Origin: Pedobacter cryoconitis
GTDB lineage: Bacteria > Bacteroidota > Bacteroidia > Sphingobacteriales > Sphingobacteriaceae
Length of the DNA stretch: 64,000 bases
Direction: 5' to 3'
NCBI RefSeq assembly: GCF_014200595.1
Contig: NZ_JACHCG010000001.1
Span: 1,364,001-1,428,000 of the forward strand
Part shown: positions 1 to 64,000 of the stretch, piece by piece
Position numbering within the stretch: the first letter of the stretch is position 1
Layout: each line of letters begins with the position of its first letter
Position numbers and translations under genes: made by a program
The notes under the pieces: generated by a model
What the model saw: only the letters and a program-made list of their open reading frames with translations
Databases searched by the model: none
What the model was told of the DNA's origin: nothing

Positions 1-35
1 ATATCATTAATAATTTATAGTACAAATTTAGTTCA

Positions 36-174
36 ATCCTGGGCTGTTTTTGTAGGCCAGTTTTGAGAAATATACCAGCCCAGATTTAACTGTTCAAGCG
101 CCGTTATGGTAATATTATATGAAAATATTGGGGTAGATTTGTATTTCTATTTTCATGTAAACCACAGCCCAGAT
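36..174. promoter_or_regulatory. Three copies of a CAGCCCAGAT operator-like repeat
   Basis: The 10-mer CAGCCCAGAT occurs exactly at 76-85 and 165-174. An inverted, one-base-longer version (ATCCTGGGCTG) lies at 36-46. The last copy overlaps the start codon of the MocR-type regulator at 173. Regulators of this family commonly bind repeated sites upstream of their own or a divergent gene, so autoregulation is inferred. A divergent target may lie left of the window. Confidence 0.55.
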
Positions 175-1636
175 GTTACCTTATAAATCATTAATTCAGG
201 TTGATCGGAAATCTTCTGTAACACTATATATCCAGGTGTGCAATACTTTTATATCATTGATCACGAATGGTACGCTTAAGCCGTCTGATATATTACCAAG
301 CTCCCGCGTACTTGCAGAATTGATAGGTATTAATAGAAATACGGTGAAGTTGGCATATGAGGAATTAATTAGCCAGGGATGGGCTGAATCTATTGAGCGC
401 CAGGGAGTATTTGTTCTTTCTAAATTACCTGTGCTTTCTAAAACCAGAATACCCGAAGTCAATAAAAATAATAGTTCTCAGGAGTCTTTTATCTGGACTA
501 ATCATTTTGAAAAAGCAATACCCAGTGATAATTTTCAGAAAAATATTCTAACTATTGATGATGGATTTCCTGATGTGCGCTTAGCTCCGGTAGATAATTT
601 GATGCGCGAGTATCGTAGCCTTTCCAGAAAATTCTTCGGTAAAAACTTTCTGAAATATGGCAGCTCCAAAGGATCAGAGCATCTTCGCGAATCTATTGCT
701 AATTATCTCTCGAATACCAGGGGATTAGTTGTTCCTTCTGAAAATATAATGATTACAAAGGGCAGCCAGATGGGGATTTATTTAGCAGCTCAATTGCTGC
801 TCGGGCCTTCTTACAATATCGCAGTTGGAGTTTCAAATTACCGTTCTGCTGATGATACTTTCATTTATGCTGGTGCTAATCTTATACGGATCCCTGTAGA
901 TGAGAATGGGATGGATATTGATTATTTGGAAGAGATTTTAAAGAAGAAGAGTTTAAAGGCAGTATATATTATACCGCATCATCACTTTCCAACAACTGTA
1001 ACAATGAGCATGGAAAGAAGGTTAAAACTGTTAAATCTGGCTAAAGAATACCGTTTTGCAATTATTGAAGACGACTATGATTTTGATTTCCATTATGATA
1101 ATAAGCCTTATGTACCGTTGGCAAGTATTGATCACAATCATAACGTAATTTATATTGGTTCGATTACGAAAACTTTTGCCCCTGGGTTGAGAACTGGGTT
1201 TATGATTGGGCCTTTGGCTTTTGTTGATGCTGCATCTTCATTGAGACAGCTGATAGATAAGCAAGGGGATACATTGTTGGAAGAAGCTTTTGCCGTGTTG
1301 TTTGACAATGGGGAAATGGAAAGGCATTTCAGGAAGTCGCTGAAGATTTATAAGCAGCGGAGAAATCTTTTCTGTGAGCTACTTAAGTCTGATTTTAGTG
1401 AGGAAATAAAGTTTAAAGTTCCGGAAGGAGGGCTGGCAGTGTGGACGAACTTTGATAAAAAGATTGATCTGGTTAAAATGTCTGAAGAAGCATTGAAAAA
1501 GGGGGTATATATTGGCAATGGGAGTTTTTATAAGAATGAGTTATTTGTTACCAATGGGTTGAGGATGGGGTTCGCTTCGCTGGAGGAAAATGAGATGGTA
1601 AAAGCAATGGGGATTCTGAAACAGGTGTTGCTTTAG
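173..1636 (+). CDS. MocR/PdxR-type transcriptional regulator
   Basis: A 487-residue protein with a GntR-type winged helix-turn-helix at about residues 12-80 (LPSSRVLAELIGINRNTVK) joined to a fold-type I aminotransferase-like domain. The PLP lysine is expected at Lys333 in SITKTFAPG, and the EDDYDFDF segment is typical of the family. Such proteins sense PLP or amino-group ligands and activate or repress neighbouring genes, often for vitamin B6 or amino acid metabolism. The regulated gene is not identifiable here because the window starts just upstream. The ATG at 173 sits inside an operator-like repeat. The last third uses many GGG and G-ending codons. Family assignment is firm; the ligand is unknown. 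Confidence 0.9.
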   Translation: MLPYKSLIQVDRKSSVTLYIQVCNTFISLITNGTLKPSDILPSSRVLAELIGINRNTVKLAYEELISQGWAESIERQGVFVLSKLPVLSKTRIPEVNKNNSSQESFIWTNHFEKAIPSDNFQKNILTIDDGFPDVRLAPVDNLMREYRSLSRKFFGKNFLKYGSSKGSEHLRESIANYLSNTRGLVVPSENIMITKGSQMGIYLAAQLLLGPSYNIAVGVSNYRSADDTFIYAGANLIRIPVDENGMDIDYLEEILKKKSLKAVYIIPHHHFPTTVTMSMERRLKLLNLAKEYRFAIIEDDYDFDFHYDNKPYVPLASIDHNHNVIYIGSITKTFAPGLRTGFMIGPLAFVDAASSLRQLIDKQGDTLLEEAFAVLFDNGEMERHFRKSLKIYKQRRNLFCELLKSDFSEEIKFKVPEGGLAVWTNFDKKIDLVKMSEEALKKGVYIGNGSFYKNELFVTNGLRMGFASLEENEMVKAMGILKQVLL

Positions 1637-1842
1637 TTTTCAAGATTAGCTATGTTTTGCAATTGTTTTATTCAGTATTAACTATATATAATTAACTATA
1701 ATAATTATATATTGGGAAGTATACAGCGGTGATTTCGTGTTTTTGAAATTGTAATGTTTTTAATAGATTTCTTATTAATAATACTTTAAATGACATTATT
1801 GTTTAATTTGCAATACAATGTATAAACTTAGTAATTATTAAT

Positions 1843-2331
1843 ATGAAAAAAATGTTAGTTGCGATTTGCCTTTTATCCTTAGTTTGTCTGGGAAATAATG
1901 TTTCTGCCCAGCTAAAAGTGGGAAGAACTAAAGAACAAATTAATGAAGACAAAAAAAACATAACGCCCCAATTAATTGGATCGAACAATCCTATAACGCC
2001 AACATTTCAGTTATATCGCTTAGGAAAGACAGTTGAAATTTTGTCATTTACTGACGATATAAATGCAACCCGCAAAGTAGCATTTGCTTCTGTTAAAGAT
2101 GAAATTGATTTTTATAATTATGTGTTAGGGCTTTTTGATGATTTCAAAAACAATGAATTTTCGATAGGAAAAACACGTATCGTTCCATTAAAAATGGGCA
2201 AAATATTGGGTACAAAAAATTTAGCATTTGATTTTTATATAGACGGTGATACTCACGCTTACAAATCATTGGTTATTGGGAAATCAGGTTGGGAAAGACT
2301 GTTTAAAAAATCAATAATTAACGAGAAATAA
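1843..2331 (+). CDS. Secreted hypothetical protein
   Basis: A 162-residue protein that I do not recognise. Residues 1-22 form a clear Sec signal peptide (Lys-Lys start, hydrophobic core, cleavage after NVSA), giving a mature protein of about 140 residues in the periplasm or outside the cell. There are no cysteines after the signal and no catalytic motif. It stands alone between the MocR regulator and the NUDIX gene and is followed by a strong hairpin terminator. ATG at 1843 is the only start that includes the signal peptide. Confidence 0.7.
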   Translation: MKKMLVAICLLSLVCLGNNVSAQLKVGRTKEQINEDKKNITPQLIGSNNPITPTFQLYRLGKTVEILSFTDDINATRKVAFASVKDEIDFYNYVLGLFDDFKNNEFSIGKTRIVPLKMGKILGTKNLAFDFYIDGDTHAYKSLVIGKSGWERLFKKSIINEK

Positions 2332-2353
2332 AAGACCAGCGTATATAAATTTT

Positions 2354-2403
2354 AAAGGTGTAAGGAATTAGGTTTTTTAACCTTTTACCTTACACCTTTT
2401 TTA
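2354..2403 (+). terminator. Intrinsic terminator
   Basis: AAAGGTGTAAGG pairs with CCTTACACCTTT across a short loop and is followed by a T-rich run. It lies just after the secreted protein gene ending at 2331. Confidence 0.8.
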
Positions 2404-2576
2404 TTAATTTTTAAGGTTTTTTCAGAACGGGACATTACCCGGAGGCACCGCTTTTGTCTGATTTTTGGACTTAAGTGTTTGATTGATCCGGATGCTTATT
2501 TAAGGGGGATTGTTATCTGTTTAAACAATTATTTAGTCTGTATGTTGGATTGGTATTTGACCTTATAATTAGCTTT

Positions 2577-3041
2577 ATGAAATCTATCAGTGCGGGAATA
2601 TTATTATATCGTATTAATGCTGAGCTGACTGAGGTATTTTTGGTTCATCCTGGTGGTCCGTTTTTTCGACATAAGGATAAGGGCTACTGGACAATTCCTA
2701 AGGGGGAACCTGTTGCGCAGGAGGAATTGCTATCCACTGCTTTGCGTGAGTTTTATGAGGAAACTGGTTATTCACCGGCAGGTGATTTTAAGGAATTAAA
2801 GTCTATTGTACAGAAAGCTGGAAAAGTAGTGCATTGCTGGGCGGTAGCTGGAGATTTAAATCCTTCAAATATGGTTTGTAATACTTTCGCTTTGGAGTGG
2901 CCATCCCGGTCTGGGAAAATTGTGGATTTTCCAGAGGTTGATAAAGGAAATTGGTTTTCTTTGGATCAGGCGAGACTGCTTATCAATTCGATGCAAATCA
3001 GCTTTTTGGATGAACTGGAAGAAATGCTGGCAACTGGCTGA
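2577..3041 (+). CDS. NUDIX hydrolase
   Basis: A 154-residue NUDIX protein. The Nudix box is complete at about residues 43-65: it begins GEPVAQEE and ends REFYEETGY, supplying the metal-binding glutamates for hydrolysis of a nucleoside diphosphate linked to another moiety. The N-terminal SAGILLYR strand and WTIPKG segment are also typical, resembling the Ap4A hydrolase/MutT-like branch. The open frame extends upstream to 2550, but ATG at 2577 (MKSISAG) matches the family N-terminus. Substrate cannot be told from sequence. It seems to be a single-gene unit. Confidence 0.87.
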   Translation: MKSISAGILLYRINAELTEVFLVHPGGPFFRHKDKGYWTIPKGEPVAQEELLSTALREFYEETGYSPAGDFKELKSIVQKAGKVVHCWAVAGDLNPSNMVCNTFALEWPSRSGKIVDFPEVDKGNWFSLDQARLLINSMQISFLDELEEMLATG

Positions 3042-3114
3042 TGGGATAAGTCAGGATGTTTTAAACATTCTTCCCTCGAGTGTGTTTAGTAGAAATTAAC
3101 TAATTTTATATAGG

Positions 3115-3402
3115 ATGGATAGGAAAGATTTTAATTTAAATGCAGAGCATTCTGATGCTGTTGGGAAAAATGATCTTACCCAGGGAATTAAAGACATTGA
3201 TGTTGACCAAATTCCCGGACCGGCTGGTACTGACGTTAATTTAGATGGTGTTCAGCAAAGTTCTAATTTGTATCCGCTTGAGCAGGAGTTGGACAGGGAG
3301 GGGGCAACTGGTCATGAGGATGAAGATTTAGGCATCAATTCTGATGGAACAAATCCTGGTACTGAATATTTTCCACCTTTGAATGAGCCTTCAGCGGATT
3401 GA
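3115..3402 (+). CDS. Small acidic, probably disordered protein
   Basis: A 95-residue protein very rich in Asp, Glu, Gly and Asn, with few hydrophobic residues and no signal peptide, so it is probably disordered in the cytoplasm. I do not recognise a named domain. Similar short acidic proteins often sit beside stress or general-maintenance genes in Pedobacter-like genomes; here the neighbours are a NUDIX hydrolase and a small coiled-coil gene on the other strand. Function unknown. Confidence 0.6.
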   Translation: MDRKDFNLNAEHSDAVGKNDLTQGIKDIDVDQIPGPAGTDVNLDGVQQSSNLYPLEQELDREGATGHEDEDLGINSDGTNPGTEYFPPLNEPSAD

Positions 3403-3445
3403 TGCTGGTGTGTTAAATTAATGCTGGTAGGATCAATGGTCTGAG

Positions 3446-3625
3446 TTATGAGCCTTGGCTTTGGTCGTTTTTGACATGAAGCAGGTTTTCTGTCTGCTTT
3501 TTAAGCTCCTGGAGTTTTTCATTGACTTTTGCAGTTTTCACTTTAAGCTCGGCTGATTTTTCTAAAAGCGCTTCAGTCAACTTTTTATTTTGGATTGAAG
3601 CTGAATTGTCTTGTTGATTTTCCAT
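3446..3625 (-). CDS. Small coiled-coil protein
   Basis: A 59-residue reading frame starting MENQQDNSAS and ending NDQSQGS. The middle (about residues 14-50) is a charged amphipathic helix rich in Lys, Glu and Leu with heptad-like leucines (LLEKSAELKVK, KLQELKKQ), so a coiled coil is likely. No signal or membrane segment. It fills an otherwise empty interval between two plus-strand genes and has clean codon structure with ATG and TAA. Function unknown. Confidence 0.6.
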   Translation of the reverse strand: MENQQDNSASIQNKKLTEALLEKSAELKVKTAKVNEKLQELKKQTENLLHVKNDQSQGS

Positions 3626-3706
3626 GTTATTAGCTTTTAGTGTGGTATAATTAATAACGTCTTTATCTGTTAATTATTGGGATAGTCTATTTTAGTATTT
3701 GCTGTT

Positions 3707-4468
3707 ATGGGAAAAAATAATGTTCCTGCTTACTATTCAGGTACCAGCGGCTTGCTATTGCCTGTGCGTAATAAGCTTTTTTATCCGGACGAATTTAAAG
3801 AAAAAAGCAGGTTGTGTTTTTATTCTTCGATGATGAACAGTATTGAGATCAATAGTTCTTTTTATAAAATACCAATGGCATCAACTGTTGCGAAATGGGC
3901 TAAGGATGTTCCGGAAAATTTTAGATTTACCTTTAAGCTTCCTAAGATGATCACACACAACAAGGGGCTTGCTTTTGATCCTGAATCTGTGAAAAAATTT
4001 ATGCAGGTTATTTCTTTGGCAGGTGATAAGAAGGGTTGTTTGCTGGTGCAGTTTCCCCCTGCTGTACGTATTGGAAACTTAAATCAGCTGGCTTTATTAA
4101 TGGCTTGTCTGCGTGAATGTGATAAAGCCGGTGACTGGAATATTGCGCTGGAGTTTCGCCATGTGTCTTTGTATTGCGAGCAGGTTTATCGCTTGCTTGA
4201 TGAATATGGTTTGGGAATGGTGATACAGGATAAACCACCTGCCAATACACCAATGCTGGATATAGATCTCAACTTTGTTTACTTGCGTTTTCACGGGCCT
4301 GGAGGAAGTTACAGGGGAAGTTATCAGGATGATTTAATGTCTGAATACGCAGCTTATATCCGGGAATGGATGGCCGAAGGAAAAACAGTGTATGCTTATT
4401 TCAATAATACTATGGGTGAGGCAATTGCTAATTTATTTACGTTGAAAGATTTGGTTCTTGGACTATAA
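3707..4468 (+). CDS. DUF72 (YecE-like) family protein
   Basis: A 253-residue protein of the DUF72 family, a TIM-barrel fold of unknown activity. The typical N-terminal 'Y.GTSG....W/Y' start (YYSGTSG), the NSIEINSSFYKIP block, FTFKLPKMITH, LVQFPP and the VYLRFHG strand are all visible. Length fits the family (230-300). It is cytoplasmic, with no signal peptide. It appears monocistronic. Some relatives are discussed as nuclease-like or sugar-binding, but no function is established. Confidence 0.85.
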   Translation: MGKNNVPAYYSGTSGLLLPVRNKLFYPDEFKEKSRLCFYSSMMNSIEINSSFYKIPMASTVAKWAKDVPENFRFTFKLPKMITHNKGLAFDPESVKKFMQVISLAGDKKGCLLVQFPPAVRIGNLNQLALLMACLRECDKAGDWNIALEFRHVSLYCEQVYRLLDEYGLGMVIQDKPPANTPMLDIDLNFVYLRFHGPGGSYRGSYQDDLMSEYAAYIREWMAEGKTVYAYFNNTMGEAIANLFTLKDLVLGL

Positions 4469-4606
4469 AAGATGATATCTCCATACAAAGATGAGGGGCG
4501 GCAGAAGCAGCTGATAATTACTAAACAGGGAACCAGTTAATTTAATTGAAAACATTCAAATGTGAAGGTTGTTCTTTAGGCATTGAATAATAAATCATTT
4601 ATACTT

Positions 4607-4897
4607 ATGGATCCTTTTAATATCGTAATTAAGGTTGAAGGCAGGCAGATTGACTTGAATATTCATCCCCAATTGGGTGATAATTTTAAAGTGATTTATC
4701 ATGGCGGCCTAATCGGTGAAATGTTCCTGCATAATGGCTTTTGGCAGGCGGTTTCTGCTGATGATTTGAATTCAGATGGCTATGCTATTTATGAGTATAA
4801 TGAGGACTCCGGACATGTGGATATTTTATTCGATCAAACTGTAATTGCGCAAATCGGGAGGGAAATTGATGTGGTGCTGAGTAGAGCGTCTGGTTGA
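4607..4897 (+). CDS. Hypothetical protein
   Basis: A 96-residue protein beginning MDPFNIVIKVEG. The frame is open upstream to a TTG at 4583, but ATG at 4607 is preferred. It is mixed alpha/beta in composition with many aromatic and acidic residues, no signal peptide and no recognised motif. Proteins of this size and style are common as single genes in Sphingobacteriaceae. Function unknown. Confidence 0.55.
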   Translation: MDPFNIVIKVEGRQIDLNIHPQLGDNFKVIYHGGLIGEMFLHNGFWQAVSADDLNSDGYAIYEYNEDSGHVDILFDQTVIAQIGREIDVVLSRASG

Positions 4898-5304
4898 TTT
4901 GTTTCCTTTCAATTACTCAAACGAAACGTGCTTAATTTTGAATAATCTTCTGTTTTCATATATCAATTATTTACACAATCTTGTTTTTATAACTGTCTAT
5001 AGAAAAGCCAGTTTTCAACCCTTCTCACTTGATATAAATCATCCTGATCAAACTAATGGTTTTGACCTGCAACATCCGGGTACTGCCTTAGTACTGCCCG
5101 GGTACTCGTTAGGGTGAGAGCAATGCTAAAGTAACGTGAGTCCATGGTAAGTCCAAGTAAAAACAACTAGTTGAAAAGACTTGGAGTACCTATGGTTAAA
5201 GGCTGTTTAAAGCTTGGTCTTACATCGAGCACTACTTAGGCACAAATAAAGCATGACTAGTTGAAGACTGAAGAACTTTTTAATTTTTCCTTTGACCATA
5301 ACAT
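4898..5304. other. Long non-coding stretch before the DUF6266-type genes
   Basis: No convincing gene. Local repetition is visible: CCGGGTACTGCC near 5075 is followed by GCCCGGGTACT near 5096. ACTAGTTGAA occurs twice (about 5167 and 5257), each followed by an AGACT-containing sequence. The stretch ends at the 10-bp repeat array. It may be a long 5' leader or promoter region for the gene at 5413. Confidence 0.4.
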
Positions 5305-5354
5305 GGACAACTACGGACAATTGCAGACAGCCGAGGACAATTATGGACATTGCC
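5305..5354 (+). repeat. Five tandem 10-bp repeats of GGACAnnnnn type
   Basis: Units begin at 5305, 5315, 5325, 5335 and 5345: GGACAACTAC, GGACAATTGC, AGACAGCCGA, GGACAATTAT, GGACATTGCC. The period is exactly 10 bp, close to one DNA helical turn, and the GGACA half is conserved while the rest drifts. A second array of the same kind precedes the next DUF6266-type gene. Confidence 0.8.
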
Positions 5355-5412
5355 TGCTTAGGATGATACTCTTTAGCACAAATCCTTTACATTGATAAAA
5401 AAGCAAATATTT

Positions 5413-6192
5413 ATGGCAATTTTCGACGGTAAATTTTTAAAGGGAATCCTGGGCGATTTCATTTTTAAAGTAGTAAATGGGGTACAGATTGTTTCAAAAA
5501 GACCTGCGCCAGGCACAATGAAACAATCAGTGGAAACCAAAAATGCATCAGAGAATTTTCGTAAAAGTAGCAAGCTTGGAAAACATATTAGAGGTATATT
5601 TCATAATACGCTCGGTGGAATGAATGAAACAAGTTATGCTTTTCGATTCACCAGTGCGTTGACTACAGTCCTTACAGCATGTGATAATCCTACAAAAACG
5701 GGATACCTTTTTAAGCGAAACAGTTTTGGTAATTTAGCCGGTTTTGAATTTAATATTAAATCTCCTGTAAAAAAGATTTTGAATTTAAAACCGAAAATTG
5801 AACTCAATCAGGGAATTATGAAGATTGTTTATTATGAGTCAGGTAACGCGCCAAAATTGCGTTTTCCAAAGCATGCAACTCAATGCAAACTAACATTCGT
5901 AGTCGGATTAATCCGGCTGAAAGACGGTAAAAGAATTCTTAATCCGGAAAAATATAGCATTACCCTTAAAAAAAACGAAGAATTAATAAATCTGATTGAT
6001 TTTTCTTTTAAAATTCCAGACGGTTGTCTAAGTATCGCTGTAATGTTTTTGAGTTTCTATAATGGTGTTACCTTGTTAAATAGTAAATCATTTAATCCCG
6101 CAGTCATTTGTGACGCAATCTTAAGTCCCGGTACTTTTATCAATCCGGATAATCATTCATGGATGGAAATGCCAGGTTTGAATTTCGATTAA
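5413..6192 (+). CDS. DUF6266-like protein
   Basis: A 259-residue protein. The N-terminus (GKFLKGILGDFIFKVVNGV) shares the pattern GILGxFxxKV with the DUF6266 protein encoded at 6448, and both have a Lys/Ser-rich stretch followed by an aromatic amphipathic region, so I treat them as divergent relatives. No signal peptide or transmembrane segment. The frame is open to a TTG at 5392, but ATG at 5413 fits the homologous start. The gene sits 58 bp after one 10-bp repeat array and is followed by a terminator. DUF6266 has no known function. Confidence 0.6.
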   Translation: MAIFDGKFLKGILGDFIFKVVNGVQIVSKRPAPGTMKQSVETKNASENFRKSSKLGKHIRGIFHNTLGGMNETSYAFRFTSALTTVLTACDNPTKTGYLFKRNSFGNLAGFEFNIKSPVKKILNLKPKIELNQGIMKIVYYESGNAPKLRFPKHATQCKLTFVVGLIRLKDGKRILNPEKYSITLKKNEELINLIDFSFKIPDGCLSIAVMFLSFYNGVTLLNSKSFNPAVICDAILSPGTFINPDNHSWMEMPGLNFD

Positions 6193-6211
6193 TTTTGCAA
6201 CAGCTATTATC

Positions 6212-6245
6212 AAAGGCTCTCCTTAATTGGAGGGCCTTTCTTGTT
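6212..6245 (+). terminator. Intrinsic terminator
   Basis: AAAGGCTCTCC, loop TTAATT, GGAGGGCCTTT, then TTGTTTT. It separates the two DUF6266-type genes. Confidence 0.7.
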
Positions 6246-6283
6246 TTAACCCTGTTTTTAATAAATAAAGCTTTTTCAGTGCT

Positions 6284-6343
6284 GGACAAATCCGGTCAAA
6301 TCCGGTCAATTGCGGACAATAACGGACTATTGCGGTCAATTTA
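6284..6343 (+). repeat. Six tandem 10-bp repeats of GGWCAnnnnn type
   Basis: Units start at 6284, 6294, 6304, 6314, 6324 and 6334: GGACAAATCC, GGTCAAATCC, GGTCAATTGC, GGACAATAAC, GGACTATTGC, GGTCAATTTA. Period and consensus match the array at 5305-5354. It lies 104 bp upstream of the DUF6266 gene. Confidence 0.8.
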
Positions 6344-6447
6344 TTTTTGAGCTAATTTATTGATATACTTTCGTTTAACGAGTTTAAGCGGCCGGCATGC
6401 GATTGACTTGAATTAATAGAATAATTCATTGTTTAAAATTAAAGAAA

Positions 6448-7110
6448 ATGGGAAAGATCAGAACAGGAATCCTTGGTGGATTCTCAGGAAAAGTAGGAAC
6501 AGTAATCGGTACCAGGTGGCGCACGTTGGATGTAATGAAAAGTTTACCAAAAAAAACCAGTAAACCACCTGTGAGATCACAAATTGATCAACGCAATAAA
6601 TTTGGCTTAATAACCAGATTTTTAGGTGCTGTTAGTGAGGTTGTGAGTAAAGGATACCAATCCGGCAACAAACTGTCTGGCCCGATGAACGAGGCGGTTA
6701 AATTTAATCTGAAAGAAGCTATCTCAGGTGTGTCTCCATTATTTACGATCAATTATGCTAAGTTAAAACTGACTCTTGGAAAGTTGGACAGTCCACAGGA
6801 TCTTTTAGCAGTGCCAGTTTTAGGCCGTAAAGTAGCAATCAGCTGGGCCTATGATCCTTTGGATTTTAACACAGAAAATGAACGTTTAGAGCGTTCTACG
6901 GATAGAGCCAGTATAATAATTTACGATGAAACGAATGATTATTTTCTAATTCCATCAACTGCGGTCAGATCCGCTGGTAAATTAGAAGCACGTATGCTGT
7001 CTAAAACTATCGTTGGTAACACTTTACATTGCTGGTTTTACATTTCTTCTTTAGATGGTAAAAAGGTAAGTACTAGTGTTTATCTGGGGTCTGTCAAAGC
7101 TATTGCATAG
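6448..7110 (+). CDS. DUF6266 family protein
   Basis: A 220-residue protein with the DUF6266 N-terminal signature GILGGFSGKVGTVIGTRWR followed by a lysine-rich segment and a C-terminal beta-rich domain (AISWAYDP, IIIYDET, HCWFYISS). The family is largely confined to Bacteroidota and usually near 200-215 residues. Function is unknown; the Gly-rich start and lack of signal peptide resemble small virion or tail-associated proteins, but that is only an impression. The gene is followed by a strong terminator, then by membrane protein and amidase genes that may form a module with it. Confidence 0.8.
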   Translation: MGKIRTGILGGFSGKVGTVIGTRWRTLDVMKSLPKKTSKPPVRSQIDQRNKFGLITRFLGAVSEVVSKGYQSGNKLSGPMNEAVKFNLKEAISGVSPLFTINYAKLKLTLGKLDSPQDLLAVPVLGRKVAISWAYDPLDFNTENERLERSTDRASIIIYDETNDYFLIPSTAVRSAGKLEARMLSKTIVGNTLHCWFYISSLDGKKVSTSVYLGSVKAIA

Positions 7111-7119
7111 GATTTGAAT

Positions 7120-7152
7120 AAACCGGCAAGCTGACGAGTTTGCCGGTTTATA
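7120..7152 (+). terminator. Intrinsic terminator
   Basis: AAACCGGCAA pairs perfectly with TTGCCGGTTT over a 10-nt loop. It follows the DUF6266 gene. Confidence 0.75.
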
Positions 7153-7198
7153 TAATAAGACTGCTAATAACTGATAAATTCTTAAAATTTAAAATGTG

Positions 7199-7594
7199 AT
7201 GAATATAAAAACTATAGAATTGCCGGGGATAATTAAATTATTACCGGTTGTCAATACCTCCTTAAAAAGATCGGAACCTGGAATGATATTCGCAGTTTTG
7301 CTGTTAATATGGTGCTTTGCGCCCAGGTTTCTCAACTTGTTTGATGAAAGGGTAGGTAGCATAGATCAAAGTATCTGGCTACTGATTTTATTGAGCATGA
7401 TTAGCTTTCTTTTAATAACCGCTTTATCGTGGTGGTTATTACAATGGTTTTGGCTACTTATGAAATTACCCGCTCTAACATTTATGGTTTCACAATTTAA
7501 TTTTTTACCGTCATGGCAACAATTAGGCTTTTACTGGGTATCGTTTGCTTTGTTATTGTTAGCGGCTTCGGCTTGCTTGATCGCCATCTGTTAA
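7199..7594 (+). CDS. Small integral membrane protein next to an amidase
   Basis: A 131-residue hydrophobic protein with three probable transmembrane helices (about residues 29-50, 60-90 and 108-130), the second very rich in Trp. I do not recognise a family. GTG at 7196 directly precedes the ATG at 7199. Its last 82 bp overlap the amidase gene in another frame, so the two are translated together. A small membrane protein overlapping a cell-wall hydrolase looks like a holin-endolysin arrangement, but nothing in the sequence proves that role. Confidence 0.6.
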   Translation: MNIKTIELPGIIKLLPVVNTSLKRSEPGMIFAVLLLIWCFAPRFLNLFDERVGSIDQSIWLLILLSMISFLLITALSWWLLQWFWLLMKLPALTFMVSQFNFLPSWQQLGFYWVSFALLLLAASACLIAIC

Positions 7595-8067
7595 ATAACA
7601 AATTTAGCTTCAATGCTCTGGAGTGTCAAAAAAGAGAGCTCCTTGTTTGTATTGCGGAAAAAGAAATAGGGGTGAGGGAAATAACTGGAAATAATGACGG
7701 ATTTCGTGTAGAGACTTATTTGACCAGTGTAAGTTTAAAAAAAGGGCAGCCCTGGTGCGCAGGTTTTATAAGCTGGGTTTTTGCGCAGGCTGGATATGAT
7801 AAACCACGATCAGGGTGGACACCAGATCTTTTCCCTTTATCCCATTTAGCACGTTCTGCTTTACCAGGTAATTTGCTGGGTATATACTTTGTTAAATTAA
7901 AAAGAATAGCTCATGTTGGGTTGATAGTTAATCAAAAAGGAAATTGGGTAAATAGTGTAGAAGGTAATACGAATATTCAGGGCAGCAGGGAAGGTGATGG
8001 GGTTTATAGAAAAAAGAGACATGTCAAGACTATTTACAGGATTTCTGATTGGGTAAAAGTTGATTAG
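7513..8067 (+). CDS. CHAP/NlpC-P60-like peptidoglycan amidase
   Basis: A 184-residue protein with an N-terminal hydrophobic anchor or signal (residues 3-20) and a papain-like cell-wall hydrolase domain. The Cys nucleophile is expected in PWCAGFISWVF and the His in RIAHVGLIV, the order found in CHAP and related amidases. EKEIGVREITGNN is also typical of this group, and length matches single-domain enzymes. It overlaps the upstream membrane protein gene. Likely role: cleavage of peptidoglycan peptides at the membrane or periplasm, either for remodelling or lysis. Confidence 0.78.
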   Translation: MATIRLLLGIVCFVIVSGFGLLDRHLLNNKFSFNALECQKRELLVCIAEKEIGVREITGNNDGFRVETYLTSVSLKKGQPWCAGFISWVFAQAGYDKPRSGWTPDLFPLSHLARSALPGNLLGIYFVKLKRIAHVGLIVNQKGNWVNSVEGNTNIQGSREGDGVYRKKRHVKTIYRISDWVKVD

Positions 8068-8273
8068 TGTTAATTTTTGTTAAATAAGATATTGTGTTTT
8101 CTTTTTAATAAATAATATTTATTATATTACTGTATTATTAAACCTGTTTATTTTGAAAAACGTAAAATTATTCTGCAAAAGAGTTATACAGACTTTTTTG
8201 ATTATTCCTCCCTAATGTGACTATTTAACAATCGTTGAATAATTCAGATAGTTTAAAATTTAATCATGTGAAT

Positions 8274-8540
8274 ATGGAAATGAACGATAAAGTGAATTTG
8301 TTGATAAATGTCCTGGCTGAAATGATGAATGTGAAAAAGCAGGAGAAATTTGTTGCTCATGAAAGAAATTTGTTAGATACCAATGATGTGAAATCTATGT
8401 TCCGTATTAGCGACCGTACGTTAAGAAGATGGCGAAATAAAGGGTTATTGAAGTCTGTGATTATTGTCGGCTGTCTTTATTACAGAAGAGAAGATGTGAT
8501 GAGCTTGATGGTAAGTAAATTCAGAGATGAGATAAAATGA
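8274..8540 (+). CDS. Helix-turn-helix DNA-binding protein
   Basis: An 88-residue protein. Residues about 35-80 form a MerR/excisionase-like winged helix (LLDTNDVKSMFRISDRTLRR, then WRNKGLL and a wing ending YYRREDVMSLM). This is the common single-domain helix_turn_helix protein of Bacteroidota mobile and accessory regions. ATG at 8274 is preferred to an upstream TTG at 8235. It follows the amidase after a 206-bp AT-rich gap and could regulate the DUF6266/amidase module or be a remnant of a mobile element. Confidence 0.75.
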   Translation: MEMNDKVNLLINVLAEMMNVKKQEKFVAHERNLLDTNDVKSMFRISDRTLRRWRNKGLLKSVIIVGCLYYRREDVMSLMVSKFRDEIK

Positions 8541-8580
8541 AGATTAGATTTCCACCAACAAAGAGTCTTAGTAAATTGAA

Positions 8581-8703
8581 ATGGAAAATATCACCAATTT
8601 TATTCGAAGATTAATCAAACTCGGGTTTAAATTAGATAAAATCATTATCATTCTGATCAAAACCAGCCATTTACAAGTGAAAATTTATTATATATTTTTA
8701 TAA
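8581..8703 (+). CDS. Possible 40-residue basic hydrophobic peptide
   Basis: A short frame, MENITNFIRRLIKLGFKLDK followed by an Ile-rich hydrophobic stretch, starting 40 bp after the helix-turn-helix gene. It resembles a small membrane peptide in composition, but there is no supporting motif and the region is AT-rich, so chance is quite possible. Confidence 0.22.
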   Translation: MENITNFIRRLIKLGFKLDKIIIILIKTSHLQVKIYYIFL

Positions 8704-8736
8704 TTCCCTGTGCAACGGTACTGCGAGCAAGTATTA

Positions 8737-8765
8737 CAAAGGGCCATGCATAAACATGGCCTTTT
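8737..8765. terminator. Bidirectional terminator
   Basis: AAAGGGCCATG and CATGGCCTTTT form a stem between convergent genes, with a T-run on the plus strand and an A-run upstream that becomes a T-run on the minus strand. Confidence 0.7.
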
Positions 8766-8779
8766 GCTAAATTAAATGA

Positions 8780-9253
8780 TTATTTAACTACAGTGGCTTC
8801 CAACTCCACCTTTAACGTTTCGTTCAAGGCAACTACCTGCATAAGAGTGAGTGTTTGTTTCATTCCGTGTTTTGCTGCGAAAGCCTGAAATAAGTCGAAA
8901 CAGTTCTTGATAAACTCATCAGAGGATGTAGAGTAAACTGTAAGCCGAACTATATTTTTGGGGTCATAATCTGCCTCACTGATTACCTTTTCGAGGTTCT
9001 GTATTGCCAATCCAAGCTGAGTACGCATATCGGCATTGCTCGACTTACCATTGGCATGCACTGCAGCCTGACCTGATACATACAATGTCCCCTGTACATT
9101 TTTCACTTCAACAGCCTGTACATAACTGAGCTTGTCTTGCCATTGCCAAGGACTGGATTTTTTTTTTTCCATTTGTTTTTCCTTTTTATTTTGCGCCATA
9201 GCTGAAGCAAAAGTTAATAATGTTAATAATAAAATTTTACCAAACTTTTTCAT
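8780..9253 (-). CDS. Exported RidA/YjgF/UK114 family protein
   Basis: A 157-residue protein: Sec signal peptide at residues 1-20 (ending SAMAQ), then a lysine-rich linker and a complete RidA-like domain (LYVSGQAA, QLGLAIQNLEKVISEA, VRLTVYSTS, VVALNETLKVELEATVVK). Cytoplasmic RidA hydrolyses reactive enamine/imine intermediates and has a conserved arginine near the C-terminus; here that region reads ALNETLKVE, so the deaminase arginine appears absent and the activity may differ. The exported location is unusual for RidA itself but known for RidA-like relatives in Bacteroidota. The gene lies downstream of a broken desaturase gene on the same strand. Confidence 0.82.
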   Translation of the reverse strand: MKKFGKILLLTLLTFASAMAQNKKEKQMEKKKSSPWQWQDKLSYVQAVEVKNVQGTLYVSGQAAVHANGKSSNADMRTQLGLAIQNLEKVISEADYDPKNIVRLTVYSTSSDEFIKNCFDLFQAFAAKHGMKQTLTLMQVVALNETLKVELEATVVK

Positions 9254-9337
9254 GATCTGATGTTTTAAATCTATACATCAAAGTTCATCAAAAGGCATAC
9301 TTACTTTTCGTGACAAATCTCACAATTATTTTAGGCG

Positions 9338-9799
9338 CTATGGTGTCCCGGCCTGTGCGTTGTATGGATCGCCAGGCTGATCTGATTTAGCGTGATGGAC
9401 ATGATGTGAAATCACATATATTTCTTCTGGGATTACATTTATTGTTAGATTTTGTGTAAAAAATCGCCAGAATGCATTTTTGAATTTATAGGCGCCATGG
9501 GTGCAATACCGATGGTGCCAAATGGTTCCGTGGGTTCCCATAATGATCATGCTGTAGACAAATGCAGCCAATATTGTCCACCAGCTGAGAAAATTGAACA
9601 TGAATATCAAAAAAAATGGAATCAGACAGGCTACTTTTAGCCAGCTAAAAAAGGGAAGCCAGTTTTTTCGGTCTTTAAATACATTGAGCCGCGAAAAAAA
9701 TTCGCGGAAGATTTCGATTGTAGTTGGCTTTATTAAGTTTCCCTGCGCATCCTGCCACCCATATGACGGGCGCTGCAATACATCATCTAAAAATGGCAT
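9338..9799 (-). pseudogene. Truncated fatty acid desaturase
   Basis: Encodes 153 residues matching the first half of a membrane fatty acid desaturase: two transmembrane segments and the histidine boxes HGTIWHHRYCTH and HHVHH that bind the di-iron centre. Family members are usually around 300 or more residues and carry a third histidine box, which is missing. The homologous reading ends at about YNAQAG, followed by two non-matching residues and TAG, so the 3' half was probably deleted. It is unlikely to be active. Head-to-head with the Hsp20 gene. Confidence 0.75.
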
Positions 9800-10184
9800 A
9801 GCTTATAAAAATTGTGAGTTTAAAATAATCTTATGTATGTCAAATCGAGGCGCAATTATAGTAAACTTGTCAATGAAATAAAACTTTTTTTGACAAATAT
9901 TAAGCTAATTATCCCTGATATTGTACCGTAGCCACATAAACTATCGTCTTTTTCAATGACCACTCGCGGAAGGTTGTGATTCTTCGCCGTTCTCTTTTTC
10001 GGGCTGGAATGAATTTTTGGCATTTAGACCTGAAATTTTTTCATTTTTTCTGCAAAATTTTCAGCTGATCCGGGGCGGAACGGCTTTGGCATTTAATTCG
10101 ATATATCCAGTATGAACACGAAGTTCGGTATTTAATTAATTGTAAGTTTTAATCATTAAAAATTAAATTAAGGAGGACAGACCT
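9800..10184. other. Intergenic region between divergent genes
   Basis: A 385-bp gap between the desaturase remnant and Hsp20. It should hold promoters for both directions. Two TTGACA-like stretches are present near 9885-9895 and, on the minus strand, near 9840. I see no small gene or hairpin of note. Confidence 0.35.
10170..10177 (+). promoter_or_regulatory. Strong Shine-Dalgarno sequence
   Basis: AAGGAGGA ends 7 bp before the ATG at 10185. Near-perfect Shine-Dalgarno sites are rare in Bacteroidota and absent before most other genes in this window, so this one probably marks high expression of the small heat-shock protein. Confidence 0.7.
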
Positions 10185-10631
10185 ATGACACTGGTTAAAT
10201 TTAATCCAAATGGCAATGTGAAGAAAAATGGCCTGATGACTGGCTTTGATGGCGTTTTCGATTCTATTTTCAATGACACTTTCTTTTCTGATCGCATGAC
10301 GGCGCGTGTGCCTGCTGTCAATATCAGTGAGAGTAAAGATCACTATCATGTGGAGCTTGCAGCTCCGGGTTTGAAAAAGGAGGATTTTAAGCTTTCTTTG
10401 GAAAGAAATGTGCTGAGCATTTCTGTGGAGCGGAGTTCGGAGAATGGTGCTCAGGAGCGCAATTATAACAAACGGGAGTTTAGTTATAGTTCATTTGTGC
10501 GTTCTTTCACGCTGCCCGATGCTGCCAATGAAAATGGAATTGAAGCGAAGTATATGGATGGGGTGTTGTGCATTGATATTGCTAAAAGGGAGGAGGCTAA
10601 AATCCAGAGCCGCCAGATTGAAATCAAGTAA
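10185..10631 (+). CDS. Hsp20/alpha-crystallin small heat-shock protein
   Basis: A 148-residue small heat-shock protein. The alpha-crystallin domain covers about residues 42-140 (VPAVNISESKDHYHVELAAP, GLKKEDFKLSLE, the conserved A-x-x-x-G-V-L motif as AKYMDGVLCIDI) with a C-terminal IEIK tail like the I-x-I/V anchor. It acts as an ATP-independent holdase that keeps unfolding proteins soluble. Single gene with its own strong Shine-Dalgarno and a GC-rich terminator. Length is typical. Confidence 0.95.
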   Translation: MTLVKFNPNGNVKKNGLMTGFDGVFDSIFNDTFFSDRMTARVPAVNISESKDHYHVELAAPGLKKEDFKLSLERNVLSISVERSSENGAQERNYNKREFSYSSFVRSFTLPDAANENGIEAKYMDGVLCIDIAKREEAKIQSRQIEIK

Positions 10632-10658
10632 TGTTTTTTTGATTTATACCAATACCAT

Positions 10659-10686
10659 GAGCTGCCTTCGGGCGGCTCTTTTATTT
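10659..10686 (+). terminator. Intrinsic terminator of Hsp20
   Basis: GAGCTGCC, UUCG-type tetraloop TTCG, GGCGGCTC and TTTTATTT. One G-U pair in an otherwise perfect 8-bp stem. Confidence 0.85.
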
Positions 10687-10707
10687 CATTTTGTTTATTG
10701 TAGTATT

Positions 10708-10995
10708 ATGGAAACCAGCTATGAAATATCTCTGAACATGAAAACACTTAAAGGCATCGAAACTTATGGTTGTTTTCACCTTGGTCATGATGAGGCTTTT
10801 GCACGGAGGCTTTACGCTTCCCTGGTTGCGAGCGAGGAAGTCTCTGTAGATTCGGTGATTACTATAGATATGGTCAAGCGGGAGGGCGGTGTACCCTTCC
10901 CTCAGGGTCTGAGGCATTGTAGTTATGAACAGCTGGCTGTCAATATTCGTTTGATTACAAAGGAGCTCTTTAAACACTTGAACCTGGAGAATTAG
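10708..10995 (+). CDS. Small conserved-looking hypothetical protein
   Basis: A 95-residue protein starting METSYEISLNMKTLKG at ATG 10708, just after the Hsp20 terminator; longer upstream frames run through the Hsp20 gene and are not real. It looks globular (ETYGCFHLGHDEAFARRLY, VITIDMVKREGG) with no signal peptide. I recall similar short proteins in Sphingobacteriaceae without assigned function. It ends 6 bp before the convergent AraC gene. Confidence 0.65.
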   Translation: METSYEISLNMKTLKGIETYGCFHLGHDEAFARRLYASLVASEEVSVDSVITIDMVKREGGVPFPQGLRHCSYEQLAVNIRLITKELFKHLNLEN

Positions 10996-11001
10996 GTTGA
11001 A

Positions 11002-11994
11002 TTACACCCTTACTTTCCCCGGCGGGACAGCAAATTTCTTCCTGAATGCATTGCTGAAATGCTGAACGGAAGAATAACCCAATTGAAAAGCTACAGCCTT
11101 TATAGGTATGCCCTCTAGCAGAAGCTGCCTGGCGTAGTTGAGTTTGTGGTCACTTAAATAACCAAATATGCTTTTATCAAACAAGCACTTAAATCCTTTT
11201 TTTAACTTAAATTCATTAATACCGCATACCTTTGCCAGTTGTGCAATAGAGGGTGGTTGCTGGATGTTCTGAATCAGGTAATCTCTGGCATGATAAATAC
11301 AATCTTTGTCATATGCAGATTGTATGGGCGAATTTTCATTTTTAAAAACATCACTTTCAAAAGCCTCGGCCTGAAGCACAAGCAATTCTGTACATTTTGA
11401 CTCGATAAATAAGAGTCGTAGTCCTTCTGTATAAGTACAATTGAGGATTTCCTGCATACAATTTTGCATAGCCCAGGAGATCGGCAGGTTCTGTTCGGCC
11501 ATTTGTGAATAACGTCCAGCATCTAAATGGTCAGCTAAAACCTGCAGCGCCGTAGTTGAGTTTTCGGCGAGTTGTAGAAATTTGTCCTTAGCAAAATGTA
11601 CCTCAAAGAAGCGGTAATTACTGTCCGTATCATATTCACCTGTACCATCCAGTTCTGGCATATAAATGATGTTTTGCTGATTAGAACTAAAGATATATTG
11701 CTGCTTGTTTACTGCATTATATATAGTTCCATTGCCAGATAAAGTAAAGCGCAATTTAATCATATCCGGCAGATCGTTAGTTGGTCTGAAATAGATTTGA
11801 CGCCGTTTGAATGAAATGTCGCCGTATACGATATAAAGATCCGGAGTATTGATTTGCCAGAGTTCAGCATCACTAAAAGAAAAATGGTATTTATCCCTGC
11901 TTTCTTTAACGAATTGGCCCTGATTAGCAAAAGGCTCAAAATTCCCACCTACCTTTTTCAAGGCCTCATAATCCTTACCAACATTAATTGCCAT
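11002..11994 (-). CDS. AraC family transcriptional regulator
   Basis: A 330-residue regulator. The C-terminal 95 residues carry two helix-turn-helix motifs (PPSIAQLAKVCGINEFKLKK and IPIKAVAFQLGYSSVQHFS) ending in the typical FRKKFAVPPGKVR. The N-terminal part is a beta-rich sensing domain resembling the PchR-like group that often responds to siderophores. It is divergent from a SAM-dependent methyltransferase gene 192 bp away, which is a plausible target. Inducer unknown. Confidence 0.9.
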   Translation of the reverse strand: MAINVGKDYEALKKVGGNFEPFANQGQFVKESRDKYHFSFSDAELWQINTPDLYIVYGDISFKRRQIYFRPTNDLPDMIKLRFTLSGNGTIYNAVNKQQYIFSSNQQNIIYMPELDGTGEYDTDSNYRFFEVHFAKDKFLQLAENSTTALQVLADHLDAGRYSQMAEQNLPISWAMQNCMQEILNCTYTEGLRLLFIESKCTELLVLQAEAFESDVFKNENSPIQSAYDKDCIYHARDYLIQNIQQPPSIAQLAKVCGINEFKLKKGFKCLFDKSIFGYLSDHKLNYARQLLLEGIPIKAVAFQLGYSSVQHFSNAFRKKFAVPPGKVRV

Positions 11995-12186
11995 AAAGGC
12001 AATAATGATAAAAAAAATGGATGTTTTCTGTAAAGATTTTCAAAAATTACATTTTCTTGCAAAAGAAAATCCGTTTTGTGTAAATCTCCGGAATAGCTAT
12101 TTCTCACTTTTGCGGATTAAAGAAGGTCAAGGGAAATTGAGACCATTGATAGAATTTATCTGGAAAGAGATTTTAGAAAGCAAAAC

Positions 12187-12846
12187 ATGGAAGAGCAGAT
12201 ATATTTTAAAGAAACAAGTACGCAGGCACGTCGTCCTGATGACATACTATACAAAAAAATAGAGCGTGAAGTTTCACCTCTTTACCGTACCATGATTTCC
12301 CAAACTGTGGATCAGCTGAGATTGGCCGACCATTCTTTGGTGTTAGAGATTGGCTTTAAAAGTAGAGAATACCTTCCATTTCTTTTTCAAAAAGTGATGG
12401 GGATTGGTTATTATGGAAACAATATTTCTGAGACAGTGGTACTCGGCGCCCTGTCCGCCCCCGCATTAAAAATAAATGGAGGTACTACCCAATTTAGTCT
12501 GGCAAAAGAAAACGGTACATTAGCTATTGGAAACGATTTCTTTGATGGTTGCTTTACGGTAAATACCATTTATTTCTGGAAAGACCCCGTAGCCCATTTA
12601 AAGGAAATATACCGTGTGTTACGACCTGGAAGAAAATTTAGCCTGGCCTTTATGGAAAAAAATATCGGAATAGATCTGCCCTGGACACACTCTGATTTTA
12701 CTTTTTACAATACTAATGAAGTGAAAACATTTTTCAGCAAAGTAGGTTTCGTAGATGTTGAAGTAAAACAAATGACTGAAGAGATCACTGGTCAGAATGG
12801 CAAAGGGACCGTTAGGCCTTTTGTAAATGTAGTTGGAAGGAAGTAA
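12187..12846 (+). CDS. Class I SAM-dependent methyltransferase
   Basis: A 219-residue protein of the Methyltransf_11-like group: motif I is LVLEIGFKSREYLPFL, with the acidic/hydrophobic motif IV at FFDGCFTVNTIYFWKD and the family block LKEIYRVLRPGRKF. The glycine loop of motif I is weaker than usual (EIGFKS), which may affect cofactor binding. No signal peptide. ATG at 12187; the overlapping frame from 12005 is not protein-like. Probably controlled by the divergent AraC regulator. Substrate unknown. Confidence 0.8.
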   Translation: MEEQIYFKETSTQARRPDDILYKKIEREVSPLYRTMISQTVDQLRLADHSLVLEIGFKSREYLPFLFQKVMGIGYYGNNISETVVLGALSAPALKINGGTTQFSLAKENGTLAIGNDFFDGCFTVNTIYFWKDPVAHLKEIYRVLRPGRKFSLAFMEKNIGIDLPWTHSDFTFYNTNEVKTFFSKVGFVDVEVKQMTEEITGQNGKGTVRPFVNVVGRK

Positions 12847-12853
12847 CCACAGG

Positions 12854-12919
12854 AGAGGGGAGAACTATTAGTATCCAGGTACATCAATGTCGTTTTATAG
12901 ATAATGTTACCGCAGATGG
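12854..12919 (+). repeat. 66-bp repeat, copy A
   Basis: Matches 20487-20552 at 62 of 66 positions. Three of the four differences are synonymous in the frame that reads GRTISIQVHQCRFID, so this is a relic of coding sequence rather than a structural repeat. It lies in the gap between the methyltransferase and ligD. Confidence 0.8.
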
Positions 12920-13059
12920 GTACCACTCCGTCCAAAACCGTCATAAAGGGCACGTTTTCCTTCAAGCAAGTTTACCTCAATTGTAAAACTGCCTTTCTTC
13001 AATAAGATACACTCACCAAACATCTTTGTTTAATCTTAGTTGGTGCTTTCACTTTTATA

Positions 13060-15795
13060 TCAACCGAATACGGATTTCGCCTTTGTCACTGCTTTGGCCA
13101 GATCTATTCCTTTACCTAATACACCTTTAAAAAGATCACCAGTTTCTTTAAGCCTGGAAACTGCATTGAAGATATTGAAATCTTTCATTTGCATTCCAGT
13201 TTTAACTTCGTCCCAATCCAGCGGCATAGAAACTGTTGCTCCAGGCTTTGGCCTCAATGAATATGGGCAGGCTATTGTAGCACCGGGTCTATTCTGCAAA
13301 AAATCGAGGTACATTTTTCCATGACGATTGGCTATCATCCGTTCAAGACTGGTGAATTCAGGAGCTTGTTGATGGATGAGTCCAACGATTAACTTTGCAA
13401 ATAGTTGCGATTGATCATAAGTGTACTTTGCACCAAGAGGAATATAAATATGTATACCAGTAGAACCAGAAGTTTTTGGGTAACATGGTACATCTATCTG
13501 ATCCAGGACTGTTTTAACCATTTTTGCGACTTGGATCACCTGATCGAAGGTATTTTTATCGGGATCCAGGTCGATCACGCAATAATCAGGATTGTCAGGG
13601 GATATGCTCCTTGAGAACCACGGATTCATTTCGATACAACCCAATGAAGCCATCCACAGTAATGCAGCCTCATCATTACCCAGTAGATACTCCTTGTGCT
13701 CACCGTCACTCGTGGTGTAAGGAAAAGTATCCGCCCAATCGGGCGCTTTGTCTTTCACATCTTTTTGATAAAAACTCTTGCTATGAATCCCCCCGGGATA
13801 CCTGTTTAAGGACATTGGCCTATCTTTTAAATAAGGCATGATAAATTCAGCTACCTGGTAATAATAATTGAACATATCCCTTTTACTTACCTTATCCTCT
13901 GGCCAGTATAATTTACTTAAATGCGTAAACTTCAGTTCACGACCGCCGACTTTACGAACCTGAGTTTCATCTTTTGGATTGAGTAAAGTTTTGCGGCCAC
14001 CATGCTTTGGAGGGGCAATCGCCCCGGCATGCCTGTCTGTACTCACTGGTCTTGTATCTGATTCTTCAGCAGATTTATGTTCGACTATTGCTATAGTTTC
14101 AATCTCAGTTTCCCGAATTACCTCTTTTGATTTTTTGTCAATCCTCATTCCCTGAAAAGACGGGTGGCGGAATACCCCATCGGTGGTCACTTCGGAGAAA
14201 GTTACTTCACAAACCAGCTCTGGCTTTAACCATGTAGCTTTAGCTTTAGGTGGATTTGGTCTGAACCTTGATGGCTTATTCACATCAGGGACTTCTGAGA
14301 ATGGACTTTTATCGATGATCAATGGCCTGAACTGTGCTATCATATCTTTCTGGTCCTGATGATTAAAACCTGTTCCCACTTTACCAACATATTGAAGGTG
14401 TCCATTCTCGTATACCCCCAATAGTAGGGAGCTGAACTCTTTAGATGTGCCTTCATTTTTTGTGTAGCCAGCAATTACAACTTCCTGGCGCTTGTGAACT
14501 TTGATCTTTAGCCAGTCACTCGAACGGTTATTTTCTGTATAGGTGCTATTGGACTTTTTTGCGATGATGCCTTCTAAACCCATTTTCTCAGCTGCATGAA
14601 AAAACTCGGTTCCCTTAGCATTGAATACTTTGCTTAATCTCACCCGGTCATCATCCTGTGGCAATACCGCTGCCAGGATTTCCTGCCTTGATGATAGTGG
14701 AAGATCAGTGAGATCCTTACCATTATACCAAATTAAATCGAACACATAATAAACTAACTCGCCGTCTGCCTCGCTACGCCAGTTTTGTAATTTACCAAAG
14801 TTTGATACGCCTTTATCGTCCAACACTAAAATCTCGCCATCAACGACTATGTCTAATTTCCAGTTTTGCAGGATCTGGTAAATAGGATAAAATTTCTCAT
14901 TGAATGGTTTATTATTTCGGGATAATATCTGAACATCCCCGTTTTTTAGTGAAAAACCTAACGCCCGGTAGCCATCCCATTTAACCTCGTAAATCCAATC
15001 CGGATCATCAAAAGGATCATCGACAAGTGTCGCCAACATTGGTTTCATTCCAATAGGAATTTTCGATTTTTTGCCGTTTTTGATTAATGCTGTAATTTCG
15101 CCTGAAAGCTTTTCAGGTTGATCAGCTACAGTATCATCTTCCAAAACTTTAGTTGTCTTTCTATTATTTTTATGAGTTTCCAGCTTTTCGGTCTGCCCAT
15201 GCTGCCAGACCTGGTCACTGGTCTTTTCCATCTGCGCTATAGTCTTTTCAGAAAGTACAGATTTATCTTTTTTAGTGATGTCACTTGAGGCTGCATATTC
15301 ATCCTTATGTTTAATAAGTAACCAGCCATTTTCACCCATTCCATGAGTTTTTACTAATGCGAATTCCCCCTTTAGCTTTTTACCATGCAGAATAATCTTC
15401 AGTGAGCCAGATTTTAATTGCGCTAACAAATGTTTTTCCTGTGCTTTTTTACCTCTAATCTTTTCGATTGGTTCGTATGTTCCTTCATCCCAGACAATTA
15501 CCGTACCTCCACCATATTCACCCTTTGGAATAATCCCCTCGAAGTCTTTATAATCAAAAGGATGATCTTCCACCATCATGGCCAGCCGCTTGGTCTTAGG
15601 GTCCGTAGATGGTCCTTTAGGAACAGCCCAGCTTTTCAGTACTCCTTCCATTTCAAGACGAAAGTCATAATGGAGTCTTGAGGCATCATGCTTTTGAATT
15701 ACAAATTGGAGTTTACCACTGGGCTTTGGTTTGCCAGATTTAGGTTCAGCGGTCTTGTTAAAATCACGTTTTTCGTTGTATTTTTTTAGACTCAT
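13060..15795 (-). CDS. ligD: DNA ligase D (NHEJ)
   Basis: A 911-residue, three-domain LigD in the order phosphoesterase, ligase, polymerase. The 3'-phosphoesterase (about 25-165) has HDASRLHYDFRLE. The ATP-dependent ligase (about 250-560) has adenylated Lys272 in EVKWDGYR. The archaeo-eukaryotic primase-type polymerase domain (about 640-910) has the metal motif DLDPD and SGSTGIHIYIP. It seals and fills double-strand breaks with Ku in non-homologous end joining. Translation starts at ATG 15795; the extra six residues upstream need a TTG start. No ku gene is in the window. Exonuclease III is 94 bp upstream on the same strand. Confidence 0.96.
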   Translation of the reverse strand: MSLKKYNEKRDFNKTAEPKSGKPKPSGKLQFVIQKHDASRLHYDFRLEMEGVLKSWAVPKGPSTDPKTKRLAMMVEDHPFDYKDFEGIIPKGEYGGGTVIVWDEGTYEPIEKIRGKKAQEKHLLAQLKSGSLKIILHGKKLKGEFALVKTHGMGENGWLLIKHKDEYAASSDITKKDKSVLSEKTIAQMEKTSDQVWQHGQTEKLETHKNNRKTTKVLEDDTVADQPEKLSGEITALIKNGKKSKIPIGMKPMLATLVDDPFDDPDWIYEVKWDGYRALGFSLKNGDVQILSRNNKPFNEKFYPIYQILQNWKLDIVVDGEILVLDDKGVSNFGKLQNWRSEADGELVYYVFDLIWYNGKDLTDLPLSSRQEILAAVLPQDDDRVRLSKVFNAKGTEFFHAAEKMGLEGIIAKKSNSTYTENNRSSDWLKIKVHKRQEVVIAGYTKNEGTSKEFSSLLLGVYENGHLQYVGKVGTGFNHQDQKDMIAQFRPLIIDKSPFSEVPDVNKPSRFRPNPPKAKATWLKPELVCEVTFSEVTTDGVFRHPSFQGMRIDKKSKEVIRETEIETIAIVEHKSAEESDTRPVSTDRHAGAIAPPKHGGRKTLLNPKDETQVRKVGGRELKFTHLSKLYWPEDKVSKRDMFNYYYQVAEFIMPYLKDRPMSLNRYPGGIHSKSFYQKDVKDKAPDWADTFPYTTSDGEHKEYLLGNDEAALLWMASLGCIEMNPWFSRSISPDNPDYCVIDLDPDKNTFDQVIQVAKMVKTVLDQIDVPCYPKTSGSTGIHIYIPLGAKYTYDQSQLFAKLIVGLIHQQAPEFTSLERMIANRHGKMYLDFLQNRPGATIACPYSLRPKPGATVSMPLDWDEVKTGMQMKDFNIFNAVSRLKETGDLFKGVLGKGIDLAKAVTKAKSVFG

Positions 15796-15889
15796 ACTCT
15801 TAAAGATTAGCAACTATTCTAACAGCTTTACAACTATAAAGTTTGGAAAATTCAGGTAAATCTTGAGCTATGAGGCTGATTTACATGGA

Positions 15890-16666
15890 TTACGGTTCAT
15901 CTAGCAATATCCAGACAGGTGCGTGATCGCTAGAATGTGGCCATCCACGGACTTCCTTATCGACACCTGCCGCCTTTAAACGTGAGGCAAGCGAATCGTT
16001 TAATAAGAAATGGTCTAAACGTAACCCAGCGTTCCTATCAAAGGCATGACGAAGGTAGTCCCAAAAGGTATAGACTCTTTGGCCGGGATATAATTTGCGG
16101 AGCGCGTCTACCCAGCCTGTTTTTTGTAGTGATGCGAACTGTTTGCGTACTTCTGGACGAAAAAGTGCATTTTCAACATATTTTTCGGGCTTGTAAGTAT
16201 CCAGGTCAGTGGGAATAATATTATAATCGCCGATAAGGGCAACTGGTAAATCAAAACTTTGGAGCTTCTTTGCATGTTTTGAAAACCGTTTGATCCATTT
16301 GAGTTTATAGTCAAACTTCGGTCCAGGACAGGGATTCCCGTTAGGCAAATATAAACAGCCAATCACAACCCCATTAATGAAAGCTTCAATATAACGGCTA
16401 TGTGAATCCTCGGGATCACCATCTAGTCCTCTGCGGGTTTCTTTAATTTCTCCATACCGGGAAAGGATCGCAACACCGTTCCAGCTTTTTTCGCCATGCC
16501 AAATCGAATGATAGCCAGCTTCAAGAAGTATTTGTTGTGGAAATTTTTCGTCTGGCGATTTCAGTTCTTGAAGGCAAACTACATCGGGTGAAGCAATTTT
16601 CAACCACTGCAATAAAACAGGCAAGCGTCCATTGATGCCATTAATATTATAGGTTGCAATTTTCAT
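15890..16666 (-). CDS. xth: Exodeoxyribonuclease III
   Basis: A 258-residue Xth-family AP endonuclease/3'-5' exonuclease. Motifs in order: IATYNINGI at the N-terminus, CLQELK with the metal-binding Glu, the GDYNI block (usually GDFN), RLDHFLL and the terminal SSDHAPV with the catalytic His. It cleaves 5' to abasic sites and trims 3' ends in base excision repair. It precedes ligD in the direction of transcription by 94 bp and may be cotranscribed with it and with the small genes upstream. Confidence 0.94.
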   Translation of the reverse strand: MKIATYNINGINGRLPVLLQWLKIASPDVVCLQELKSPDEKFPQQILLEAGYHSIWHGEKSWNGVAILSRYGEIKETRRGLDGDPEDSHSRYIEAFINGVVIGCLYLPNGNPCPGPKFDYKLKWIKRFSKHAKKLQSFDLPVALIGDYNIIPTDLDTYKPEKYVENALFRPEVRKQFASLQKTGWVDALRKLYPGQRVYTFWDYLRHAFDRNAGLRLDHFLLNDSLASRLKAAGVDKEVRGWPHSSDHAPVWILLDEP

Positions 16667-16675
16667 AGATCTAAC

Positions 16676-16858
16676 TTAATCTGGATAAGTGTATAAATCA
16701 CTCGTTTGAATCTGATTGTCCGAGTCAATCCATATATCAAAGCAATGATCAAAAGTTGACTGCACCGAACGAAAATTTGCGTGCATGGTTAGGAAAAACC
16801 AATTAGACGCTAATTCATTTTTCGTATCATCGTCCAATAAATTAGCGTCTATATTCAC
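16676..16858 (-). CDS. Small hypothetical protein upstream of xth
   Basis: A 60-residue frame starting with GTG (MNIDANLLDDDTKNELASNW) and ending 9 bp before xth, on the same strand. Composition is protein-like and acidic, with no signal or motif I know. The spacing suggests cotranscription with xth and ligD. The GTG start and short length keep confidence modest. Confidence 0.45.
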   Translation of the reverse strand: MNIDANLLDDDTKNELASNWFFLTMHANFRSVQSTFDHCFDIWIDSDNQIQTSDLYTYPD

Positions 16859-16883
16859 AATATTAATTATTGACTGAGGTCGT

Positions 16884-17063
16884 TTACTTTACGTTTTTCA
16901 GGTGTTTCTCCACTGCATCTGCTGATGTCCCAGCTGCTTTAACGGCTTTCTTCAATTCGTCTGGCGTGACATTAAATTTCTTAGACCAATATTCTAGTTC
17001 ATAACTTTCGTTCACATTGATTCTATCCCTGTCAGGACTTCCTGTTTTCTGTTTGTTATCCAT
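16884..17063 (-). CDS. DUF3606 domain protein
   Basis: A 59-residue protein of the DUF3606 family: start MDNKQKTGSPDRDRIN, then ESYELEYWSKKFNVTPDEL, KKAVKAAGTSADAV and a short basic tail. These patterns (GSPDRxRINxxExYEL, WxxxxxVTxxxLxxAVxxxG) are diagnostic. Family members are widespread small helical proteins of unknown function, often near DNA repair or stress genes. It heads the group of minus-strand genes that runs into xth and ligD. Confidence 0.85.
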   Translation of the reverse strand: MDNKQKTGSPDRDRINVNESYELEYWSKKFNVTPDELKKAVKAAGTSADAVEKHLKNVK

Positions 17064-17190
17064 AATTAGAAGTTTTTCATCCTATAACATCTTTGTATTA
17101 AAGTTGTTTTCTCAAAAGAACCAAGGCTATCAGATCAAGCCTTAAACAATCTAACCGTCTTCTAATCACTATTTTTTTGCAGAACATGCT

Positions 17191-17424
17191 CTATTTGAAG
17201 TTCAGTTCTCCATAAAAGGTCTCTTTAACATCTTCTCGCAATTGAGTCTTTTTATTTTGCGAAGAGTAAGGCGGATTTTTTTCATCTGCAAGCGATAAGG
17301 TTAGTACTGGCAAGTCATCATCTGCTCTTTGAACCAATTTACCTAATATCTTTGTTAGATCTGCACATTTACTCACGATCACATGTACAACTTGTCCCTC
17401 GCGCTGTAATCGGCCTTCAATCAT
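17191..17424 (-). pseudogene. dnaE2: C-terminal fragment of error-prone DNA polymerase DnaE2 (ImuC)
   Basis: Encodes 77 residues that match only the extreme C-terminus of DnaE2/ImuC: LMIEGRLQREGQVVHVIVSK and CADLTKILGKL. The full protein is about 1000 residues, so over 90 percent is missing. Just upstream of the residues ILM there is an in-frame TAA where unrelated sequence begins, marking the deletion junction near 17430. DnaE2 works with ImuA/ImuB in SOS mutagenesis; neither is present. The neighbouring LigD and Xth genes are intact. Confidence 0.72.
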
Positions 17425-17431
17425 CAGTATT

Positions 17432-18252
17432 TATCCTAAATCCTGTCCAGGAGAAAAAAGAAGTAAAATTGTCAAGTCATGGGATATTTCAACCTCTTGT
17501 CAAACATTTAATCCTGATGATGGTGGCGGTGGTAGCTTTGGAGGAGGAGGAGGTGCTGAAGTCCTGGTACTACTCCGGCTCCTTATCAAGAGAAAAAGGA
17601 TATAATTGATTCTCTAACAAATTACCCTTGTGCTCAGGACTTGCTTCGACAATTACCGCTATTAAAAAATGATATTGCTACACTTATCAATAGTACTTTT
17701 AATGGTAATTGTGATATGAATATAACATTTGTTCCAGCTGTATTTCCGGTTTCTCCTAATGGAGGTTATACTGATGGAGATCAAACTGTAACTGATCTTA
17801 CTCTCAAAAATGGATATAATTATGATGCTGGATTCTCTATGTCATCTAAAATCCGGATTAATCAAGATGTATTATCTCATGCGACAAAAGAATATATTTT
17901 GATCACAATGTATCATGAAGCATTACATGCTTACTTAAGTGTTGAAAAATCCAGATTAGGCAGTAATTTTGCAACAAAATATCCAGATGTAAATCTTGAA
18001 TTTGTAAATATTAATGGGACCAAATTTGATTTCACTAAAAATATCTTTGTAAGTTCACATTCACAGATGGGTTTAAATTTTTACAATCAATTAGCAAATA
18101 CCATAAAACTATACAATCCTAATTTACCAGAGTCAACTGTTCAGGCTATGGCCGCAGCGGGAATCTTTACAACAAGTAATGACCAGAAATTACTTAATGA
18201 AAATGAAAGAGATATAAGAAATAATAAACAATTGGGATCTAAATGTCCATAA
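17432..18252 (+). pseudogene. Frameshifted zinc-metallopeptidase-like protein
   Basis: Two frames together encode one protein. The first reads from about 17432 through a cysteine-containing segment and a glycine-rich stretch (DDGGGGSFGGGGG) to about 17555. After a one-base loss the second continues SPGTTPAPYQEKKDIIDSL into 17641-18252. The distal part has a HExxH zinc motif in MYHEALHAYLS, the signature of metallopeptidases. The 5' end is also missing, cut at the junction with the dnaE2 fragment. The tail end lies 1 bp before the next gene, as in a toxin-immunity or effector-partner pair. The distal 203 residues could still be made from TTG 17641. Confidence 0.6.
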
Positions 18253-18253
18253 T

Positions 18254-19171
18254 ATGAAATTTAAAATAATAGCAATACTAATATTTTTTTCGACTAGCTT
18301 AGTAAAAGCCAATCAAAGAGATTCCAGTGACCTCTTTAAACGTGAACAACAAAAAATAAAATATTTTATTATCGATTCGAAAAGCCCGGATTACAAAATA
18401 AATTTAGTTGAGCTCAATGCAAAAAAACTATATGGCATTGATAAGAACATTGAGCTCTATAATGTTTTAATTGATAAAAATCTACTCGTCCTATTTTCGG
18501 TTTTACCTGTAAAAGAAAAAGATTTATGGTCAGAAATTAGTTTAGATCAATTAAATAATGTGGTTGGAGCTGAGGATTTAAAAAAAATACTTGATCAGGG
18601 TTTTCAGGCTTATCAAAAATCCGAATTACAAAACTCTGACGGTTTGAAGAGAAATGACATTAAGGTAGTTATAAATAGAAATGGAAAATATTTTATTTCT
18701 AATTATTGTTTAACTGAATTCTTTAAAATAGTAACACAAGAACTCATATTCCCAAATGAAATGGGAAATGTATTTATTAATATAAAGTCTCCAATGTTCT
18801 CTGTATCGGAATATGAGACAAAGTTTAAACATATTAATAACGAATATTCTCCAAATGCGCTTATTTCTGCAAACGCTACTGGCAGCTCCGGTTTAAGACA
18901 GCCACTTGAAAGACCATTAAACTTCTTATCAGCAAAAATTGCTGTTGGGAACTATACTGCTTATAAGTTTTGGCAATTTTCAGACTGGAGAGTTGCAGAT
19001 GGTACAAACTCAAGAAGGGGTATAGATAGATTCTTATATATTCCTGAAATTGGAATAGTTGGTGGCTCATTTGATTTCTGGTTCAATGCATTAGGTATTT
19101 CCAGTAAGGAAATCATGAAAAATTATCTGTCCGAAGATGTAATTCTTCCTGTTTCAATTAACAATCATTAG
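18254..19171 (+). CDS. Secreted hypothetical protein paired with a metallopeptidase remnant
   Basis: A 305-residue protein with a Sec signal peptide (residues 1-19, ending LVKA). No domain recognised; it is mixed alpha/beta with a Ser/Asn-rich middle and a Trp/Phe-rich segment near AYKFWQFSDWRV. It begins 1 bp after the stop of the metallopeptidase-like gene, so the two were made together. By analogy with polymorphic toxin loci it could be the partner or protective protein of that peptidase, but that is inference from order alone. Confidence 0.6.
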   Translation: MKFKIIAILIFFSTSLVKANQRDSSDLFKREQQKIKYFIIDSKSPDYKINLVELNAKKLYGIDKNIELYNVLIDKNLLVLFSVLPVKEKDLWSEISLDQLNNVVGAEDLKKILDQGFQAYQKSELQNSDGLKRNDIKVVINRNGKYFISNYCLTEFFKIVTQELIFPNEMGNVFINIKSPMFSVSEYETKFKHINNEYSPNALISANATGSSGLRQPLERPLNFLSAKIAVGNYTAYKFWQFSDWRVADGTNSRRGIDRFLYIPEIGIVGGSFDFWFNALGISSKEIMKNYLSEDVILPVSINNH

Positions 19172-19197
19172 GCACAAGCTGTAATTAAATTAATCTT

Positions 19198-19806
19198 TTA
19201 TTGAATGTTTACAATTTTAATAAAATATGGAGTTAAAAATACCTTATTAGGGTCAAAATCTTGTTCTGCTCTATAGTTCTCAGATTTATATATTCTTTCA
19301 TAAAGTGAGATATTGGCCTCTTTTCGGTTATCATATTTTATTGTTGAATATATTGCAAAAGCTGCGTTAACAGCTGCATTCATCTCAATCAAATCACTTC
19401 CGTCATTTTTTACATATCTTTTTTTAGCGGTAGCTGAGATATTAGAAATTAATATTGGAATAATTAGTGATGCTTTTTTTCTGGTGCCAATCACCGATTT
19501 ATAGTCAATAGTGTATAGTTTTTTATAAGATGGAAACAGTTTATATGCTAAGCTATCGTTCACACTAACTCCAGCTATCTCAATTTTTCCGTCATTTTTT
19601 TTAATGAGATCAACTCTGAAATTAATTGCATATAACGCAATACTATCTTGTAGTTCATCATGCTTAAATCCACTGTTAACAAATGAATCAATTGATTTTA
19701 TGAACGGCGCTTTTGTACTTTTTCTTGAGGCTTGGGCATTAGCCACTGTAGAAATAGCAATTAAAATACAACAGCTGGTAATAATTTTTTTGGTAAACTT
19801 TTTCAT
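19198..19806 (-). CDS. Secreted hypothetical protein
   Basis: A 202-residue protein starting MKKFTKKIITSCCILIAIST with a Sec signal peptide cleaved after about VANA. The frame is open 28 codons further upstream, but ATG at 19806 gives the signal. It is rich in Lys, Asp and Ser with no known motif. It faces the preceding gene tail to tail. Function unknown. Confidence 0.6.
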   Translation of the reverse strand: MKKFTKKIITSCCILIAISTVANAQASRKSTKAPFIKSIDSFVNSGFKHDELQDSIALYAINFRVDLIKKNDGKIEIAGVSVNDSLAYKLFPSYKKLYTIDYKSVIGTRKKASLIIPILISNISATAKKRYVKNDGSDLIEMNAAVNAAFAIYSTIKYDNRKEANISLYERIYKSENYRAEQDFDPNKVFLTPYFIKIVNIQ

Positions 19807-19858
19807 AGAGATTGGTTTATATAAATAAAGAAATATTTTTTTTCGCAATTTTTTGTTA

Positions 19859-20026
19859 TCATAAAATTGCTTTTTGCCAAATACGCGCATTTTGAGCTAT
19901 TACTGCGTCTGCTAGCCCACGAATATATTTATCATATCCCATTAGCAAGTAGGCTTGATCTTGAACAGCCACGAGTCTTCCTCCGTTAACATTAAGCAGG
20001 CAAAGACTAAAACCGATTCTGTTTCC
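19859..20026 (-). pseudogene. C-terminal gene fragment
   Basis: A 55-codon open stretch without a good start reads like real protein (GRLVAVQDQAYLLMGYDKYI, then RGLADAVIAQNARIW and a TGA stop). It overlaps the upstream extension of the neighbouring frame. I take it as the end of a lost gene; family not recognised. Confidence 0.35.
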
Positions 20027-20110
20027 TTATAGTTTTTAAATCATGTAAAATCATCATTAAATTATATTATTGCAATAATTTATTACATTAACTAATATAA
20101 ACGAAAAATA

Positions 20111-20389
20111 ATGTTACAGTCTGAAAATAAACAGGTAAAATATAAGCCTAATAAGATATTAGATCCTATTTTTATTATATGGTTTATTGCTATAGTGATT
20201 AGCGCAGCTTATAATAAACATTTAGGTGTGTGGTTAGCGGCAATTTTTATACCTGTAGTCTTTGGTGTTGCAATTTATCGTGCCAATAAGTTGAAAAAAA
20301 ATAAAGATGTCCTTCTATATACAGTTTTCATGATAGGAACTTTGATTTTACTATTTACACTTATTCTGACTAAAAGTATTAAACTATGA
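20111..20389 (+). CDS. Small membrane protein
   Basis: A 92-residue protein with three predicted transmembrane helices (about residues 18-34, 38-55 and 68-88) and a basic N-terminus and second loop (RANKLKKNKD), suggesting those parts face the cytoplasm. No family recognised. Its stop overlaps the ATG of the following broken gene (ATGA), a sign of former translational coupling. Confidence 0.55.
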   Translation: MLQSENKQVKYKPNKILDPIFIIWFIAIVISAAYNKHLGVWLAAIFIPVVFGVAIYRANKLKKNKDVLLYTVFMIGTLILLFTLILTKSIKL

Positions 20390-20613
20390 GAACCTGGCAT
20401 ATTAAATCACATAATATTATGCTTTCGGCAAATGGGGCCAATACAAATTCTCTACAGTTCAACGGTATATAGATTAAGTTTATAGAAGAGGGGCGAACTA
20501 TTAGTATCCAGGTACATCAGTGTCGTTTCATAGATACTGTTACCGCAGATGGACAACCAGGTAGAACGAGGGCAGGTGAGATAATTAGGACAGTTATATC
20601 ACACAAATATTAA
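20386..20613 (+). pseudogene. Short gene with an internal stop, containing repeat copy B
   Basis: The frame starts at an ATG overlapping the previous stop and reads MRTWHIKSHNIMLSANGA for 28 codons to a TAG, then continues in the same frame (IKFIEEGRTISIQ..., ...GRTRAGEIIRTV) to TAA at 20611. A CAG-to-TAG change would restore a 75-residue protein. The conserved core is shared with the 66-bp relic at 12854. Function unknown. Confidence 0.5.
20487..20552 (+). repeat. 66-bp repeat, copy B
   Basis: Matches 12854-12919 at 62 of 66 positions in the same orientation, 7.6 kb away. The Arg, Gln and Phe codon differences are silent. Confidence 0.8.
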
Positions 20614-20617
20614 AAAC

Positions 20618-21040
20618 ATGAAAAAATTACTTATTGCTCTGACAATACTATCTACATCTTACGTTGTAAATGCACAGACATCAAATAGAAAGGCATCAGT
20701 TATACTAATTGTTAAATTGCATTCTGGGAAAGACAAAATTACTAAAAATTTATTCGTAAATTCTAATGACATAGAATCAATGGTATTTGTTCCGGCACCT
20801 GAAATCAAAAAATATTCGCCAGATGCGAATGTAGCCTTAATTATGACTCCCAAAAGTTACGTTACCTTATTGACATTATCTGAATTTTATAATGTTCGCA
20901 ACATTGAAAAAAAGTATAGGAATAGAATTAACGTCGATGGAACGGCAATAGCTGATACAACAAATTTTTTGATATATGATCAGGGTGTTAAGTCAGTTGT
21001 TAAAAAAGATGATGGAGTTGAAATACTTTTAAAACATTAA
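20618..21040 (+). CDS. Secreted hypothetical protein, paralogue 1
   Basis: A 140-residue exported protein (signal peptide 1-19, ending VVNA). It is closely related to the next gene: both share VKLxSGKD.xTKN, a KPKS.xTLLTL-like block (MTPKSYVTLLTLSEFYN here), RNIEKKY and the C-terminal VKKDDG. No known domain, and no cysteines. A tandem duplication produced the pair. Function unknown, probably periplasmic. Confidence 0.65.
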   Translation: MKKLLIALTILSTSYVVNAQTSNRKASVILIVKLHSGKDKITKNLFVNSNDIESMVFVPAPEIKKYSPDANVALIMTPKSYVTLLTLSEFYNVRNIEKKYRNRINVDGTAIADTTNFLIYDQGVKSVVKKDDGVEILLKH

Positions 21041-21119
21041 ATTCAAGGGCATGTAAAATAAACTGTCAAGGCGGTGATTCATTAGAGTTACCGCCTCGCT
21101 CGTTTCAATTCAAAAAAAC

Positions 21120-21551
21120 ATGAAAACATTAATTATTGCTCTATTCTTACTATCAACATTTTTCGTCGGAAGAGCACAAACGACAAACAGAGTACCGGAA
21201 AAAGCAAACGCTGTGATGATTATTAAGTTGCCGTCTGGAAAAGATATTGTTACAAAAAATATCTTTATGAGTACCACTGATATACAATCGCTAAAAGCAA
21301 TACCATCGCCTAAAGTCAAACAGTATGCAAAAGACGCAAATGTTGCTTTTTTTTTAATTCCTAAAAGCAATATAACGCTACTAACATTACCAGAATTCTA
21401 CAACATTCGCAACATTGAAAAAAAATACCAAAATAAGATAAGCATTAACGGAGAACCACTAACAGATACAACGAACTTTCTAATAAATGATCCAGTTGTC
21501 AAATCTATTGTAAAAAAAGATGATGGTATTGATTTAACGATAAAATATTAA
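21120..21551 (+). CDS. Secreted hypothetical protein, paralogue 2
   Basis: A 143-residue paralogue of the upstream gene, with its own signal peptide (residues 1-19, ending GRAQ) and the shared blocks IIKLPSGKDIVTKN, LTLPEFYNIRNIEKKYQNKI and SIVKKDDGI. The two genes are 79 bp apart, with a GC-rich hairpin between (AGGCGGT/ACCGCCT at 21069-21096), and this one ends before an intrinsic terminator. Sequence divergence suggests an old duplication kept under selection. Confidence 0.65.
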   Translation: MKTLIIALFLLSTFFVGRAQTTNRVPEKANAVMIIKLPSGKDIVTKNIFMSTTDIQSLKAIPSPKVKQYAKDANVAFFLIPKSNITLLTLPEFYNIRNIEKKYQNKISINGEPLTDTTNFLINDPVVKSIVKKDDGIDLTIKY

Positions 21552-21578
21552 ATTCAAAAATCATCTTCTAAATAAGTT

Positions 21579-21613
21579 AAAGGGATTTGAGATGAAACTT
21601 AGATCCCTTTTTC
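21579..21613 (+). terminator. Intrinsic terminator
   Basis: AAAGGGAT and ATCCCTTT arms around a 16-nt loop, followed by TTC TGTT. It closes the paralogue pair. Confidence 0.65.
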
Positions 21614-21799
21614 TGTTAAAGATTCGTAATAAAGTAACATACCTCATTAAAAAACCTAATTGTTCATTTATGATCCATCGTTTAAAAACAATAATTTAAT
21701 GCCTAAATTGTAACCCTCCTGTAACCCTCCCAAAATATCGGACTGTATAAAATTCGAAAATTCGTAACTTTGACCTCCTATGTGATTAGAATCTATGTT

Positions 21800-22297
21800 T
21801 TACCAGAAATAGCCTCCAGAACCATTTGAATCTGTTAAATTTAATCCCACTGAAGTTTTTAGATAATTGAGTAATTTGTTGAATTGTCCAAGTCTTAAGT
21901 TGACTTTTAGTATTAAAATATTAGTGCTAAAGTCAGGTCCTTCGCTTAAAACAATCGTGTCATAAGGGTATCTTAGTAAATTCATAAACCCTTTCTTTCT
22001 TTCAGAGATAAGATTATAAAATCCTCTTCCGTAATCAAAATATTTAAAGCTTTTTAAATCAATATGTACATTCTTATTCCAGGGCATTAGATATCTAATA
22101 TGAAGTGTGCTGCCATAAATATCAAGCTTGCAGCTATATCTTGATAGGAAGAAATAAAAGGCAATCACTATAAGAACGAGATAAAATATGAATCCTAGTG
22201 TATGCTCCTGAATAGATCCAAGATTTGAGAAAACATATGCTATTATAAATACTACAATTAAATAAATTGTGATGGAATACGAAAGTTTTAACTTCAT
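21800..22297 (-). CDS. Membrane protein with PH-like cytoplasmic part
   Basis: A 165-residue protein with two transmembrane helices near the N-terminus (about residues 8-25 and 33-51) and a beta-strand-rich soluble part (LDIYGSTLHIRYL, VHIDLKSFKYFDYG, DTIVLSEG) that resembles small bacterial PH-like domains. No firm family call. Single gene; role unknown. Confidence 0.55.
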   Translation of the reverse strand: MKLKLSYSITIYLIVVFIIAYVFSNLGSIQEHTLGFIFYLVLIVIAFYFFLSRYSCKLDIYGSTLHIRYLMPWNKNVHIDLKSFKYFDYGRGFYNLISERKKGFMNLLRYPYDTIVLSEGPDFSTNILILKVNLRLGQFNKLLNYLKTSVGLNLTDSNGSGGYFW

Positions 22298-22327
22298 TAT
22301 CGATAAGATTACTCCATTAACGGATTT

Positions 22328-22564
22328 TTATATGTTTTGTAATTGAATGATGTATTTATTGTGTTTAAGTTCAATCAAGGCGTATTCACAGATGGTAGTT
22401 TTTGGATTTTCTCTGACCGTCAGCGGAACAGAACTTCTTAGTTTTTCTGATTGTGCTTAGTACGTATTTGGCATGCCTTCATTTAATGTTGTTTTTCCAG
22501 GTTTTGTGAAATAGAGCACTTTAATATAGTCTTCTTGAATAAAATTAATTATCTGGTCTTTGAT
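22328..22564 (-). pseudogene. Gene remnant with an in-frame stop
   Basis: On the minus strand a protein-like frame reads DQIINFIQEDYIKVLYFTKP, then GKTTLNEGMPNTY, a TAA, and goes on in the same frame AQSEKLRSSVPLTVRENPKT and CEYALIELKHNKYIIQLQNI to TAA. No usable start codon. The continuous coding character across the stop points to a decayed gene. Family not recognised. It occupies most of the 350-bp gap here. Confidence 0.45.
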
Positions 22565-22647
22565 TCATACAAATAGTCTGAATTATTTTAATAAAAACAA
22601 CATTTTGTTAAATTATTTAGTAATTTGTAGATGATTAATACTTAATT

Positions 22648-23439
22648 ATGCTTTTAGAGCAATTTAGACTTAGTTTCTCATCTTATCAAAATAAAACTCT
22701 ATCTGGAGGGATTATTGGTAAGCATTTAAGAATAATTGATAATGGTTCCGGTCAGCTCACGCTTACAGGTGATATATCTATTACACTAAAAGTTTTGGAC
22801 CTTACCTCGGTTGGAGCACCGCGGATACAAAGCTTAATGCGGTTATCTGAGCAAGCAATTATGAGCAAACTAAGAGGGGGGGCGTATGGTGATCAGGCAA
22901 TTTTTTATGAATTTAATTCTACGAAAAATGCCTTTACAAATAAGCAACATACGTATAGCCTAAGATATAATTTTAATTATACTGCCAGCCTTGTTCAGGT
23001 AAATAGTCTAAGCCAAATTGCTGGCAATGATTTTGTTTTGGCTTTAGTTGACGAGATTGGATATCGCTTTACTGATATTTATGGGCGAAAGCATGCTTCT
23101 GGTGGGTTGACTCATAAGACTGGCGGCCCTGCAACTGTAATTTATAGTGAATGGGATAAGAACTATCTAATAGGCGTACATGAATTTTTTCATACTTTAG
23201 GTCTTCCTGATTTAGAAGATAACGGCCTTGAAAATAGGCTCATGTATCATCTTGGTAAAGTGGGGAGTAATGTCACAAATAATGAAAGGGCAATAATGAA
23301 CAAGTTTATTATGTATGATCTAAGAGATATGACAAAAGGATCTTATTCAAATCCGGGAAATAATATGGTTAATCAATTGAGAACCTTTTTAAACGATAAA
23401 TCCAATGGTTTCAAATATAATAAGGCTAAGTTTAGGTAG
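22648..23439 (+). CDS. Metzincin-like zinc metallopeptidase
   Basis: A 263-residue protein with the extended zinc motif HEFFHTLGLPD (HExxHxxGxxD) near residue 178, as in metzincin-type peptidases, where His, His and the third His or Asp bind zinc. LMYH about 20 residues later could supply the Met-turn. There is no signal peptide and the ATG at 22648 follows a stop, so it may be an intact cytoplasmic or specially exported effector, or the C-terminal part of a longer lost protein. It overlaps the following lipoprotein gene by 35 bp. The layout resembles an effector with its partner. Confidence 0.65.
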   Translation: MLLEQFRLSFSSYQNKTLSGGIIGKHLRIIDNGSGQLTLTGDISITLKVLDLTSVGAPRIQSLMRLSEQAIMSKLRGGAYGDQAIFYEFNSTKNAFTNKQHTYSLRYNFNYTASLVQVNSLSQIAGNDFVLALVDEIGYRFTDIYGRKHASGGLTHKTGGPATVIYSEWDKNYLIGVHEFFHTLGLPDLEDNGLENRLMYHLGKVGSNVTNNERAIMNKFIMYDLRDMTKGSYSNPGNNMVNQLRTFLNDKSNGFKYNKAKFR

Positions 23440-23818
23440 TTTCATAATTTGTTTGTTTTTGTCTTCTTGTAACAGTCAGGGATCAAAGCATATTAAGGAT
23501 GTCACGTATACTAAAAATGATACCTGTAGATTAGATTTGTCAAGAGGTGAAGCTGTTATATTAAAGCTTGGTGAGTGTCGTTACTGCCATTTGATTAATG
23601 ATGTCCCAAGATTTAAAAAGAATATCCCGATTTTTAAAGAACTGGCCGCTTTCGATAGCTTAAAGTTAAGTAATTTCATATTTGTAGGTAAACATAATGG
23701 GATGTACAAAAAGGTGTTTCCGCAGGTTCTTAAAAGGATTGATAGTTTAGATGATTGCCAGAAGCGAAACTTAATTCATTTTATTAAGGATGCCGGTCGA
23801 AATCAACTAGTGCACTGA
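23405..23818 (+). CDS. Lipoprotein with a CxxCH haem-binding motif
   Basis: A 137-residue protein with a lipoprotein signal peptide (lipobox LSSC at residues 19-22). The mature part holds CRYCH, a perfect single c-type haem motif, and ends with a helix (LIHFIKDAG) like class I cytochromes c; HNGMYKKV could offer the axial Met. It starts inside the upstream metallopeptidase gene (35-bp overlap), so the two are translationally coupled. It could be a small cytochrome, or a protective lipoprotein in which the motif is accidental. Confidence 0.55.
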   Translation: MVSNIIRLSLGSFIICLFLSSCNSQGSKHIKDVTYTKNDTCRLDLSRGEAVILKLGECRYCHLINDVPRFKKNIPIFKELAAFDSLKLSNFIFVGKHNGMYKKVFPQVLKRIDSLDDCQKRNLIHFIKDAGRNQLVH

Positions 23819-24019
23819 TGTTATATTAAAGCAATAAGAGGCAGTATCCATAAAACTTTGTAAATGAAACTAGGGGTTCGTGTATTAGGTCTCCACTCTT
23901 AATCAAAAATAGCAAAGAACTGGTGTTCATAATTAAATTTGAAGAAAATATCATGGATTCCTCCAAAGCTTCTAATTACTCACAAACTTTCCTTATTTTT
24001 CAAAATATTTTAATAAGGA

Positions 24020-24349
24020 ATGAAAAACTGGGAAGATTTAAAGAATATTTTGGTGGAATTCAGGAATGAGAGGGATTGGGAGCAGTTTCATAATCCTAAA
24101 GATTTAGCTTTAGCACTATCTATAGAAGTGTCTGAGTTAAATGAACTTTTTCTATGGAAGAAATCGGAAGAAGCGGATGTAGAGAAAATCAAAGATGAAT
24201 TAGCTGATGTATTTGCGTATGCGATATTGCTTGCTGAAAAGTACAATCTGGATATTAACGAAATCGTTTCCAACAAAGTTCTAAAAAACGCAGAGAAATA
24301 TCCTGTAGCTAAAGCTAAAGGAACATCTAAAAAATATAACGAACTATGA
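24020..24349 (+). CDS. MazG-like nucleotide pyrophosphohydrolase
   Basis: A 109-residue all-helical protein of the MazG/RS21-C6 type: FHNPKDLALALSIEVSELNE with the EVSEL metal-binding glutamates, then KDELADVFAYAILLAEKYN with the second E..D pair. Such enzymes hydrolyse (d)NTPs to monophosphates. ATG follows an AAGG at short distance. Its stop overlaps the next start (ATGA, 24346-24349), so it is tightly coupled to the DUF2075 helicase. MazG-like enzymes beside Schlafen-type helicases are seen in defence islands, where nucleotide depletion is a proposed role. Confidence 0.88.
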   Translation: MKNWEDLKNILVEFRNERDWEQFHNPKDLALALSIEVSELNELFLWKKSEEADVEKIKDELADVFAYAILLAEKYNLDINEIVSNKVLKNAEKYPVAKAKGTSKKYNEL

Positions 24350-26256
24350 GGTTATACGCTGGTTCGTCAACAAACTTCATAGCACTTAATGTAAATAATC
24401 AAATTGCAGGTTTATTGGAGACTGAATTCTTAAAGCAATTTGGCTACAAAGCACAAATTAATGAGGTCATGTCGTGGAGGAATTCTCTTTTTCGCCTGTC
24501 TGATATATTAGAGCGTGCAAATCTTACTGATCAGGGTATAATGGTCGAATACAAGCTCCCTTTAAGTGGAAAGCGTATTGATGTGATCATTTGTGGTAAA
24601 GACAAAGATCAAAAACGGAATGCTGTAATTATCGAACTCAAACAATGGGAGAAATGCGCATTAACAGATTACGATAGTGATTACGTCGTAACTTGGGTAG
24701 GAGGAGGTAATAGATCTGTATTACATCCAAGCGTACAGGTAGGTAATTATATGTATTACCTACAGGATAATAGTACGGTGTTCTATGACGGTGACCATCC
24801 AGTAGGACTTTCAGCCTGTAGTTATCTCCATAATTATACGATTGGCAATGAAGATGTACTTACTGATATACGTTTTCAAAAAAGTATTACTCGTTTTCCA
24901 ATTTATTCATCAGAAGATAGATTGGCATTGACTTCGTTCATTACTGATAAGGTAGATCAAGGCGATGGAATGGATATCCTGGCCGAGATAGAGCAGAGTC
25001 GTATGCGCCCCTCTAAAAAATTGTTGAAGCAAGTATCTACTGTCATTAAGAAAAAGCTTAAAGGTGAATTAAAAATATTTGGGGCAGTTAAAACTAAAGG
25101 TGACTACATACTTCTTGATGAGCAGTTGATTGTTTACGATACTGTAATGAGTATTGTACGCAAAGGTTTAGAGCATAAACAAAAACATGCAATTATTGTA
25201 AAGGGAGGTGGAGGTACTGGAAAGTCTGTTATTGGCTTACAGTTGTTAGCTGATCTTGCAGCATTAAACTTCAATACTCAATATGCAACAGGTTCTAAGG
25301 CTTTTACAGAGACTTTGCGTAAAATACTTGGTGATAACTCAAAGAGCTTACTAAAGTACTTTATGTCTTATGGTGAGGCCAAACCTAATGAAATTGATGT
25401 ATTGTTGATGGATGAGGCACATCGGATCAGAGAGAAAACAGGTTATCCATTTAAGTCTACGGGCAGACCACAGGTTCAAGATCTATTGAATGCGGCCAAA
25501 GTATCAGTGTTCTTTATAGATGATTATCAGGCGGTACGTAAAGGTGAGATAGGATCTTCTGCTTTTATAAAAGAACAAGCGGAGCTGGCTGGTTGTAAAG
25601 TTTATGAATACGATCTGGAAGCACAGTTTCGTAATGGGGGTTCTGAACGGTATAGTGATTGGATTGATCATACTTTGCATATCCGAAAAACTGCCACTAC
25701 AGAATGGATTAATGAATCGGACTTTGAATTTACTATTATGGATTCTCCTGAAGCTTTAGAGGCAGCTATAAGAGCTAGAGCTGAAGAAGGTTATACGGCA
25801 AGAGTAATGGCTGGTTTTTGTTGGCCATGGTCAAAACGACTTGATGAGAATAATGATTTAATTAATGATGTCGAGATAGGGGAATATAAACGGCCATGGA
25901 ATGCTCAGGAAGGTTTGACAGGGATGCGTAAGGGAATTCCTAAATCACAGTTCTGGGCTTATGACGCTGGAGGCATTGATCAGGTTGGATGTGTTTATAC
26001 TGCTCAGGGCTTTGAATTCGATTATGCGGGGATAATCTTTGGGAAAGATCTAAAGTATAATCCAGATACCGCTGAATGGGAGGGAGTTCCGGGGAATAGC
26101 TATGATGGCCAGGTTAAGAGTAGTCAGGATTTCCTTCAGCTAGTTAAGAATACTTACCGGGTTCTTTTAGGGCGTGGAATGAAGGCTTGTTATGTTTGTT
26201 TTATGGATAAGGATACTGAGAGGTATTTTAGGAGTAGAGTAAGGAAGAATAATTAA
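24346..26256 (+). CDS. DUF2075 (Schlafen group 3-like) helicase with nuclease-like N-terminus
   Basis: A 636-residue P-loop protein. Walker A is GGGGTGKS at about 287-294 and Walker B is LLMDEAHR at about 353-360; a glutamine-rich helicase motif lies at DDYQAVRKGE, and QFRNGG and YTAQGFEFD are later superfamily 1 motifs. The N-terminal 130 residues hold a PD-(D/E)XK-like pattern: Asp79 in RIDVII and Glu97-x-Lys99 in IIELKQW. It probably unwinds and cuts nucleic acid. Coupled to the MazG-like gene upstream and 5 bp from a membrane protein downstream, a three-gene unit typical of defence islands. Confidence 0.88.
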   Translation: MRLYAGSSTNFIALNVNNQIAGLLETEFLKQFGYKAQINEVMSWRNSLFRLSDILERANLTDQGIMVEYKLPLSGKRIDVIICGKDKDQKRNAVIIELKQWEKCALTDYDSDYVVTWVGGGNRSVLHPSVQVGNYMYYLQDNSTVFYDGDHPVGLSACSYLHNYTIGNEDVLTDIRFQKSITRFPIYSSEDRLALTSFITDKVDQGDGMDILAEIEQSRMRPSKKLLKQVSTVIKKKLKGELKIFGAVKTKGDYILLDEQLIVYDTVMSIVRKGLEHKQKHAIIVKGGGGTGKSVIGLQLLADLAALNFNTQYATGSKAFTETLRKILGDNSKSLLKYFMSYGEAKPNEIDVLLMDEAHRIREKTGYPFKSTGRPQVQDLLNAAKVSVFFIDDYQAVRKGEIGSSAFIKEQAELAGCKVYEYDLEAQFRNGGSERYSDWIDHTLHIRKTATTEWINESDFEFTIMDSPEALEAAIRARAEEGYTARVMAGFCWPWSKRLDENNDLINDVEIGEYKRPWNAQEGLTGMRKGIPKSQFWAYDAGGIDQVGCVYTAQGFEFDYAGIIFGKDLKYNPDTAEWEGVPGNSYDGQVKSSQDFLQLVKNTYRVLLGRGMKACYVCFMDKDTERYFRSRVRKNN

Positions 26257-26261
26257 ATATT

Positions 26262-26996
26262 ATGGAATTAATAGAAGAACTCTTAAATAATACCTTTTAC
26301 CACAGAGTAACAAAAAAATATTCTTCAAGTGCTAGAAGAATGTCCAATATACTTCTTCCTCTGACGTTATTTTGTTTTGCTATGTTTATTGCTCTAATCG
26401 CTTTGAATAATCAATTTTTAGCAGGTGGTATCTTTTTTCTTGCATTTTTAGTTTTTCTACTACTTTTAACGTTTCTCCATGATAAGGAAAAGATTAGAAT
26501 TATTGAAGGTAGCCCTGATATAGCTTCAATAATAATAAAAAAGGCGAAGTGGTATTCCTTTGAAACCTATGATATAGCGAAATTTAACAAGATAATGAAG
26601 GGACTAACTTCAAATTGCCTTCGAGATGGGAATGGGACAATTGTTATGAGTTTGGTAGAAATGTTAATTGTTGAACTAAAAGAGACTAATGAGAGGTTTG
26701 TGAAAAAATACGTAGCGTTTGGAGTTATTTTGGCTTTTTTAGTGAATCCTATGTATGGTATTTACTCTCAAAAATATGTGAATTTGGCTTTTTCTTTTCC
26801 ACCAGTTCTTGGCATGGTTATGCACGTATTTGGAATATTCTTTGTCCTTTATATTACCTATTTCCTAGTCAATACTAAAGAAGTTTATTTGGGATTTACT
26901 AAAGACTACTATTCAAGGTTAAGATTAATAGAACAACTTTATAATATAAAAGCAGATAACCTTCTTAATTCAAAAAGAACACCTGCAAATACTTAG
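26262..26996 (+). CDS. Membrane protein of the MazG-DUF2075 unit
   Basis: A 244-residue protein with two pairs of transmembrane helices (about residues 29-47 with 51-71, and 150-165 with 178-203), separated by a soluble helical domain of some 75 residues. I do not recognise the family. It starts 5 bp after the DUF2075 stop and is surely cotranscribed. In defence systems such a membrane component may be an effector that disturbs the envelope, but here that is only a suggestion from position. Confidence 0.6.
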   Translation: MELIEELLNNTFYHRVTKKYSSSARRMSNILLPLTLFCFAMFIALIALNNQFLAGGIFFLAFLVFLLLLTFLHDKEKIRIIEGSPDIASIIIKKAKWYSFETYDIAKFNKIMKGLTSNCLRDGNGTIVMSLVEMLIVELKETNERFVKKYVAFGVILAFLVNPMYGIYSQKYVNLAFSFPPVLGMVMHVFGIFFVLYITYFLVNTKEVYLGFTKDYYSRLRLIEQLYNIKADNLLNSKRTPANT

Positions 26997-27108
26997 ATAA
27001 GCAGATTTTAATAGCAAGATAATTTAGTGTTATAATTAATGGAATTGAGGGTGACGCCCTAATTTAAAGTGTTATTCGTTTTTTTTGCAAAAACTTTTTT
27101 GATATTAT

Positions 27109-28170
27109 TTATAACATATAATGGAATCCATTATTCGCAGCAATAGTTATCAAAGGATGAATATTATCCTTAAACTTATCTTTAAGATCTTCTTTATTTA
27201 GAGTGTTCAATAATGATAAATCAGGTAGGATTGTTAAATAGTCTTGAAGTAATTTATTCTTAGGAGAATGGCTAAACACAGTTTTCAAAGCCAATTCTTG
27301 AAGATCAAAGTAATCGTCAAAATATTTGTCGAAAACAGGAAGTTTATCCGATTTGCTACAATTGAATCCTTTGTCCGCAGGAATTAAGTTCCAGATCAAA
27401 TCGTGTGACACAAATGCAAATGGTACAAAGTGGTCAATAGCGTATTCATTAATATTGAGAAGGTTCTTCGTATATATACACTTTACCGGGCCAGTTCGTT
27501 CAATTACAATATCCCAAAACTCCTTTCTAGGTTTTAACAGGCTATTTCTATGAGGTGGTTTAAATAACTTGTTTGCAATATCCGGTACGTTAGGATTACG
27601 CTTTTGTACATAAAGACATAAGTGCCAATAGCAGAATGCTTTTAAGATTCCGCTATTTTCAGTCAAATATGTTATCCATTTAGGATTGATAATTACCGAA
27701 TGTTCATCTACAGCATATATACAATCGTTAGCAAACAACTGAGATGATTTATAAATATCCTGTTTATTCCCTTTTATACTACTAAACCAAGGGCTCAGAA
27801 AGCGGTAAGGTACCTCTCCATCAAAATGTCTTAAAGTTTTAATTGTCTCTTTTATATCAGAGGATACTAGCTTTTGAACGATCTTATCTTTTTTCTCATC
27901 TATACCAAGTCCTTCTAATTTGATTATTAGCTTAATCGCATTTTGGAACTGATCTTGTACGCCAAAAGATAGATTGAAATAGTTAACAGTATACCAGGCA
28001 TTTGCAACCATCCTGGCAAAAAGCGACTGTTTATCAATTATATGATTACCTTTTTCAATTGATTCAATAATTGAAAAAAACCAGTAAAACTTATAGGTGG
28101 CTACGGTATTCTTAAAACAAGAAGATAGAATGTGAATGGGTAGAGTCTTATCAGCAGGGAGATTATTCAT
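27109..28170 (-). CDS. HNH nuclease-domain protein
   Basis: A 353-residue protein with an HNH-type nuclease motif near residues 232-280: CIYTKNLL, AIDHFVPFAF with the first His, IWNLIPADKGFN with the central Asn, and KSDKLP. The N-terminal 200 residues are helical and not recognised; they may recognise DNA or another partner. This type is frequent in defence islands. It faces the membrane protein gene tail to tail and is the first of two minus-strand nuclease genes. Confidence 0.75.
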   Translation of the reverse strand: MNNLPADKTLPIHILSSCFKNTVATYKFYWFFSIIESIEKGNHIIDKQSLFARMVANAWYTVNYFNLSFGVQDQFQNAIKLIIKLEGLGIDEKKDKIVQKLVSSDIKETIKTLRHFDGEVPYRFLSPWFSSIKGNKQDIYKSSQLFANDCIYAVDEHSVIINPKWITYLTENSGILKAFCYWHLCLYVQKRNPNVPDIANKLFKPPHRNSLLKPRKEFWDIVIERTGPVKCIYTKNLLNINEYAIDHFVPFAFVSHDLIWNLIPADKGFNCSKSDKLPVFDKYFDDYFDLQELALKTVFSHSPKNKLLQDYLTILPDLSLLNTLNKEDLKDKFKDNIHPLITIAANNGFHYML

Positions 28171-28356
28171 TAAAATGTAAAGGGTTAGTGCTAATTTGTG
28201 AATGTAATCAAAATTTTAGTCTTGATTAAAATTTAAACTCTTCATTATCTTGATATTTATCTTTTGGTATAATTTAATAATTTCCAGAATTGAATCAAAT
28301 ATTACGATGGCCTTAATGGGAGCTAAATGGGGAAGTCTAGATGGTAATTAGTAGAT

Positions 28357-29301
28357 TCAATTTTGGTTTCTAATAAGTAATTTAAATGCATTTAAATTAC
28401 TGGGGTCTTCTGTACGGTGAATCATTCTGTGACAATTAGAGCACAAAACGACAAAGTCCTTTTTTGCGTCGAGTTTTACTATTTCTTCAGTAAGTTGGGA
28501 TATAGGTTTTAGGTGATGTGCTTCAATAAAGTCCTTCCCCAACACTCCATATTTGTCGGCAAAATCTAGGTTACAAGCTTTGCAGATAAAACCTTGTGCT
28601 TTTTTTACTTTTTTTATTAGTGTTTGATTTCTTTCTATCCTTTTATGTTGTCTGTATTTTTTTCTTTCATCTCCTTGGTAGTTATTGTTTTCATGGTCTT
28701 CTTCTTGGGTCTCTATTTCATCATGTACAAATATCAATGATTTATATATTTCCAAAATTTCTGATATATCTTGTTTGAAAATATCCTCTGAAGGAAGGTT
28801 AGTGCTGGAATAAAATTTTGCAATTATATTACCTGCTTCATAATCCCTTGATAAACCAATTTTGGTGGTTTCTAGATTCCTTAATTTAATATCTATGTCA
28901 GAAAAATTATTAGAAATATTACCTAATTGTGCTCTGAATTTTTTTGCATTAATTTTAAGAATATTAAGTGTTTCTTTTTTGTTTTCTTGTCTTATCGTTG
29001 TAACGCCCTGATTAAGGGTTAAATAAAAGCCAGACATGTCATCTCTAAATATGAAAACAGGATAAAATCCTTCTTGCGCAGTTATTGTAATGAAGATATC
29101 AAAGATAGCTATCCATGGCGTAGCGGTCCACCGGCCCTTTCCTGAAGAGGAAGCTACAAGGTACCTCTCATCATTATTAACAATCTTTTTTAATTCATTT
29201 TTTAGTTCATCATTTATAAAGCGAGCTAATTGATTATTCTTGAGTGGTTTTTTACTTTCTTCACTATATTGTGAAATTATTCTTTGAAATAAATCTTTCA
29301 T
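28357..29301 (-). CDS. McrB-N (DUF3578) plus HNH endonuclease, type IV restriction-like
   Basis: A 314-residue protein with an N-terminal DUF3578/MrcB-N domain (about residues 20-185; RWTATPWIAIF and GFYLTLNQGV are diagnostic) and a C-terminal HNH domain (CKACNLDF, FIEAHHLKPI, FVVLCSNCHRMIHR). This is the architecture of ScoMcrA-like enzymes, which cut modified DNA (methylated or phosphorothioated) recognised by other domains. A basic coiled-coil-like linker lies between. Intact. It probably works alone as a modification-dependent nuclease. Confidence 0.88.
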   Translation of the reverse strand: MKDLFQRIISQYSEESKKPLKNNQLARFINDELKNELKKIVNNDERYLVASSSGKGRWTATPWIAIFDIFITITAQEGFYPVFIFRDDMSGFYLTLNQGVTTIRQENKKETLNILKINAKKFRAQLGNISNNFSDIDIKLRNLETTKIGLSRDYEAGNIIAKFYSSTNLPSEDIFKQDISEILEIYKSLIFVHDEIETQEEDHENNNYQGDERKKYRQHKRIERNQTLIKKVKKAQGFICKACNLDFADKYGVLGKDFIEAHHLKPISQLTEEIVKLDAKKDFVVLCSNCHRMIHRTEDPSNLNAFKLLIRNQN

Positions 29302-29440
29302 TATAATTTTTAGATAATTGATTAATTTATGTAAAAATTATCAAAATTATGCTGGGCTATGTGTTTTTTTGAGATTTAAAAATTAAGTGATTGATGGTTA
29401 GTATTATTTATAAAATAAATTAGATTTAAATTTTAAATAT

Positions 29441-30549
29441 ATGATTGCAAATGATGTCGCTAAGGTTAGACATCTTCTTGGGATTTCAGGAGGAAAGGAT
29501 AGTACTGCCTTAGCTATTTATATGAAAAGCTTGTATCCTTCTATTGATCTTGAATTTTATACTTGCGATACAGGGAAGGAGTTGGATGAGACTTACTTGT
29601 TGATTATGAGGTTGGAGTCCAAAATTGGAGTTAAGATTAACAAACTTTATCCTAATATTATTAGTGATAATAATCCTTTTGACTTCTATAATTCTTTGTA
29701 TGGAGGATATCTGCCATCAGCTAATGCAAGGTGGTGTACGAAAAAATTAAAAATTTAGCCATTCGAAAATTATATAGGTACAGCACCAGTAATTTCTTAC
29801 GTAGGAATTCGGGAAGATGAGGATAGGGAGGGTTATATTTCTACTAGACCAAATGTACAATCTATATTTCCTTTTCGGCAGAATATATGGAGTGATTTCT
29901 TACTAACCGTTGTGTTTAAGAATTCTAATATACCATCGTTAGTAAGGTTATATCGTGAGATCCTACTAAGTCGTCGTTCGATGAAATCCAATTTATTATT
30001 AATAAGCCTTTGTCGGTTTCCTTTAATCAAAGTTTAAAGATTAAAGAATTGATGAAATATGGGGTTAAGGAATTTAATACGGTTGTATTTGAAAGCTTAA
30101 AAAAAACAGATCTTCCCTTTGCGTTATTGACTGAGTTTCCTCTAATAAATAATGAAGACAACCTTATTAAGGAGGATATTATTAGGATACTTAAGGAAAG
30201 TGGTATAGGAATACCAGCTTACTATAATGAAATTGAGTATACTGTAAATGGTAAAGTGGGAAAATATAATCGTAGTAGATCTGGTTGTTTTTTTTGCTTC
30301 TTCCAAAAGAAAATAGAATGGGTATGGTTATACGAGCAGAATCCAGCGAAATTTTTTCAAGCTATGGCTTACGAAAAAGATGGGTATACATGGATGAAAG
30401 ATGAAAAACTTGAAGAACTAATAGCTCCTAATCGTTTAAATGAAATCAAGGAAAAGTTCTTAATTCAACAAAAGGATAGTAAAGAGAATAGAACGACACT
30501 TAAATTAGATTTTGATGATCAAGAAGGATGTGCTGCCTGTTTTATTTAA
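29441..30549 (+). pseudogene. PAPS-reductase-like PP-loop protein, broken twice
   Basis: The full span would encode about 369 residues, the usual length of PAPS-reductase-family proteins in defence islands. The N-terminal frame has the PP-loop GISGGKDSTAL and WCTKKLKI, then a TAG at 29756 (a CAG-to-TAG change would restore it). The frame continues PFENYIGTAPVISYVGIRED to about 29960, where a one-base shift moves into the frame ending at 30549 (SGCFFCFF, CAACFI). These proteins use ATP pyrophosphatase chemistry, and DndC is the best known example, for DNA sulfur modification. It is very unlikely to work here. Confidence 0.8.
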
Positions 30550-30609
30550 TGAAGTAGGATTAGATTATTTAACTAGTATAAATGATTAATAATATACTGG
30601 ATATTTCTT

Positions 30610-31269
30610 TTATTTGAAATCTAATTCCATTTGTAGAATGTCTTTATAATGCCCATTCTCTTTACTTGACATAAACTTCCATATGCTGTAATCCATAGTA
30701 GATCTTGGTATTTTTAAGAAATCTGCTGCATATTCAACAATTTTTTTTGTGGAATGATAACCAGTCGTTGTGATTTCTGCCATCTCTACAAAAGAATAGA
30801 TATGTCTGTCAACTGCAACAGTGTCAAAATTTAATAATTTTAATGTATAGTCAATTGTTTTTGGTCCAATACCATTGAGTTTAAGAAGTTTTTCTTGGTT
30901 TTTAACATTCAAAAGAAAAATTTTGAAGTCTAAACAAGTATTAATATTATTTTCAAATGCAAAGTCAACTAATCTTTTTAACCTATCAATTTTGATATGA
31001 TTTTTCCATTTAATTATATTTTCCAAACTATGATTATCTATTAGATTTTGGAACTTATATGTCGTATCGGCTTCGGAATATTTTAATAGAATATGTTGGA
31101 CTCTTGGCTTAACAACGGTGTTATAATTAAGTCCTGCCTGTAATGTGATATCAACGAAAAGAGCACCAATATGATTATAGCAAAACCCAGTCTCAACATA
31201 GAATGTTTCAAAAGATTTCAAGTTATTTATATAGTTAGCTAATTTCCTAGCCTCGAGTACTATTTTCAT
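30610..31269 (-). CDS. OGG-like HhH-GPD DNA glycosylase
   Basis: A 219-residue protein with a helix-hairpin-helix GPD glycosylase core: KLLKLNGIGPKTIDYTLKL followed by DTVAVDRHIYSF. The catalytic Lys137 and Asp154 of the OGG1/MutY superfamily are both present, so base excision is plausible. The N-terminal half is not recognised. It is the last gene of a four-gene operon, 8 bp after the QueC-like gene. OGG-like proteins accompany QueC-like proteins in type IV CBASS (Cap11 beside Cap9), which is the main clue to its role. Confidence 0.8.
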   Translation of the reverse strand: MKIVLEARKLANYINNLKSFETFYVETGFCYNHIGALFVDITLQAGLNYNTVVKPRVQHILLKYSEADTTYKFQNLIDNHSLENIIKWKNHIKIDRLKRLVDFAFENNINTCLDFKIFLLNVKNQEKLLKLNGIGPKTIDYTLKLLNFDTVAVDRHIYSFVEMAEITTTGYHSTKKIVEYAADFLKIPRSTMDYSIWKFMSSKENGHYKDILQMELDFK

Positions 31270-31277
31270 AATAAAAA

Positions 31278-31907
31278 TTATTCTTGTTCGATTTTTCTAA
31301 ATGCATCTAACCTATCAACACAATTAGGACAAGCGCCACATGGAATAATAGGAGATGCCTGACATGAAAAGGTTGAACCTATTGATGCACCCAAATCTAT
31401 ACCTAATTTTGCTACTTCATACTTCGAAAAATGTCTGAAAGGCATATTGATTTTAACTGATCCATAGTCAATTAGCATATCTTCCATTTTGTCGAAAAAT
31501 TCATTTGAACAATCTATTTCTTTAGCATGATTACTATTAATAAATGCGGAATAAACATTTGATAGGCCCATAGTTTGCGCAAATGTAGCACCAATTGTTA
31601 ATAATAGTACATTTCTATAAGGAATATATAAATCATCAGCAACAATTTCTTCATTCCATAAATCTACTGGCTTAATGAATTTTGACTTTGATTTTGCATA
31701 TACGGATCTGATATCAATATATTCTATTCTATTAAGATGAGATTTGGGTATTACATTTTTTAGTGTTTGGAATTCGGTATTTGCACAATGTTGACCATAA
31801 TTTATGAAAAGTGGTACAAAGTCTATGTCGTTATCTATTAGCCAATAAGCCATTGTAGTAGAGTCAAGTCCGCCTGAAGCTAATAATACTCCATTCTTAT
31901 TTTTCAT
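31278..31907 (-). CDS. QueC-like 7-cyano-7-deazaguanine synthase
   Basis: A 209-residue QueC-family PP-loop enzyme. The ATP-binding SGGLDS is at residues 11-16, FINYGQ follows, and the zinc cysteines are Cys182, 190, 193 and 196 (PCGACPNC). True QueC turns 7-carboxy-7-deazaguanine into preQ0. Here no queD, queE or queF is nearby and the gene sits among defence genes, overlapping the upstream gene by 11 bp. QueC-like proteins in defence (Cap9, QatC) are thought to act on proteins or nucleotides. I infer such a specialised role. Confidence 0.88.
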   Translation of the reverse strand: MKNKNGVLLASGGLDSTTMAYWLIDNDIDFVPLFINYGQHCANTEFQTLKNVIPKSHLNRIEYIDIRSVYAKSKSKFIKPVDLWNEEIVADDLYIPYRNVLLLTIGATFAQTMGLSNVYSAFINSNHAKEIDCSNEFFDKMEDMLIDYGSVKINMPFRHFSKYEVAKLGIDLGASIGSTFSCQASPIIPCGACPNCVDRLDAFRKIEQE

Positions 31908-33222
31908 TTGAGTTGAATTTGGAACTTAGATTGAAAATTTCTGAAATAATCAAGTCCATGTCATGTGTTATTAAATGAGGCAGCTCTGTAAGCATACAAT
32001 TTTTAGAAATGCTATATGGGTCATATACAATTGTAGGTATACCTTTAGCTGAGGCTAGGCCAATTTCTATTAAAGTTCCTGGGTCATTAAAAAGTAGTAC
32101 AGCTATTAGAATAGAACAATTATCTAGCAATATCATATCCTTTTGAAATAGTTCTTGTTTGCGGGCCTTTGTTGCTTCTATTTCCATTTGGCCATTCTCC
32201 AAAACTGGTCTACGAGGAGAAAAATTATGATATTTTAGGCTTTTAGATAAAGTATCAATATGAGTTGTATCTATATAACTGAAATCAGGGGCTGCTATAT
32301 AAATGTTAATTTCTTTTCTCCTTTCCCAAGGAATAGATGCTCCTAAGATATTTACTAAGTCTTTCACATTCGATTTTAAGACACGATTAACATCTCTTTT
32401 AAAATCATCTGGATATGTTGTTTGGGCATATTCAGAAGCGACCCATGAAGATAAAACTAGAGATTCTTGATTGCTTAAGTGTTTATTGTTTACTACGAAA
32501 CATGCATCGAAAACATCGCCTACGCCGACTGAATGTTTTATAGGGCTTAATTGTGCTGATGCTGAAAATGCTTCCTGAATTGCGAAATCAAAGCCTCTAC
32601 TACCACCTCTATTCTCCTTTAGTATTACTTTTTCTGTGTGTTTTTTAAATGTCTCAGTAAATTCTTTAAAACTATCATTAAAATACTTATGAAAGATAGT
32701 TGACGATGTAGAAACAAATATTGTATTTAACTTTTTATTCAGGGCACTAAAAAATGTAAGATCTTCTATATTATTAGCTACATCAATATGGATATTACCA
32801 GTTAATCCATTTATTATTTTAATTTGATCATAATTTCCTGATATTAATAAGATATCGTCATATTGATTTTCGAAGATTTTATCTAACATTTCTAGATCAT
32901 AATTGATCTTTACTTCATCTCGTAATAAAAATTCATATCCTTGATTTCCAATTTCCTTTACATCTTCAATTAAAAATACATATGGAGCACCAATTACATC
33001 ACCAAGTTTAAATACTTCCGAACAACCGTGGCCGACTAAAAAATGACTTATTTGATCATTTAGGAAACTAGGTGAAAAATATCCTACGGAATAAGGAATG
33101 TTAAGTGCCCATAAACTTCTAGCGGCATGAACTATACCTCCTAGTCTTAGTTTAAGATTACTAGTCTGAGATTTCAGTGTGACGTCTATGACAATGTCAC
33201 CAATTAATAACACTTTCGACAT
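31897..33222 (-). CDS. PfkB-family kinase fused to nucleoside 2-deoxyribosyltransferase
   Basis: A 441-residue fusion. Residues 1-290 are a PfkB/ribokinase-type kinase: LIGDIVIDV start, RLGGIVHAA, and the catalytic SVGVGDVFDACF with Asp236. Residues 305-430 are a nucleoside 2-deoxyribosyltransferase: NIYIAAPDFS, LLDNCSILIA and DPGTLIEIGLA with catalytic Glu386. The pairing suggests handling of a nucleoside or base, by phosphorylating a (deoxy)nucleoside and exchanging its base. It lies 4 bp after the small Gly-leading protein gene and overlaps the QueC-like gene. I know of no characterised protein with this fusion. Confidence 0.85.
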   Translation of the reverse strand: MSKVLLIGDIVIDVTLKSQTSNLKLRLGGIVHAARSLWALNIPYSVGYFSPSFLNDQISHFLVGHGCSEVFKLGDVIGAPYVFLIEDVKEIGNQGYEFLLRDEVKINYDLEMLDKIFENQYDDILLISGNYDQIKIINGLTGNIHIDVANNIEDLTFFSALNKKLNTIFVSTSSTIFHKYFNDSFKEFTETFKKHTEKVILKENRGGSRGFDFAIQEAFSASAQLSPIKHSVGVGDVFDACFVVNNKHLSNQESLVLSSWVASEYAQTTYPDDFKRDVNRVLKSNVKDLVNILGASIPWERRKEINIYIAAPDFSYIDTTHIDTLSKSLKYHNFSPRRPVLENGQMEIEATKARKQELFQKDMILLDNCSILIAVLLFNDPGTLIEIGLASAKGIPTIVYDPYSISKNCMLTELPHLITHDMDLIISEIFNLSSKFNSNEK

Positions 33223-33226
33223 ATAT

Positions 33227-33601
33227 TTATACTGGAATAATATCCACCGAAATACTCGGAGTTGGTGTCATCCTAGAGTCTGATATAACACCACTGAAGC
33301 TAAAACCATCTTCTAAGCATAATTTGAGATAGTTAAATTTAGTAGGCAAATACCCGACTTCTTCTCCTTTTGTCGTTTTAATAGATAACCTATAACCATT
33401 AAAGAAAACTAAAACTTCAGAGCCGGTAGACGGTACTTTTTTGTACTTTAAATAGTATGTACATCTACTTATTTCTTCTAGGTTAGCCGAAAAAGCTGTT
33501 CCACATTTATCGATTCCACTAGTCCCTCCATTATTTTTTTCCTCATTAGTTGGTTTTTTATTAGGATAATCTGTAAACGAGCCTGAGCCTGTACTTCCCA
33601 T
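33227..33601 (-). CDS. Small protein starting Met-Gly-Ser-Thr-Gly, first gene of the QueC operon
   Basis: A 124-residue protein. The start MGSTGSGSFTDYPNKK is the notable part: after Met removal a Gly-Ser N-terminus followed by a flexible Gly/Ser/Asn linker of about 40 residues, then a compact beta-rich domain (CGTAFSANLEEISRC, VLVFFNGYRLSI, EVGYLPTKFNYLKLCL, PSISVDIIPV). The frame extends upstream to 33685, but ATG 33601 gives this clean glycine terminus and the 28 extra residues look non-coding. QatB proteins, partners of QueC-like QatC, also begin with a Met-Gly segment. I infer it may be the substrate of the QueC-like enzyme. Confidence 0.65.
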   Translation of the reverse strand: MGSTGSGSFTDYPNKKPTNEEKNNGGTSGIDKCGTAFSANLEEISRCTYYLKYKKVPSTGSEVLVFFNGYRLSIKTTKGEEVGYLPTKFNYLKLCLEDGFSFSGVISDSRMTPTPSISVDIIPV

Positions 33602-34317
33602 ATTGTATATGTTTAAATTATTAAATGATAATACTGAAACAAAACCTTTAAAATTATAAAAACACAAAATAAGCTTGAGCGTCAATTTAGTGTTTGTAGA
33701 AGTAATCTGGATTCTAATATCAATATTAAATTAAATTATTCCTAATATTATGTTTATATATTTCATGAATTAATTATGATCTTTCATTTTAATTTATGTT
33801 TTATTTATATGGTAAAATTCACTCATTTTACTCTGATTAGGCCCTATTATTTACAATTTTATTTATGAATAGAAATTTGACCTTACCCAATTTTTTCGAC
33901 TTTTCAGCGGTCTGGTTTTCCGGGGGGAGGTCAAACCATGAATATAAGCTGAAATCATTCTAAGTTATCACGAGGGTATAGGAGCAAAAATTCCTTAGTT
34001 ACCATTGATAGCTTTAGTAAATGGTTTTCAATTAAGGAAAAAGCTAATTTAATTGGATTGAAAGGAAGGTTTTCTTACTTTTATTAATGAGATATATTTT
34101 ATGTTTTCATAGGATCCAATATTTTTAACTCGTCCCTCTCTTATAGTGATAAGTGAAATTCTTTAAGCAAATTTGCAAAAATCAATATTTATAAAGGTTA
34201 ATTGTATAAGTAATATGGGTTAAAATATTAGTTTTACAAAAAAATAATTAAATTTTAAGGATATTAGTTTTAGATCTTAATATCCTTAAAAGGAAAGCTT
34301 GCAAATATCAATTTTAT
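33602..34317. other. 716-bp AT-rich gap between divergent operons
   Basis: No gene is supported. It must contain promoters for the QueC operon (leftward) and the DUF262 gene (rightward). One GC-rich island at about 33906-33935 stands out; TTTGACCT (33876-33883) and AGGTCAAA (33928-33935) form an 8-bp inverted repeat with pairing that can extend into the C-run and G-run. The rest looks like neutral, poly-A/T-rich sequence. Confidence 0.35.
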
Positions 34318-36252
34318 ATGCCCTCAATTAAACAAGAACTGACTGTCTTAGGTTCTAAGACTTTTAACCTGAAGGAACTCTTTACAAACAATTATTTTAT
34401 TATTCCTGACTACCAGCGAGGTTATTCTTGGGAAACTGAACATCTTGAAGATCTAACTAAGGATATACTTAATATTACAAAGATAGATGGCAAGCACTAT
34501 ACAGGGACTATCGTTGCAGCAATTAATGAATCTAGGTCAAATACATACGAGCTTGTTGATGGACAACAACGCCTTACCACTTTAATAATTTTCTTAAATG
34601 AAATATATCATTATGACCGTAATGAATTCAAAGATATTTATCCCATTTTTATTTCACGAGGAACGAAAGGCAATGAGCGGAACGTATTGACACCTAATAT
34701 AGAAACAAGGAAATGTTTCCAATATGCGATTATCCAACACCAGGATTTTAATGCTGAAACTAAATCCCATGAATCGATAATTAATGCATCAAAATATTTC
34801 AAGGAATTTTTGAGAAAAGATGATGTTGATCCAAGTGTAATTTACAATACGATTTTGACAAAGCTTAATTTCCTATTCTTTACTCCTGAACAAAATCGGG
34901 AAATCGGGATTATGTTTGAAGTAATAAATAACCGGGGTAAACAGCTCTCGGAACTAGAAAAAATAAAAAACTTTTTTATTTACTATGCCACGGTTCATAG
35001 TAGAGAGAGGTTAAGAAAAGAAATAAACTTAAGATGGTCCGATATACAAATCAGTCTTAGTAAGGCACATCGAACAAGTAATGATGATGAAAATGCATTT
35101 TTAAGATATTGTTTTGTTGTTTTCTTTAAAACCAGTAAAGATAAGAGTTGGTATGTTTATGATGAATGTAAGGAGCTTTTCAACGTAAAAGATTGTAATG
35201 AAGATTATATTGATAATGCTGTTGACAGAATGCGTGATTTTGTGGAATTTGTTGCGCTTTCAGCTAAGCATTATTCTTGGTTTTTTAATGGAGACCAATT
35301 TGATATTGTATATAATGGAGAATTTAAAACTGAATTAACCCGTTGTTTAACTTACCTCCGTTCTCAGCCAACTTATGCTTCGATTATGCCTTTGTATCTG
35401 TCAATCATGTCCAGGTTGGATATTCCACATCAGGTCGTTAGATTATTAAAGCTTTTAGAAGTTGTTAATATGAGACTTTATGTTTTACCAGATATTTTCA
35501 GGAGAGCTGATAGTAAACAAGCTGATATGTTTGAGTTTGCATGGGAATTCTTCAATGATCGAAATTGGAATTCTGAGAATGATCCTGCAATAACTTACTA
35601 TAATCAAGTTGCAATAAAAGGTGATATCTTTGAATGGCTTTTTGAAAATCTTGTGCAGATTACCGATGCTTTCTGTCCAGAAAACCGGTTTATAGATAAT
35701 TTAGAATTAGACTATGGAGAAAGCTTCAACTATTATCGTTGGATTGGAATTAGGTATTTTCTTTCATGTTACGAGGAACATACTCGCTCACAAAAAGCTA
35801 AACGTTCTTTTGAATGGAAAAGATTGCTAACAGGAAAGAAGAATATAGGACACAATAAAAATGACCAATTATCTATTGAACATATTTGGGCTTCAAAAAA
35901 CATGGAAGCGGAGTTTCCATCTGATTTTCATACTAAAAGGAGGTTAGGTAACTTTGTTCTTTGTGGACTTAGTAGCAATATCAGCTTAAGCAACAAGAAT
36001 ATTCCAGATAAAATTGCTGAGTTGGAAAAACAGAATGGTGCGGGGGAGGGTGCTTTGGATATGATCCAGGTTGCGGAACTGAGTAAAATCTTTAGGTTGG
36101 TTTATAATGAAATGGCACAAAGACGTAAGACGAAAAATTATTGGAGAGAAATGGCTGATAAGATTTGTGAACAGCGGGAAGAGGTATTTAAAAAGTTTGC
36201 TTTAGACCGTTGGAGACTTCCAAATGAAAAAACAACTGAAATTAATGATTAA
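34318..36252 (+). CDS. DUF262/DUF1524 protein, GmrSD-type restriction nuclease
   Basis: A 644-residue single-chain GmrSD-like protein. The DUF262 domain is N-terminal: FIIPDYQRGYSWE at about 27-39 and the DGQQR motif at 81-85 (ParB/Srx-like NTP use). The C-terminal DUF1524 domain has an HNH-like His in LSIEHIWASKN (His522) and the RRLGNFVLCGL...NISLSN block. GmrSD enzymes cut glucosylated or hydroxymethylated phage DNA using NTP energy. Intact and unlinked to other genes; a type IV restriction role is likely. Confidence 0.88.
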   Translation: MPSIKQELTVLGSKTFNLKELFTNNYFIIPDYQRGYSWETEHLEDLTKDILNITKIDGKHYTGTIVAAINESRSNTYELVDGQQRLTTLIIFLNEIYHYDRNEFKDIYPIFISRGTKGNERNVLTPNIETRKCFQYAIIQHQDFNAETKSHESIINASKYFKEFLRKDDVDPSVIYNTILTKLNFLFFTPEQNREIGIMFEVINNRGKQLSELEKIKNFFIYYATVHSRERLRKEINLRWSDIQISLSKAHRTSNDDENAFLRYCFVVFFKTSKDKSWYVYDECKELFNVKDCNEDYIDNAVDRMRDFVEFVALSAKHYSWFFNGDQFDIVYNGEFKTELTRCLTYLRSQPTYASIMPLYLSIMSRLDIPHQVVRLLKLLEVVNMRLYVLPDIFRRADSKQADMFEFAWEFFNDRNWNSENDPAITYYNQVAIKGDIFEWLFENLVQITDAFCPENRFIDNLELDYGESFNYYRWIGIRYFLSCYEEHTRSQKAKRSFEWKRLLTGKKNIGHNKNDQLSIEHIWASKNMEAEFPSDFHTKRRLGNFVLCGLSSNISLSNKNIPDKIAELEKQNGAGEGALDMIQVAELSKIFRLVYNEMAQRRKTKNYWREMADKICEQREEVFKKFALDRWRLPNEKTTEIND

Positions 36253-36433
36253 TGATAACTGAGGCAGCTATGGTAATATTCAAAGATAATAGCAAAAAAG
36301 AGTAACATTTAATGCTAATATTGGTGATGAATCGGTATTCCATAGGCCTGAATCCGAAAAAAATTAGTTAGGTCAAGTTTTAGACCTCAAAAATAAATAA
36401 TCTCGAGAAACAAACAATAAAACTAAGTAAAAT

Positions 36434-36646
36434 ATGGCAAATAACGACGAAAAGTCTAGTAATTCTGGTTGCGTCCTTGCAGTGGTATCTATAATAGTAT
36501 TTATTGGTGTAGGAATATTGTCAGTGACGAATCCAATGTCTTTGTCGGTGCGTGGGCTGGTTTTTTTGCTGCTATTCTCGTTTATTTTATTGGGGCAAAG
36601 CTATAGACTAAATCTAAAAAATGAAGGTTGTTTTGGAATTGTTTAA
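36434..36646 (+). CDS. Small two-helix membrane protein
   Basis: A 70-residue protein with a polar N-terminus (MANNDEKSSNSG) and two transmembrane segments at about residues 13-30 and 40-58. No motif or family recognised. It stands between the DUF262 gene and a degraded stretch. Confidence 0.4.
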   Translation: MANNDEKSSNSGCVLAVVSIIVFIGVGILSVTNPMSLSVRGLVFLLLFSFILLGQSYRLNLKNEGCFGIV

Positions 36647-37109
36647 CATGCACAGTTGATTCACAACCGGGGGAATTACAAAATTCAATATAAAAATCAC
36701 AAAGTTTAAATATATGAAATTGACTTTATTACACTAGACAGAACAACCTAAGATGGGGTAACTATTGAAATCAGTACTAAAGTATTTACAGAGATTAGGG
36801 AAAATAATTCTAATTTTGTTATGATTCTCAATGAAACCGTAATGTCATTAACAGTGACTTATTGAGAGAGATTCTTTAGGTACATAATGGAGATACTAAG
36901 TCTAAATAGACAATTAGCAATTAAACATATCCAACTCCAGCTCGATATCTTCTGATATGCGGGCACATGGCAGTAAGAAATATTTTGATTCATAAAATGA
37001 ATGATTTGTTCATTCTTTAAAAAAGACCATTGTCATTTAATTACCCTTGACAACTGGCCATTCTATCGCAACAGTTTATTATATTAGATACCAAATTAAG
37101 CTCTATAAA
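36647..37109. other. Gap with a possible coding relic
   Basis: No intact gene. Around 36755-36864 a plus-strand frame reads TIEISTKVFTEIRENNSNFV and MILNETVMSLTVTY before a stop and lacks a start, which may be the tail of a lost gene. The rest is AT-rich without hairpins I would stand behind. Confidence 0.3.
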
Positions 37110-37829
37110 ATGAAATTGAAAATAATTCTAATTTGCATGATATTGTTATTGGGAGATTTTGTTTATGCACAATCAGTAATAACCTTAAAGTCCGGTGAGG
37201 TAATTGAGGGGAATGTAACTTCATTAATTAATGGGGTTTTGAAGCTATCTTTCAAAGGTAATCCGTTGATTATTAAACAATCTGATCTGAAATCAATTGA
37301 TTTTGTAAAGGCGGATATTAAATTATTGCCTGTAATTGGTAATGCGAATGGTGAGCTGAGAGGTGTAGTTACTTATTATTTTAACAAAAATTACGGGGAT
37401 AAACCAGATGTTGGTGCTAAGATTTATATAAGAAAAGCGGATACAACTGGGCGAAAACTGACCCCAATCGCAAAATATGAACGAGCGGCAGTATTGAAAT
37501 ATCTCGTTGACCATAAAGTTGATGTGGAGAAATACAGTATTCAATTGAAAGAAATGAATTCTGATACTAAGGCTGGTTTCGATGATCTAAATTCTGCTGT
37601 CATCAAAGATTTGTACTCAATTGAGAAAGATGAAACTGCCAAAATTGTAACAGCAGATGGAACTGGCAGTTACGCCATCAAAGTAGCGCCAGGTCTTTAT
37701 GAGGTTATTATTATATCAAAAGGTCGAACGAATATGACTCTAGCGGAAATAAATGGCAAGATCACTACTAAAATTGTAACAATTAAATCAGATGATATTA
37801 AAACCTTAGATCATCGCTTTGACATGTAG
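37110..37829 (+). CDS. Secreted protein with a C-terminal CarboxypepD-regulatory-like segment
   Basis: A 239-residue exported protein. ATG 37110 gives a signal peptide (MKLKIILICMILLLGDFVYA); the frame is open 21 codons further upstream. Beta-rich start (VITLKSGEVIEGNVTSL) resembling sensor or adaptor domains in Bacteroidota, and a C-terminal stretch GTGSYAIKVAPGLYEVIIIS typical of carboxypeptidase-regulatory-like folds found in surface proteins. Envelope location is likely. Function unknown. Confidence 0.6.
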   Translation: MKLKIILICMILLLGDFVYAQSVITLKSGEVIEGNVTSLINGVLKLSFKGNPLIIKQSDLKSIDFVKADIKLLPVIGNANGELRGVVTYYFNKNYGDKPDVGAKIYIRKADTTGRKLTPIAKYERAAVLKYLVDHKVDVEKYSIQLKEMNSDTKAGFDDLNSAVIKDLYSIEKDETAKIVTADGTGSYAIKVAPGLYEVIIISKGRTNMTLAEINGKITTKIVTIKSDDIKTLDHRFDM

Positions 37830-38163
37830 TTTAATTCTTAATATCATGAAATTCGCTAATTGTGATGAATGTGAATAATGTTTAAGGTAAAAAATAAATT
37901 GATCTTATATCCAATTTGCCGAAAAATTAGGCAGTGGCACAACTTATCATATAGAGAGTACAAGCTTTGATTAGGAACTTAATGGTCGATGACCGTCGAC
38001 TGCTATAAATAAAATCGGGATACACAAAAATTTAAAAGTAACTAGCTGATAAAGAAAGTTATGGCTGGCAAACCTCAATAAATTAGGATAGTCATTCAGA
38101 AGGTAATTTACACATTACGAAAATCCATCAGAACAGCAAATATTATAATATAAGTAAATAACT
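37830..38163. other. Intergenic gap
   Basis: About 330 bp of AT-rich sequence with a short palindrome-like GGTCGATGACCGTCGAC near 37985. I see no gene. Confidence 0.3.
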
Positions 38164-38958
38164 ATGGGCATTAATAAACCGTATCATCGAAATTATAGAA
38201 AACTTAAAGAAGCACCGAGTTCTGGATCTAGTTCTTGGGCTTACATAGTTGATCATAATTATGCCCAACATCCTGAGCATTATATCAGGGCTTTTTCAGT
38301 AATCCAACAGGATATTTTAAATCTGTTTGAATCAATTGAGCCGTCTGATATCAATGGCATTACTTACTCTTTTAGGATACATAGCTTATTAATGAGGACA
38401 TGTATAGAATTAGAAGCAAATTTTAAAGCAATATTAAAAGAGAATACTTATAATCCTGTAATTAAAAAAGGCTCCAATATGGGCTCTCCCCGAGCTGATA
38501 ATACCTGGACAATTAACGATTTCAAGCTGGTAAATAAAACCCATCACCTTGATGATTATAAAGTAGAGTTGCCTTTTTGGGATGGCATAGGAAAAGACAG
38601 AAGACCATTTGAAGCGTGGAAAAGAAATGAATCGTTGTCTTGGTATAAAGCCTATAATGATTGCAAACATGACAGGCTAAAAAATTTTCCTAAGGCAAAT
38701 TTAGAAAATTTAATAAATGCGTATTGTGGGCTTTTTGTATTGCTATCTTCTCAATTCCGAACTGAAAGCTTTTCTCCTGGAAGTATAGGTTTAGGTGTAG
38801 GACCAATAGGGTATTACAAAGGCAATTTTGGTATAGGAGAATTCCTAATGATTACTTTTCCTGGAAATTGGGATGAAAACGAAATGTATGATTTTAACTG
38901 GTCAAAACTTGGCGAAGAGCAAGATCGATTTCAAAAGATAAATTATGATCTTTTATAA
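38164..38958 (+). CDS. Hypothetical helical protein in a defence context
   Basis: A 264-residue cytoplasmic protein, not recognised by name. The helical middle (IRAFSVIQQDILNLFESIEP, LMRTCIELEANFKAILKENT) and the YNDCKHDRLKNFP motif, with a conserved-looking Asn-x-x-Lys-His, resemble HEPN-like proteins of abortive-infection type. The next gene, 56 bp downstream, also carries a HEPN-like motif, so the two may form a unit. Confidence 0.55.
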   Translation: MGINKPYHRNYRKLKEAPSSGSSSWAYIVDHNYAQHPEHYIRAFSVIQQDILNLFESIEPSDINGITYSFRIHSLLMRTCIELEANFKAILKENTYNPVIKKGSNMGSPRADNTWTINDFKLVNKTHHLDDYKVELPFWDGIGKDRRPFEAWKRNESLSWYKAYNDCKHDRLKNFPKANLENLINAYCGLFVLLSSQFRTESFSPGSIGLGVGPIGYYKGNFGIGEFLMITFPGNWDENEMYDFNWSKLGEEQDRFQKINYDLL

Positions 38959-39014
38959 TTACATCTAATAACTTGTCAATGGGTAGAAATAATAAATTAA
39001 CAATTAATATTTGA

Positions 39015-39827
39015 ATGAAATTAACCAGAGAAACAAAAATAAAACTTCAGAACGAAACTATTGCTAATATTAGTGTGTATGTAAATTTAATTGAGTCAGT
39101 TAGAAAATCTATAAAGATGATAGATAACATTGATCAAATCTACAATGAAAAAAAAATAGATATACCTAATGAAAATTTACATTTAAGAAGAATTAGTGAA
39201 TATACAATGTTACTCGGATTAATCTGGCTGGATATTACAACCGCTTTTAGAATATATTTGAATGCTAGAGAAAATTATGAAGTTCTTTACGCTGGTAAGC
39301 AGTTAGTAATCACTATAAATGAAGGATTTAAAAAAATATATAATTATACCTCAGTTGATGCGAATGGCAACTTAAAAACTAGTGAAAGGAATAAATCTTT
39401 TTGGATAAAGGATATTAGTTTTTTGGTAAATAAGGAATTATCTCATTTGAGACAGAAATATAACGAGATTACAAATGAACTTAATGATTATGATGATCAA
39501 GAACTAATGGATCTGAAAGACCCCAGAGATTTATTTGTCCATTATCATAAAGAAAATCCATCTGTAGTATATGATGAACTCATTAAACTTGACATCGAGA
39601 AGATCTCATTAAAAATTATACCCTTTATGGAAATTCTCACAAAAATGATCTCATTTGGTAATTCTATTTTGTCGGAATACAAAACTATAATTTTGAAAAA
39701 AAATGATAGTTTTTTTGTTGAACATCACCAAAAAATGGAGTTTATGAAAGTAGCATACGCGAATAATCCAAAAGCTGTTGAGCTGTTTAATTTTATACAG
39801 AATGATCTTTTGAATTTTAATAAGTAA
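39015..39827 (+). CDS. Hypothetical helical protein with a HEPN-type Rx4H motif
   Basis: A 270-residue, nearly all-helical protein. RDLFVHYH (Arg171 to His176) fits the RxxxxH catalytic pattern of HEPN ribonucleases, with an acidic residue after the Arg as often seen. It lies at the C-terminal end of a helical bundle (KELSHLRQKYNEITNELND precedes it). No signal or membrane part. Follows the previous gene by 56 bp. A role as an RNase effector in phage defence is an inference. Confidence 0.55.
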   Translation: MKLTRETKIKLQNETIANISVYVNLIESVRKSIKMIDNIDQIYNEKKIDIPNENLHLRRISEYTMLLGLIWLDITTAFRIYLNARENYEVLYAGKQLVITINEGFKKIYNYTSVDANGNLKTSERNKSFWIKDISFLVNKELSHLRQKYNEITNELNDYDDQELMDLKDPRDLFVHYHKENPSVVYDELIKLDIEKISLKIIPFMEILTKMISFGNSILSEYKTIILKKNDSFFVEHHQKMEFMKVAYANNPKAVELFNFIQNDLLNFNK

Positions 39828-39913
39828 AAAACATATTTAATATGATAGAAAATTAAAATCTTTTCTTGAAATATTGTAATTATACAATATTCGGCTAACT
39901 TTTTAATATGCTC

Positions 39914-40570
39914 TTACCAATTTATTAGTCTCTTCGGAATACGTGGGTCAACAATCTCATATTTCACTTCGTTAGTGGCCTCATTGATTACCCTAGTAGC
40001 CGTAATCCATTGATTTTTTAGTTTATACATATATTGATATTGTCTAAACGAACCATTTTTCAATATAATTTGTATGTTGAAAGATCTAAATTCATTATCT
40101 AATTTTAGGCCTAATGAGCCTAGGGCTGTAGTTGTATTTGGGTTTAAAGATGGTAAATCAGCTGTCAATTGACATTTGTCAAAAGCGTGCAATTGTTCAT
40201 CTGGTTTGTTAACTCCAGATTTAAATAGATCAGGATTATTTTTGATTACTAATTCATTACACTCATTATCACGAATTCTTATACTTAAACCATAAACAGT
40301 AATTTCGCTATTATTAGCGACCATTAATAATAAACCATTTGTATTACCAACTTGATTAAAAGTAATTCTACAATATCCTTCACCACCATTGGTGTATATT
40401 AATTGTCGATTTGTATTTTCAAGTGTGTTCTTAGTGTTATTTTTGATTTCGGCAGTATCTTTTTCAGATTCTACACCAGCTTTATATGTTCCATATATGG
40501 TTATTATTCCACCAAGTATAGTGATTGCACTTCCTATTAGGATTATTATCATCGGTCTTATGGGATTCAT
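39914..40570 (-). CDS. Membrane-anchored hypothetical protein
   Basis: A 218-residue protein with one N-terminal transmembrane helix (about residues 8-29), then a charged coiled-coil-like linker (EKDTAEIKNNTKNTLENTN) and a beta-rich domain. Orientation suggests a single-pass anchor. No named family. It points toward the helical pair and is not clearly in an operon. Confidence 0.5.
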   Translation of the reverse strand: MNPIRPMIIILIGSAITILGGIITIYGTYKAGVESEKDTAEIKNNTKNTLENTNRQLIYTNGGEGYCRITFNQVGNTNGLLLMVANNSEITVYGLSIRIRDNECNELVIKNNPDLFKSGVNKPDEQLHAFDKCQLTADLPSLNPNTTTALGSLGLKLDNEFRSFNIQIILKNGSFRQYQYMYKLKNQWITATRVINEATNEVKYEIVDPRIPKRLINW

Positions 40571-40758
40571 TAGAATTAATAATTCATTTTTCTAACAAAA
40601 TAGAAATAAAAAAGAATTTTTAAGAGCCATCCCGCAGATTAATCCAACTTTCAAGGGGCTTATTTTATTGGGGGTAAATATTATCAACAATATATTGCTC
40701 AATAGGGGTTGAAATTGAGTTTTGCAATTCGTCCTTATCAGGATTTTTAGGCCTTCTT

Positions 40759-41016
40759 TTAGAAATTTACTTCATTTCTAAAACATTCTAACAGTTTAGT
40801 TGGCTCAATCTCCAGTCCTTTAGCAAGCGCTATAATAGTTGTTAGAGAAATATCTACATATCCCTTTGATATTCTTTGGACATGACTATATTCTAATTCT
40901 GACCTAGTAGCAAGCTTTCTTAATGAAGGGGTTACTTTATGTTTTTCCCCATAGTCCTTCAATAATCTGAGCATTTGTTCAGCAAATTTCAGCTTTATTT
41001 CCTCTTTCCAGTCCAT
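40759..41016 (-). CDS. XRE-family helix-turn-helix regulator
   Basis: An 85-residue protein with an XRE/Cro-type domain at residues about 28-75: PSLRKLATRSELEYSHVQRI, GYVDISLTTIIALAKGLEI. The second helix (YSHVQRISKG) is the recognition helix. It probably controls its own promoter, with the palindrome at 41124-41142 as a likely operator. It marks the right edge of the defence-like island. Confidence 0.85.
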   Translation of the reverse strand: MDWKEEIKLKFAEQMLRLLKDYGEKHKVTPSLRKLATRSELEYSHVQRISKGYVDISLTTIIALAKGLEIEPTKLLECFRNEVNF

Positions 41017-41123
41017 AGGACGAAATCTCCATTAAAATGATAAATTAATTGGCGTATTATTACATGCCATTATTATATTTTTTGTTACATTTGCTTTAAG
41101 TATTTAATTATTGAATAATGATG

Positions 41124-41142
41124 TTAATGCAAAGTGCATTAA
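41124..41142. promoter_or_regulatory. Palindrome, candidate operator of the XRE regulator
   Basis: TTAATGCA, spacer AAG, TGCATTAA: two perfect 8-bp arms, 108 bp upstream of the XRE start. Size and symmetry fit a dimeric helix-turn-helix protein. Confidence 0.5.
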
Positions 41143-41155
41143 TGTAAAAAAGAAG

Positions 41156-41351
41156 TCTCGCACAAAAACCGCCAGTTAGACCGCGAGAGGACAAGTGAAC
41201 GTGCCCAATCCTAAGGTATATTTGTATCTTCGCGATGCATTATAAATAAGGTTGGGCTTCACTTAAGTCTTTTGTGGTCAATTTGGATTCTCGTGTAGAA
41301 TCTAAAGGTTCCTGGCGGTACCATGTGCAAAAGCAGTGAAGTCCAACCTTA
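41156..41351 (+). ncRNA. Candidate structured RNA or leader
   Basis: Three stems are visible. TCTCGC (41156-41161) pairs with GCGAGA (41183-41188). A 17-bp outer stem, TAAGGTTGGGCTTCACT (41247-41263) with AGTGAAGTCCAACCTTA (41335-41351), has one G-U pair. Inside it GATTCT-CGTGT-AGAATC (41286-41302) forms a hairpin. It lies 61 bp before the gene at 41412 and upstream of the SusC/SusD locus. Whether it is a separate RNA or a regulatory leader cannot be told. Confidence 0.45.
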
Positions 41352-41411
41352 CTTTTTCATGTAAGGTGCTTCATTCTGAAGAGACTCATTTAAATTTTTA
41401 ACCAATTAAAA

Positions 41412-41888
41412 ATGAGTATGAAAAAGCCAAACAAACCCATCCTTCCCAAAGAGCAAGAATCAATTGATTCTGTCAATGCTAAACACACTTACAACAGAGT
41501 ATGTGTATTTCATGAAACCATTCTGCATATACTTGGCAATAGTGATCTCTCAGGCCTAAAAGCAACTGAATTAAAGAGTATTGAATACTTTGCTCTTACC
41601 ATAGTTCGCTTACTTGATTCGCTGAAAATGTCAGACAATGTAAAAAAACAGTACCAGGCACAGATGACTAATAACATTGCCAAAATCCAGAAGATAACTC
41701 CAAAAAAAGGAAATGATTTTCAAACAACAAAGAGCCTTTATGCTCTGCTTAACTGGATAAATTTTACAAATTACCGAACGAGACTGACTATTGAAATGAT
41801 TCTTGATGACTATTACTATCACTTTCCAATTTCCCAGCCTAGTATAACCATGCAAGGCCATTTCATCCAGCAAACGGCATCTCAATAA
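41412..41888 (+). CDS. Hypothetical protein before the SusC/SusD locus
   Basis: A 158-residue helical cytoplasmic protein (HTYNRVCVFHETILHIL, IEYFALTIVRLLDSLKMS, then a basic middle). No signal peptide and no recognised domain. It follows the candidate structured RNA and precedes a secreted thioredoxin-fold protein by 72 bp, and may be part of the SusC/SusD operon. Confidence 0.55.
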   Translation: MSMKKPNKPILPKEQESIDSVNAKHTYNRVCVFHETILHILGNSDLSGLKATELKSIEYFALTIVRLLDSLKMSDNVKKQYQAQMTNNIAKIQKITPKKGNDFQTTKSLYALLNWINFTNYRTRLTIEMILDDYYYHFPISQPSITMQGHFIQQTASQ

Positions 41889-41958
41889 TTCTCTTTTTAC
41901 CAATTCAATCCTGATACCCGCATAAACAATTCACAGGTATCATAATTTCAACTCAACA

Positions 41959-42001
41959 ACATGAAAAAAACGATCTCAATAATCGCCATGGCCACGCTTT
42001 G
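41959..42001 (+). repeat. Signal-sequence start repeat, copy 1
   Basis: These 43 bases, beginning ACATGAAAAAAACGATCTC, match 43121-43163 at 42 positions. They cover the start codon and first 13 codons of the thioredoxin-like gene, and the other copy does the same for SusC. Confidence 0.85.
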
Positions 42002-42557
42002 CCTATTTTTCAGCGCGCCGTCCCAAGCTCAATCTGTAACCACTACATTTAAACCCGTTAAAATAGGAGGTAGAATCCCTGATGTAGCATTAACAAATGT
42101 CTATAATTATGAAATTACAAAAACCAATCTTTCTGATTTTAAAGCTAAACTGATTATTCTTGATTTCTGGGCAACCTCGTGTACATCTTGTCTGGCTAAT
42201 TTTCCAAAAACAGAAGAGCTGCAAAGGAGATATGAAGGAGAGGTTCAGTTTATTAAAGTGACCTATCAGCCAAAAGCAGAAATATTACCTTTTCTGGATG
42301 AACTCCATAAAACAGACCCATCAGCTATTCCAGTGGTTACTGATGATTCAGCGTTGCACCAATTATTCCCTCATATCAATCTTCCGCATTATGTATGGTT
42401 GGATCAAACTGGTAAAGTCGTAGCAACAACAACCATTGAAGAACTCACCGCAGAAAATATCGATCACTTTTTAAGCAATGATAATATTGGAGATATGCAC
42501 ATGAAAGTGGATATGGATAATTCTAAATCTCTGACCAGCGTACTAAAAAAGCAATAA
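41961..42557 (+). CDS. Secreted thioredoxin-fold protein (TlpA/ResA-like)
   Basis: A 198-residue exported protein: signal peptide 1-23 (ending PSQA), then a thioredoxin-like domain with FWATSCTSCLANFPK. The active-site pair is CTSC rather than the usual CxPC, so redox potential may be unusual. FIKVTYQP, IPVVTDDS and HYVWLDQTGKVVA complete the fold. It likely acts in the periplasm on disulfides of the neighbouring transporter or its cargo. Cotranscribed with the next gene (1-bp gap). Confidence 0.85.
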   Translation: MKKTISIIAMATLCLFFSAPSQAQSVTTTFKPVKIGGRIPDVALTNVYNYEITKTNLSDFKAKLIILDFWATSCTSCLANFPKTEELQRRYEGEVQFIKVTYQPKAEILPFLDELHKTDPSAIPVVTDDSALHQLFPHINLPHYVWLDQTGKVVATTTIEELTAENIDHFLSNDNIGDMHMKVDMDNSKSLTSVLKKQ

Positions 42558-42558
42558 A

Positions 42559-42858
42559 ATGAAAGATTACATCAGAACATTAAATTATCAGCCTCATAGG
42601 TTACCCAAGGAATATATTACTAATCCGAATAGAGGTCTTAACACCTTTTTTAGTCTTCATCCATTAACAGAAGTTAGACAGAAGCTTCACTTGTTACTTC
42701 GGGCATGGTTACGCCAGGTTAATGTATATGCGGAACCTTCTGATATTTCGTCCATGTTGCTTTTCCAGGAGCAGCTTATTGAATTCATGGAAGTCTCTTA
42801 TGTAAAAGGAGTGAAGGATGGTTATTTACCAAAACCAGTAAACCATCCAAAAAATTAA
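42559..42858 (+). CDS. Small hypothetical protein of the SusC/SusD locus
   Basis: A 99-residue protein (starts MKDYIRTLNYQPHRLPKEYI), helical, without signal peptide. KLHLLLRAWLRQVNVYAEPS and the FQEQLIEFMEVSYVKG stretch look like a helical bundle. Similar small genes sit between TlpA-type and SusC genes in Pedobacter, with no known role. It starts 1 bp after the thioredoxin-like gene and is followed by a hairpin. Confidence 0.55.
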   Translation: MKDYIRTLNYQPHRLPKEYITNPNRGLNTFFSLHPLTEVRQKLHLLLRAWLRQVNVYAEPSDISSMLLFQEQLIEFMEVSYVKGVKDGYLPKPVNHPKN

Positions 42859-42864
42859 AATCTA

Positions 42865-42915
42865 CAAAGCTGGCGGCCTGATGAACGGAGGTTTTGGTAG
42901 TGCCGCCTTGCTTTG
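42865..42915 (+). terminator. Hairpin, probable terminator or attenuator before susC
   Basis: CAAAGC-T-GGCGGC pairs with GCCGCC-TT-GCTTTG around a 26-nt loop, followed by TTTC. It lies between the 99-residue gene and SusC and could lower read-through. Confidence 0.55.
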
Positions 42916-43120
42916 TTTCACCAGTAAAAATCATTCCCAATACCAGCCTCTGATCAGAGCTAACACCAATACCATCACCTCGTCTTGATACCAAGATATC
43001 AGTACATCAATAAAACTAACCAATAAACCAATATCTCAAAAGCCCTATGAAACACGCGTAAAACTATCACTGACAACTTGATACCTGCTTAAAATCAATG
43101 CAGGATTCACAAACCAATTC

Positions 43121-43163
43121 ACATGAAAAAAACGATCTCAATAATCGCCATGGCCGCGCTTTG
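43121..43163 (+). repeat. Signal-sequence start repeat, copy 2
   Basis: Second copy of the 43-base block at 41959-42001, with one difference (GCCGCG for GCCACG). It forms the first 14 codons of the SusC gene. Confidence 0.85.
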
Positions 43164-46158
43164 GCTAAAATTAAGGAATCCTTACCAGATCAAAACCTTT
43201 CTTTTGCTGGTAATAACCTTGCTCAGCTTATCCGAATACAGCCTGTTCGCTCAAACAAGTGGACAGCTCATTACTGGAACCATAACTGACAGCTACGGTA
43301 AACCATTACCGGGAGCAACTGTAAGAATACCCAATACGAATATCTTAACCTTAACAGACAAGGAAGGGCGTTTCACCATTAAAACAACCACACAATCCGG
43401 CACTTTAACTATAACTTTTATTTCCTTCAAAACTCTCGAAATCCCGTTTAACCCTTCCATCAAATACCCCTTAAAAATCATCCTGGAAACCAATGAATCT
43501 ACCTTAAACGAAGTTCAGGTAATAGGTTACGGGCAAACCACTAAAAGGCTCAATACAGGAAGCATATCGGCCATTACTGCTGTACAAATTGAAAAACAGC
43601 CTGTGGCAAATATCCTGTCTGCTTTATCTGGTAGAATGCCAGGGGTATTTGTGCAAACTACAAATGGCCTGCCGGGTGGTAATATCAATGTCCAGATTAG
43701 GGGTAAAGGATCTATTGCTGCGGGCACAAATCCTTTATACATTATTGATGGCGTGCCTATGGATGCAAACGCTGCCGGATTAAGTGCTGCTATAGGCGCT
43801 TCAAATATTGCTGGTGCCACCAGTCCTTTAAACAGTGTAAACCCTGCTGATATTGAAAGTATCACGGTTTTAAAAGATGCGGATGCAACGGCAATATATG
43901 GGAGCAGGGCAACAAATGGTGTCGTTTTAATTACCACTAAGAAAGGAAAATCTGGTAAAACCCAAATTGAACTCAATGTTTCGCAGGGGATTAATCAGGT
44001 TGCCAATTATCCGCGGCTGCTTAATCTGGATCAATATTTACAAATTAGAAGAGAGGCTTTTGCTAACGATGGCAAGATTCCTTCCAGTGACCCCAATTCT
44101 GCAAACTATGCGCCCGATTTAACGGTATGGAGCCAAACGGAATCTACGGACTGGGCTAAACACTTTTTAGGCAATACGGGCCATATGAGTAATATGCAGT
44201 TAAGTATATCGGGAGGTGATGAAAGCACTAATTTCAACTTTGGGGGTAATTACCGTACTGAGGGTACTATTTTGCCGGGGAACAGCAATTATAAACGTGG
44301 TGGTTTACGCGCAACATTCCAGCATACTTCAAAGAATAAAAAGTTCTATCTCCAGTTTGCGAATTCTTTAAATCTGGATGCTCATAGTTTGTATAACCCG
44401 AGCCTGAGTTTTTCTGCGGGTTTATTATTGCCTCCAAATTATCCTGTTTATGAATCTCCGGGTGTATTTAACTGGTATGCGGGTACAAATCCGACCGCTG
44501 AGATTAATGCACGTTCAAAGACAAGGACGGATAATACAATTAGCAATGTATTGATGAGGTATACGGTTTTACCTGATTTAGCATTCAGGGTAAGTGCTGG
44601 TTATAATAAGAATAATCTAAACCAGGTGCAGCTTTATCCAACGGGATCTCTTTATCCGGGAACTGATAGCTACTCGATTTTTGGGATGAATAGTAATCGT
44701 TCTGTGATTTTTGAACCTCAGGTTGATTATGTAAGGTCTTTTAAGGATAGCAGGGTTTCGCTGTTGCTTGGCGGAACGTATCAGAATAAGGTTACTGAGG
44801 GACAGCTGATTAGAGGGACTGGTTTTAGCAATGAGGGGTTGATGGAAAATATGGCTTCTGCGGGGACGATTACTGCACGGACAAATTCTTATACGCAGTA
44901 CAAGTATGTTTCTGTTTTTGGCCGGATTAATTATGCGTGGAAGGACAGATATATTGTGAATGCAACGATGAGAACGGACGGTTCATCCAGGTTTGCGGAT
45001 GGAAACCAGTTTGGCAATTTCGGTTCTGTAGGTGCTGCGTGGTTATTTGCTGATGAGCCCTGGGTTAAAAACAAGCTGAGTTTTTTAAGCTACGGGAAGT
45101 TAAGGAGCAGTTATGGGTTGACGGGGAATGATCAGATTACGGATTATCAGTATTTGTCTACTTATGGGAATGGGGGAAGTCCGTATCAGGGGGTGATTGG
45201 TTTAGTGCCTTCGCGGATTTCGAATGCTAATTTTCATTGGGAAACGACAAGGAAGCTGGAATTTGCTGTTGAGCTGGGGTTCCTGAAGAACAGGATTTTG
45301 CTGAATGTGAATCATTATAGGAATAGTAGTGATGACCAGCTGGTGAATTATGCGATTCCGCGAATGACTGGTTTTGCAAGTTATCAGGCAAATTTGCCTG
45401 CTGTGATTAGGAATACGGGCTGGGAGTTTGAGTTGAATACAAGGAATGTGGAGGGGAAACTTTTCAACTGGACGAGTTCTTTTAATATCACGATGCCAAA
45501 GACGTTGTTGAAGAGTTTTGAGGGGTTTGAGACTTCAAGTTATGCGCAGACGTTGCAGTTGGGTTATGATATTTCAAGGGTTTACGGAACGCAGCTGACG
45601 GTTGATCCGGCTACGGGGAAAGCTGTTTATGGTACTGCTCCGGGGTCTGCTAATGTTTATGAGTATTTCACGATAGGGAAGCAGACGCCTGATTTTTATG
45701 GTGGGTTAGGGAATACTTTCCAGTATGGGAATTGGAGCATGGATGTTTTCTTCCAGTTTGCAAAGCAGATGGGGAGGGGTGGGTTACGTAATTTACCAGG
45801 GAGATTAACAAATAACTATATAACAGTTTTGGACAGGTGGCAATATTCAGGACAGGTCACCGATATTCCCAAAGCATCAACTGCCAATGATTCCAAATTC
45901 CAATATAGCCAGGCCAATTATTTCGATACTTCGTATTTGAGGCTTAAAAACGTTGGGCTTTCTTACAGCTTTCCTAAAAGGCTTCTGGAGCGCATCAATA
46001 TGCAACAGTTAAGAGTATATGTTCAAGGACAAAATTTGTTGACTTATTGGGATAAGAATGCCGCTATTCTCGACCCGGAATCTGGTGCTTTTAATAATGT
46101 TCAGAATAATATTCCACCCGTAAAATCTTTTGTGATCGGTTTACAATTAACTCTTTAA
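43123..46158 (+). CDS. SusC/RagA-family TonB-linked outer membrane protein
   Basis: A 1011-residue TonB-dependent transporter. An N-terminal signal (with an added front copy of the neighbour's signal start) is followed by a CarboxypepD-reg-like domain (about 52-125, GTITDSYGKPLPGATVRIPN), the TonB-box/plug region (VQVIGYGQTTKRL, then LYIIDGVPMDAN and TNGVVLITTKKGKSG) and a C-terminal beta-barrel. It imports glycans or peptides with the SusD lipoprotein encoded 10 bp downstream. Codon use shifts to G-ending codons between about 44.5 and 45.79 kb and back again. Substrate unknown. Confidence 0.95.
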   Translation: MKKTISIIAMAALWLKLRNPYQIKTFLLLVITLLSLSEYSLFAQTSGQLITGTITDSYGKPLPGATVRIPNTNILTLTDKEGRFTIKTTTQSGTLTITFISFKTLEIPFNPSIKYPLKIILETNESTLNEVQVIGYGQTTKRLNTGSISAITAVQIEKQPVANILSALSGRMPGVFVQTTNGLPGGNINVQIRGKGSIAAGTNPLYIIDGVPMDANAAGLSAAIGASNIAGATSPLNSVNPADIESITVLKDADATAIYGSRATNGVVLITTKKGKSGKTQIELNVSQGINQVANYPRLLNLDQYLQIRREAFANDGKIPSSDPNSANYAPDLTVWSQTESTDWAKHFLGNTGHMSNMQLSISGGDESTNFNFGGNYRTEGTILPGNSNYKRGGLRATFQHTSKNKKFYLQFANSLNLDAHSLYNPSLSFSAGLLLPPNYPVYESPGVFNWYAGTNPTAEINARSKTRTDNTISNVLMRYTVLPDLAFRVSAGYNKNNLNQVQLYPTGSLYPGTDSYSIFGMNSNRSVIFEPQVDYVRSFKDSRVSLLLGGTYQNKVTEGQLIRGTGFSNEGLMENMASAGTITARTNSYTQYKYVSVFGRINYAWKDRYIVNATMRTDGSSRFADGNQFGNFGSVGAAWLFADEPWVKNKLSFLSYGKLRSSYGLTGNDQITDYQYLSTYGNGGSPYQGVIGLVPSRISNANFHWETTRKLEFAVELGFLKNRILLNVNHYRNSSDDQLVNYAIPRMTGFASYQANLPAVIRNTGWEFELNTRNVEGKLFNWTSSFNITMPKTLLKSFEGFETSSYAQTLQLGYDISRVYGTQLTVDPATGKAVYGTAPGSANVYEYFTIGKQTPDFYGGLGNTFQYGNWSMDVFFQFAKQMGRGGLRNLPGRLTNNYITVLDRWQYSGQVTDIPKASTANDSKFQYSQANYFDTSYLRLKNVGLSYSFPKRLLERINMQQLRVYVQGQNLLTYWDKNAAILDPESGAFNNVQNNIPPVKSFVIGLQLTL

Positions 46159-46168
46159 TCAAAGAAAT

Positions 46169-47533
46169 ATGAGAAATATAAATATGGCTATGCTGCTGTT
46201 TTTACCTGTAATGTTGGTTTACGGCTGCAAGAAAATGATCATGGTCGAATCTCCAAAAAATCAATTAACAACCGATAAAGTTTTTGCTGATTCTACATCG
46301 GCATCGGCTGCATTAGTAAGTGTGTATGCAAATTTTGAAAGCCAATTTGATCCTAATTATAGTACGTATTTAAGTTTGTATACAGATGAAACCGGATACG
46401 TAGGGAATGATGTAGCAAACAATGAGTACTACAGTAGTAGCCTCACTTCTGCCAATAGAGTTAATCAGAATACCTGGTCGGTTTTATATAGTATAGTTTA
46501 CCAGTGTAATGATATTATCGCGCAGCTAAAAAGCAATGCTGTTTTATCAAGATCGCTGAATACCCAACTGACCGGGGAAGCAAAATTCTTGAGAGCATTT
46601 GCATATTTCTATCTGGTGAATTTGTATGGCGATGTACCACTGTTATTAGAAACTAATGTCTTGGTTACCAGTAAGGCTTCAAGACAAACTGAAGGCTTAA
46701 TATATGATCAAATGGTCAAAGACCTGTTAGCTGCCAAAGAGGGGCTTAGATCTTCTTATACGGGGGCTGGCAAAGTGCGCGCTAACAAACTGGTAGCATC
46801 TGCATTGTTGTCCCGGATATACCTTTATCAGAAGAATTGGGCTTTAGCGGAAAAGGAGGCTGATGCTATTATTAAATCAAATCTTTTTACTCCGTTAGAG
46901 GTACCTGCTAATGTATTTAAAGCTAATAGTAAGGAGACTATTTTACAGTTGTGGAATCAGAATGGTTTCATTAATAACATCAGCAGTATTCCTTCTGCTG
47001 GAAACATACCTCAATATATAATTACTACTGATTTATATAACGCTTTTGAGGTGGGAGATCTTCGTAAAAGTAATTGGATAGGTACTGCAAATGTGGTAAC
47101 TGGTGGAATTAGCAAAAGCTACAATTACGGAGCTAAGTATAAAAACAAAACTGCCAGTACAAGCAGCCCGGAATATCTGGTCGTTTTGCGTATTGCTGAA
47201 CAATTTTTGATCAGGGCAGAGGCTCATGCTATGCTTGGCAATATTAAAGGTGCTGTTGATGATATTAATGTGATCAGAAAAAGAGCTGGATTAAGCCCGT
47301 TATCTGATTTTTTCAATATCCAGGAATGTTTAAGTTCGATAGCTAAAGAAAGAAGGGTAGAGCTATTTACCGAAAATGGCCACCGTTTTTTTGATCTGAA
47401 ACGAAGCGGTCAGCTGAATACCATAATGGGTAATTATAAACCCGGGTGGCAAAATGGAATGAGCTCATTGTTGCCTGTCCCTCAGGATGAGATCACTTAC
47501 AACCGGAATTTAATTCAAAATCCAGGGTACTAA
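46169..47533 (+). CDS. SusD/RagB-family nutrient-binding lipoprotein
   Basis: A 454-residue lipoprotein (lipobox at VYGC, Cys20) with the SusD architecture: N-terminal segment (SPKNQLTTDKVFADSTSASA), TPR-like helices (ANKLVASALLSRIYLYQKNW), and the C-terminal block (IAEQFLIRAEAHAMLGN, IAKERRVELFTENGHRFFDL). It caps the SusC barrel at the cell surface and captures the substrate. Slightly short for the family, which suggests a small ligand rather than a long polysaccharide. Same operon as SusC. Confidence 0.95.
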   Translation: MRNINMAMLLFLPVMLVYGCKKMIMVESPKNQLTTDKVFADSTSASAALVSVYANFESQFDPNYSTYLSLYTDETGYVGNDVANNEYYSSSLTSANRVNQNTWSVLYSIVYQCNDIIAQLKSNAVLSRSLNTQLTGEAKFLRAFAYFYLVNLYGDVPLLLETNVLVTSKASRQTEGLIYDQMVKDLLAAKEGLRSSYTGAGKVRANKLVASALLSRIYLYQKNWALAEKEADAIIKSNLFTPLEVPANVFKANSKETILQLWNQNGFINNISSIPSAGNIPQYIITTDLYNAFEVGDLRKSNWIGTANVVTGGISKSYNYGAKYKNKTASTSSPEYLVVLRIAEQFLIRAEAHAMLGNIKGAVDDINVIRKRAGLSPLSDFFNIQECLSSIAKERRVELFTENGHRFFDLKRSGQLNTIMGNYKPGWQNGMSSLLPVPQDEITYNRNLIQNPGY

Positions 47534-47558
47534 TTGTAAATTTTAAATAGAAAATAAG

Positions 47559-48896
47559 ATGAATAATAGATTTTATAAAATAGTAATTGTCAGCTTAGTT
47601 ATGTTAACTGGTTTTATGACTGGGGTTTATGGACAGGAAGTAGGTAGCAAATTGCCGGATTTAAGTATCGGCGGTGCGGTGATTAATGGCAGTAAGAAGT
47701 CTACAATAAAGGAAATGTATGAGAAGGGGGGATTAATCATTAATTTTTGGGCAACGTGGTGCTCACCTTGTTTAAAAGAGCAGAAAATGCTTGATTCATT
47801 AATGCAGGTTTTTCCTGATTTGTCTGTTTTATCAACTACGTATGAAGACTCGATATTAGTCAGAAAGCATTTTGATAAAATTGGATTGCCAAAATCTAAA
47901 TTGATGGTGATCACTGCGAATGATAAATTGTTTCACGATTTTTTTAAACACAGAATGATTCCTCACAATATATGGATAGACAAGCAGGGTGTAATAAGAG
48001 CAGTTACTGGCGGTGAGGAAATCAATGAGAAGAATATAAAAGAATTCTTTAATGGAAATGTAGCAAATCTTTATGCGAAAGTTGATGATATGAAGTTTGA
48101 GTTCACAAAAACTTATCATGTTCCTGATAGCATGATTCTGTTTCGAAGTTATATTTCTGGTATGAATGACGCGATAACCAGCGGGTTGCTATACGGTAAT
48201 GAAAAAGAGTTTAATCGCGTATTTGCCTGGAACAGGCCAATTACACAGTTTTTCTGGTTAGCCTTTACCAATCTGAAAAGTTCAAGAATGAACTGGAATT
48301 TAATAGAACTGCATTCTTCTGATTCCACAAGGTTCATTCAGCCACAGTTGGATAAACCTTTATTTGAAAGGTCCCGATATAATAATGGCAACGATCTTTT
48401 GACAAGACAGCGGAAGTGGGACAAAGACAATATTTATTGTTATGAACTGATCTTACCAAAAAATGTTGATGTAAAGCTAGCTTCCGGATATATGCTCCCT
48501 GATCTTGAAAAATTCTTCAATATAAAGGCTTCAACTAAGAAGAAGAGAGTTGTTTGTAATGTAGTTTCTTTAAATCGATCAAAGTTATTAAAGCTGCCTG
48601 TTGCAAAGGGAGAAACTCCTTCTTTTCGTCATAAATACTATACTTTAAATGTACAGAGTAAGTCAATTGATGATATACTAAGTGGCTTATCAGATGATTT
48701 TAATGACAATATTCCCTATATAAATAACACAGGTTATAATGGGTTGCTTAGTTTTGAGATAAAAAGTGAAAAAGGAAAATTAACATTGGAAGATGTATGG
48801 TCTAAATTAAATGAGTTTGGTATTGGAAAGGTGAAAAAGAAGCGGTTATATAAAATTCTGGTGCTTAGAGATTTAAGCCACCCAGGTAAAGGATGA
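47559..48896 (+). CDS. TlpA-family disulfide reductase with C-terminal extension
   Basis: A 445-residue exported protein: signal peptide (about 1-24), thioredoxin domain at about 27-165 with the active site FWATWCSPCLKE, and a long C-terminal part of some 270 residues not recognised, ending in VKKKRLYKILVLRD, which resembles an STN/secretin-like small domain (SIDDILSGLS, LTLEDVWSKLN). Bacteroidota often place such TlpA proteins beside SusC/SusD pairs. Cotranscribed with SusD (25-bp gap). Confidence 0.88.
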   Translation: MNNRFYKIVIVSLVMLTGFMTGVYGQEVGSKLPDLSIGGAVINGSKKSTIKEMYEKGGLIINFWATWCSPCLKEQKMLDSLMQVFPDLSVLSTTYEDSILVRKHFDKIGLPKSKLMVITANDKLFHDFFKHRMIPHNIWIDKQGVIRAVTGGEEINEKNIKEFFNGNVANLYAKVDDMKFEFTKTYHVPDSMILFRSYISGMNDAITSGLLYGNEKEFNRVFAWNRPITQFFWLAFTNLKSSRMNWNLIELHSSDSTRFIQPQLDKPLFERSRYNNGNDLLTRQRKWDKDNIYCYELILPKNVDVKLASGYMLPDLEKFFNIKASTKKKRVVCNVVSLNRSKLLKLPVAKGETPSFRHKYYTLNVQSKSIDDILSGLSDDFNDNIPYINNTGYNGLLSFEIKSEKGKLTLEDVWSKLNEFGIGKVKKKRLYKILVLRDLSHPGKG

Positions 48897-48907
48897 TAAT
48901 TTTATTA

Positions 48908-48937
48908 TATCCAATGCAGCAATTGCCGCATTGGATA
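48908..48937. terminator. Bidirectional terminator
   Basis: TATCCAATGC and GCATTGGATA form a 10-bp stem between the converging SusC/SusD operon and the DUF6520 gene. T-rich on both sides. Confidence 0.65.
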
Positions 48938-48971
48938 TTTACCAGCTTTGACTGATAATTTTATTGATTAA

Positions 48972-49244
48972 TTAGTCATTTAGAAAGATAGTTGCTTTAG
49001 GTGCTCCCACACCTGATGAAATTTCACCAGCTGCACATTTTATGGTCTGGCCTTTACAACCATAGGCATCTTGCGCCTCCATAATTGTCTTATCATCCAG
49101 TGTGCCTGAATAAAGAGGCCCTGAACCATTCCAATCATACCGTGGTTCATCAACTTTTGGACTGTTTGCAACTTTTGTAGCGAATGCTCCGCTTATGCCG
49201 GCCACTAGTGCAATGGCCAGCATGGTGTTTTTTAAGACTAACAT
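48972..49244 (-). CDS. DUF6520 family small exported protein
   Basis: A 90-residue protein with a signal peptide (residues 1-22, ending GAFA) and a short mature part with a YDWNGSGPLYSGTL segment and two cysteines in GCKGQTIKCAAGE. This is the DUF6520 pattern, a small Bacteroidota family of unknown function often paired with MauE/DoxX-like membrane proteins, as here. Two cysteines next to a redox membrane protein suggest a disulfide. Confidence 0.8.
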   Translation of the reverse strand: MLVLKNTMLAIALVAGISGAFATKVANSPKVDEPRYDWNGSGPLYSGTLDDKTIMEAQDAYGCKGQTIKCAAGEISSGVGAPKATIFLND

Positions 49245-49284
49245 AATTTTAAGATTTTAAATGAGAAATTCTGTTAATTGTAAT

Positions 49285-49731
49285 CTATTCGTGGGACCCT
49301 GAGAATATTCGAGATTTTGGTTTATAAATAGTTGGCAGTATGGAGGTAATCATAAATACTGCGTTAAAAACAAGATGTGTTTTCCAGCCCATCTGTGAGA
49401 TAATTCCTCCGCAGGTGCAGGGAAGTTTTTCTCCTGTTAGCAGCATTGTTGTGATGTATATTTCAAATACCAGCAGTAACAGGAATGAAGCGTATAACCC
49501 TTTAATCCTTAAGTTATCTTTGCATAACATCCAGACAATAACAAGCTCTATAGCGGGTATTAAAATACCTAATAATGGAGCTAACAAAGCAACAGCTGGC
49601 ATTTGAACCAATTTTAGCTGAAATACAAATTTGTCGTATTCCAGGATCTTGGAAACTGCTGTATACCCGAACAGTAATATCAGGAGTACAGCTGCGACTA
49701 TTTGTAGGCTATTTGCACTTAGATTTTTCAT
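49285..49731 (-). CDS. MauE/DoxX-like redox-associated membrane protein
   Basis: A 148-residue protein with four transmembrane helices (about residues 10-27, 45-68, 74-96 and 115-133). The loop motif KLPCTCGGII and GWKTHLVFNAVF are characteristic of the MauE-like family, which supports disulfide or quinone-linked redox chemistry in the membrane. It is upstream of and cotranscribed with the DUF6520 gene (40-bp gap). Partners of the thioredoxin proteins of the facing SusC/SusD locus are conceivable. Confidence 0.85.
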   Translation of the reverse strand: MKNLSANSLQIVAAVLLILLFGYTAVSKILEYDKFVFQLKLVQMPAVALLAPLLGILIPAIELVIVWMLCKDNLRIKGLYASFLLLLVFEIYITTMLLTGEKLPCTCGGIISQMGWKTHLVFNAVFMITSILPTIYKPKSRIFSGSHE

Positions 49732-49779
49732 GTCCGTTTGTATTTGGTTATACTAAGTTCGGACGATTTTTAAGAATAG

Positions 49780-49825
49780 AAGGGAAGAAATCTTACCATC
49801 GGAGGTAAGATTTCTTCCCTTTTTA
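49780..49825. terminator. Perfect 18-bp hairpin
   Basis: AAGGGAAGAAATCTTACC and GGTAAGATTTCTTCCCTT surround a 6-nt loop. A T-run follows on the plus strand, though the gene it follows, the Crp/Fnr regulator, is on the minus strand. It probably ends that gene and perhaps blocks transcripts from the other side. Confidence 0.6.
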
Positions 49826-49856
49826 TCAAATAATTATGTGCTCTGGTTTTATAAAA

Positions 49857-50408
49857 TTAGTTCCTTTTCTTAATCTCCGAAAGATGTTTAGGATGTATAT
49901 TCAAAAATGAAGCAATAATTTTATTGCTAACGCTATTTATCAAATGCTTGTGGTTTTTAAGGAAATAGATATACCTGTCATTTGCATTTTTTATTTTGGT
50001 AAGTTTTTCACGTTCATAACCGGCATTTAGGTTTTCTTCATAAATTTCAAGAAGGATTAAAGCCAAATGTGGATCATGGATAGGGGCCTGGGCTAAATTT
50101 ATAGCCCAGCCCTCTGTATCAGTTAAAAACCTGATATACTCAATAGGAGACACCTTTCTGGAGAAAAGAAAGCTAGGGGTGACAAATCCATTAGTGGTAA
50201 GATAGGCTGTCATTTCTTCGAGTTCATTAATGAAGATTCCCTGAACAATTCCCGTCTCTACGTAATAGAATTTATCATTGTGATGGGAGAAGGTGTTTAT
50301 GATTTCATTTTTCTTGAAGGAAAATGGATGACATAGTTCTTCAAATAACCGAATTGATATAGGCGTTGAATTTTTAAAGTCAATTAGCTTTTGGTTTAGC
50401 GTCTTCAT
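49857..50408 (-). CDS. Crp/Fnr-family regulator
   Basis: A 183-residue protein with an N-terminal cyclic-nucleotide-binding-like beta domain (about 20-110: FKKNEIINTF, DKFYYVETGIVQGIFI) and a C-terminal winged helix (SNKIIASFLNIHPKHLSEIKKR). Typical of the short Crp-like regulators of Bacteroidota; ligand unknown. It lies upstream of, and on the same strand as, the MauE-DUF6520 pair, and may regulate it. Confidence 0.88.
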   Translation of the reverse strand: MKTLNQKLIDFKNSTPISIRLFEELCHPFSFKKNEIINTFSHHNDKFYYVETGIVQGIFINELEEMTAYLTTNGFVTPSFLFSRKVSPIEYIRFLTDTEGWAINLAQAPIHDPHLALILLEIYEENLNAGYEREKLTKIKNANDRYIYFLKNHKHLINSVSNKIIASFLNIHPKHLSEIKKRN

Positions 50409-50568
50409 ATCAGGTCACATAAATAGTAACCCAGATGCAATTGGCTTTGGTAATTAAAGAACTTTCAGTCATAACCTTAGTTGTGATTAATCCGTAATAT
50501 ACTTAATTTTAATTAAAATATTTTATCTTTAAAATCATAAATTGCACGATTTTAAGTTGTGAAAATAT

Positions 50569-51426
50569 ATGAAAGCACATAGCTGTAATGAAAATATCGG
50601 ATCGCTTGATATTGATCCTCAGTACCTTGCTAAGGGAATTGCTTATGCTGAGAAGAATAATCACCATTCTATCCGGATATGTGCATTGAATGGTAATGAG
50701 GGTAAAACCTATGATTTGGACCTTTCTCCTTTTTTAGACCAGGGTTTTATCACCTCTTTAATTATAGATGATAATTTCAAAATAAAAGGACTTAACTTTT
50801 CAGCTTTGTATACTATGAAGAGTTTGAAGGAATTGTCTTTCACTGACAAGAAGTTTAGGCTGGATTTTTCGCTATTGCCGCAGTTGGAAGTCTTATATTT
50901 CACTTATAATGATGGGTTGTTAAATCTCGGATCGCTGAAATATTTGTGCGACCTGTTAATAGTCTCTCCATCACTTAGTGACTGCAGTATATTAACTGGG
51001 CTGATTAATCTGAAAACCTTACGGATTGTAGGTGGATTTACTAGCCTGGCTGGTATCTCAGCTGCAACTGCACTTGAAAATTTGAACATAAGTTATTCTC
51101 CGAAACTGACAGATATTTCTGAAATCAACAAATTAAAATCATTGCATACACTCCATATTGAAAAATGTAAAGTGCTGAATGATTTATCTGTTCTTAAGGA
51201 CAGTGAAACTATTAGTGACCTTTTTATCTCTGAACTTGACTCATTATCTTTTGTTCCTGCAATGAAGAAGCTGAAGGAATTAAAATTCTGGAACCTTAAA
51301 GATGGTGATATTTCTCCTGTTTTAGCCTCACCATCTCTGGATGAGGTATTTTTCCATCCTTCTAAAAAGCATTATACACATCAGGTAGATGAAATCAATC
51401 GCTTGTTGAGCGAGCGTTCGATCTGA
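50569..51426 (+). CDS. Leucine-rich repeat protein
   Basis: A 285-residue protein with about eight imperfect leucine-rich repeats from residue 60 to 255 (LKELSFTDKKF, LINLKTLRIVGG, ALENLNISYSPKLTDISEI, SLHTLHIEKCKVLNDLSVL), like internalin-type repeats of about 22 residues. No signal peptide, so probably cytoplasmic protein-protein interaction. Partner unknown. Confidence 0.8.
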   Translation: MKAHSCNENIGSLDIDPQYLAKGIAYAEKNNHHSIRICALNGNEGKTYDLDLSPFLDQGFITSLIIDDNFKIKGLNFSALYTMKSLKELSFTDKKFRLDFSLLPQLEVLYFTYNDGLLNLGSLKYLCDLLIVSPSLSDCSILTGLINLKTLRIVGGFTSLAGISAATALENLNISYSPKLTDISEINKLKSLHTLHIEKCKVLNDLSVLKDSETISDLFISELDSLSFVPAMKKLKELKFWNLKDGDISPVLASPSLDEVFFHPSKKHYTHQVDEINRLLSERSI

Positions 51427-51502
51427 AGAGTTTAATTTCTTAAAAAACATCCAAAACTATTTCCGGTCTTCTGGGTTCTTACATGAAAAAAATCTAGAAC
51501 AT

Positions 51503-51958
51503 ATGGAAAGCAATAAAGAAATCATTAGTGACCTTAAAGGATTGGTCAACATTGTTAACGATGGAAAAGAAGGGTATGAGTCTGCGAGTGAAACGACTGA
51601 TAGTATTGAACTGAAAGGTTTATTCTTAAAGTACTCTGCTCAGCGTGCAGGTTATGCATTGGAGCTTAAAGAACATATCGTTCAGCATGGGGGAGATTCT
51701 GAAAATGAAGATGGCGGGATATTAGGTAGTTTGCACCGTACATGGATTGATATCAAACAAGCTTTAAGCAGTAAAGAAGATGCTGCTATTCTTGGCGCAA
51801 TTGAAACTGGTGAAAAGGCTGCGATAGAGAAATTTGATAAGTGCCTGGAAGATTACGCATCTCATGCTGATCATATCGGATTATTACAGAAACAAAGAAC
51901 TGGTATCCTGGAAGCCCTTAGAGAAATCGAGACTTACCACCAACGTCTGGCAAGATAA
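51503..51958 (+). CDS. PA2169-type four-helix-bundle protein (DUF2383)
   Basis: A 151-residue helical protein of the DUF2383/PA2169 group: ISDLKGLVNIVNDGKEGYES, LKGLFLKYSAQRAGYALELK and ALREIETYHQRL are characteristic. Ferritin-like fold but without an obvious full di-iron site. Often found in stress-related gene groups. Role unknown. Followed after 24 bp by a DNA glycosylase gene. Confidence 0.85.
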   Translation: MESNKEIISDLKGLVNIVNDGKEGYESASETTDSIELKGLFLKYSAQRAGYALELKEHIVQHGGDSENEDGGILGSLHRTWIDIKQALSSKEDAAILGAIETGEKAAIEKFDKCLEDYASHADHIGLLQKQRTGILEALREIETYHQRLAR

Positions 51959-51982
51959 TTCAATATACAATCAAAAAATGTT

Positions 51983-52717
51983 ATGCCCGAAGGCCCGTCA
52001 ATCGTCATATTAAGAGAACTTGTAGAAGAACTTCATTTAGAAGGTTCTTTCATTACCCATGTGGTAGGTGATACGACTATTGATAAGGCCCGAATGCTGG
52101 ATCAGGAAGTTATTTCCTTTAAAAGCTGGGGCAAACATTTTTTGATCTGTTTTAAGGGTTTTAGTTTACGTATTCATTTCCTCATGTTCGGTAGTTACAT
52201 GATTAATGAGCGGAAAGACAGACCTGCCAGATTAGGTTTGATTTTTGAAAACGATGAGCTCAATTTTTATACCTGTGCTTTGAAATTCATTGAAGGAGAT
52301 ATCAATCAGACTTATGACTGGTCTGGTGATGTCATGTCAGACCAGTGGGATCCTAAATTGGCTATAAAAAAGCTTAAAGAAAATGGAGATAGCCTGGTTT
52401 GTGATGTACTATTAGATCAAAATATATTTTCTGGTGTTGGAAATATCATCAAAAATGAGGTCTTGTATAGAATAGGGGTACACCCTTTAAGTACTGTGGC
52501 TGGTCTGCCTCCTGGTAAATTGAAAGAATTGGTCAAAGAGGCACGTTTATATAGTTTTGATTTTTTAGAATGGAAAAGGGCATTTGTCCTTAAAAAGCAC
52601 TGGCTGGTGTATTCACGTAAGGTTTGCCCTTTGGGTCATCCTGTGGAAAAAGAATATCTTGGTAAAACCAAGAGAAGTACTTTTTTCTGTGAACGGTGTC
52701 AGAAATTATTTTCTTAA
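51983..52717 (+). CDS. Fpg/Nei-family DNA glycosylase
   Basis: A 244-residue base-excision repair enzyme. The N-terminal Met-Pro-Glu-Gly-Pro is the signature: Pro after Met is the catalytic nucleophile, so ATG 51983 is the right start. NIFSGVGNIIKNEVLYRI is the helix-two-turn-helix, and a C-terminal zinc finger (CPLGHP...CERCQ) has a Cys-x-x-x-His type first pair. It excises oxidised bases and cleaves the AP site. Possibly cotranscribed with the four-helix protein gene. Confidence 0.92.
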   Translation: MPEGPSIVILRELVEELHLEGSFITHVVGDTTIDKARMLDQEVISFKSWGKHFLICFKGFSLRIHFLMFGSYMINERKDRPARLGLIFENDELNFYTCALKFIEGDINQTYDWSGDVMSDQWDPKLAIKKLKENGDSLVCDVLLDQNIFSGVGNIIKNEVLYRIGVHPLSTVAGLPPGKLKELVKEARLYSFDFLEWKRAFVLKKHWLVYSRKVCPLGHPVEKEYLGKTKRSTFFCERCQKLFS

Positions 52718-52794
52718 CATTCGTTCAAAAGACTGCTCAAACAAAAATTGATATTGATTTGTTTCTTAAATGACTGATTTTCAGTAGGAATAAG

Positions 52795-54315
52795 ATGAGG
52801 GTTTTTGAGCGTGATTTCTTAGGTAACTATCTTATCAGAATAACAGTTTGTCTGTTGTTGTTCAGTTCTTGTGGGGTTAGACGAGCTAATACATCGCAAG
52901 CTGCTGCAAATTACCCTACCCAAATTTCTATAAAAACAAGGTCTGATATTGAGCAGGATTCTTCGGGAAATCATCCTGAACTAACCAGAAAAGAGAAAGC
53001 ACTTCGCGCAGCGTTTATTGACGTTCTGGAAACAAAGTCGGCCGATTTGCCTTTTCCAGATCTGATCAATAGTATTTATGAAAAAAAAGGATATCAGCCG
53101 ATGCTGGTTCAAAGATTCTTTTCTGATCAGCAATTGCAAATGCTGTCTGATTATCTGGATAATTCTATAGCACATGGATTAAATCCTGAACAGTTTTTTG
53201 TTACTGGTTTAAAATATCAGCTGGATGAAGTGATTCACCAAAAATCATCCGATACTGTGAGAATTCAACGCAGTTTAGTTAAGCTGGAATTAGCTGTTGT
53301 TAATTCTTTAATCCGGTATAGTATGGCAATGCAGTATGGGGTGACAAATCCGGCTAAAATTTACAGTCATTATGCGACTCCGACTTTAATCCCTGATAGC
53401 AATTCAGTGATCAGTATTTTTGAAATAGTAAACCTTAAAACTTATCTGGATAGTATACAACCAAAGGAAAAAACCTACCTGGCTTTACAAAAAGTATTGA
53501 AGCGGCTGGATGCGGATACTACGGAAAATGAAGATAGTGTTAGGATTATAATGCGGCAGAAGGTGGTTGTGAATATGGAGAGGCTGAGGTGGAAAAATAA
53601 ACCTGCTGAACAAAAATTTGTAGCGGTAAATATTGCAGATTTTAGTTTGGATGTAATGGATAATAACAAATCAGTATTACATATGAGGGTTTGTGTAGGA
53701 GAGCCTGGAGATAAACAAACGCCTCAGATTGGAAGTATGATTCACAGTGTCCAGATTAATCCGGTATGGAATATCCCGCAAAGTATAGCACGAAATGAGA
53801 TTTCACGGTATGCTTCTGAAGATAGATACTATCTTTCTAATAATAATATCAAAGTTTTTAAAAAAGGTAAACTGATCAGAGATCCGGAGTCTATTGACTG
53901 GTCAGCTATTGATGTTCGGGATTACTCTTTTCAACAACAACCGGGAGCGAAAAATTCGTTGGGCAAAATTAAGTTTCTTTTTAAAAATGGAAGTAGTATT
54001 TATCTGCATGATACCCCAGTGAAAAGTGTATTTAAGCAAGGGATGCGCGCAATCAGCCATGGCTGTGTGCGGGTAGAAAAACCGCTTGATCTGGCTCTTG
54101 CGTTATTTGGAAAGGGGGAGAAGTATGATCAGCTCAAAAAGGGAATGGAGAGCGGTTACCCGCGTGCAAAGTTTATGGGTTTACCTCAGCAGATCCCAGT
54201 CCGGTTATTTTATTATACAGCCTGGCTCAATGAAAAAGGGGGAGTCCGGTTTGGTAAGGATATTTATGGCCTTGATCAATTGGTGTACGACGAAATGCAG
54301 AAGAAACAGTTTTGA
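52795..54315 (+). CDS. L,D-transpeptidase (YcbB-like) lipoprotein
   Basis: A 506-residue protein with a lipoprotein signal (SSCG, Cys at residue 26). After an N-terminal scaffold and peptidoglycan-binding-like helical part, the YkuD domain spans about 285-470 with the catalytic motif SHGCVRV (Cys424). NPVWNIPQSIARNEI is also typical of the YcbB branch. It forms 3-3 crosslinks in peptidoglycan, acting in the periplasm. Single gene. Confidence 0.93.
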   Translation: MRVFERDFLGNYLIRITVCLLLFSSCGVRRANTSQAAANYPTQISIKTRSDIEQDSSGNHPELTRKEKALRAAFIDVLETKSADLPFPDLINSIYEKKGYQPMLVQRFFSDQQLQMLSDYLDNSIAHGLNPEQFFVTGLKYQLDEVIHQKSSDTVRIQRSLVKLELAVVNSLIRYSMAMQYGVTNPAKIYSHYATPTLIPDSNSVISIFEIVNLKTYLDSIQPKEKTYLALQKVLKRLDADTTENEDSVRIIMRQKVVVNMERLRWKNKPAEQKFVAVNIADFSLDVMDNNKSVLHMRVCVGEPGDKQTPQIGSMIHSVQINPVWNIPQSIARNEISRYASEDRYYLSNNNIKVFKKGKLIRDPESIDWSAIDVRDYSFQQQPGAKNSLGKIKFLFKNGSSIYLHDTPVKSVFKQGMRAISHGCVRVEKPLDLALALFGKGEKYDQLKKGMESGYPRAKFMGLPQQIPVRLFYYTAWLNEKGGVRFGKDIYGLDQLVYDEMQKKQF

Positions 54316-54328
54316 AAAGAATGATGAA

Positions 54329-54727
54329 TTATAGTTCCTTCTTGTATTCTTTCCTGATTTTATCTTTATGCGTAGTACCCCATTTAATCATTTCGTTCAG
54401 CAAAGTTTCAAGTGTATCGCTATAAGGGGTAATTTCATAGATAACTACAACCGGAGTGTCAGTATATACTTTTCGTTTTACAAAACCATTTAATTCTAAT
54501 TCCTTAAGCTCTTTTGATAAGATTCTTGCTGAAATTCCAGTTACGGTTTGCTGTAGTTGATTAAAACGGCTGCTTCCTCCCGTGCGTAAGGCATTTATAA
54601 TCTTCAATTTCCATTTTCCACCAATCACATAAAGTGTATCCTCTAATGCCATTATACCTCTGGTACATTCATCAGGGGTATGCTTTGCATTACAGCTTAT
54701 AGTTTCTTCTTTTTTAAGTTCGGTCAT
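54329..54727 (-). CDS. HxlR-family transcriptional regulator
   Basis: A 132-residue winged-helix protein: YVIGGKWKLKIINALRTGGS, RFNQLQQTVTGISARILSKE and LVRK-type wing (GFVKRKVYTDTPVVVIYEIT) are diagnostic of HxlR. Cysteines in the N-terminal arm (ETISCNAKHTPDECTRG) may sense electrophiles or oxidants. It is divergent from the old yellow enzyme gene, with a perfect palindrome between, so it is likely its repressor. Confidence 0.92.
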   Translation of the reverse strand: MTELKKEETISCNAKHTPDECTRGIMALEDTLYVIGGKWKLKIINALRTGGSSRFNQLQQTVTGISARILSKELKELELNGFVKRKVYTDTPVVVIYEITPYSDTLETLLNEMIKWGTTHKDKIRKEYKKEL

Positions 54728-54751
54728 GTGTTTGTGGTTGATAATCAGCGA

Positions 54752-54787
54752 ACTATCCTAAAGGTTACCGCTAACCTTTAGGATAGT
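54752..54787. promoter_or_regulatory. Perfect palindromic operator between HxlR and OYE genes
   Basis: A 16-bp arm, ACTATCCTAAAGGTTA, is repeated in inverse after CCGC. It lies in the expected place for control of both divergent genes, upstream of the -7 element at 54814. Confidence 0.8.
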
Positions 54788-54813
54788 ACTAACAAATAGT
54801 AAGCAAATGTAGA

Positions 54814-54821
54814 TACTTTTG
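54814..54821 (+). promoter_or_regulatory. Bacteroidota -7 promoter element
   Basis: TACTTTTG fits the TAnnTTTG consensus exactly and lies 29 bp before the ATG of the old yellow enzyme gene. The operator covers the region where the -33 element should be, which suits repression by HxlR. Confidence 0.6.
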
Positions 54822-54850
54822 ACTTATTAATCAATTTAAAAAAGATAGAA

Positions 54851-55957
54851 ATGAAAAGTCAGGAAATATTACATCAGCCTTATACCTTAGGATCTTTAGT
54901 GCTGAAAAACAGATTTGTAATGGCGCCGATGACCAGAAGCCGTGCGCTGAATTACATGCCAAATGATTTAATGCTTGAATATTATAAACAGCGTTCCACC
55001 GCGGGCTTAATTATTACCGAAGGAGTTGCGCCTTCAGCTAATGCAACTGGATATGTCAGGATTCCAGGAATTTATACTGAAGCCCAAATTGAGGGCTGGA
55101 AAAAGATAACAGCTGCTGTTCATGAGAACGACGCGAAGATATTTGCGCAGGTTATTCATACGGGCAGGGCGTCACACGTAGATAATTTACCTGAGGGAGG
55201 TGAAATATTAGCTCCTTCTGGAATTTCTACAGATTCAGATGTTTGGACGGATACCCAGGGAATGCAAAAAGCGTCCTTGCCAAGAGAAATGACTACTGCT
55301 GATATAGAAGCAACAAAGAATGAATTTGTGCAGGCTGCATTGAATGCTATTGAGGCTGGTTTTGACGGGATAGAATTACATGGGGCAAATGGTTATTTGT
55401 TAGATCAGTTTTTAAACCCGGCTTCTAATCAGAGAACTGATGGATATGGTGGAAGTGTAGAAAACAGGGCCCGTTTTTATATTGAGGTTACGGCTGCGGT
55501 AGTTAATGCTATCGGTAAAGATAAAGTAGGGGCCCGTATATCTCCATATGGATTATTTAATGGAATGATTATTTATCCTGAAATGGAAGATACATTCTTT
55601 TACCTGGCGGCAGAATTAAGCAAAATTGGTATTGTATATCTTCATCTGGTTGATCACAGTAGTATGGGGGCGCCAGCTTTAACTGATTCAGTGGTAAAGG
55701 GAATCAGAACCAATTTTAAAGGTACTATTGTGGGAGTGAAAAATTATACGGCAGAAACTGCTGTAGCAGATATTGAAAATGGAACAATTGATTTACCTGC
55801 TTTCGGTAGAGCTTTTATCGCTAATCCTGATTTGCCTTATAAGTTTTTGAATAACCTGGAATTAGCACAACCTGATATGGCAACTTTATATGTTGCTAGT
55901 GCTACTGGTGAAGCCGGGTATACTGATTATCCTTTTGCAGAGGTAGTATCATCATAG
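54851..55957 (+). CDS. Old yellow enzyme, alkene reductase (NemA-like)
   Basis: A 368-residue FMN-dependent flavoprotein of the OYE family: FVMAPMTRSRA start, IFAQVIHTGRASH, the substrate-binding pair His/Asn in ELHGANGYLLDQFLNPASN, and the C-terminal PAFGRAFIANPDLP. It reduces activated alkenes, nitro compounds or quinones with NAD(P)H. Regulated by the divergent HxlR-type protein with possible electrophile sensing. Complete. Confidence 0.93.
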   Translation: MKSQEILHQPYTLGSLVLKNRFVMAPMTRSRALNYMPNDLMLEYYKQRSTAGLIITEGVAPSANATGYVRIPGIYTEAQIEGWKKITAAVHENDAKIFAQVIHTGRASHVDNLPEGGEILAPSGISTDSDVWTDTQGMQKASLPREMTTADIEATKNEFVQAALNAIEAGFDGIELHGANGYLLDQFLNPASNQRTDGYGGSVENRARFYIEVTAAVVNAIGKDKVGARISPYGLFNGMIIYPEMEDTFFYLAAELSKIGIVYLHLVDHSSMGAPALTDSVVKGIRTNFKGTIVGVKNYTAETAVADIENGTIDLPAFGRAFIANPDLPYKFLNNLELAQPDMATLYVASATGEAGYTDYPFAEVVSS

Positions 55958-55972
55958 TTTCATTCTTGAAAT

Positions 55973-56018
55973 ACATTGGCCATCCTGGTAGTGCTTAACA
56001 GGATAGCCAATGTGTTTT
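55973..56018. terminator. Bidirectional terminator
   Basis: ACATTGGCCATCCTG and CAGGATAGCCAATGT form a 15-bp stem with one mismatch, followed by GTTTTAT. It lies between the OYE gene and the convergent acetyltransferase. Confidence 0.75.
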
Positions 56019-56022
56019 ATGC

Positions 56023-56532
56023 TTATTTATCCAGCATAAATTGCCATTTATATAGAAATTCTAATTCGTCTATTTTGACGAAATTATTCTTTTGCAGCAG
56101 TATAAAGGATGCCTGGTTAAATTTTGTAGTATGTGCAATTATTGATTTTACCTGGTGCTGTTCCGATGCCCATTGGATCATCCCGTTTATTGCTTCTTTC
56201 ATGTAACCTTTTTCTCGGAAGGATTCATAGATACCATATCCGATTTCAATTTCTCCTTCTTCGTTCGGTTCTCCGATAAAACAAAGGTCACCGATCAGAT
56301 GATTTGAATCTGCTGCTATGATAACCCATAATGTGGAATAGAGATAATCGCTTTTACTATCATTTATTTTAGGAATGATAGTCTGTTCGATTGCTTCCTG
56401 AAGTTCAAATGTAATTGTTCTTGGAATGTAATGCGTTTGAAATTCTTCTTCTAAAGATCCGTCAGCTAAGATGTATTTCTGAAGCTGTTCAAGAGTTAAG
56501 GGCTTAATAATTAATCTTTTTGTGGTTACCAT
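56023..56532 (-). CDS. GNAT-family N-acetyltransferase
   Basis: A 169-residue acetyltransferase of the RimJ-like group: TTKRLIIKPLTLEQL start, DLCFIGEPNEEGEIEIGYGI, then the acetyl-CoA loop region FREKGYMKEAINGMIQWA and HTTKFNQASFILLQKNNF. Acetyl-CoA-dependent; substrate unknown, could be a small amine or protein N-terminus. Standing alone. Confidence 0.85.
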   Translation of the reverse strand: MVTTKRLIIKPLTLEQLQKYILADGSLEEEFQTHYIPRTITFELQEAIEQTIIPKINDSKSDYLYSTLWVIIAADSNHLIGDLCFIGEPNEEGEIEIGYGIYESFREKGYMKEAINGMIQWASEQHQVKSIIAHTTKFNQASFILLQKNNFVKIDELEFLYKWQFMLDK

Positions 56533-56871
56533 TTTCTGGTTTGGCTAATTTCGGCAGAGAATCGATGTCAGAGTACTGCCGAACTTGTGATGTTTTGTTT
56601 CTTGTCTGTTTTGATTAAATAATGTTGCCTCATTATTGTAAACATATCGTTTAGCTATGCTGCGGGCATGGTTTAATGAATTCAGGAAAGCTTAAGTGAC
56701 TTTTTTGGTTATGATCTCGCTATTGTATTTCAACAGTAGATAAATTTCATTTTTTAAGCTGTACAGGAAATCATCTCCCTCTGAATTCAGGGATAGATAT
56801 ATTTGCCGTCGGATAGAGGCTAAGCGATGTACTTGTTACAAAATCATAATTTCAAATATATAAAAACAAAA
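56533..56871. other. Intergenic gap
   Basis: About 340 bp without a gene. An 8-bp inverted repeat, TTCGGCAG (56550-56557) and CTGCCGAA (56576-56583), lies upstream of the minus-strand acetyltransferase gene and could be an operator or leader hairpin. Nothing else stands out. Confidence 0.35.
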
Positions 56872-57456
56872 TTAACTTTCTGATTTTTTGAAAGATTTCA
56901 TCATATATAAGCTGTAACCTAAATTAATTTCATGATAGACTTTGAAGTTGAATTTTTCGTACCAGGGAAGGTTTTTCAGGGTAGAGGTTTCGAGATATAT
57001 CTGCCTGTTTTGCTGTTGGCTGTCCTGAATAATTTCTGCTAATAACTGACTTCCAATTCCCTTATGCTGCGCTGAGGTTAATACACCTAAAAACCATAAG
57101 TAATAAAAGGGTGTGTTTGGGTAATGGCTTTTAATTTGGCTTTCGCGGCTCATAGCTTTATTTGCTCTGCTGATTCCTATTGCTTTGAAAACTAAAGTCA
57201 GATCGGCCCAAATGGCTTTTATACTGGATTTTTTACGGTCAGGATAAAGGATTAACGCGCAGGCGGTTTTATCATTTGATAAATAGACTTCACCAAACAT
57301 AAAACAAGTATCAAATGAATATTCCATTAATGCTTTAACTCTTTTTTCGCGCTTGTTATCTTGTTTGATAATGTAATTCACACTTTTATTATCATCAAAA
57401 GAATCCGAAAGGATTTTTATCACTAATGGTTTGTCTTTGATGGTTGCTTTAATCAT
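56872..57456 (-). CDS. GNAT-family N-acetyltransferase
   Basis: A 194-residue acetyltransferase with the motif A acetyl-CoA loop at HKGIGSQLLAEII and FYYLWFLGVLTSAQ before it, and NLPWYEKFNFKVYHE after. Resembles the group with tolerance or detoxification roles; substrate unknown. Divergent from the NIPSNAP gene by 79 bp. Confidence 0.85.
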   Translation of the reverse strand: MIKATIKDKPLVIKILSDSFDDNKSVNYIIKQDNKREKRVKALMEYSFDTCFMFGEVYLSNDKTACALILYPDRKKSSIKAIWADLTLVFKAIGISRANKAMSRESQIKSHYPNTPFYYLWFLGVLTSAQHKGIGSQLLAEIIQDSQQQNRQIYLETSTLKNLPWYEKFNFKVYHEINLGYSLYMMKSFKKSES

Positions 57457-57535
57457 GGTGTAAATATGTTGTAAATTCTTATTAAACTAAAAGTAGAAAT
57501 ATAATATGTTATATTGAACTTGAAAAGACTACTAT

Positions 57536-58333
57536 ATGAAAAGACGTTCGTTTGTAAAAGCCTCCCTGATGACTGGTACGGCTGCAATTATTTCTCCGGT
57601 GATGAGTAAGGCTGTGGTTAAAGATCATCAACATGAATCTGCTGAATTCTATGAATTAAGGGTTTATACGCTGAAAGATGATATTCAACAAAAATTGGTG
57701 GAGGACTTTTATAGTCAGGCAGCAATACCAGCGTTTAACAAGGCAGGGGTAGAACATGTAGGTGTTTTTACCGAATTGAAGCCTGAAGGTCAGACCAGGT
57801 TATTCGTCTTGATTCCTTATCATAGTCTGGTTCATTTCAATGAAGTGATTGTCAAACTGGAACAAGACAAAGTATTTCAGCAAAAGGGTATTTCTTATTT
57901 GACTGCTCCGGCAACAGCTCCTGCTTATATACGGATTGAAAGTTCGATCATGAAAGCATTTGCTCATTCTCCTAAACTGGTAGTCCCTCCAAATAAGTCC
58001 CGTATTTTTGAACTGCGTCAGTATCAGAGTGCAAGTGAAGCAGCAGGGAAGAAGAAGATCGAAATGTTCAATGATCAGGGTGAGATAGATATTTTTAAGC
58101 GTTTGGGTTTTAAGCCTGTATTTTGGGGAGAAACGATAATCGGGCCGTCAAGACCAAATCTGACTTATATGGTAACTTTTGACGATCTGGATAGTAAAGC
58201 GGCACATTGGAAGTCATTTGTGAATGATGCACAGTGGAAAAAAATAAGTACGGTTGATGGTTATTCGGACGCGCTATTAGTAAATAAGATTACTTCAACT
58301 TTGTTATTGCCTGCGGTTTATTCACAGGTGTAA
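57536..58333 (+). CDS. NIPSNAP-family protein with Tat-like signal
   Basis: A 265-residue exported protein: MKRRSFVKASLMTGTAAIIS is a twin-arginine-type signal. Two NIPSNAP repeats follow (about 35-135: YELRVYTLKDDIQQKLVEDF; and 150-262: IFELRQYQSASEAAGKKKIE). Dimeric alpha/beta-barrel fold. Family function in bacteria is unclear. It converges on the LytTR regulator (4-bp gap). Confidence 0.88.
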   Translation: MKRRSFVKASLMTGTAAIISPVMSKAVVKDHQHESAEFYELRVYTLKDDIQQKLVEDFYSQAAIPAFNKAGVEHVGVFTELKPEGQTRLFVLIPYHSLVHFNEVIVKLEQDKVFQQKGISYLTAPATAPAYIRIESSIMKAFAHSPKLVVPPNKSRIFELRQYQSASEAAGKKKIEMFNDQGEIDIFKRLGFKPVFWGETIIGPSRPNLTYMVTFDDLDSKAAHWKSFVNDAQWKKISTVDGYSDALLVNKITSTLLLPAVYSQV

Positions 58334-58337
58334 AGTT

Positions 58338-59078
58338 TTATTTTTTCTTGCTCACTGTCAAGGTCCTGTTTTTTACAAAAGAGATGAATTTTTCACCATA
58401 AGATTCACCGATTTTAATAAATAAATCACCTTCCATCTTTAAATTAGGCCCATTGATTGTTTTAATATGTCTCATGGAGATAATAAAGCTGCGGTGTACC
58501 TGGATGAAATTATTATTATCTTCTAATAAAGTTTTCATATCGCTGAGCTTTAAATAAGCTACAATTTCTGCCTTCTCAGTGTAAATTTTAATGTAGTTAT
58601 GCAGGCTTTCAATAGCAATAACTTCATTAAAGTTTATTTTTGTTGTATTCAGGTCTTCGCTTTTGTTTTTTACAAAGAAAAAGTCGTGATCATTTTTTGA
58701 TTTTTCCTCATTGCCAGGTCCTTCATCAGGAAAGAGCCTTTTGATTAATGACGTGAACTTTAGTATTGTAAAAGGTTTTAATAGAAAGCCATCAGCATGA
58801 ACCTGAAAGGCTTCATATGCGTATTGCATATGCCCGGTTATGAAAATCAGCTTTTTAGTTTTTCCAATTAGCTCCTTTGATAATTCTAATCCGGAAATAA
58901 CAGGCATTTCGATATCCATTATAATCAAATCGATAGGTACCTTAGTCGTAATGTTGTTTAAAGCAACAACTGGATTGGAATAAGACTCAACCAGGTTTAA
59001 ATTAGGAATGGAATCAATATATGTTTTTAATAATTCAATGGTATGAAGTTCATCCTCAATTATTATACAATTATACAT
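58338..59078 (-). CDS. LytTR-type response regulator
   Basis: A 246-residue response regulator. The receiver domain has the phospho-acceptor Asp in LIIMDIEMPVISG and the conserved FITGH and LLKPFT. The C-terminal LytTR DNA-binding domain (about 145-246) shows IAIESLHNYIKIYTE and FIQVHRSFIISMRHI. It is divergent from the lanthipeptide genes, and may control them. No histidine kinase is in view. Confidence 0.92.
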   Translation of the reverse strand: MYNCIIIEDELHTIELLKTYIDSIPNLNLVESYSNPVVALNNITTKVPIDLIIMDIEMPVISGLELSKELIGKTKKLIFITGHMQYAYEAFQVHADGFLLKPFTILKFTSLIKRLFPDEGPGNEEKSKNDHDFFFVKNKSEDLNTTKINFNEVIAIESLHNYIKIYTEKAEIVAYLKLSDMKTLLEDNNNFIQVHRSFIISMRHIKTINGPNLKMEGDLFIKIGESYGEKFISFVKNRTLTVSKKK

Positions 59079-59454
59079 GGTAGTTTGTCTTTTGGGTAGT
59101 TAATACGAAAGTAACACTTTATTGAAGAATAAAATCGGGTTGAGCAGTAAAATATAAGGTTTCGGCAAGCTTCCCTCGGGTTACAGATAATACATTTCAG
59201 GTTAATAAACCTTAATGTTATTTTTGGCGTAATTAATATGTTTGAAAATTAAGTTACCGGGCTTAAAATTTATTTTATTGATTATTAGTTAAAGTATAAT
59301 AGAAAAGCAATTTATTAGTGAACGTTGATTTGGTTAGATTTTAGCGAATATACCTTAAGATATACTCTCCGTTTTTTACTCAGAGGTGTGTTTAATTCTT
59401 TAGGAGAGTATGTTTTAAGGTTAATATGATTTGAATAGAGGATAATTTGAATTG
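59079..59454. promoter_or_regulatory. Divergent promoter region with an 18-bp imperfect inverted repeat
   Basis: The 376-bp gap between the LytTR regulator and LanB. CCTTAAGATATACTCTCC (59353-59370) and GGAGAGTATGTTTTAAGG (59403-59420) are inverted repeats matching at 15 of 18 positions, 32 bp apart and ending 34 bp before LanB. It could be an operator or leader hairpin. No gene in the gap. Confidence 0.5.
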
Positions 59455-62400
59455 ATGAAGATAATAGATACGCATACTTTTGATCAACGTTTGATTCTTC
59501 GCACACCAATTTATCCTTTACCAAGCTTTAATCGAAGTTTTGAAATAGAAACTTTGATTCATGATCCAAACTTTCTGGAAGCGATATATATCGCTTCTCC
59601 AAGTCTGTATAATGCTTGTATTAAATATAGGAACGGACTGATCTTAATTGAAAAAGAAATTGTAAAATTTAAATATTCCCTTTACAAGTACTATTCCAGA
59701 ATGCATAACCGATGTACTCCATTTGGCTTGTTTTCATCTTGCAGGCTTACAAACTGGAAGAAAGGTGGATCTGAGGTTATTATAGACCATAGTGATTTGA
59801 ACCGGCATACCCGTCTGGATATGCATTATCTCTGCGCATTAGCAGCCCATCTATCTTCAATTCCTGCTATTCGCAATAAACTGCTTTATTACCCAAATAG
59901 CAGTTGGTATAGAATCGGTGAAGAAATCCGTTATGTAGAATATCAATATGTAGATGGTAAGAGACAACACCAGATCAGTGCAATAAAAAGTTCGGGTTAT
60001 TTGTTGCAAGTTATTGAAGCAGCAAAGTTTGGGCTGACCAGAGCGGGTCTTATTGATGTATTGGAAAAAGCAGGCATTGGAAATGAAGATGCATGTAGAT
60101 TTATAGATAATTGTCTGACTTCGCAGTTGCTGATTCATGAACTTGATCCCGCTGTTACGGGTGATGGACTGCTCACACAAATTCTTAGAACTCTTGAAAA
60201 GTATAATATAAAAGATCTGCAAATCAATAATATCATCCTGAAACTAAAAAATATCTGTCAGCTTTTAAATGAATTAGATTTGCATAGGGGCAATGAAATC
60301 ACTTCTTATCAGGAAATTATTGATATAATTGATACCCTGGATGTCCGATATGAAGCTGGGAAGATTTTTCAAACAGATTTAACAGGAATAACTTCTCCGG
60401 AAAGTGGTTTATCAATTGATTTACAAGGAGAAATTTTAACAGCTCTTGATATCCTTTATAAAACTACCAGCAGAAGAAAAATAAATCTGGAAATTTTCAA
60501 AAAACGCTTTTATGAGCGTTATGGGGACAAAGAAATGCCACTTCTGGAAGTTTTAGATACAGAAACTGGTATTGGTTATGGAGCTGATAATCATTCAATA
60601 CCATCACCTATTCTAGAAGGACTAATCTTATCGGAAAAAATTGATAGTCAATCAATCACATGGGGTAAATGGGAGCAGATTTTACATAAAAAGTGGTTAC
60701 GGGCTTATAAACTTGATGCACTTCAAATTGAAATTTTCGATGAGGATTTCGATGACATTAGCTCTGTAAATTTACCACTCCCTTCTTCCTTGCAAGTCAT
60801 GTTCGAAGTGATATCTTCGGGCCAGATTTGTATTAAGAGTGCAGGAGGAACAAGTGCTGTAAATATGATCGCCCGGTTTGCACAATCTGATCCTGAAATC
60901 AGTAAGTTGGCTTTTGATTTAATAAAAGCCGAACAAGACAACAAAACAGGAGTAATTCTGGCTGAAATTACACATCTTCCGGAGGGAAGAATGGGGAATA
61001 TTCTTCAGCGACCGGTATTCAGAGATTATGAAATACCTTACCTGGCGAAGTCTTTATTACCTGAAAATAAGCAGGTGCACATGCAGGATCTGTTAATTTC
61101 TTATAGAAATAAAAAAATTATTTTGTATTCGAAAAGGCTTAACAAAATAATTATACCACGATTAAGTAATGCGCATAATTTCAAAGTAGGCGCCTTGCCA
61201 GTATATCATTTTCTTTGTGATCTTCAGGATGAGGATCAAATAAGCAGTTTAAATTTTAGTTGGGGAAGTCTTCAGCAACAATATTGTTTTTTACCAAGGG
61301 TAATCTATAAGAACATTATACTAAAACCAGCGAGCTGGGTCTTTACAGATAATGATATTAAAAATCTACTGCAAAAAGATATATTATTTGATGAATTACT
61401 ACTTTCTTTTAGAAAAGAGTATAATCTACCTCAAAAAGTTGTTCTTGCTGATAACGATAATGAATTGTTAATCAATTTTGATGAACCTGAAAAAACCCGT
61501 GATGTTTTTGACTATACGCTAAAGGGCCGGAGACAATTCATTTTTAAAGAATATCTGGAACCAGTTCATGTGGTAAGCAATATAAATAATGAACATTATA
61601 TGCATCAATTTCAAGCTTTTATTACAGTTAAGCCTGAGTCTGATATGGAGTTATCGGTACTCCATAATAATCTTTCTATGACTGAAGAAATAGGTATGAT
61701 GGTAGATGACAATGACTCAGAATGGTTATATTATAAGCTTTATTGTGGTGTAGGTAATGCTGATATATTACTTTCCAATCCAGTAAATGCTGCAACTGCC
61801 CATTGTGAGAAAAAGGGCTGGATCCAGGAGTGGTTTTTTATCCGCTATACGGATACCGATTTTCATATCAGGCTTCGTTTAAAATTAACTAATATTAAAT
61901 GGTTGCCATATATTACGCGCATTTTTCACAAAGCATTTGAGCCTTACAGGAAGACAGGGTTTCTATGGAATTTGACCACTGATACCTATAGACCGGAATA
62001 TGTAAGATATGGCAAGAACACAATGGTTCTGGCTGAACAGTTTTTTTATCAGGATAGTCTCGCCTTTTTAGGGTTTCTTGATCAGACCTCGGGAGATAAA
62101 AGGGAAACTCTGCGCTGGCAATATGCAATCCTATCTATTGATACGCTACTTGAAGCTTTTGAATTTAAACTTGAGGATAAATTTGAGTTCATGAAAAATC
62201 TAAAAGATGCTTTTGCAATTGAATTTAAGTTTGGGTCGGAGCAAAGGAAGCAGCTGGCTAAGTCATTCCGGATATATAAAGATGAGATTTATACTTCATT
62301 AAATGTTCAACAGCCTGGGGATAAATTTTATCAATTATATCTGATTTTAAGACGGCGAACGGAACAAATGGGGCCAATAATTCAAAAGTTTAAAAAGATG

Positions 62401-62601
62401 GAACATGAGGGCAAGCTAAAGGTTTCATTATTAAATTTATTAAACAGTTATGTTCACATGGCGGTCAATCGTATTATTCCTGAAATGGCACGTTTGCATG
62501 AAGCAGTGATTTATGATTTTTTATATCAGTATTATAAGAGTGTTCAGGCAAAAGTGAATAAGTTTGATGAACGGAAGAGTTTTGTTCACGGAAAAAAATA
62601 A
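59455..62601 (+). CDS. LanB-type lantibiotic dehydratase
   Basis: A 1048-residue dehydratase for class I lanthipeptides. The N-terminal two thirds is the tRNA-Glu-dependent glutamylation domain, with HNRCTPFGLFSS at about residue 83-95 (RxTPFGLF hallmark). The C-terminal third is the elimination (SpaB-C) domain with EWFFIRYTDTDFHIRLRLK. It dehydrates Ser and Thr of the precursor encoded 71 bp downstream. ATG 59455 is used; a TTG precedes it. Likely operon: LanB, precursor, S41 peptidase and more beyond the window. Confidence 0.93.
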   Translation: MKIIDTHTFDQRLILRTPIYPLPSFNRSFEIETLIHDPNFLEAIYIASPSLYNACIKYRNGLILIEKEIVKFKYSLYKYYSRMHNRCTPFGLFSSCRLTNWKKGGSEVIIDHSDLNRHTRLDMHYLCALAAHLSSIPAIRNKLLYYPNSSWYRIGEEIRYVEYQYVDGKRQHQISAIKSSGYLLQVIEAAKFGLTRAGLIDVLEKAGIGNEDACRFIDNCLTSQLLIHELDPAVTGDGLLTQILRTLEKYNIKDLQINNIILKLKNICQLLNELDLHRGNEITSYQEIIDIIDTLDVRYEAGKIFQTDLTGITSPESGLSIDLQGEILTALDILYKTTSRRKINLEIFKKRFYERYGDKEMPLLEVLDTETGIGYGADNHSIPSPILEGLILSEKIDSQSITWGKWEQILHKKWLRAYKLDALQIEIFDEDFDDISSVNLPLPSSLQVMFEVISSGQICIKSAGGTSAVNMIARFAQSDPEISKLAFDLIKAEQDNKTGVILAEITHLPEGRMGNILQRPVFRDYEIPYLAKSLLPENKQVHMQDLLISYRNKKIILYSKRLNKIIIPRLSNAHNFKVGALPVYHFLCDLQDEDQISSLNFSWGSLQQQYCFLPRVIYKNIILKPASWVFTDNDIKNLLQKDILFDELLLSFRKEYNLPQKVVLADNDNELLINFDEPEKTRDVFDYTLKGRRQFIFKEYLEPVHVVSNINNEHYMHQFQAFITVKPESDMELSVLHNNLSMTEEIGMMVDDNDSEWLYYKLYCGVGNADILLSNPVNAATAHCEKKGWIQEWFFIRYTDTDFHIRLRLKLTNIKWLPYITRIFHKAFEPYRKTGFLWNLTTDTYRPEYVRYGKNTMVLAEQFFYQDSLAFLGFLDQTSGDKRETLRWQYAILSIDTLLEAFEFKLEDKFEFMKNLKDAFAIEFKFGSEQRKQLAKSFRIYKDEIYTSLNVQQPGDKFYQLYLILRRRTEQMGPIIQKFKKMEHEGKLKVSLLNLLNSYVHMAVNRIIPEMARLHEAVIYDFLYQYYKSVQAKVNKFDERKSFVHGKK

Positions 62602-62672
62602 TTTTAAGAGTCAAAAATTATTTTTTTGTGTAATGGAAAAAGTAAATTATATATTTAAAAGATTAAAATCTT

Positions 62673-62846
62673 ATGAAAATTAAAAATAAAAAAGAGACAA
62701 AAGAGAAATTGTCATTTGAAAAAACAACAATAGTAACATTAAATAAAAATGATATGGCCAGAATTAAAGGGGGAGCATTTCCTGTAGAAGATGCTATTGG
62801 ATCGAATAATCCGTTATGTGGTGATAAAGAAAAAACAACTGGTTAA
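62673..62846 (+). CDS. Class I lanthipeptide precursor peptide
   Basis: A 57-residue peptide. The leader is basic and has a KEKLSFEKTTI segment followed by LNKNDMARIKGG, the usual double-glycine leader end of Bacteroidota lanthipeptides. The core is about 23 residues beginning AFPVEDAIGSNNPLCGDKE with one Cys, one Ser and two Thr, enough for one or more thioether rings. It lies between LanB and an S41 peptidase. Only a single Cys is notable, so at most one ring can form. Too short for most ORF filters. Confidence 0.85.
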   Translation: MKIKNKKETKEKLSFEKTTIVTLNKNDMARIKGGAFPVEDAIGSNNPLCGDKEKTTG

Positions 62847-62910
62847 TTTATATTACAATTATTCTAGTTACAGTATTTTATTCAAATAAAACCCAATCAA
62901 ATTATTCTAA

Positions 62911-64000
62911 ATGAAGTTATCCATTATAATCGCTTTAATACTATTACCCTTTTTTTCCGATGCTCAGAGTTGTAATTGTTCAGAAAATTTCAAATTTTTA
63001 GTGGGGAAAATAAAAAACAATTATGTAGGATACAAAGATAAAATAAAGCCGTCCAACCAGGAGCGGTTTAACGTCTTTACTGATAGTCTGCAAAAAGTTG
63101 CAGATTCATCTAATATTAATGAGTGTAAAGACGTCTATTTAAAATGGTTGTCCTTTTTTAAAGACCGGCATCTTGGAATTTCATCTTTTAAAGCGGTGAA
63201 TGCATCAAATGATTATATAAGAACTTATTTTTCAAAAGGTGAAGTTGTTTCCTGGAATGAGCTTAGTTTTGATAAATATTTACAGGATAATAAAGGGAAA
63301 TTAGATAAAATTGAAGGATATTGGAGTAATTTTCCTACTTATCAAATAGGAATAGTAAAAGATTCTATAAAGAATAATGAATTTGTTGGTTTCATTTTGA
63401 AGGCAGATAGTATTTATTGGATGCCAAAACAGGTGAAATTTAGAATAAAAAAAGTGAATGGTAATTATCAGGTGATTTATTATAAACCATTAGATCATTC
63501 CAAAAATAGTTCTTCGATAAGAGTAAAAGATAGCATTCTTGACTTTGATGGTTTTGGTAAATATTATAAAGGTAAAGGCTTTAAAGATAATCCTGAAGCC
63601 ACTGCTGAAAATCAAGATCTATCTCCATCATTCAAAGTGCTGGACAAAGAAACCAATTTATTAGTAATACCATACGCCATCATTAAATATAAAAAATCAG
63701 TAGACAGCATATTGGTGAGTAATAAAAAATTGCTGGAAAAAACTGAACATCTTATTATTGATCTTCGAAATAATTCTGGAGGTCAGAACGGTACATTTGA
63801 AAATATTTTGCCTTATTTATATACTAATCCAATTTATACGGAAGGAGATGCCGTATTAGCTACGGCAGATAATATAAGAGATGGATATGATGTTGATATG
63901 ACTGGTTACCCAGAGAAAACAAAAAAACTCATGACTGAAGAGGTTAAGAAATTTAAAGCGCATGTTGGTGAATTATACTCATATCCGGCGGATACACTTA
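62911..64000 (+). CDS. S41-family peptidase, cut by window end
   Basis: The first 363 codons are present and the gene continues past the window. A signal peptide (residues 1-18, ending FFSDA) is followed by an N-terminal helical region and the start of the S41 (C-terminal processing protease-like) catalytic domain: HLIIDLRNNSGGQNG, the conserved DLRxNxGG block that precedes the catalytic Ser. In lanthipeptide clusters of this phylum such peptidases are frequent, perhaps for maturation of the product outside the cytoplasm. Confidence 0.85.
   Translation, partial: MKLSIIIALILLPFFSDAQSCNCSENFKFLVGKIKNNYVGYKDKIKPSNQERFNVFTDSLQKVADSSNINECKDVYLKWLSFFKDRHLGISSFKAVNASNDYIRTYFSKGEVVSWNELSFDKYLQDNKGKLDKIEGYWSNFPTYQIGIVKDSIKNNEFVGFILKADSIYWMPKQVKFRIKKVNGNYQVIYYKPLDHSKNSSSIRVKDSILDFDGFGKYYKGKGFKDNPEATAENQDLSPSFKVLDKETNLLVIPYAIIKYKKSVDSILVSNKKLLEKTEHLIIDLRNNSGGQNGTFENILPYLYTNPIYTEGDAVLATADNIRDGYDVDMTGYPEKTKKLMTEEVKKFKAHVGELYSYPADTL

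Follow-up and report, generated by a model that had tools for sequence, protein, structure and literature searches.

A small HIRAN-like protein with a glycine-rich tail, probably tagged by a QueC-like enzyme encoded in a rare four-gene operon

Introduction

Type IV CBASS includes the QueC-like enzyme Cap9 and the OGG-like protein Cap11. Cap9 attaches CDG to its partner protein at the N-terminal glycine, and QatB of the Qat system needs the glycine of its MGTS start (PMC13279940; PMC11996544). Base recognition by Cap9 is ascribed to Y115 and D117 (PMC13279940). Nucleobase-protein conjugation is reported for type IV CBASS and proposed for Qat, the chemistry of which the authors call unresolved (PMC13279940). 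The adjacency of a QueC-like gene and a gene for a PfkB kinase fused to a nucleoside 2-deoxyribosyltransferase (PfkB-NDT) has been published for 'Cluster 4' of PF06508, where it is read as likely purine salvage; a term search of the text finds neither 'OGG' nor 'glycosylase' (PMC13329287).

The operon described here lies in a 64,000-nucleotide stretch of Pedobacter cryoconitis DNA, called the window below. Its smallest product is probably a DNA-binding-like protein whose first glycine receives a chemical tag as part of antiviral defence. The four-gene set was not recognised in print in the literature searched, a body of text that lies outside bioRxiv-only and most subscription papers.

Organisation and conservation of the operon

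The operon consists of four minus-strand genes encoding, in this order, the small protein, the PfkB-NDT fusion, the QueC-like enzyme and the OGG-like glycosylase (Table 1). The small-protein and fusion genes are separated by 4 bp, the fusion and QueC-like genes overlap by 11 bp and a gap of 8 bp precedes the OGG-like gene, an arrangement in which the ORF coordinates agree with the first-pass annotation of this DNA. That annotation had also called the catalytic residues intact, and they are present and conserved: the zinc cysteines C182, C190, C193 and C196 in 28/28 alignment rows, kinase Asp236 and transferase Glu386 in 36/36 fusion proteins of this operon type, and glycosylase Lys137 (HhH) and Asp154 (GPD) in 32/32.

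Table 1 Features of the operon, in window coordinates
Feature	Position	Strand	Evidence
Small protein, 124 aa: tail MGSTGSGSFTDY, disordered linker and HIRAN-like domain; proposed acceptor	33227..33601	-	ORF, alignment, predicted fold
Codons 1-12 of small protein: conserved tail; Gly2 is the proposed acceptor residue after Met1 removal	33566..33601	-	alignment
Residues 33-124 of small protein: HIRAN-like domain, invariant C33 and C95	33230..33505	-	predicted fold
PfkB/ribokinase-fold kinase fused to nucleoside 2-deoxyribosyltransferase, 441 aa	31897..33222	-	PF05014; predicted ribokinase fold; D236, E386
Kinase domain of fusion, about residues 1-293: GVGD motif with Asp236	32344..33222	-	
Deoxyribosyltransferase domain of fusion, residues 307-401: Glu386	32020..32304	-	PF05014; PDB 6evs
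QueC-like ATP-dependent enzyme, 209 aa: SGGLDST, YGQH...E, YIPYRN, KEIDC, four zinc cysteines	31278..31907	-	PF06508; PDB profile matches; motif table
OGG-like HhH-GPD glycosylase/lyase, 219 aa: Lys137, Asp154-Arg-His	30610..31269	-	PADLOC OGG; PDB 9o00 by profile; K137, D154

The first-pass annotation had treated the four genes as a unit whose members should occur together. Among 32 loci chosen by the fusion alone, in a pattern scan that favours fusions keeping two motifs, 31 contain all four genes in the same order and on the same strand, and in the remaining one (L012) QueC is interrupted. The arrangement is not due to chance, since the 31 loci repeat genes, order and strand across Bacteroidota, Clostridia, Alpha- and Gammaproteobacteria, Cloacimonadota and TM6. 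Two of the loci gathered, L037 and L040, are near-copies of each other.

The small protein

The small protein begins with MGSxGxG in all 33 aligned rows, which stem from several phyla, and M1, G2, S3, G5, G7 and Y12 are invariant throughout; the question raised at first annotation, whether the MGSTGSG-type start is invariant, is thereby answered. The same start is found in 116/121 database homologues among the matches listed (120 of 422 in one search), where shared five-residue words favour a conserved tail, a bias from which the 33 rows are free as they were gathered by means of the fusion. Mean column entropy is 0.45 bit at residues 1-7 vs 2.29 at residues 13-32, the linker being variable, and the codons at the invariant glycines also vary. 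No other part of the protein is as conserved as the tail.

The body of the protein is predicted to adopt a HIRAN fold. When PF08797 (HIRAN) was compared with 30 family members, seven matched at E up to 1, the best at 0.0035. A Pfam scan of the window protein gave no match, and the best hits of PDB sequence searches with small-protein profiles (0.03 and 0.0075) were judged to be chance.

The QueC-like enzyme and its probable substrate

The third gene product matches the QueC family PF06508 at 2e-33 (116.1 bits vs a gathering score of 22) and the PADLOC QueC model at 1.5e-25. A profile search of the PDB ranks Cap9 (1.1e-16) slightly ahead of QueC (1.9e-15), a match to the family and not to Cap9 alone. 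Family alignments and profiles of the QueC-like and OGG-like proteins comprise 28 rows each, and the motif table holds 35 QueC rows of this type, with the interrupted L012 left out. In that table Glu130 stands, in 35/35 rows, where Cap9 and QueC have the base-stacking tyrosine, and Asp132 is retained; KEIDC occupies, likewise in 35/35, the place where canonical QueC has YPDC. Because of the invariant Glu130 the substrate may not be CDG. The NCBI QueC model TIGR00364 scores 90.2 bits, below its cut-off of 150.3, and the NCBI QatC model 11.7 bits (E 0.088), below a cut-off of 280.

Eight of the 33 hosts give neither a QueD nor a QueE match, one of them a complete genome (AP018536.1) and seven being drafts or MAGs. 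The same eight carry TGT and an importer, QueT in six and Vut_1 in two; CDG is not known to be imported. QueE was scored with TIGR04508, whose cut-off is exceeded in 1 of 25 matching genomes, and the QueD match of one genome (G029) is weak at 25.6 bits against a cut-off of 22.4. Linkage to ordinary queuosine genes had been named at first annotation as evidence against its reading, and on the operon's own contig the nearest 10 kb contain no match to QueD or QueE; contig breaks in the many fragmented genomes may hide some. Canonical queuosine synthesis was set aside on the TIGR00364 score, the absent YPDC motif and the lack of queD/queE linkage. The attachment of a 'deazaguanine', as originally annotated, is now better worded as that of a guanine-like base, given the glutamate in place of tyrosine and the hosts that lack QueD and QueE matches.

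The QueC-like enzymes of this operon type form one clade (100/100) in a tree of 57 rows, apart from those of Cluster 4 and the haloarchaea (100/99). The tree speaks only to the clade status of this type since it contains no Cap9 sequence; its long branches meet and the joins to canonical QueC are weak.

The kinase-transferase fusion and the OGG-like glycosylase

The transferase half of the fusion is recognised by Nuc_deoxyrib_tr (PF05014) at 1.2e-12 (48.4 bits, cut-off 28.8) and by the N-deoxyribosyltransferase of PDB 6evs at 8.9e-5. The kinase half goes unrecognised in a Pfam scan; its predicted fold is that of ribokinase/PfkB and the catalytic Asp of GxGD is present. Structure matches of the fusion model are taken up by the kinase domain, so the fold evidence covers that half.

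The fourth gene product is a predicted OGG-like glycosylase/lyase. No Pfam glycosylase family scores above its cut-off and the PADLOC OGG match of the window protein is weak (6.5e-4), and the family profile finds OGG-type glycosylases in the PDB (9o00, 1.2e-6).

Distribution and genomic neighbourhood

The operon is rare: it occurs in 2/395 genomes of the phylum, counting the window's own and with at most 11 candidates scored per genome, and the second positive is the contig of a locus already gathered (L004), identical in length (597924) and in its proteins. In a plasmid collection the four-gene unit is present in 3/3 copies fetched, with four listed. Four contigs of a viral collection all encode the small protein and the fusion, and three of them also QueC and OGG, the fourth contig ending just past the fusion; phage records gave no fusion match covering >80% of its length.

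Neighbours of the operon (136 proteins) match 234 PADLOC families vs 7 for 129 control proteins, a figure that counts families and not proteins and is inflated because a single AAA protein already has matches to 71 families at 1e-4. The comparison covers 20 of the 25 QueD-bearing genomes (G011, G015, G018, G021 and G029 being left out, as were the eight without QueD), and its controls are QueD neighbourhoods rather than random loci, from which 133 proteins were picked and the four longest dropped. Defence genes abound among the neighbours, and such surroundings, together with the plasmid and phage-like carriers, fit a defence role.

Salvage enzymes are found in both the NDT and the PfkB family, which speaks for ordinary purine or deazaguanine salvage. 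Salvage is also the published reading of the QueC/PfkB-NDT adjacency, proposed for the sister Cluster 4 (PMC13329287); for the present operon it is very improbable, as it sits poorly with a unit found in so few genomes, on plasmids and phage-like contigs and among defence neighbours, with a QueC score well short of the NCBI cut-off, and leaves unexplained why a HIRAN-like protein carries an invariant tail and why the glycosylase is a constant partner. Purine salvage was set aside for its conflict with the rarity, mobile carriers, neighbours, tail and glycosylase.

Sister types

Cluster-4-type loci encode a small protein in 12/12 cases, with the start MSG in 11/12, and its domain is homologous to that of the present small protein (hhalign E 5.6e-8). 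Pfam points to PUA_4, not HIRAN, in 3/11 of these proteins (best 2.2e-4). Glycine at position 2 is not universal, as this sister type starts Met-Ser. A second Cluster 4 motif, beside the zinc motif, was published as YGQ(x)6E, and the spacer counts five residues in the rows aligned here. Haloarchaeal loci have Gly-rich starts in 3/3. In the rhizobial loci a ThsB-like TIR protein starts with MGGG in 4/4, which represent two close pairs (L055/L058 and L057/L059), and Pfam recognises ThsB_TIR in 3/3 of those scanned. The rhizobial kinase has PfkB and no NDT by Pfam (two proteins scanned), and a neighbour is a TIR-TGT protein (PADLOC TGT 1.8e-22 in L055; Pfam TGT above cut-off in L057). Two of the four rhizobial proteins have E in the Glu386 column, where the surrounding DPGT motif is gone and the alignment is unsure. 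A survey confined to one class gave the sister type in 2/369 genomes. The operon seems to be one member of a broader family of cassettes of this kind.

The sister loci also bear on two other explanations. The operon could be an island for hypermodification of DNA bases or nucleosides, in which the QueC-like enzyme makes a free base, NDT and kinase its deoxynucleotide and OGG removes it, with the small protein limited to an adaptor role at DNA ends and its Gly tail binding some other target. Bases or nucleosides are the substrates of all three enzyme folds. In two related sister loci QueC is followed, about 0.7 kb on, by a gene for a transporter of the Vut/YhhQ type; one sister locus has a dGTPase gene overlapping QueC, and in another such a gene stands some genes away. 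We nevertheless regard this as unlikely: the four core genes include no enzyme of the TGT/DpdA type that would place a base into DNA, the tail is the part of the small protein that is conserved most, and a similar tail occurs on an unrelated TIR domain. Alternatively, the small protein may be modified while the weapon is nucleotide depletion, PfkB-NDT and glycosylase destroying deoxynucleosides or DNA on infection. The invariant catalytic residues agree with this, as does the dGTPase overlapping QueC, which PADLOC lists as a defence protein; however, NDT is not recognisable in the two rhizobial proteins scanned and no control switch is obvious among the four genes, and we hold depletion to be decidedly unlikely.

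Proposed mechanism

The reading that we favour, with somewhat better than even confidence, is that the QueC-like enzyme joins a base to Gly2 of the small protein, that the kinase/transferase and the glycosylase process the base or nucleoside and that the HIRAN-like domain directs the product to DNA ends. In proteins starting Met-Gly the methionine is as a general rule removed by methionine aminopeptidase, which would expose Gly2. The QueC-like enzyme would then take a guanine-like base (a 7-deazaguanine acid, probably, or something close to it), adenylate its carboxyl group and join it to Gly2 instead of to ammonia; this step is suggested by the family chemistry, by ATP and zinc motifs that do not vary, by the invariant tail and by the retention of Asp132. 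From their folds and invariant catalytic residues, PfkB-NDT would act on the base or its nucleoside, exchanging bases at the glycosidic bond and adding phosphate, and the OGG-like enzyme would excise a base from DNA, the two supplying, extending or removing the modification. They would fill the places of the TGT-like Cap10 and the OGG-like Cap11 in type IV CBASS. Finally, the HIRAN-like domain may, as in HLTF, bring the tagged protein to DNA ends, for example those of replicating phage DNA, as the fold by itself suggests.

A bolder version, which we think rather unlikely, is that the operon builds a protein-nucleotide: with the base on Gly2, NDT would add deoxyribose and the kinase a 5'-phosphate, HIRAN would place the product at DNA 3' ends and the OGG-like enzyme would read or undo the link or harvest the base from modified phage DNA. 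If this were true, QueC, OGG and an enzyme for base exchange, either NDT or TGT, would be one interchangeable toolkit for arming CD-NTase, HIRAN and TIR proteins. Under the favoured reading of base attachment to Gly2, the two sugar-processing activities predict what could follow that attachment. The existence of sister types (Cluster 4, haloarchaeal and rhizobial TIR) suggests a general module in which the acceptor can be exchanged, and gives the published 'purine salvage' assignment a rival that can be tested.

The overall reading of the first-pass annotation is partly supported, by the co-occurrence of the genes, the invariant tail, the absent queD/queE linkage and the defence setting; its 'deazaguanine' has become less sure.

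Comparison with known systems

The HIRAN domain of HLTF/Rad5 resembles the predicted fold of the small protein's body. The small protein differs in standing alone with a Gly-rich tail, in its weak sequence match and in that its DNA binding is putative.

Like Cluster 4 of PF06508, the operon has a QueC-like gene adjoining a PfkB-NDT fusion and a homologous small protein. The two are separate clades in the QueC tree, and Cluster 4 differs in its zinc motif (CH(x)5CxxCxGCxK in 8/8 read vs C(x)7CxxCxxC in the window protein), in the start MSG rather than MGS and in a glycosylase that is encoded elsewhere or non-adjacently.

With qatABCD the operon shares a QueC-family enzyme and a partner that combines a conserved N-terminal MG motif with a disordered tail. 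QatB is helical, whereas the acceptor here is HIRAN-like, and QatC has about 400 aa with extensions vs 209 aa for the present enzyme. The KAP NTPase QatA and the TatD nuclease QatD are absent from the ten window proteins scanned, and PADLOC (E up to 0.01) found no CD-NTase in the operon or its six neighbours (24346-36252), as had been stated at first annotation.

Type IV CBASS resembles the operon in its QueC-like enzyme, its OGG-like glycosylase, its defence context and a partner whose N-terminal glycine is exposed (start MGGS in CBASS and MGSTGSG in the operon). The window operon differs in lacking a CD-NTase and a TGT, and in having a HIRAN-like acceptor, a PfkB-NDT fusion and a Glu in place of the Cap9 Tyr, the Asp being kept. 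A Cap10-like TGT was seen only in the rhizobial sister type and not among the window proteins scanned by Pfam and PADLOC. On balance the operon appears to be an immune unit complete in itself, spread by horizontal transfer and resting on the principle of type IV CBASS and Qat, a view we hold with somewhat better than even confidence, and it would then be a third nucleobase-protein conjugation system, with a very small acceptor.

Conservation and defence surroundings of the operon

There is a strong case that the four genes form one functional unit that is linked to defence. Loci were chosen by the PfkB-NDT fusion protein alone in a pattern scan limited to one genome per species, which yielded 32 loci with no further selection. 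The order small protein, fusion, QueC-like and OGG-like on one strand recurs in 31 of these, with median intergenic spacings of -4, -8 and 0 bp. The exception is L012, in which the QueC frame stops early, after position 11305, and the contig ends shortly beyond; the interrupting sequence reads like an insertion-sequence transposase.

The 136 nearest large neighbours of 20 operons matched 234 PADLOC families at 1e-10, against 7 for 129 control proteins taken from the QueD surroundings of these 20 genomes. The counts refer to families and are raised by AAA proteins, a single one of which matches 71 families at 1e-4; the contrast is large despite this inflation. In five of the 32 loci (L003, L004, L005, L007 and L010) the small gene is immediately preceded, on the same strand, by an ATPase-like and a PIN-like gene, which are possibly an optional effector; Pfam was run on the L004 pair only. 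The operon of the window is itself surrounded by genes for a GmrSD nuclease, a MrcB_N-HNH protein, an HNH_4 protein, a Schlafen-group helicase protein and an SspD/DndC-like PAPS-reductase, the last of which looks broken in this genome as it is split into two frames (Table).

Table. Coordinates of features around the window operon and in sister loci
Feature	Record	Position	Strand	Remark
Defence-related surroundings of the operon	window	24346-36252		
SspD/DndC-like gene, first frame	window	29441-29758	+	PADLOC SspD profile 1-91
SspD/DndC-like gene, second frame	window	30010-30549	+	PADLOC SspD profile 133-248
Type B small gene	L037	5000-5371		absent from gene table
Type B small gene	L040			absent from gene table
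Type B small gene	L053	4603-4998		absent from gene table
Type C acceptor-like protein	L052	4372-5007		seems to contain two repeats of the folded domain

Enzymes, acceptor and substrate

The QueC-like proteins of the window type form one clade in the QueC tree and keep the SGGxDST and YxQH motifs, the RN-loop arginine and all four zinc cysteines in 28/28 rows. The window protein scores under NCBI's QueC cut-off, and against the PDB the profile matches Cap9 of type IV CBASS (1.1e-16) slightly better than E. coli QueC (1.9e-15). In the base-reading loop the Tyr of Cap9 and QueC is replaced by Glu and the Asp is retained, both in 35/35 sequences; the roles of these two residues are taken from PMC13279940. 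The kinase Asp236 and transferase Glu386 of the fusion are present in 36/36 sequences, as are Lys137 and Asp154 of the OGG-like glycosylase in 32/32.

By analogy and from its conservation, the small protein is a good candidate for the acceptor of the QueC-like enzyme. Three pairs of small-protein homologues, the two members of each coming from contigs of identical length (P0014/P0202, P0025/P0203 and P0172/P0210), each comprise one protein with the usual start and another with an MGSSGSS- or MGSSGGS-like start, which suggests two acceptors per locus.

QueD and QueE are matched in 25 of 33 hosts and are both absent from the same remaining eight, which are represented by one complete genome (AP018536.1) and otherwise by drafts or MAGs. 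All eight encode TGT, and since six also encode QueT and two Vut_1, import of queuosine precursors is plausible in these hosts. A second PF06508 match of at least 180 bits occurs in 8/33 hosts. The base could be salvaged, released from DNA by the OGG-like enzyme, or something other than the 7-deazaguanine acid CDG. The KEIDC base-reading loop is identical in all eight hosts without QueD, which argues for one substrate across all hosts.

Hosts and mobile elements

The 32 loci are found in Bacteroidota, Lachnospiraceae and other Clostridia, Alphaproteobacteria, Idiomarina, Cloacimonadota and TM6. The operon is rare, as the small protein occurs in 2 of 395 genomes sampled from the phylum, namely that of the window and that of L004, in which all four genes are intact. 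Elongation-factor-like genes, named from their translations, lie upstream near the operon at the clostridial loci L028, L029 and L034 and perhaps mark a common insertion site.

The small protein and the near-full-length fusion match the same four records of the plasmid collection, and all four genes are present in the three examined (Cupriavidus, Neotabrizicola and a chromosome-sized Proteus record). The viral collection holds four contigs with the small protein and fusion; QueC and OGG follow on three, and the fourth stops directly past the fusion. Phage structural genes lie near the operon on two of these contigs, a portal gene in the case of L043 and genes for both terminase and portal in that of L044, and three proteins scanned from the other two gave no PHROG match.

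Sister architectures

Three further architectures were found by searching plasmids with a distant PfkB-NDT query together with one class of genomes. The base-reading loop is constant within each of the four types, the window type included (KEIDC 35/35, HxDG 8/8, HADG 3/3, FPDQ 4/4).

Type B corresponds to the published Cluster 4 and consists of a small protein, PfkB-NDT and a QueC with the zinc motif CH(x)5CxxCxGCxK in 8/8. PMC13329287 gives the QueC/PfkB-NDT adjacency of this cluster as likely purine salvage. The small protein is present in all 12 loci examined (L036, L037, L040, L041, L042, L047-L051, L053 and L060) and starts with MSG in 11. Its domain is homologous to that of the window type (hhalign E 5.6e-8), and Pfam favours PUA_4 (3/11, best 2.2e-4), not HIRAN. 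The neighbours vary by locus and include OGG-like, dGTPase, Mrr-like nuclease, nitroreductase-family, Dam-type methylase and Vut transporter genes, with the Vut-family gene located past QueC at L037 and L040.

Type C is found on haloarchaeal plasmids, where the acceptor-like protein has a Gly-rich start in 3/3. Type D, on the rhizobial plasmids L055, L057, L058 and L059 (four records that make up two close pairs), encodes a PfkB protein, a TIR-TGT protein, OGG, QueC and a ThsB-like TIR protein with an MGGG start in 4/4. Pfam detects no NDT in the two PfkB proteins scanned, and the TIR-TGT protein matches TGT in PADLOC (1.8e-22, L055) and in Pfam above cut-off (L057). What all types have in common is therefore QueC, a PfkB-type protein and a partner with a glycine tail. 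NDT and TGT are both enzymes of base exchange and may be interchangeable between types.

Relation to known systems

No description of the four-gene set was found in the literature searched. Models for OGG, QueC and TGT are all found together in PADLOC, and Cap11 of type IV CBASS is OGG-like. The scanned proteins include no CD-NTase, QatA or QatD, which places the window operon outside type IV CBASS and Qat; it probably works like both.
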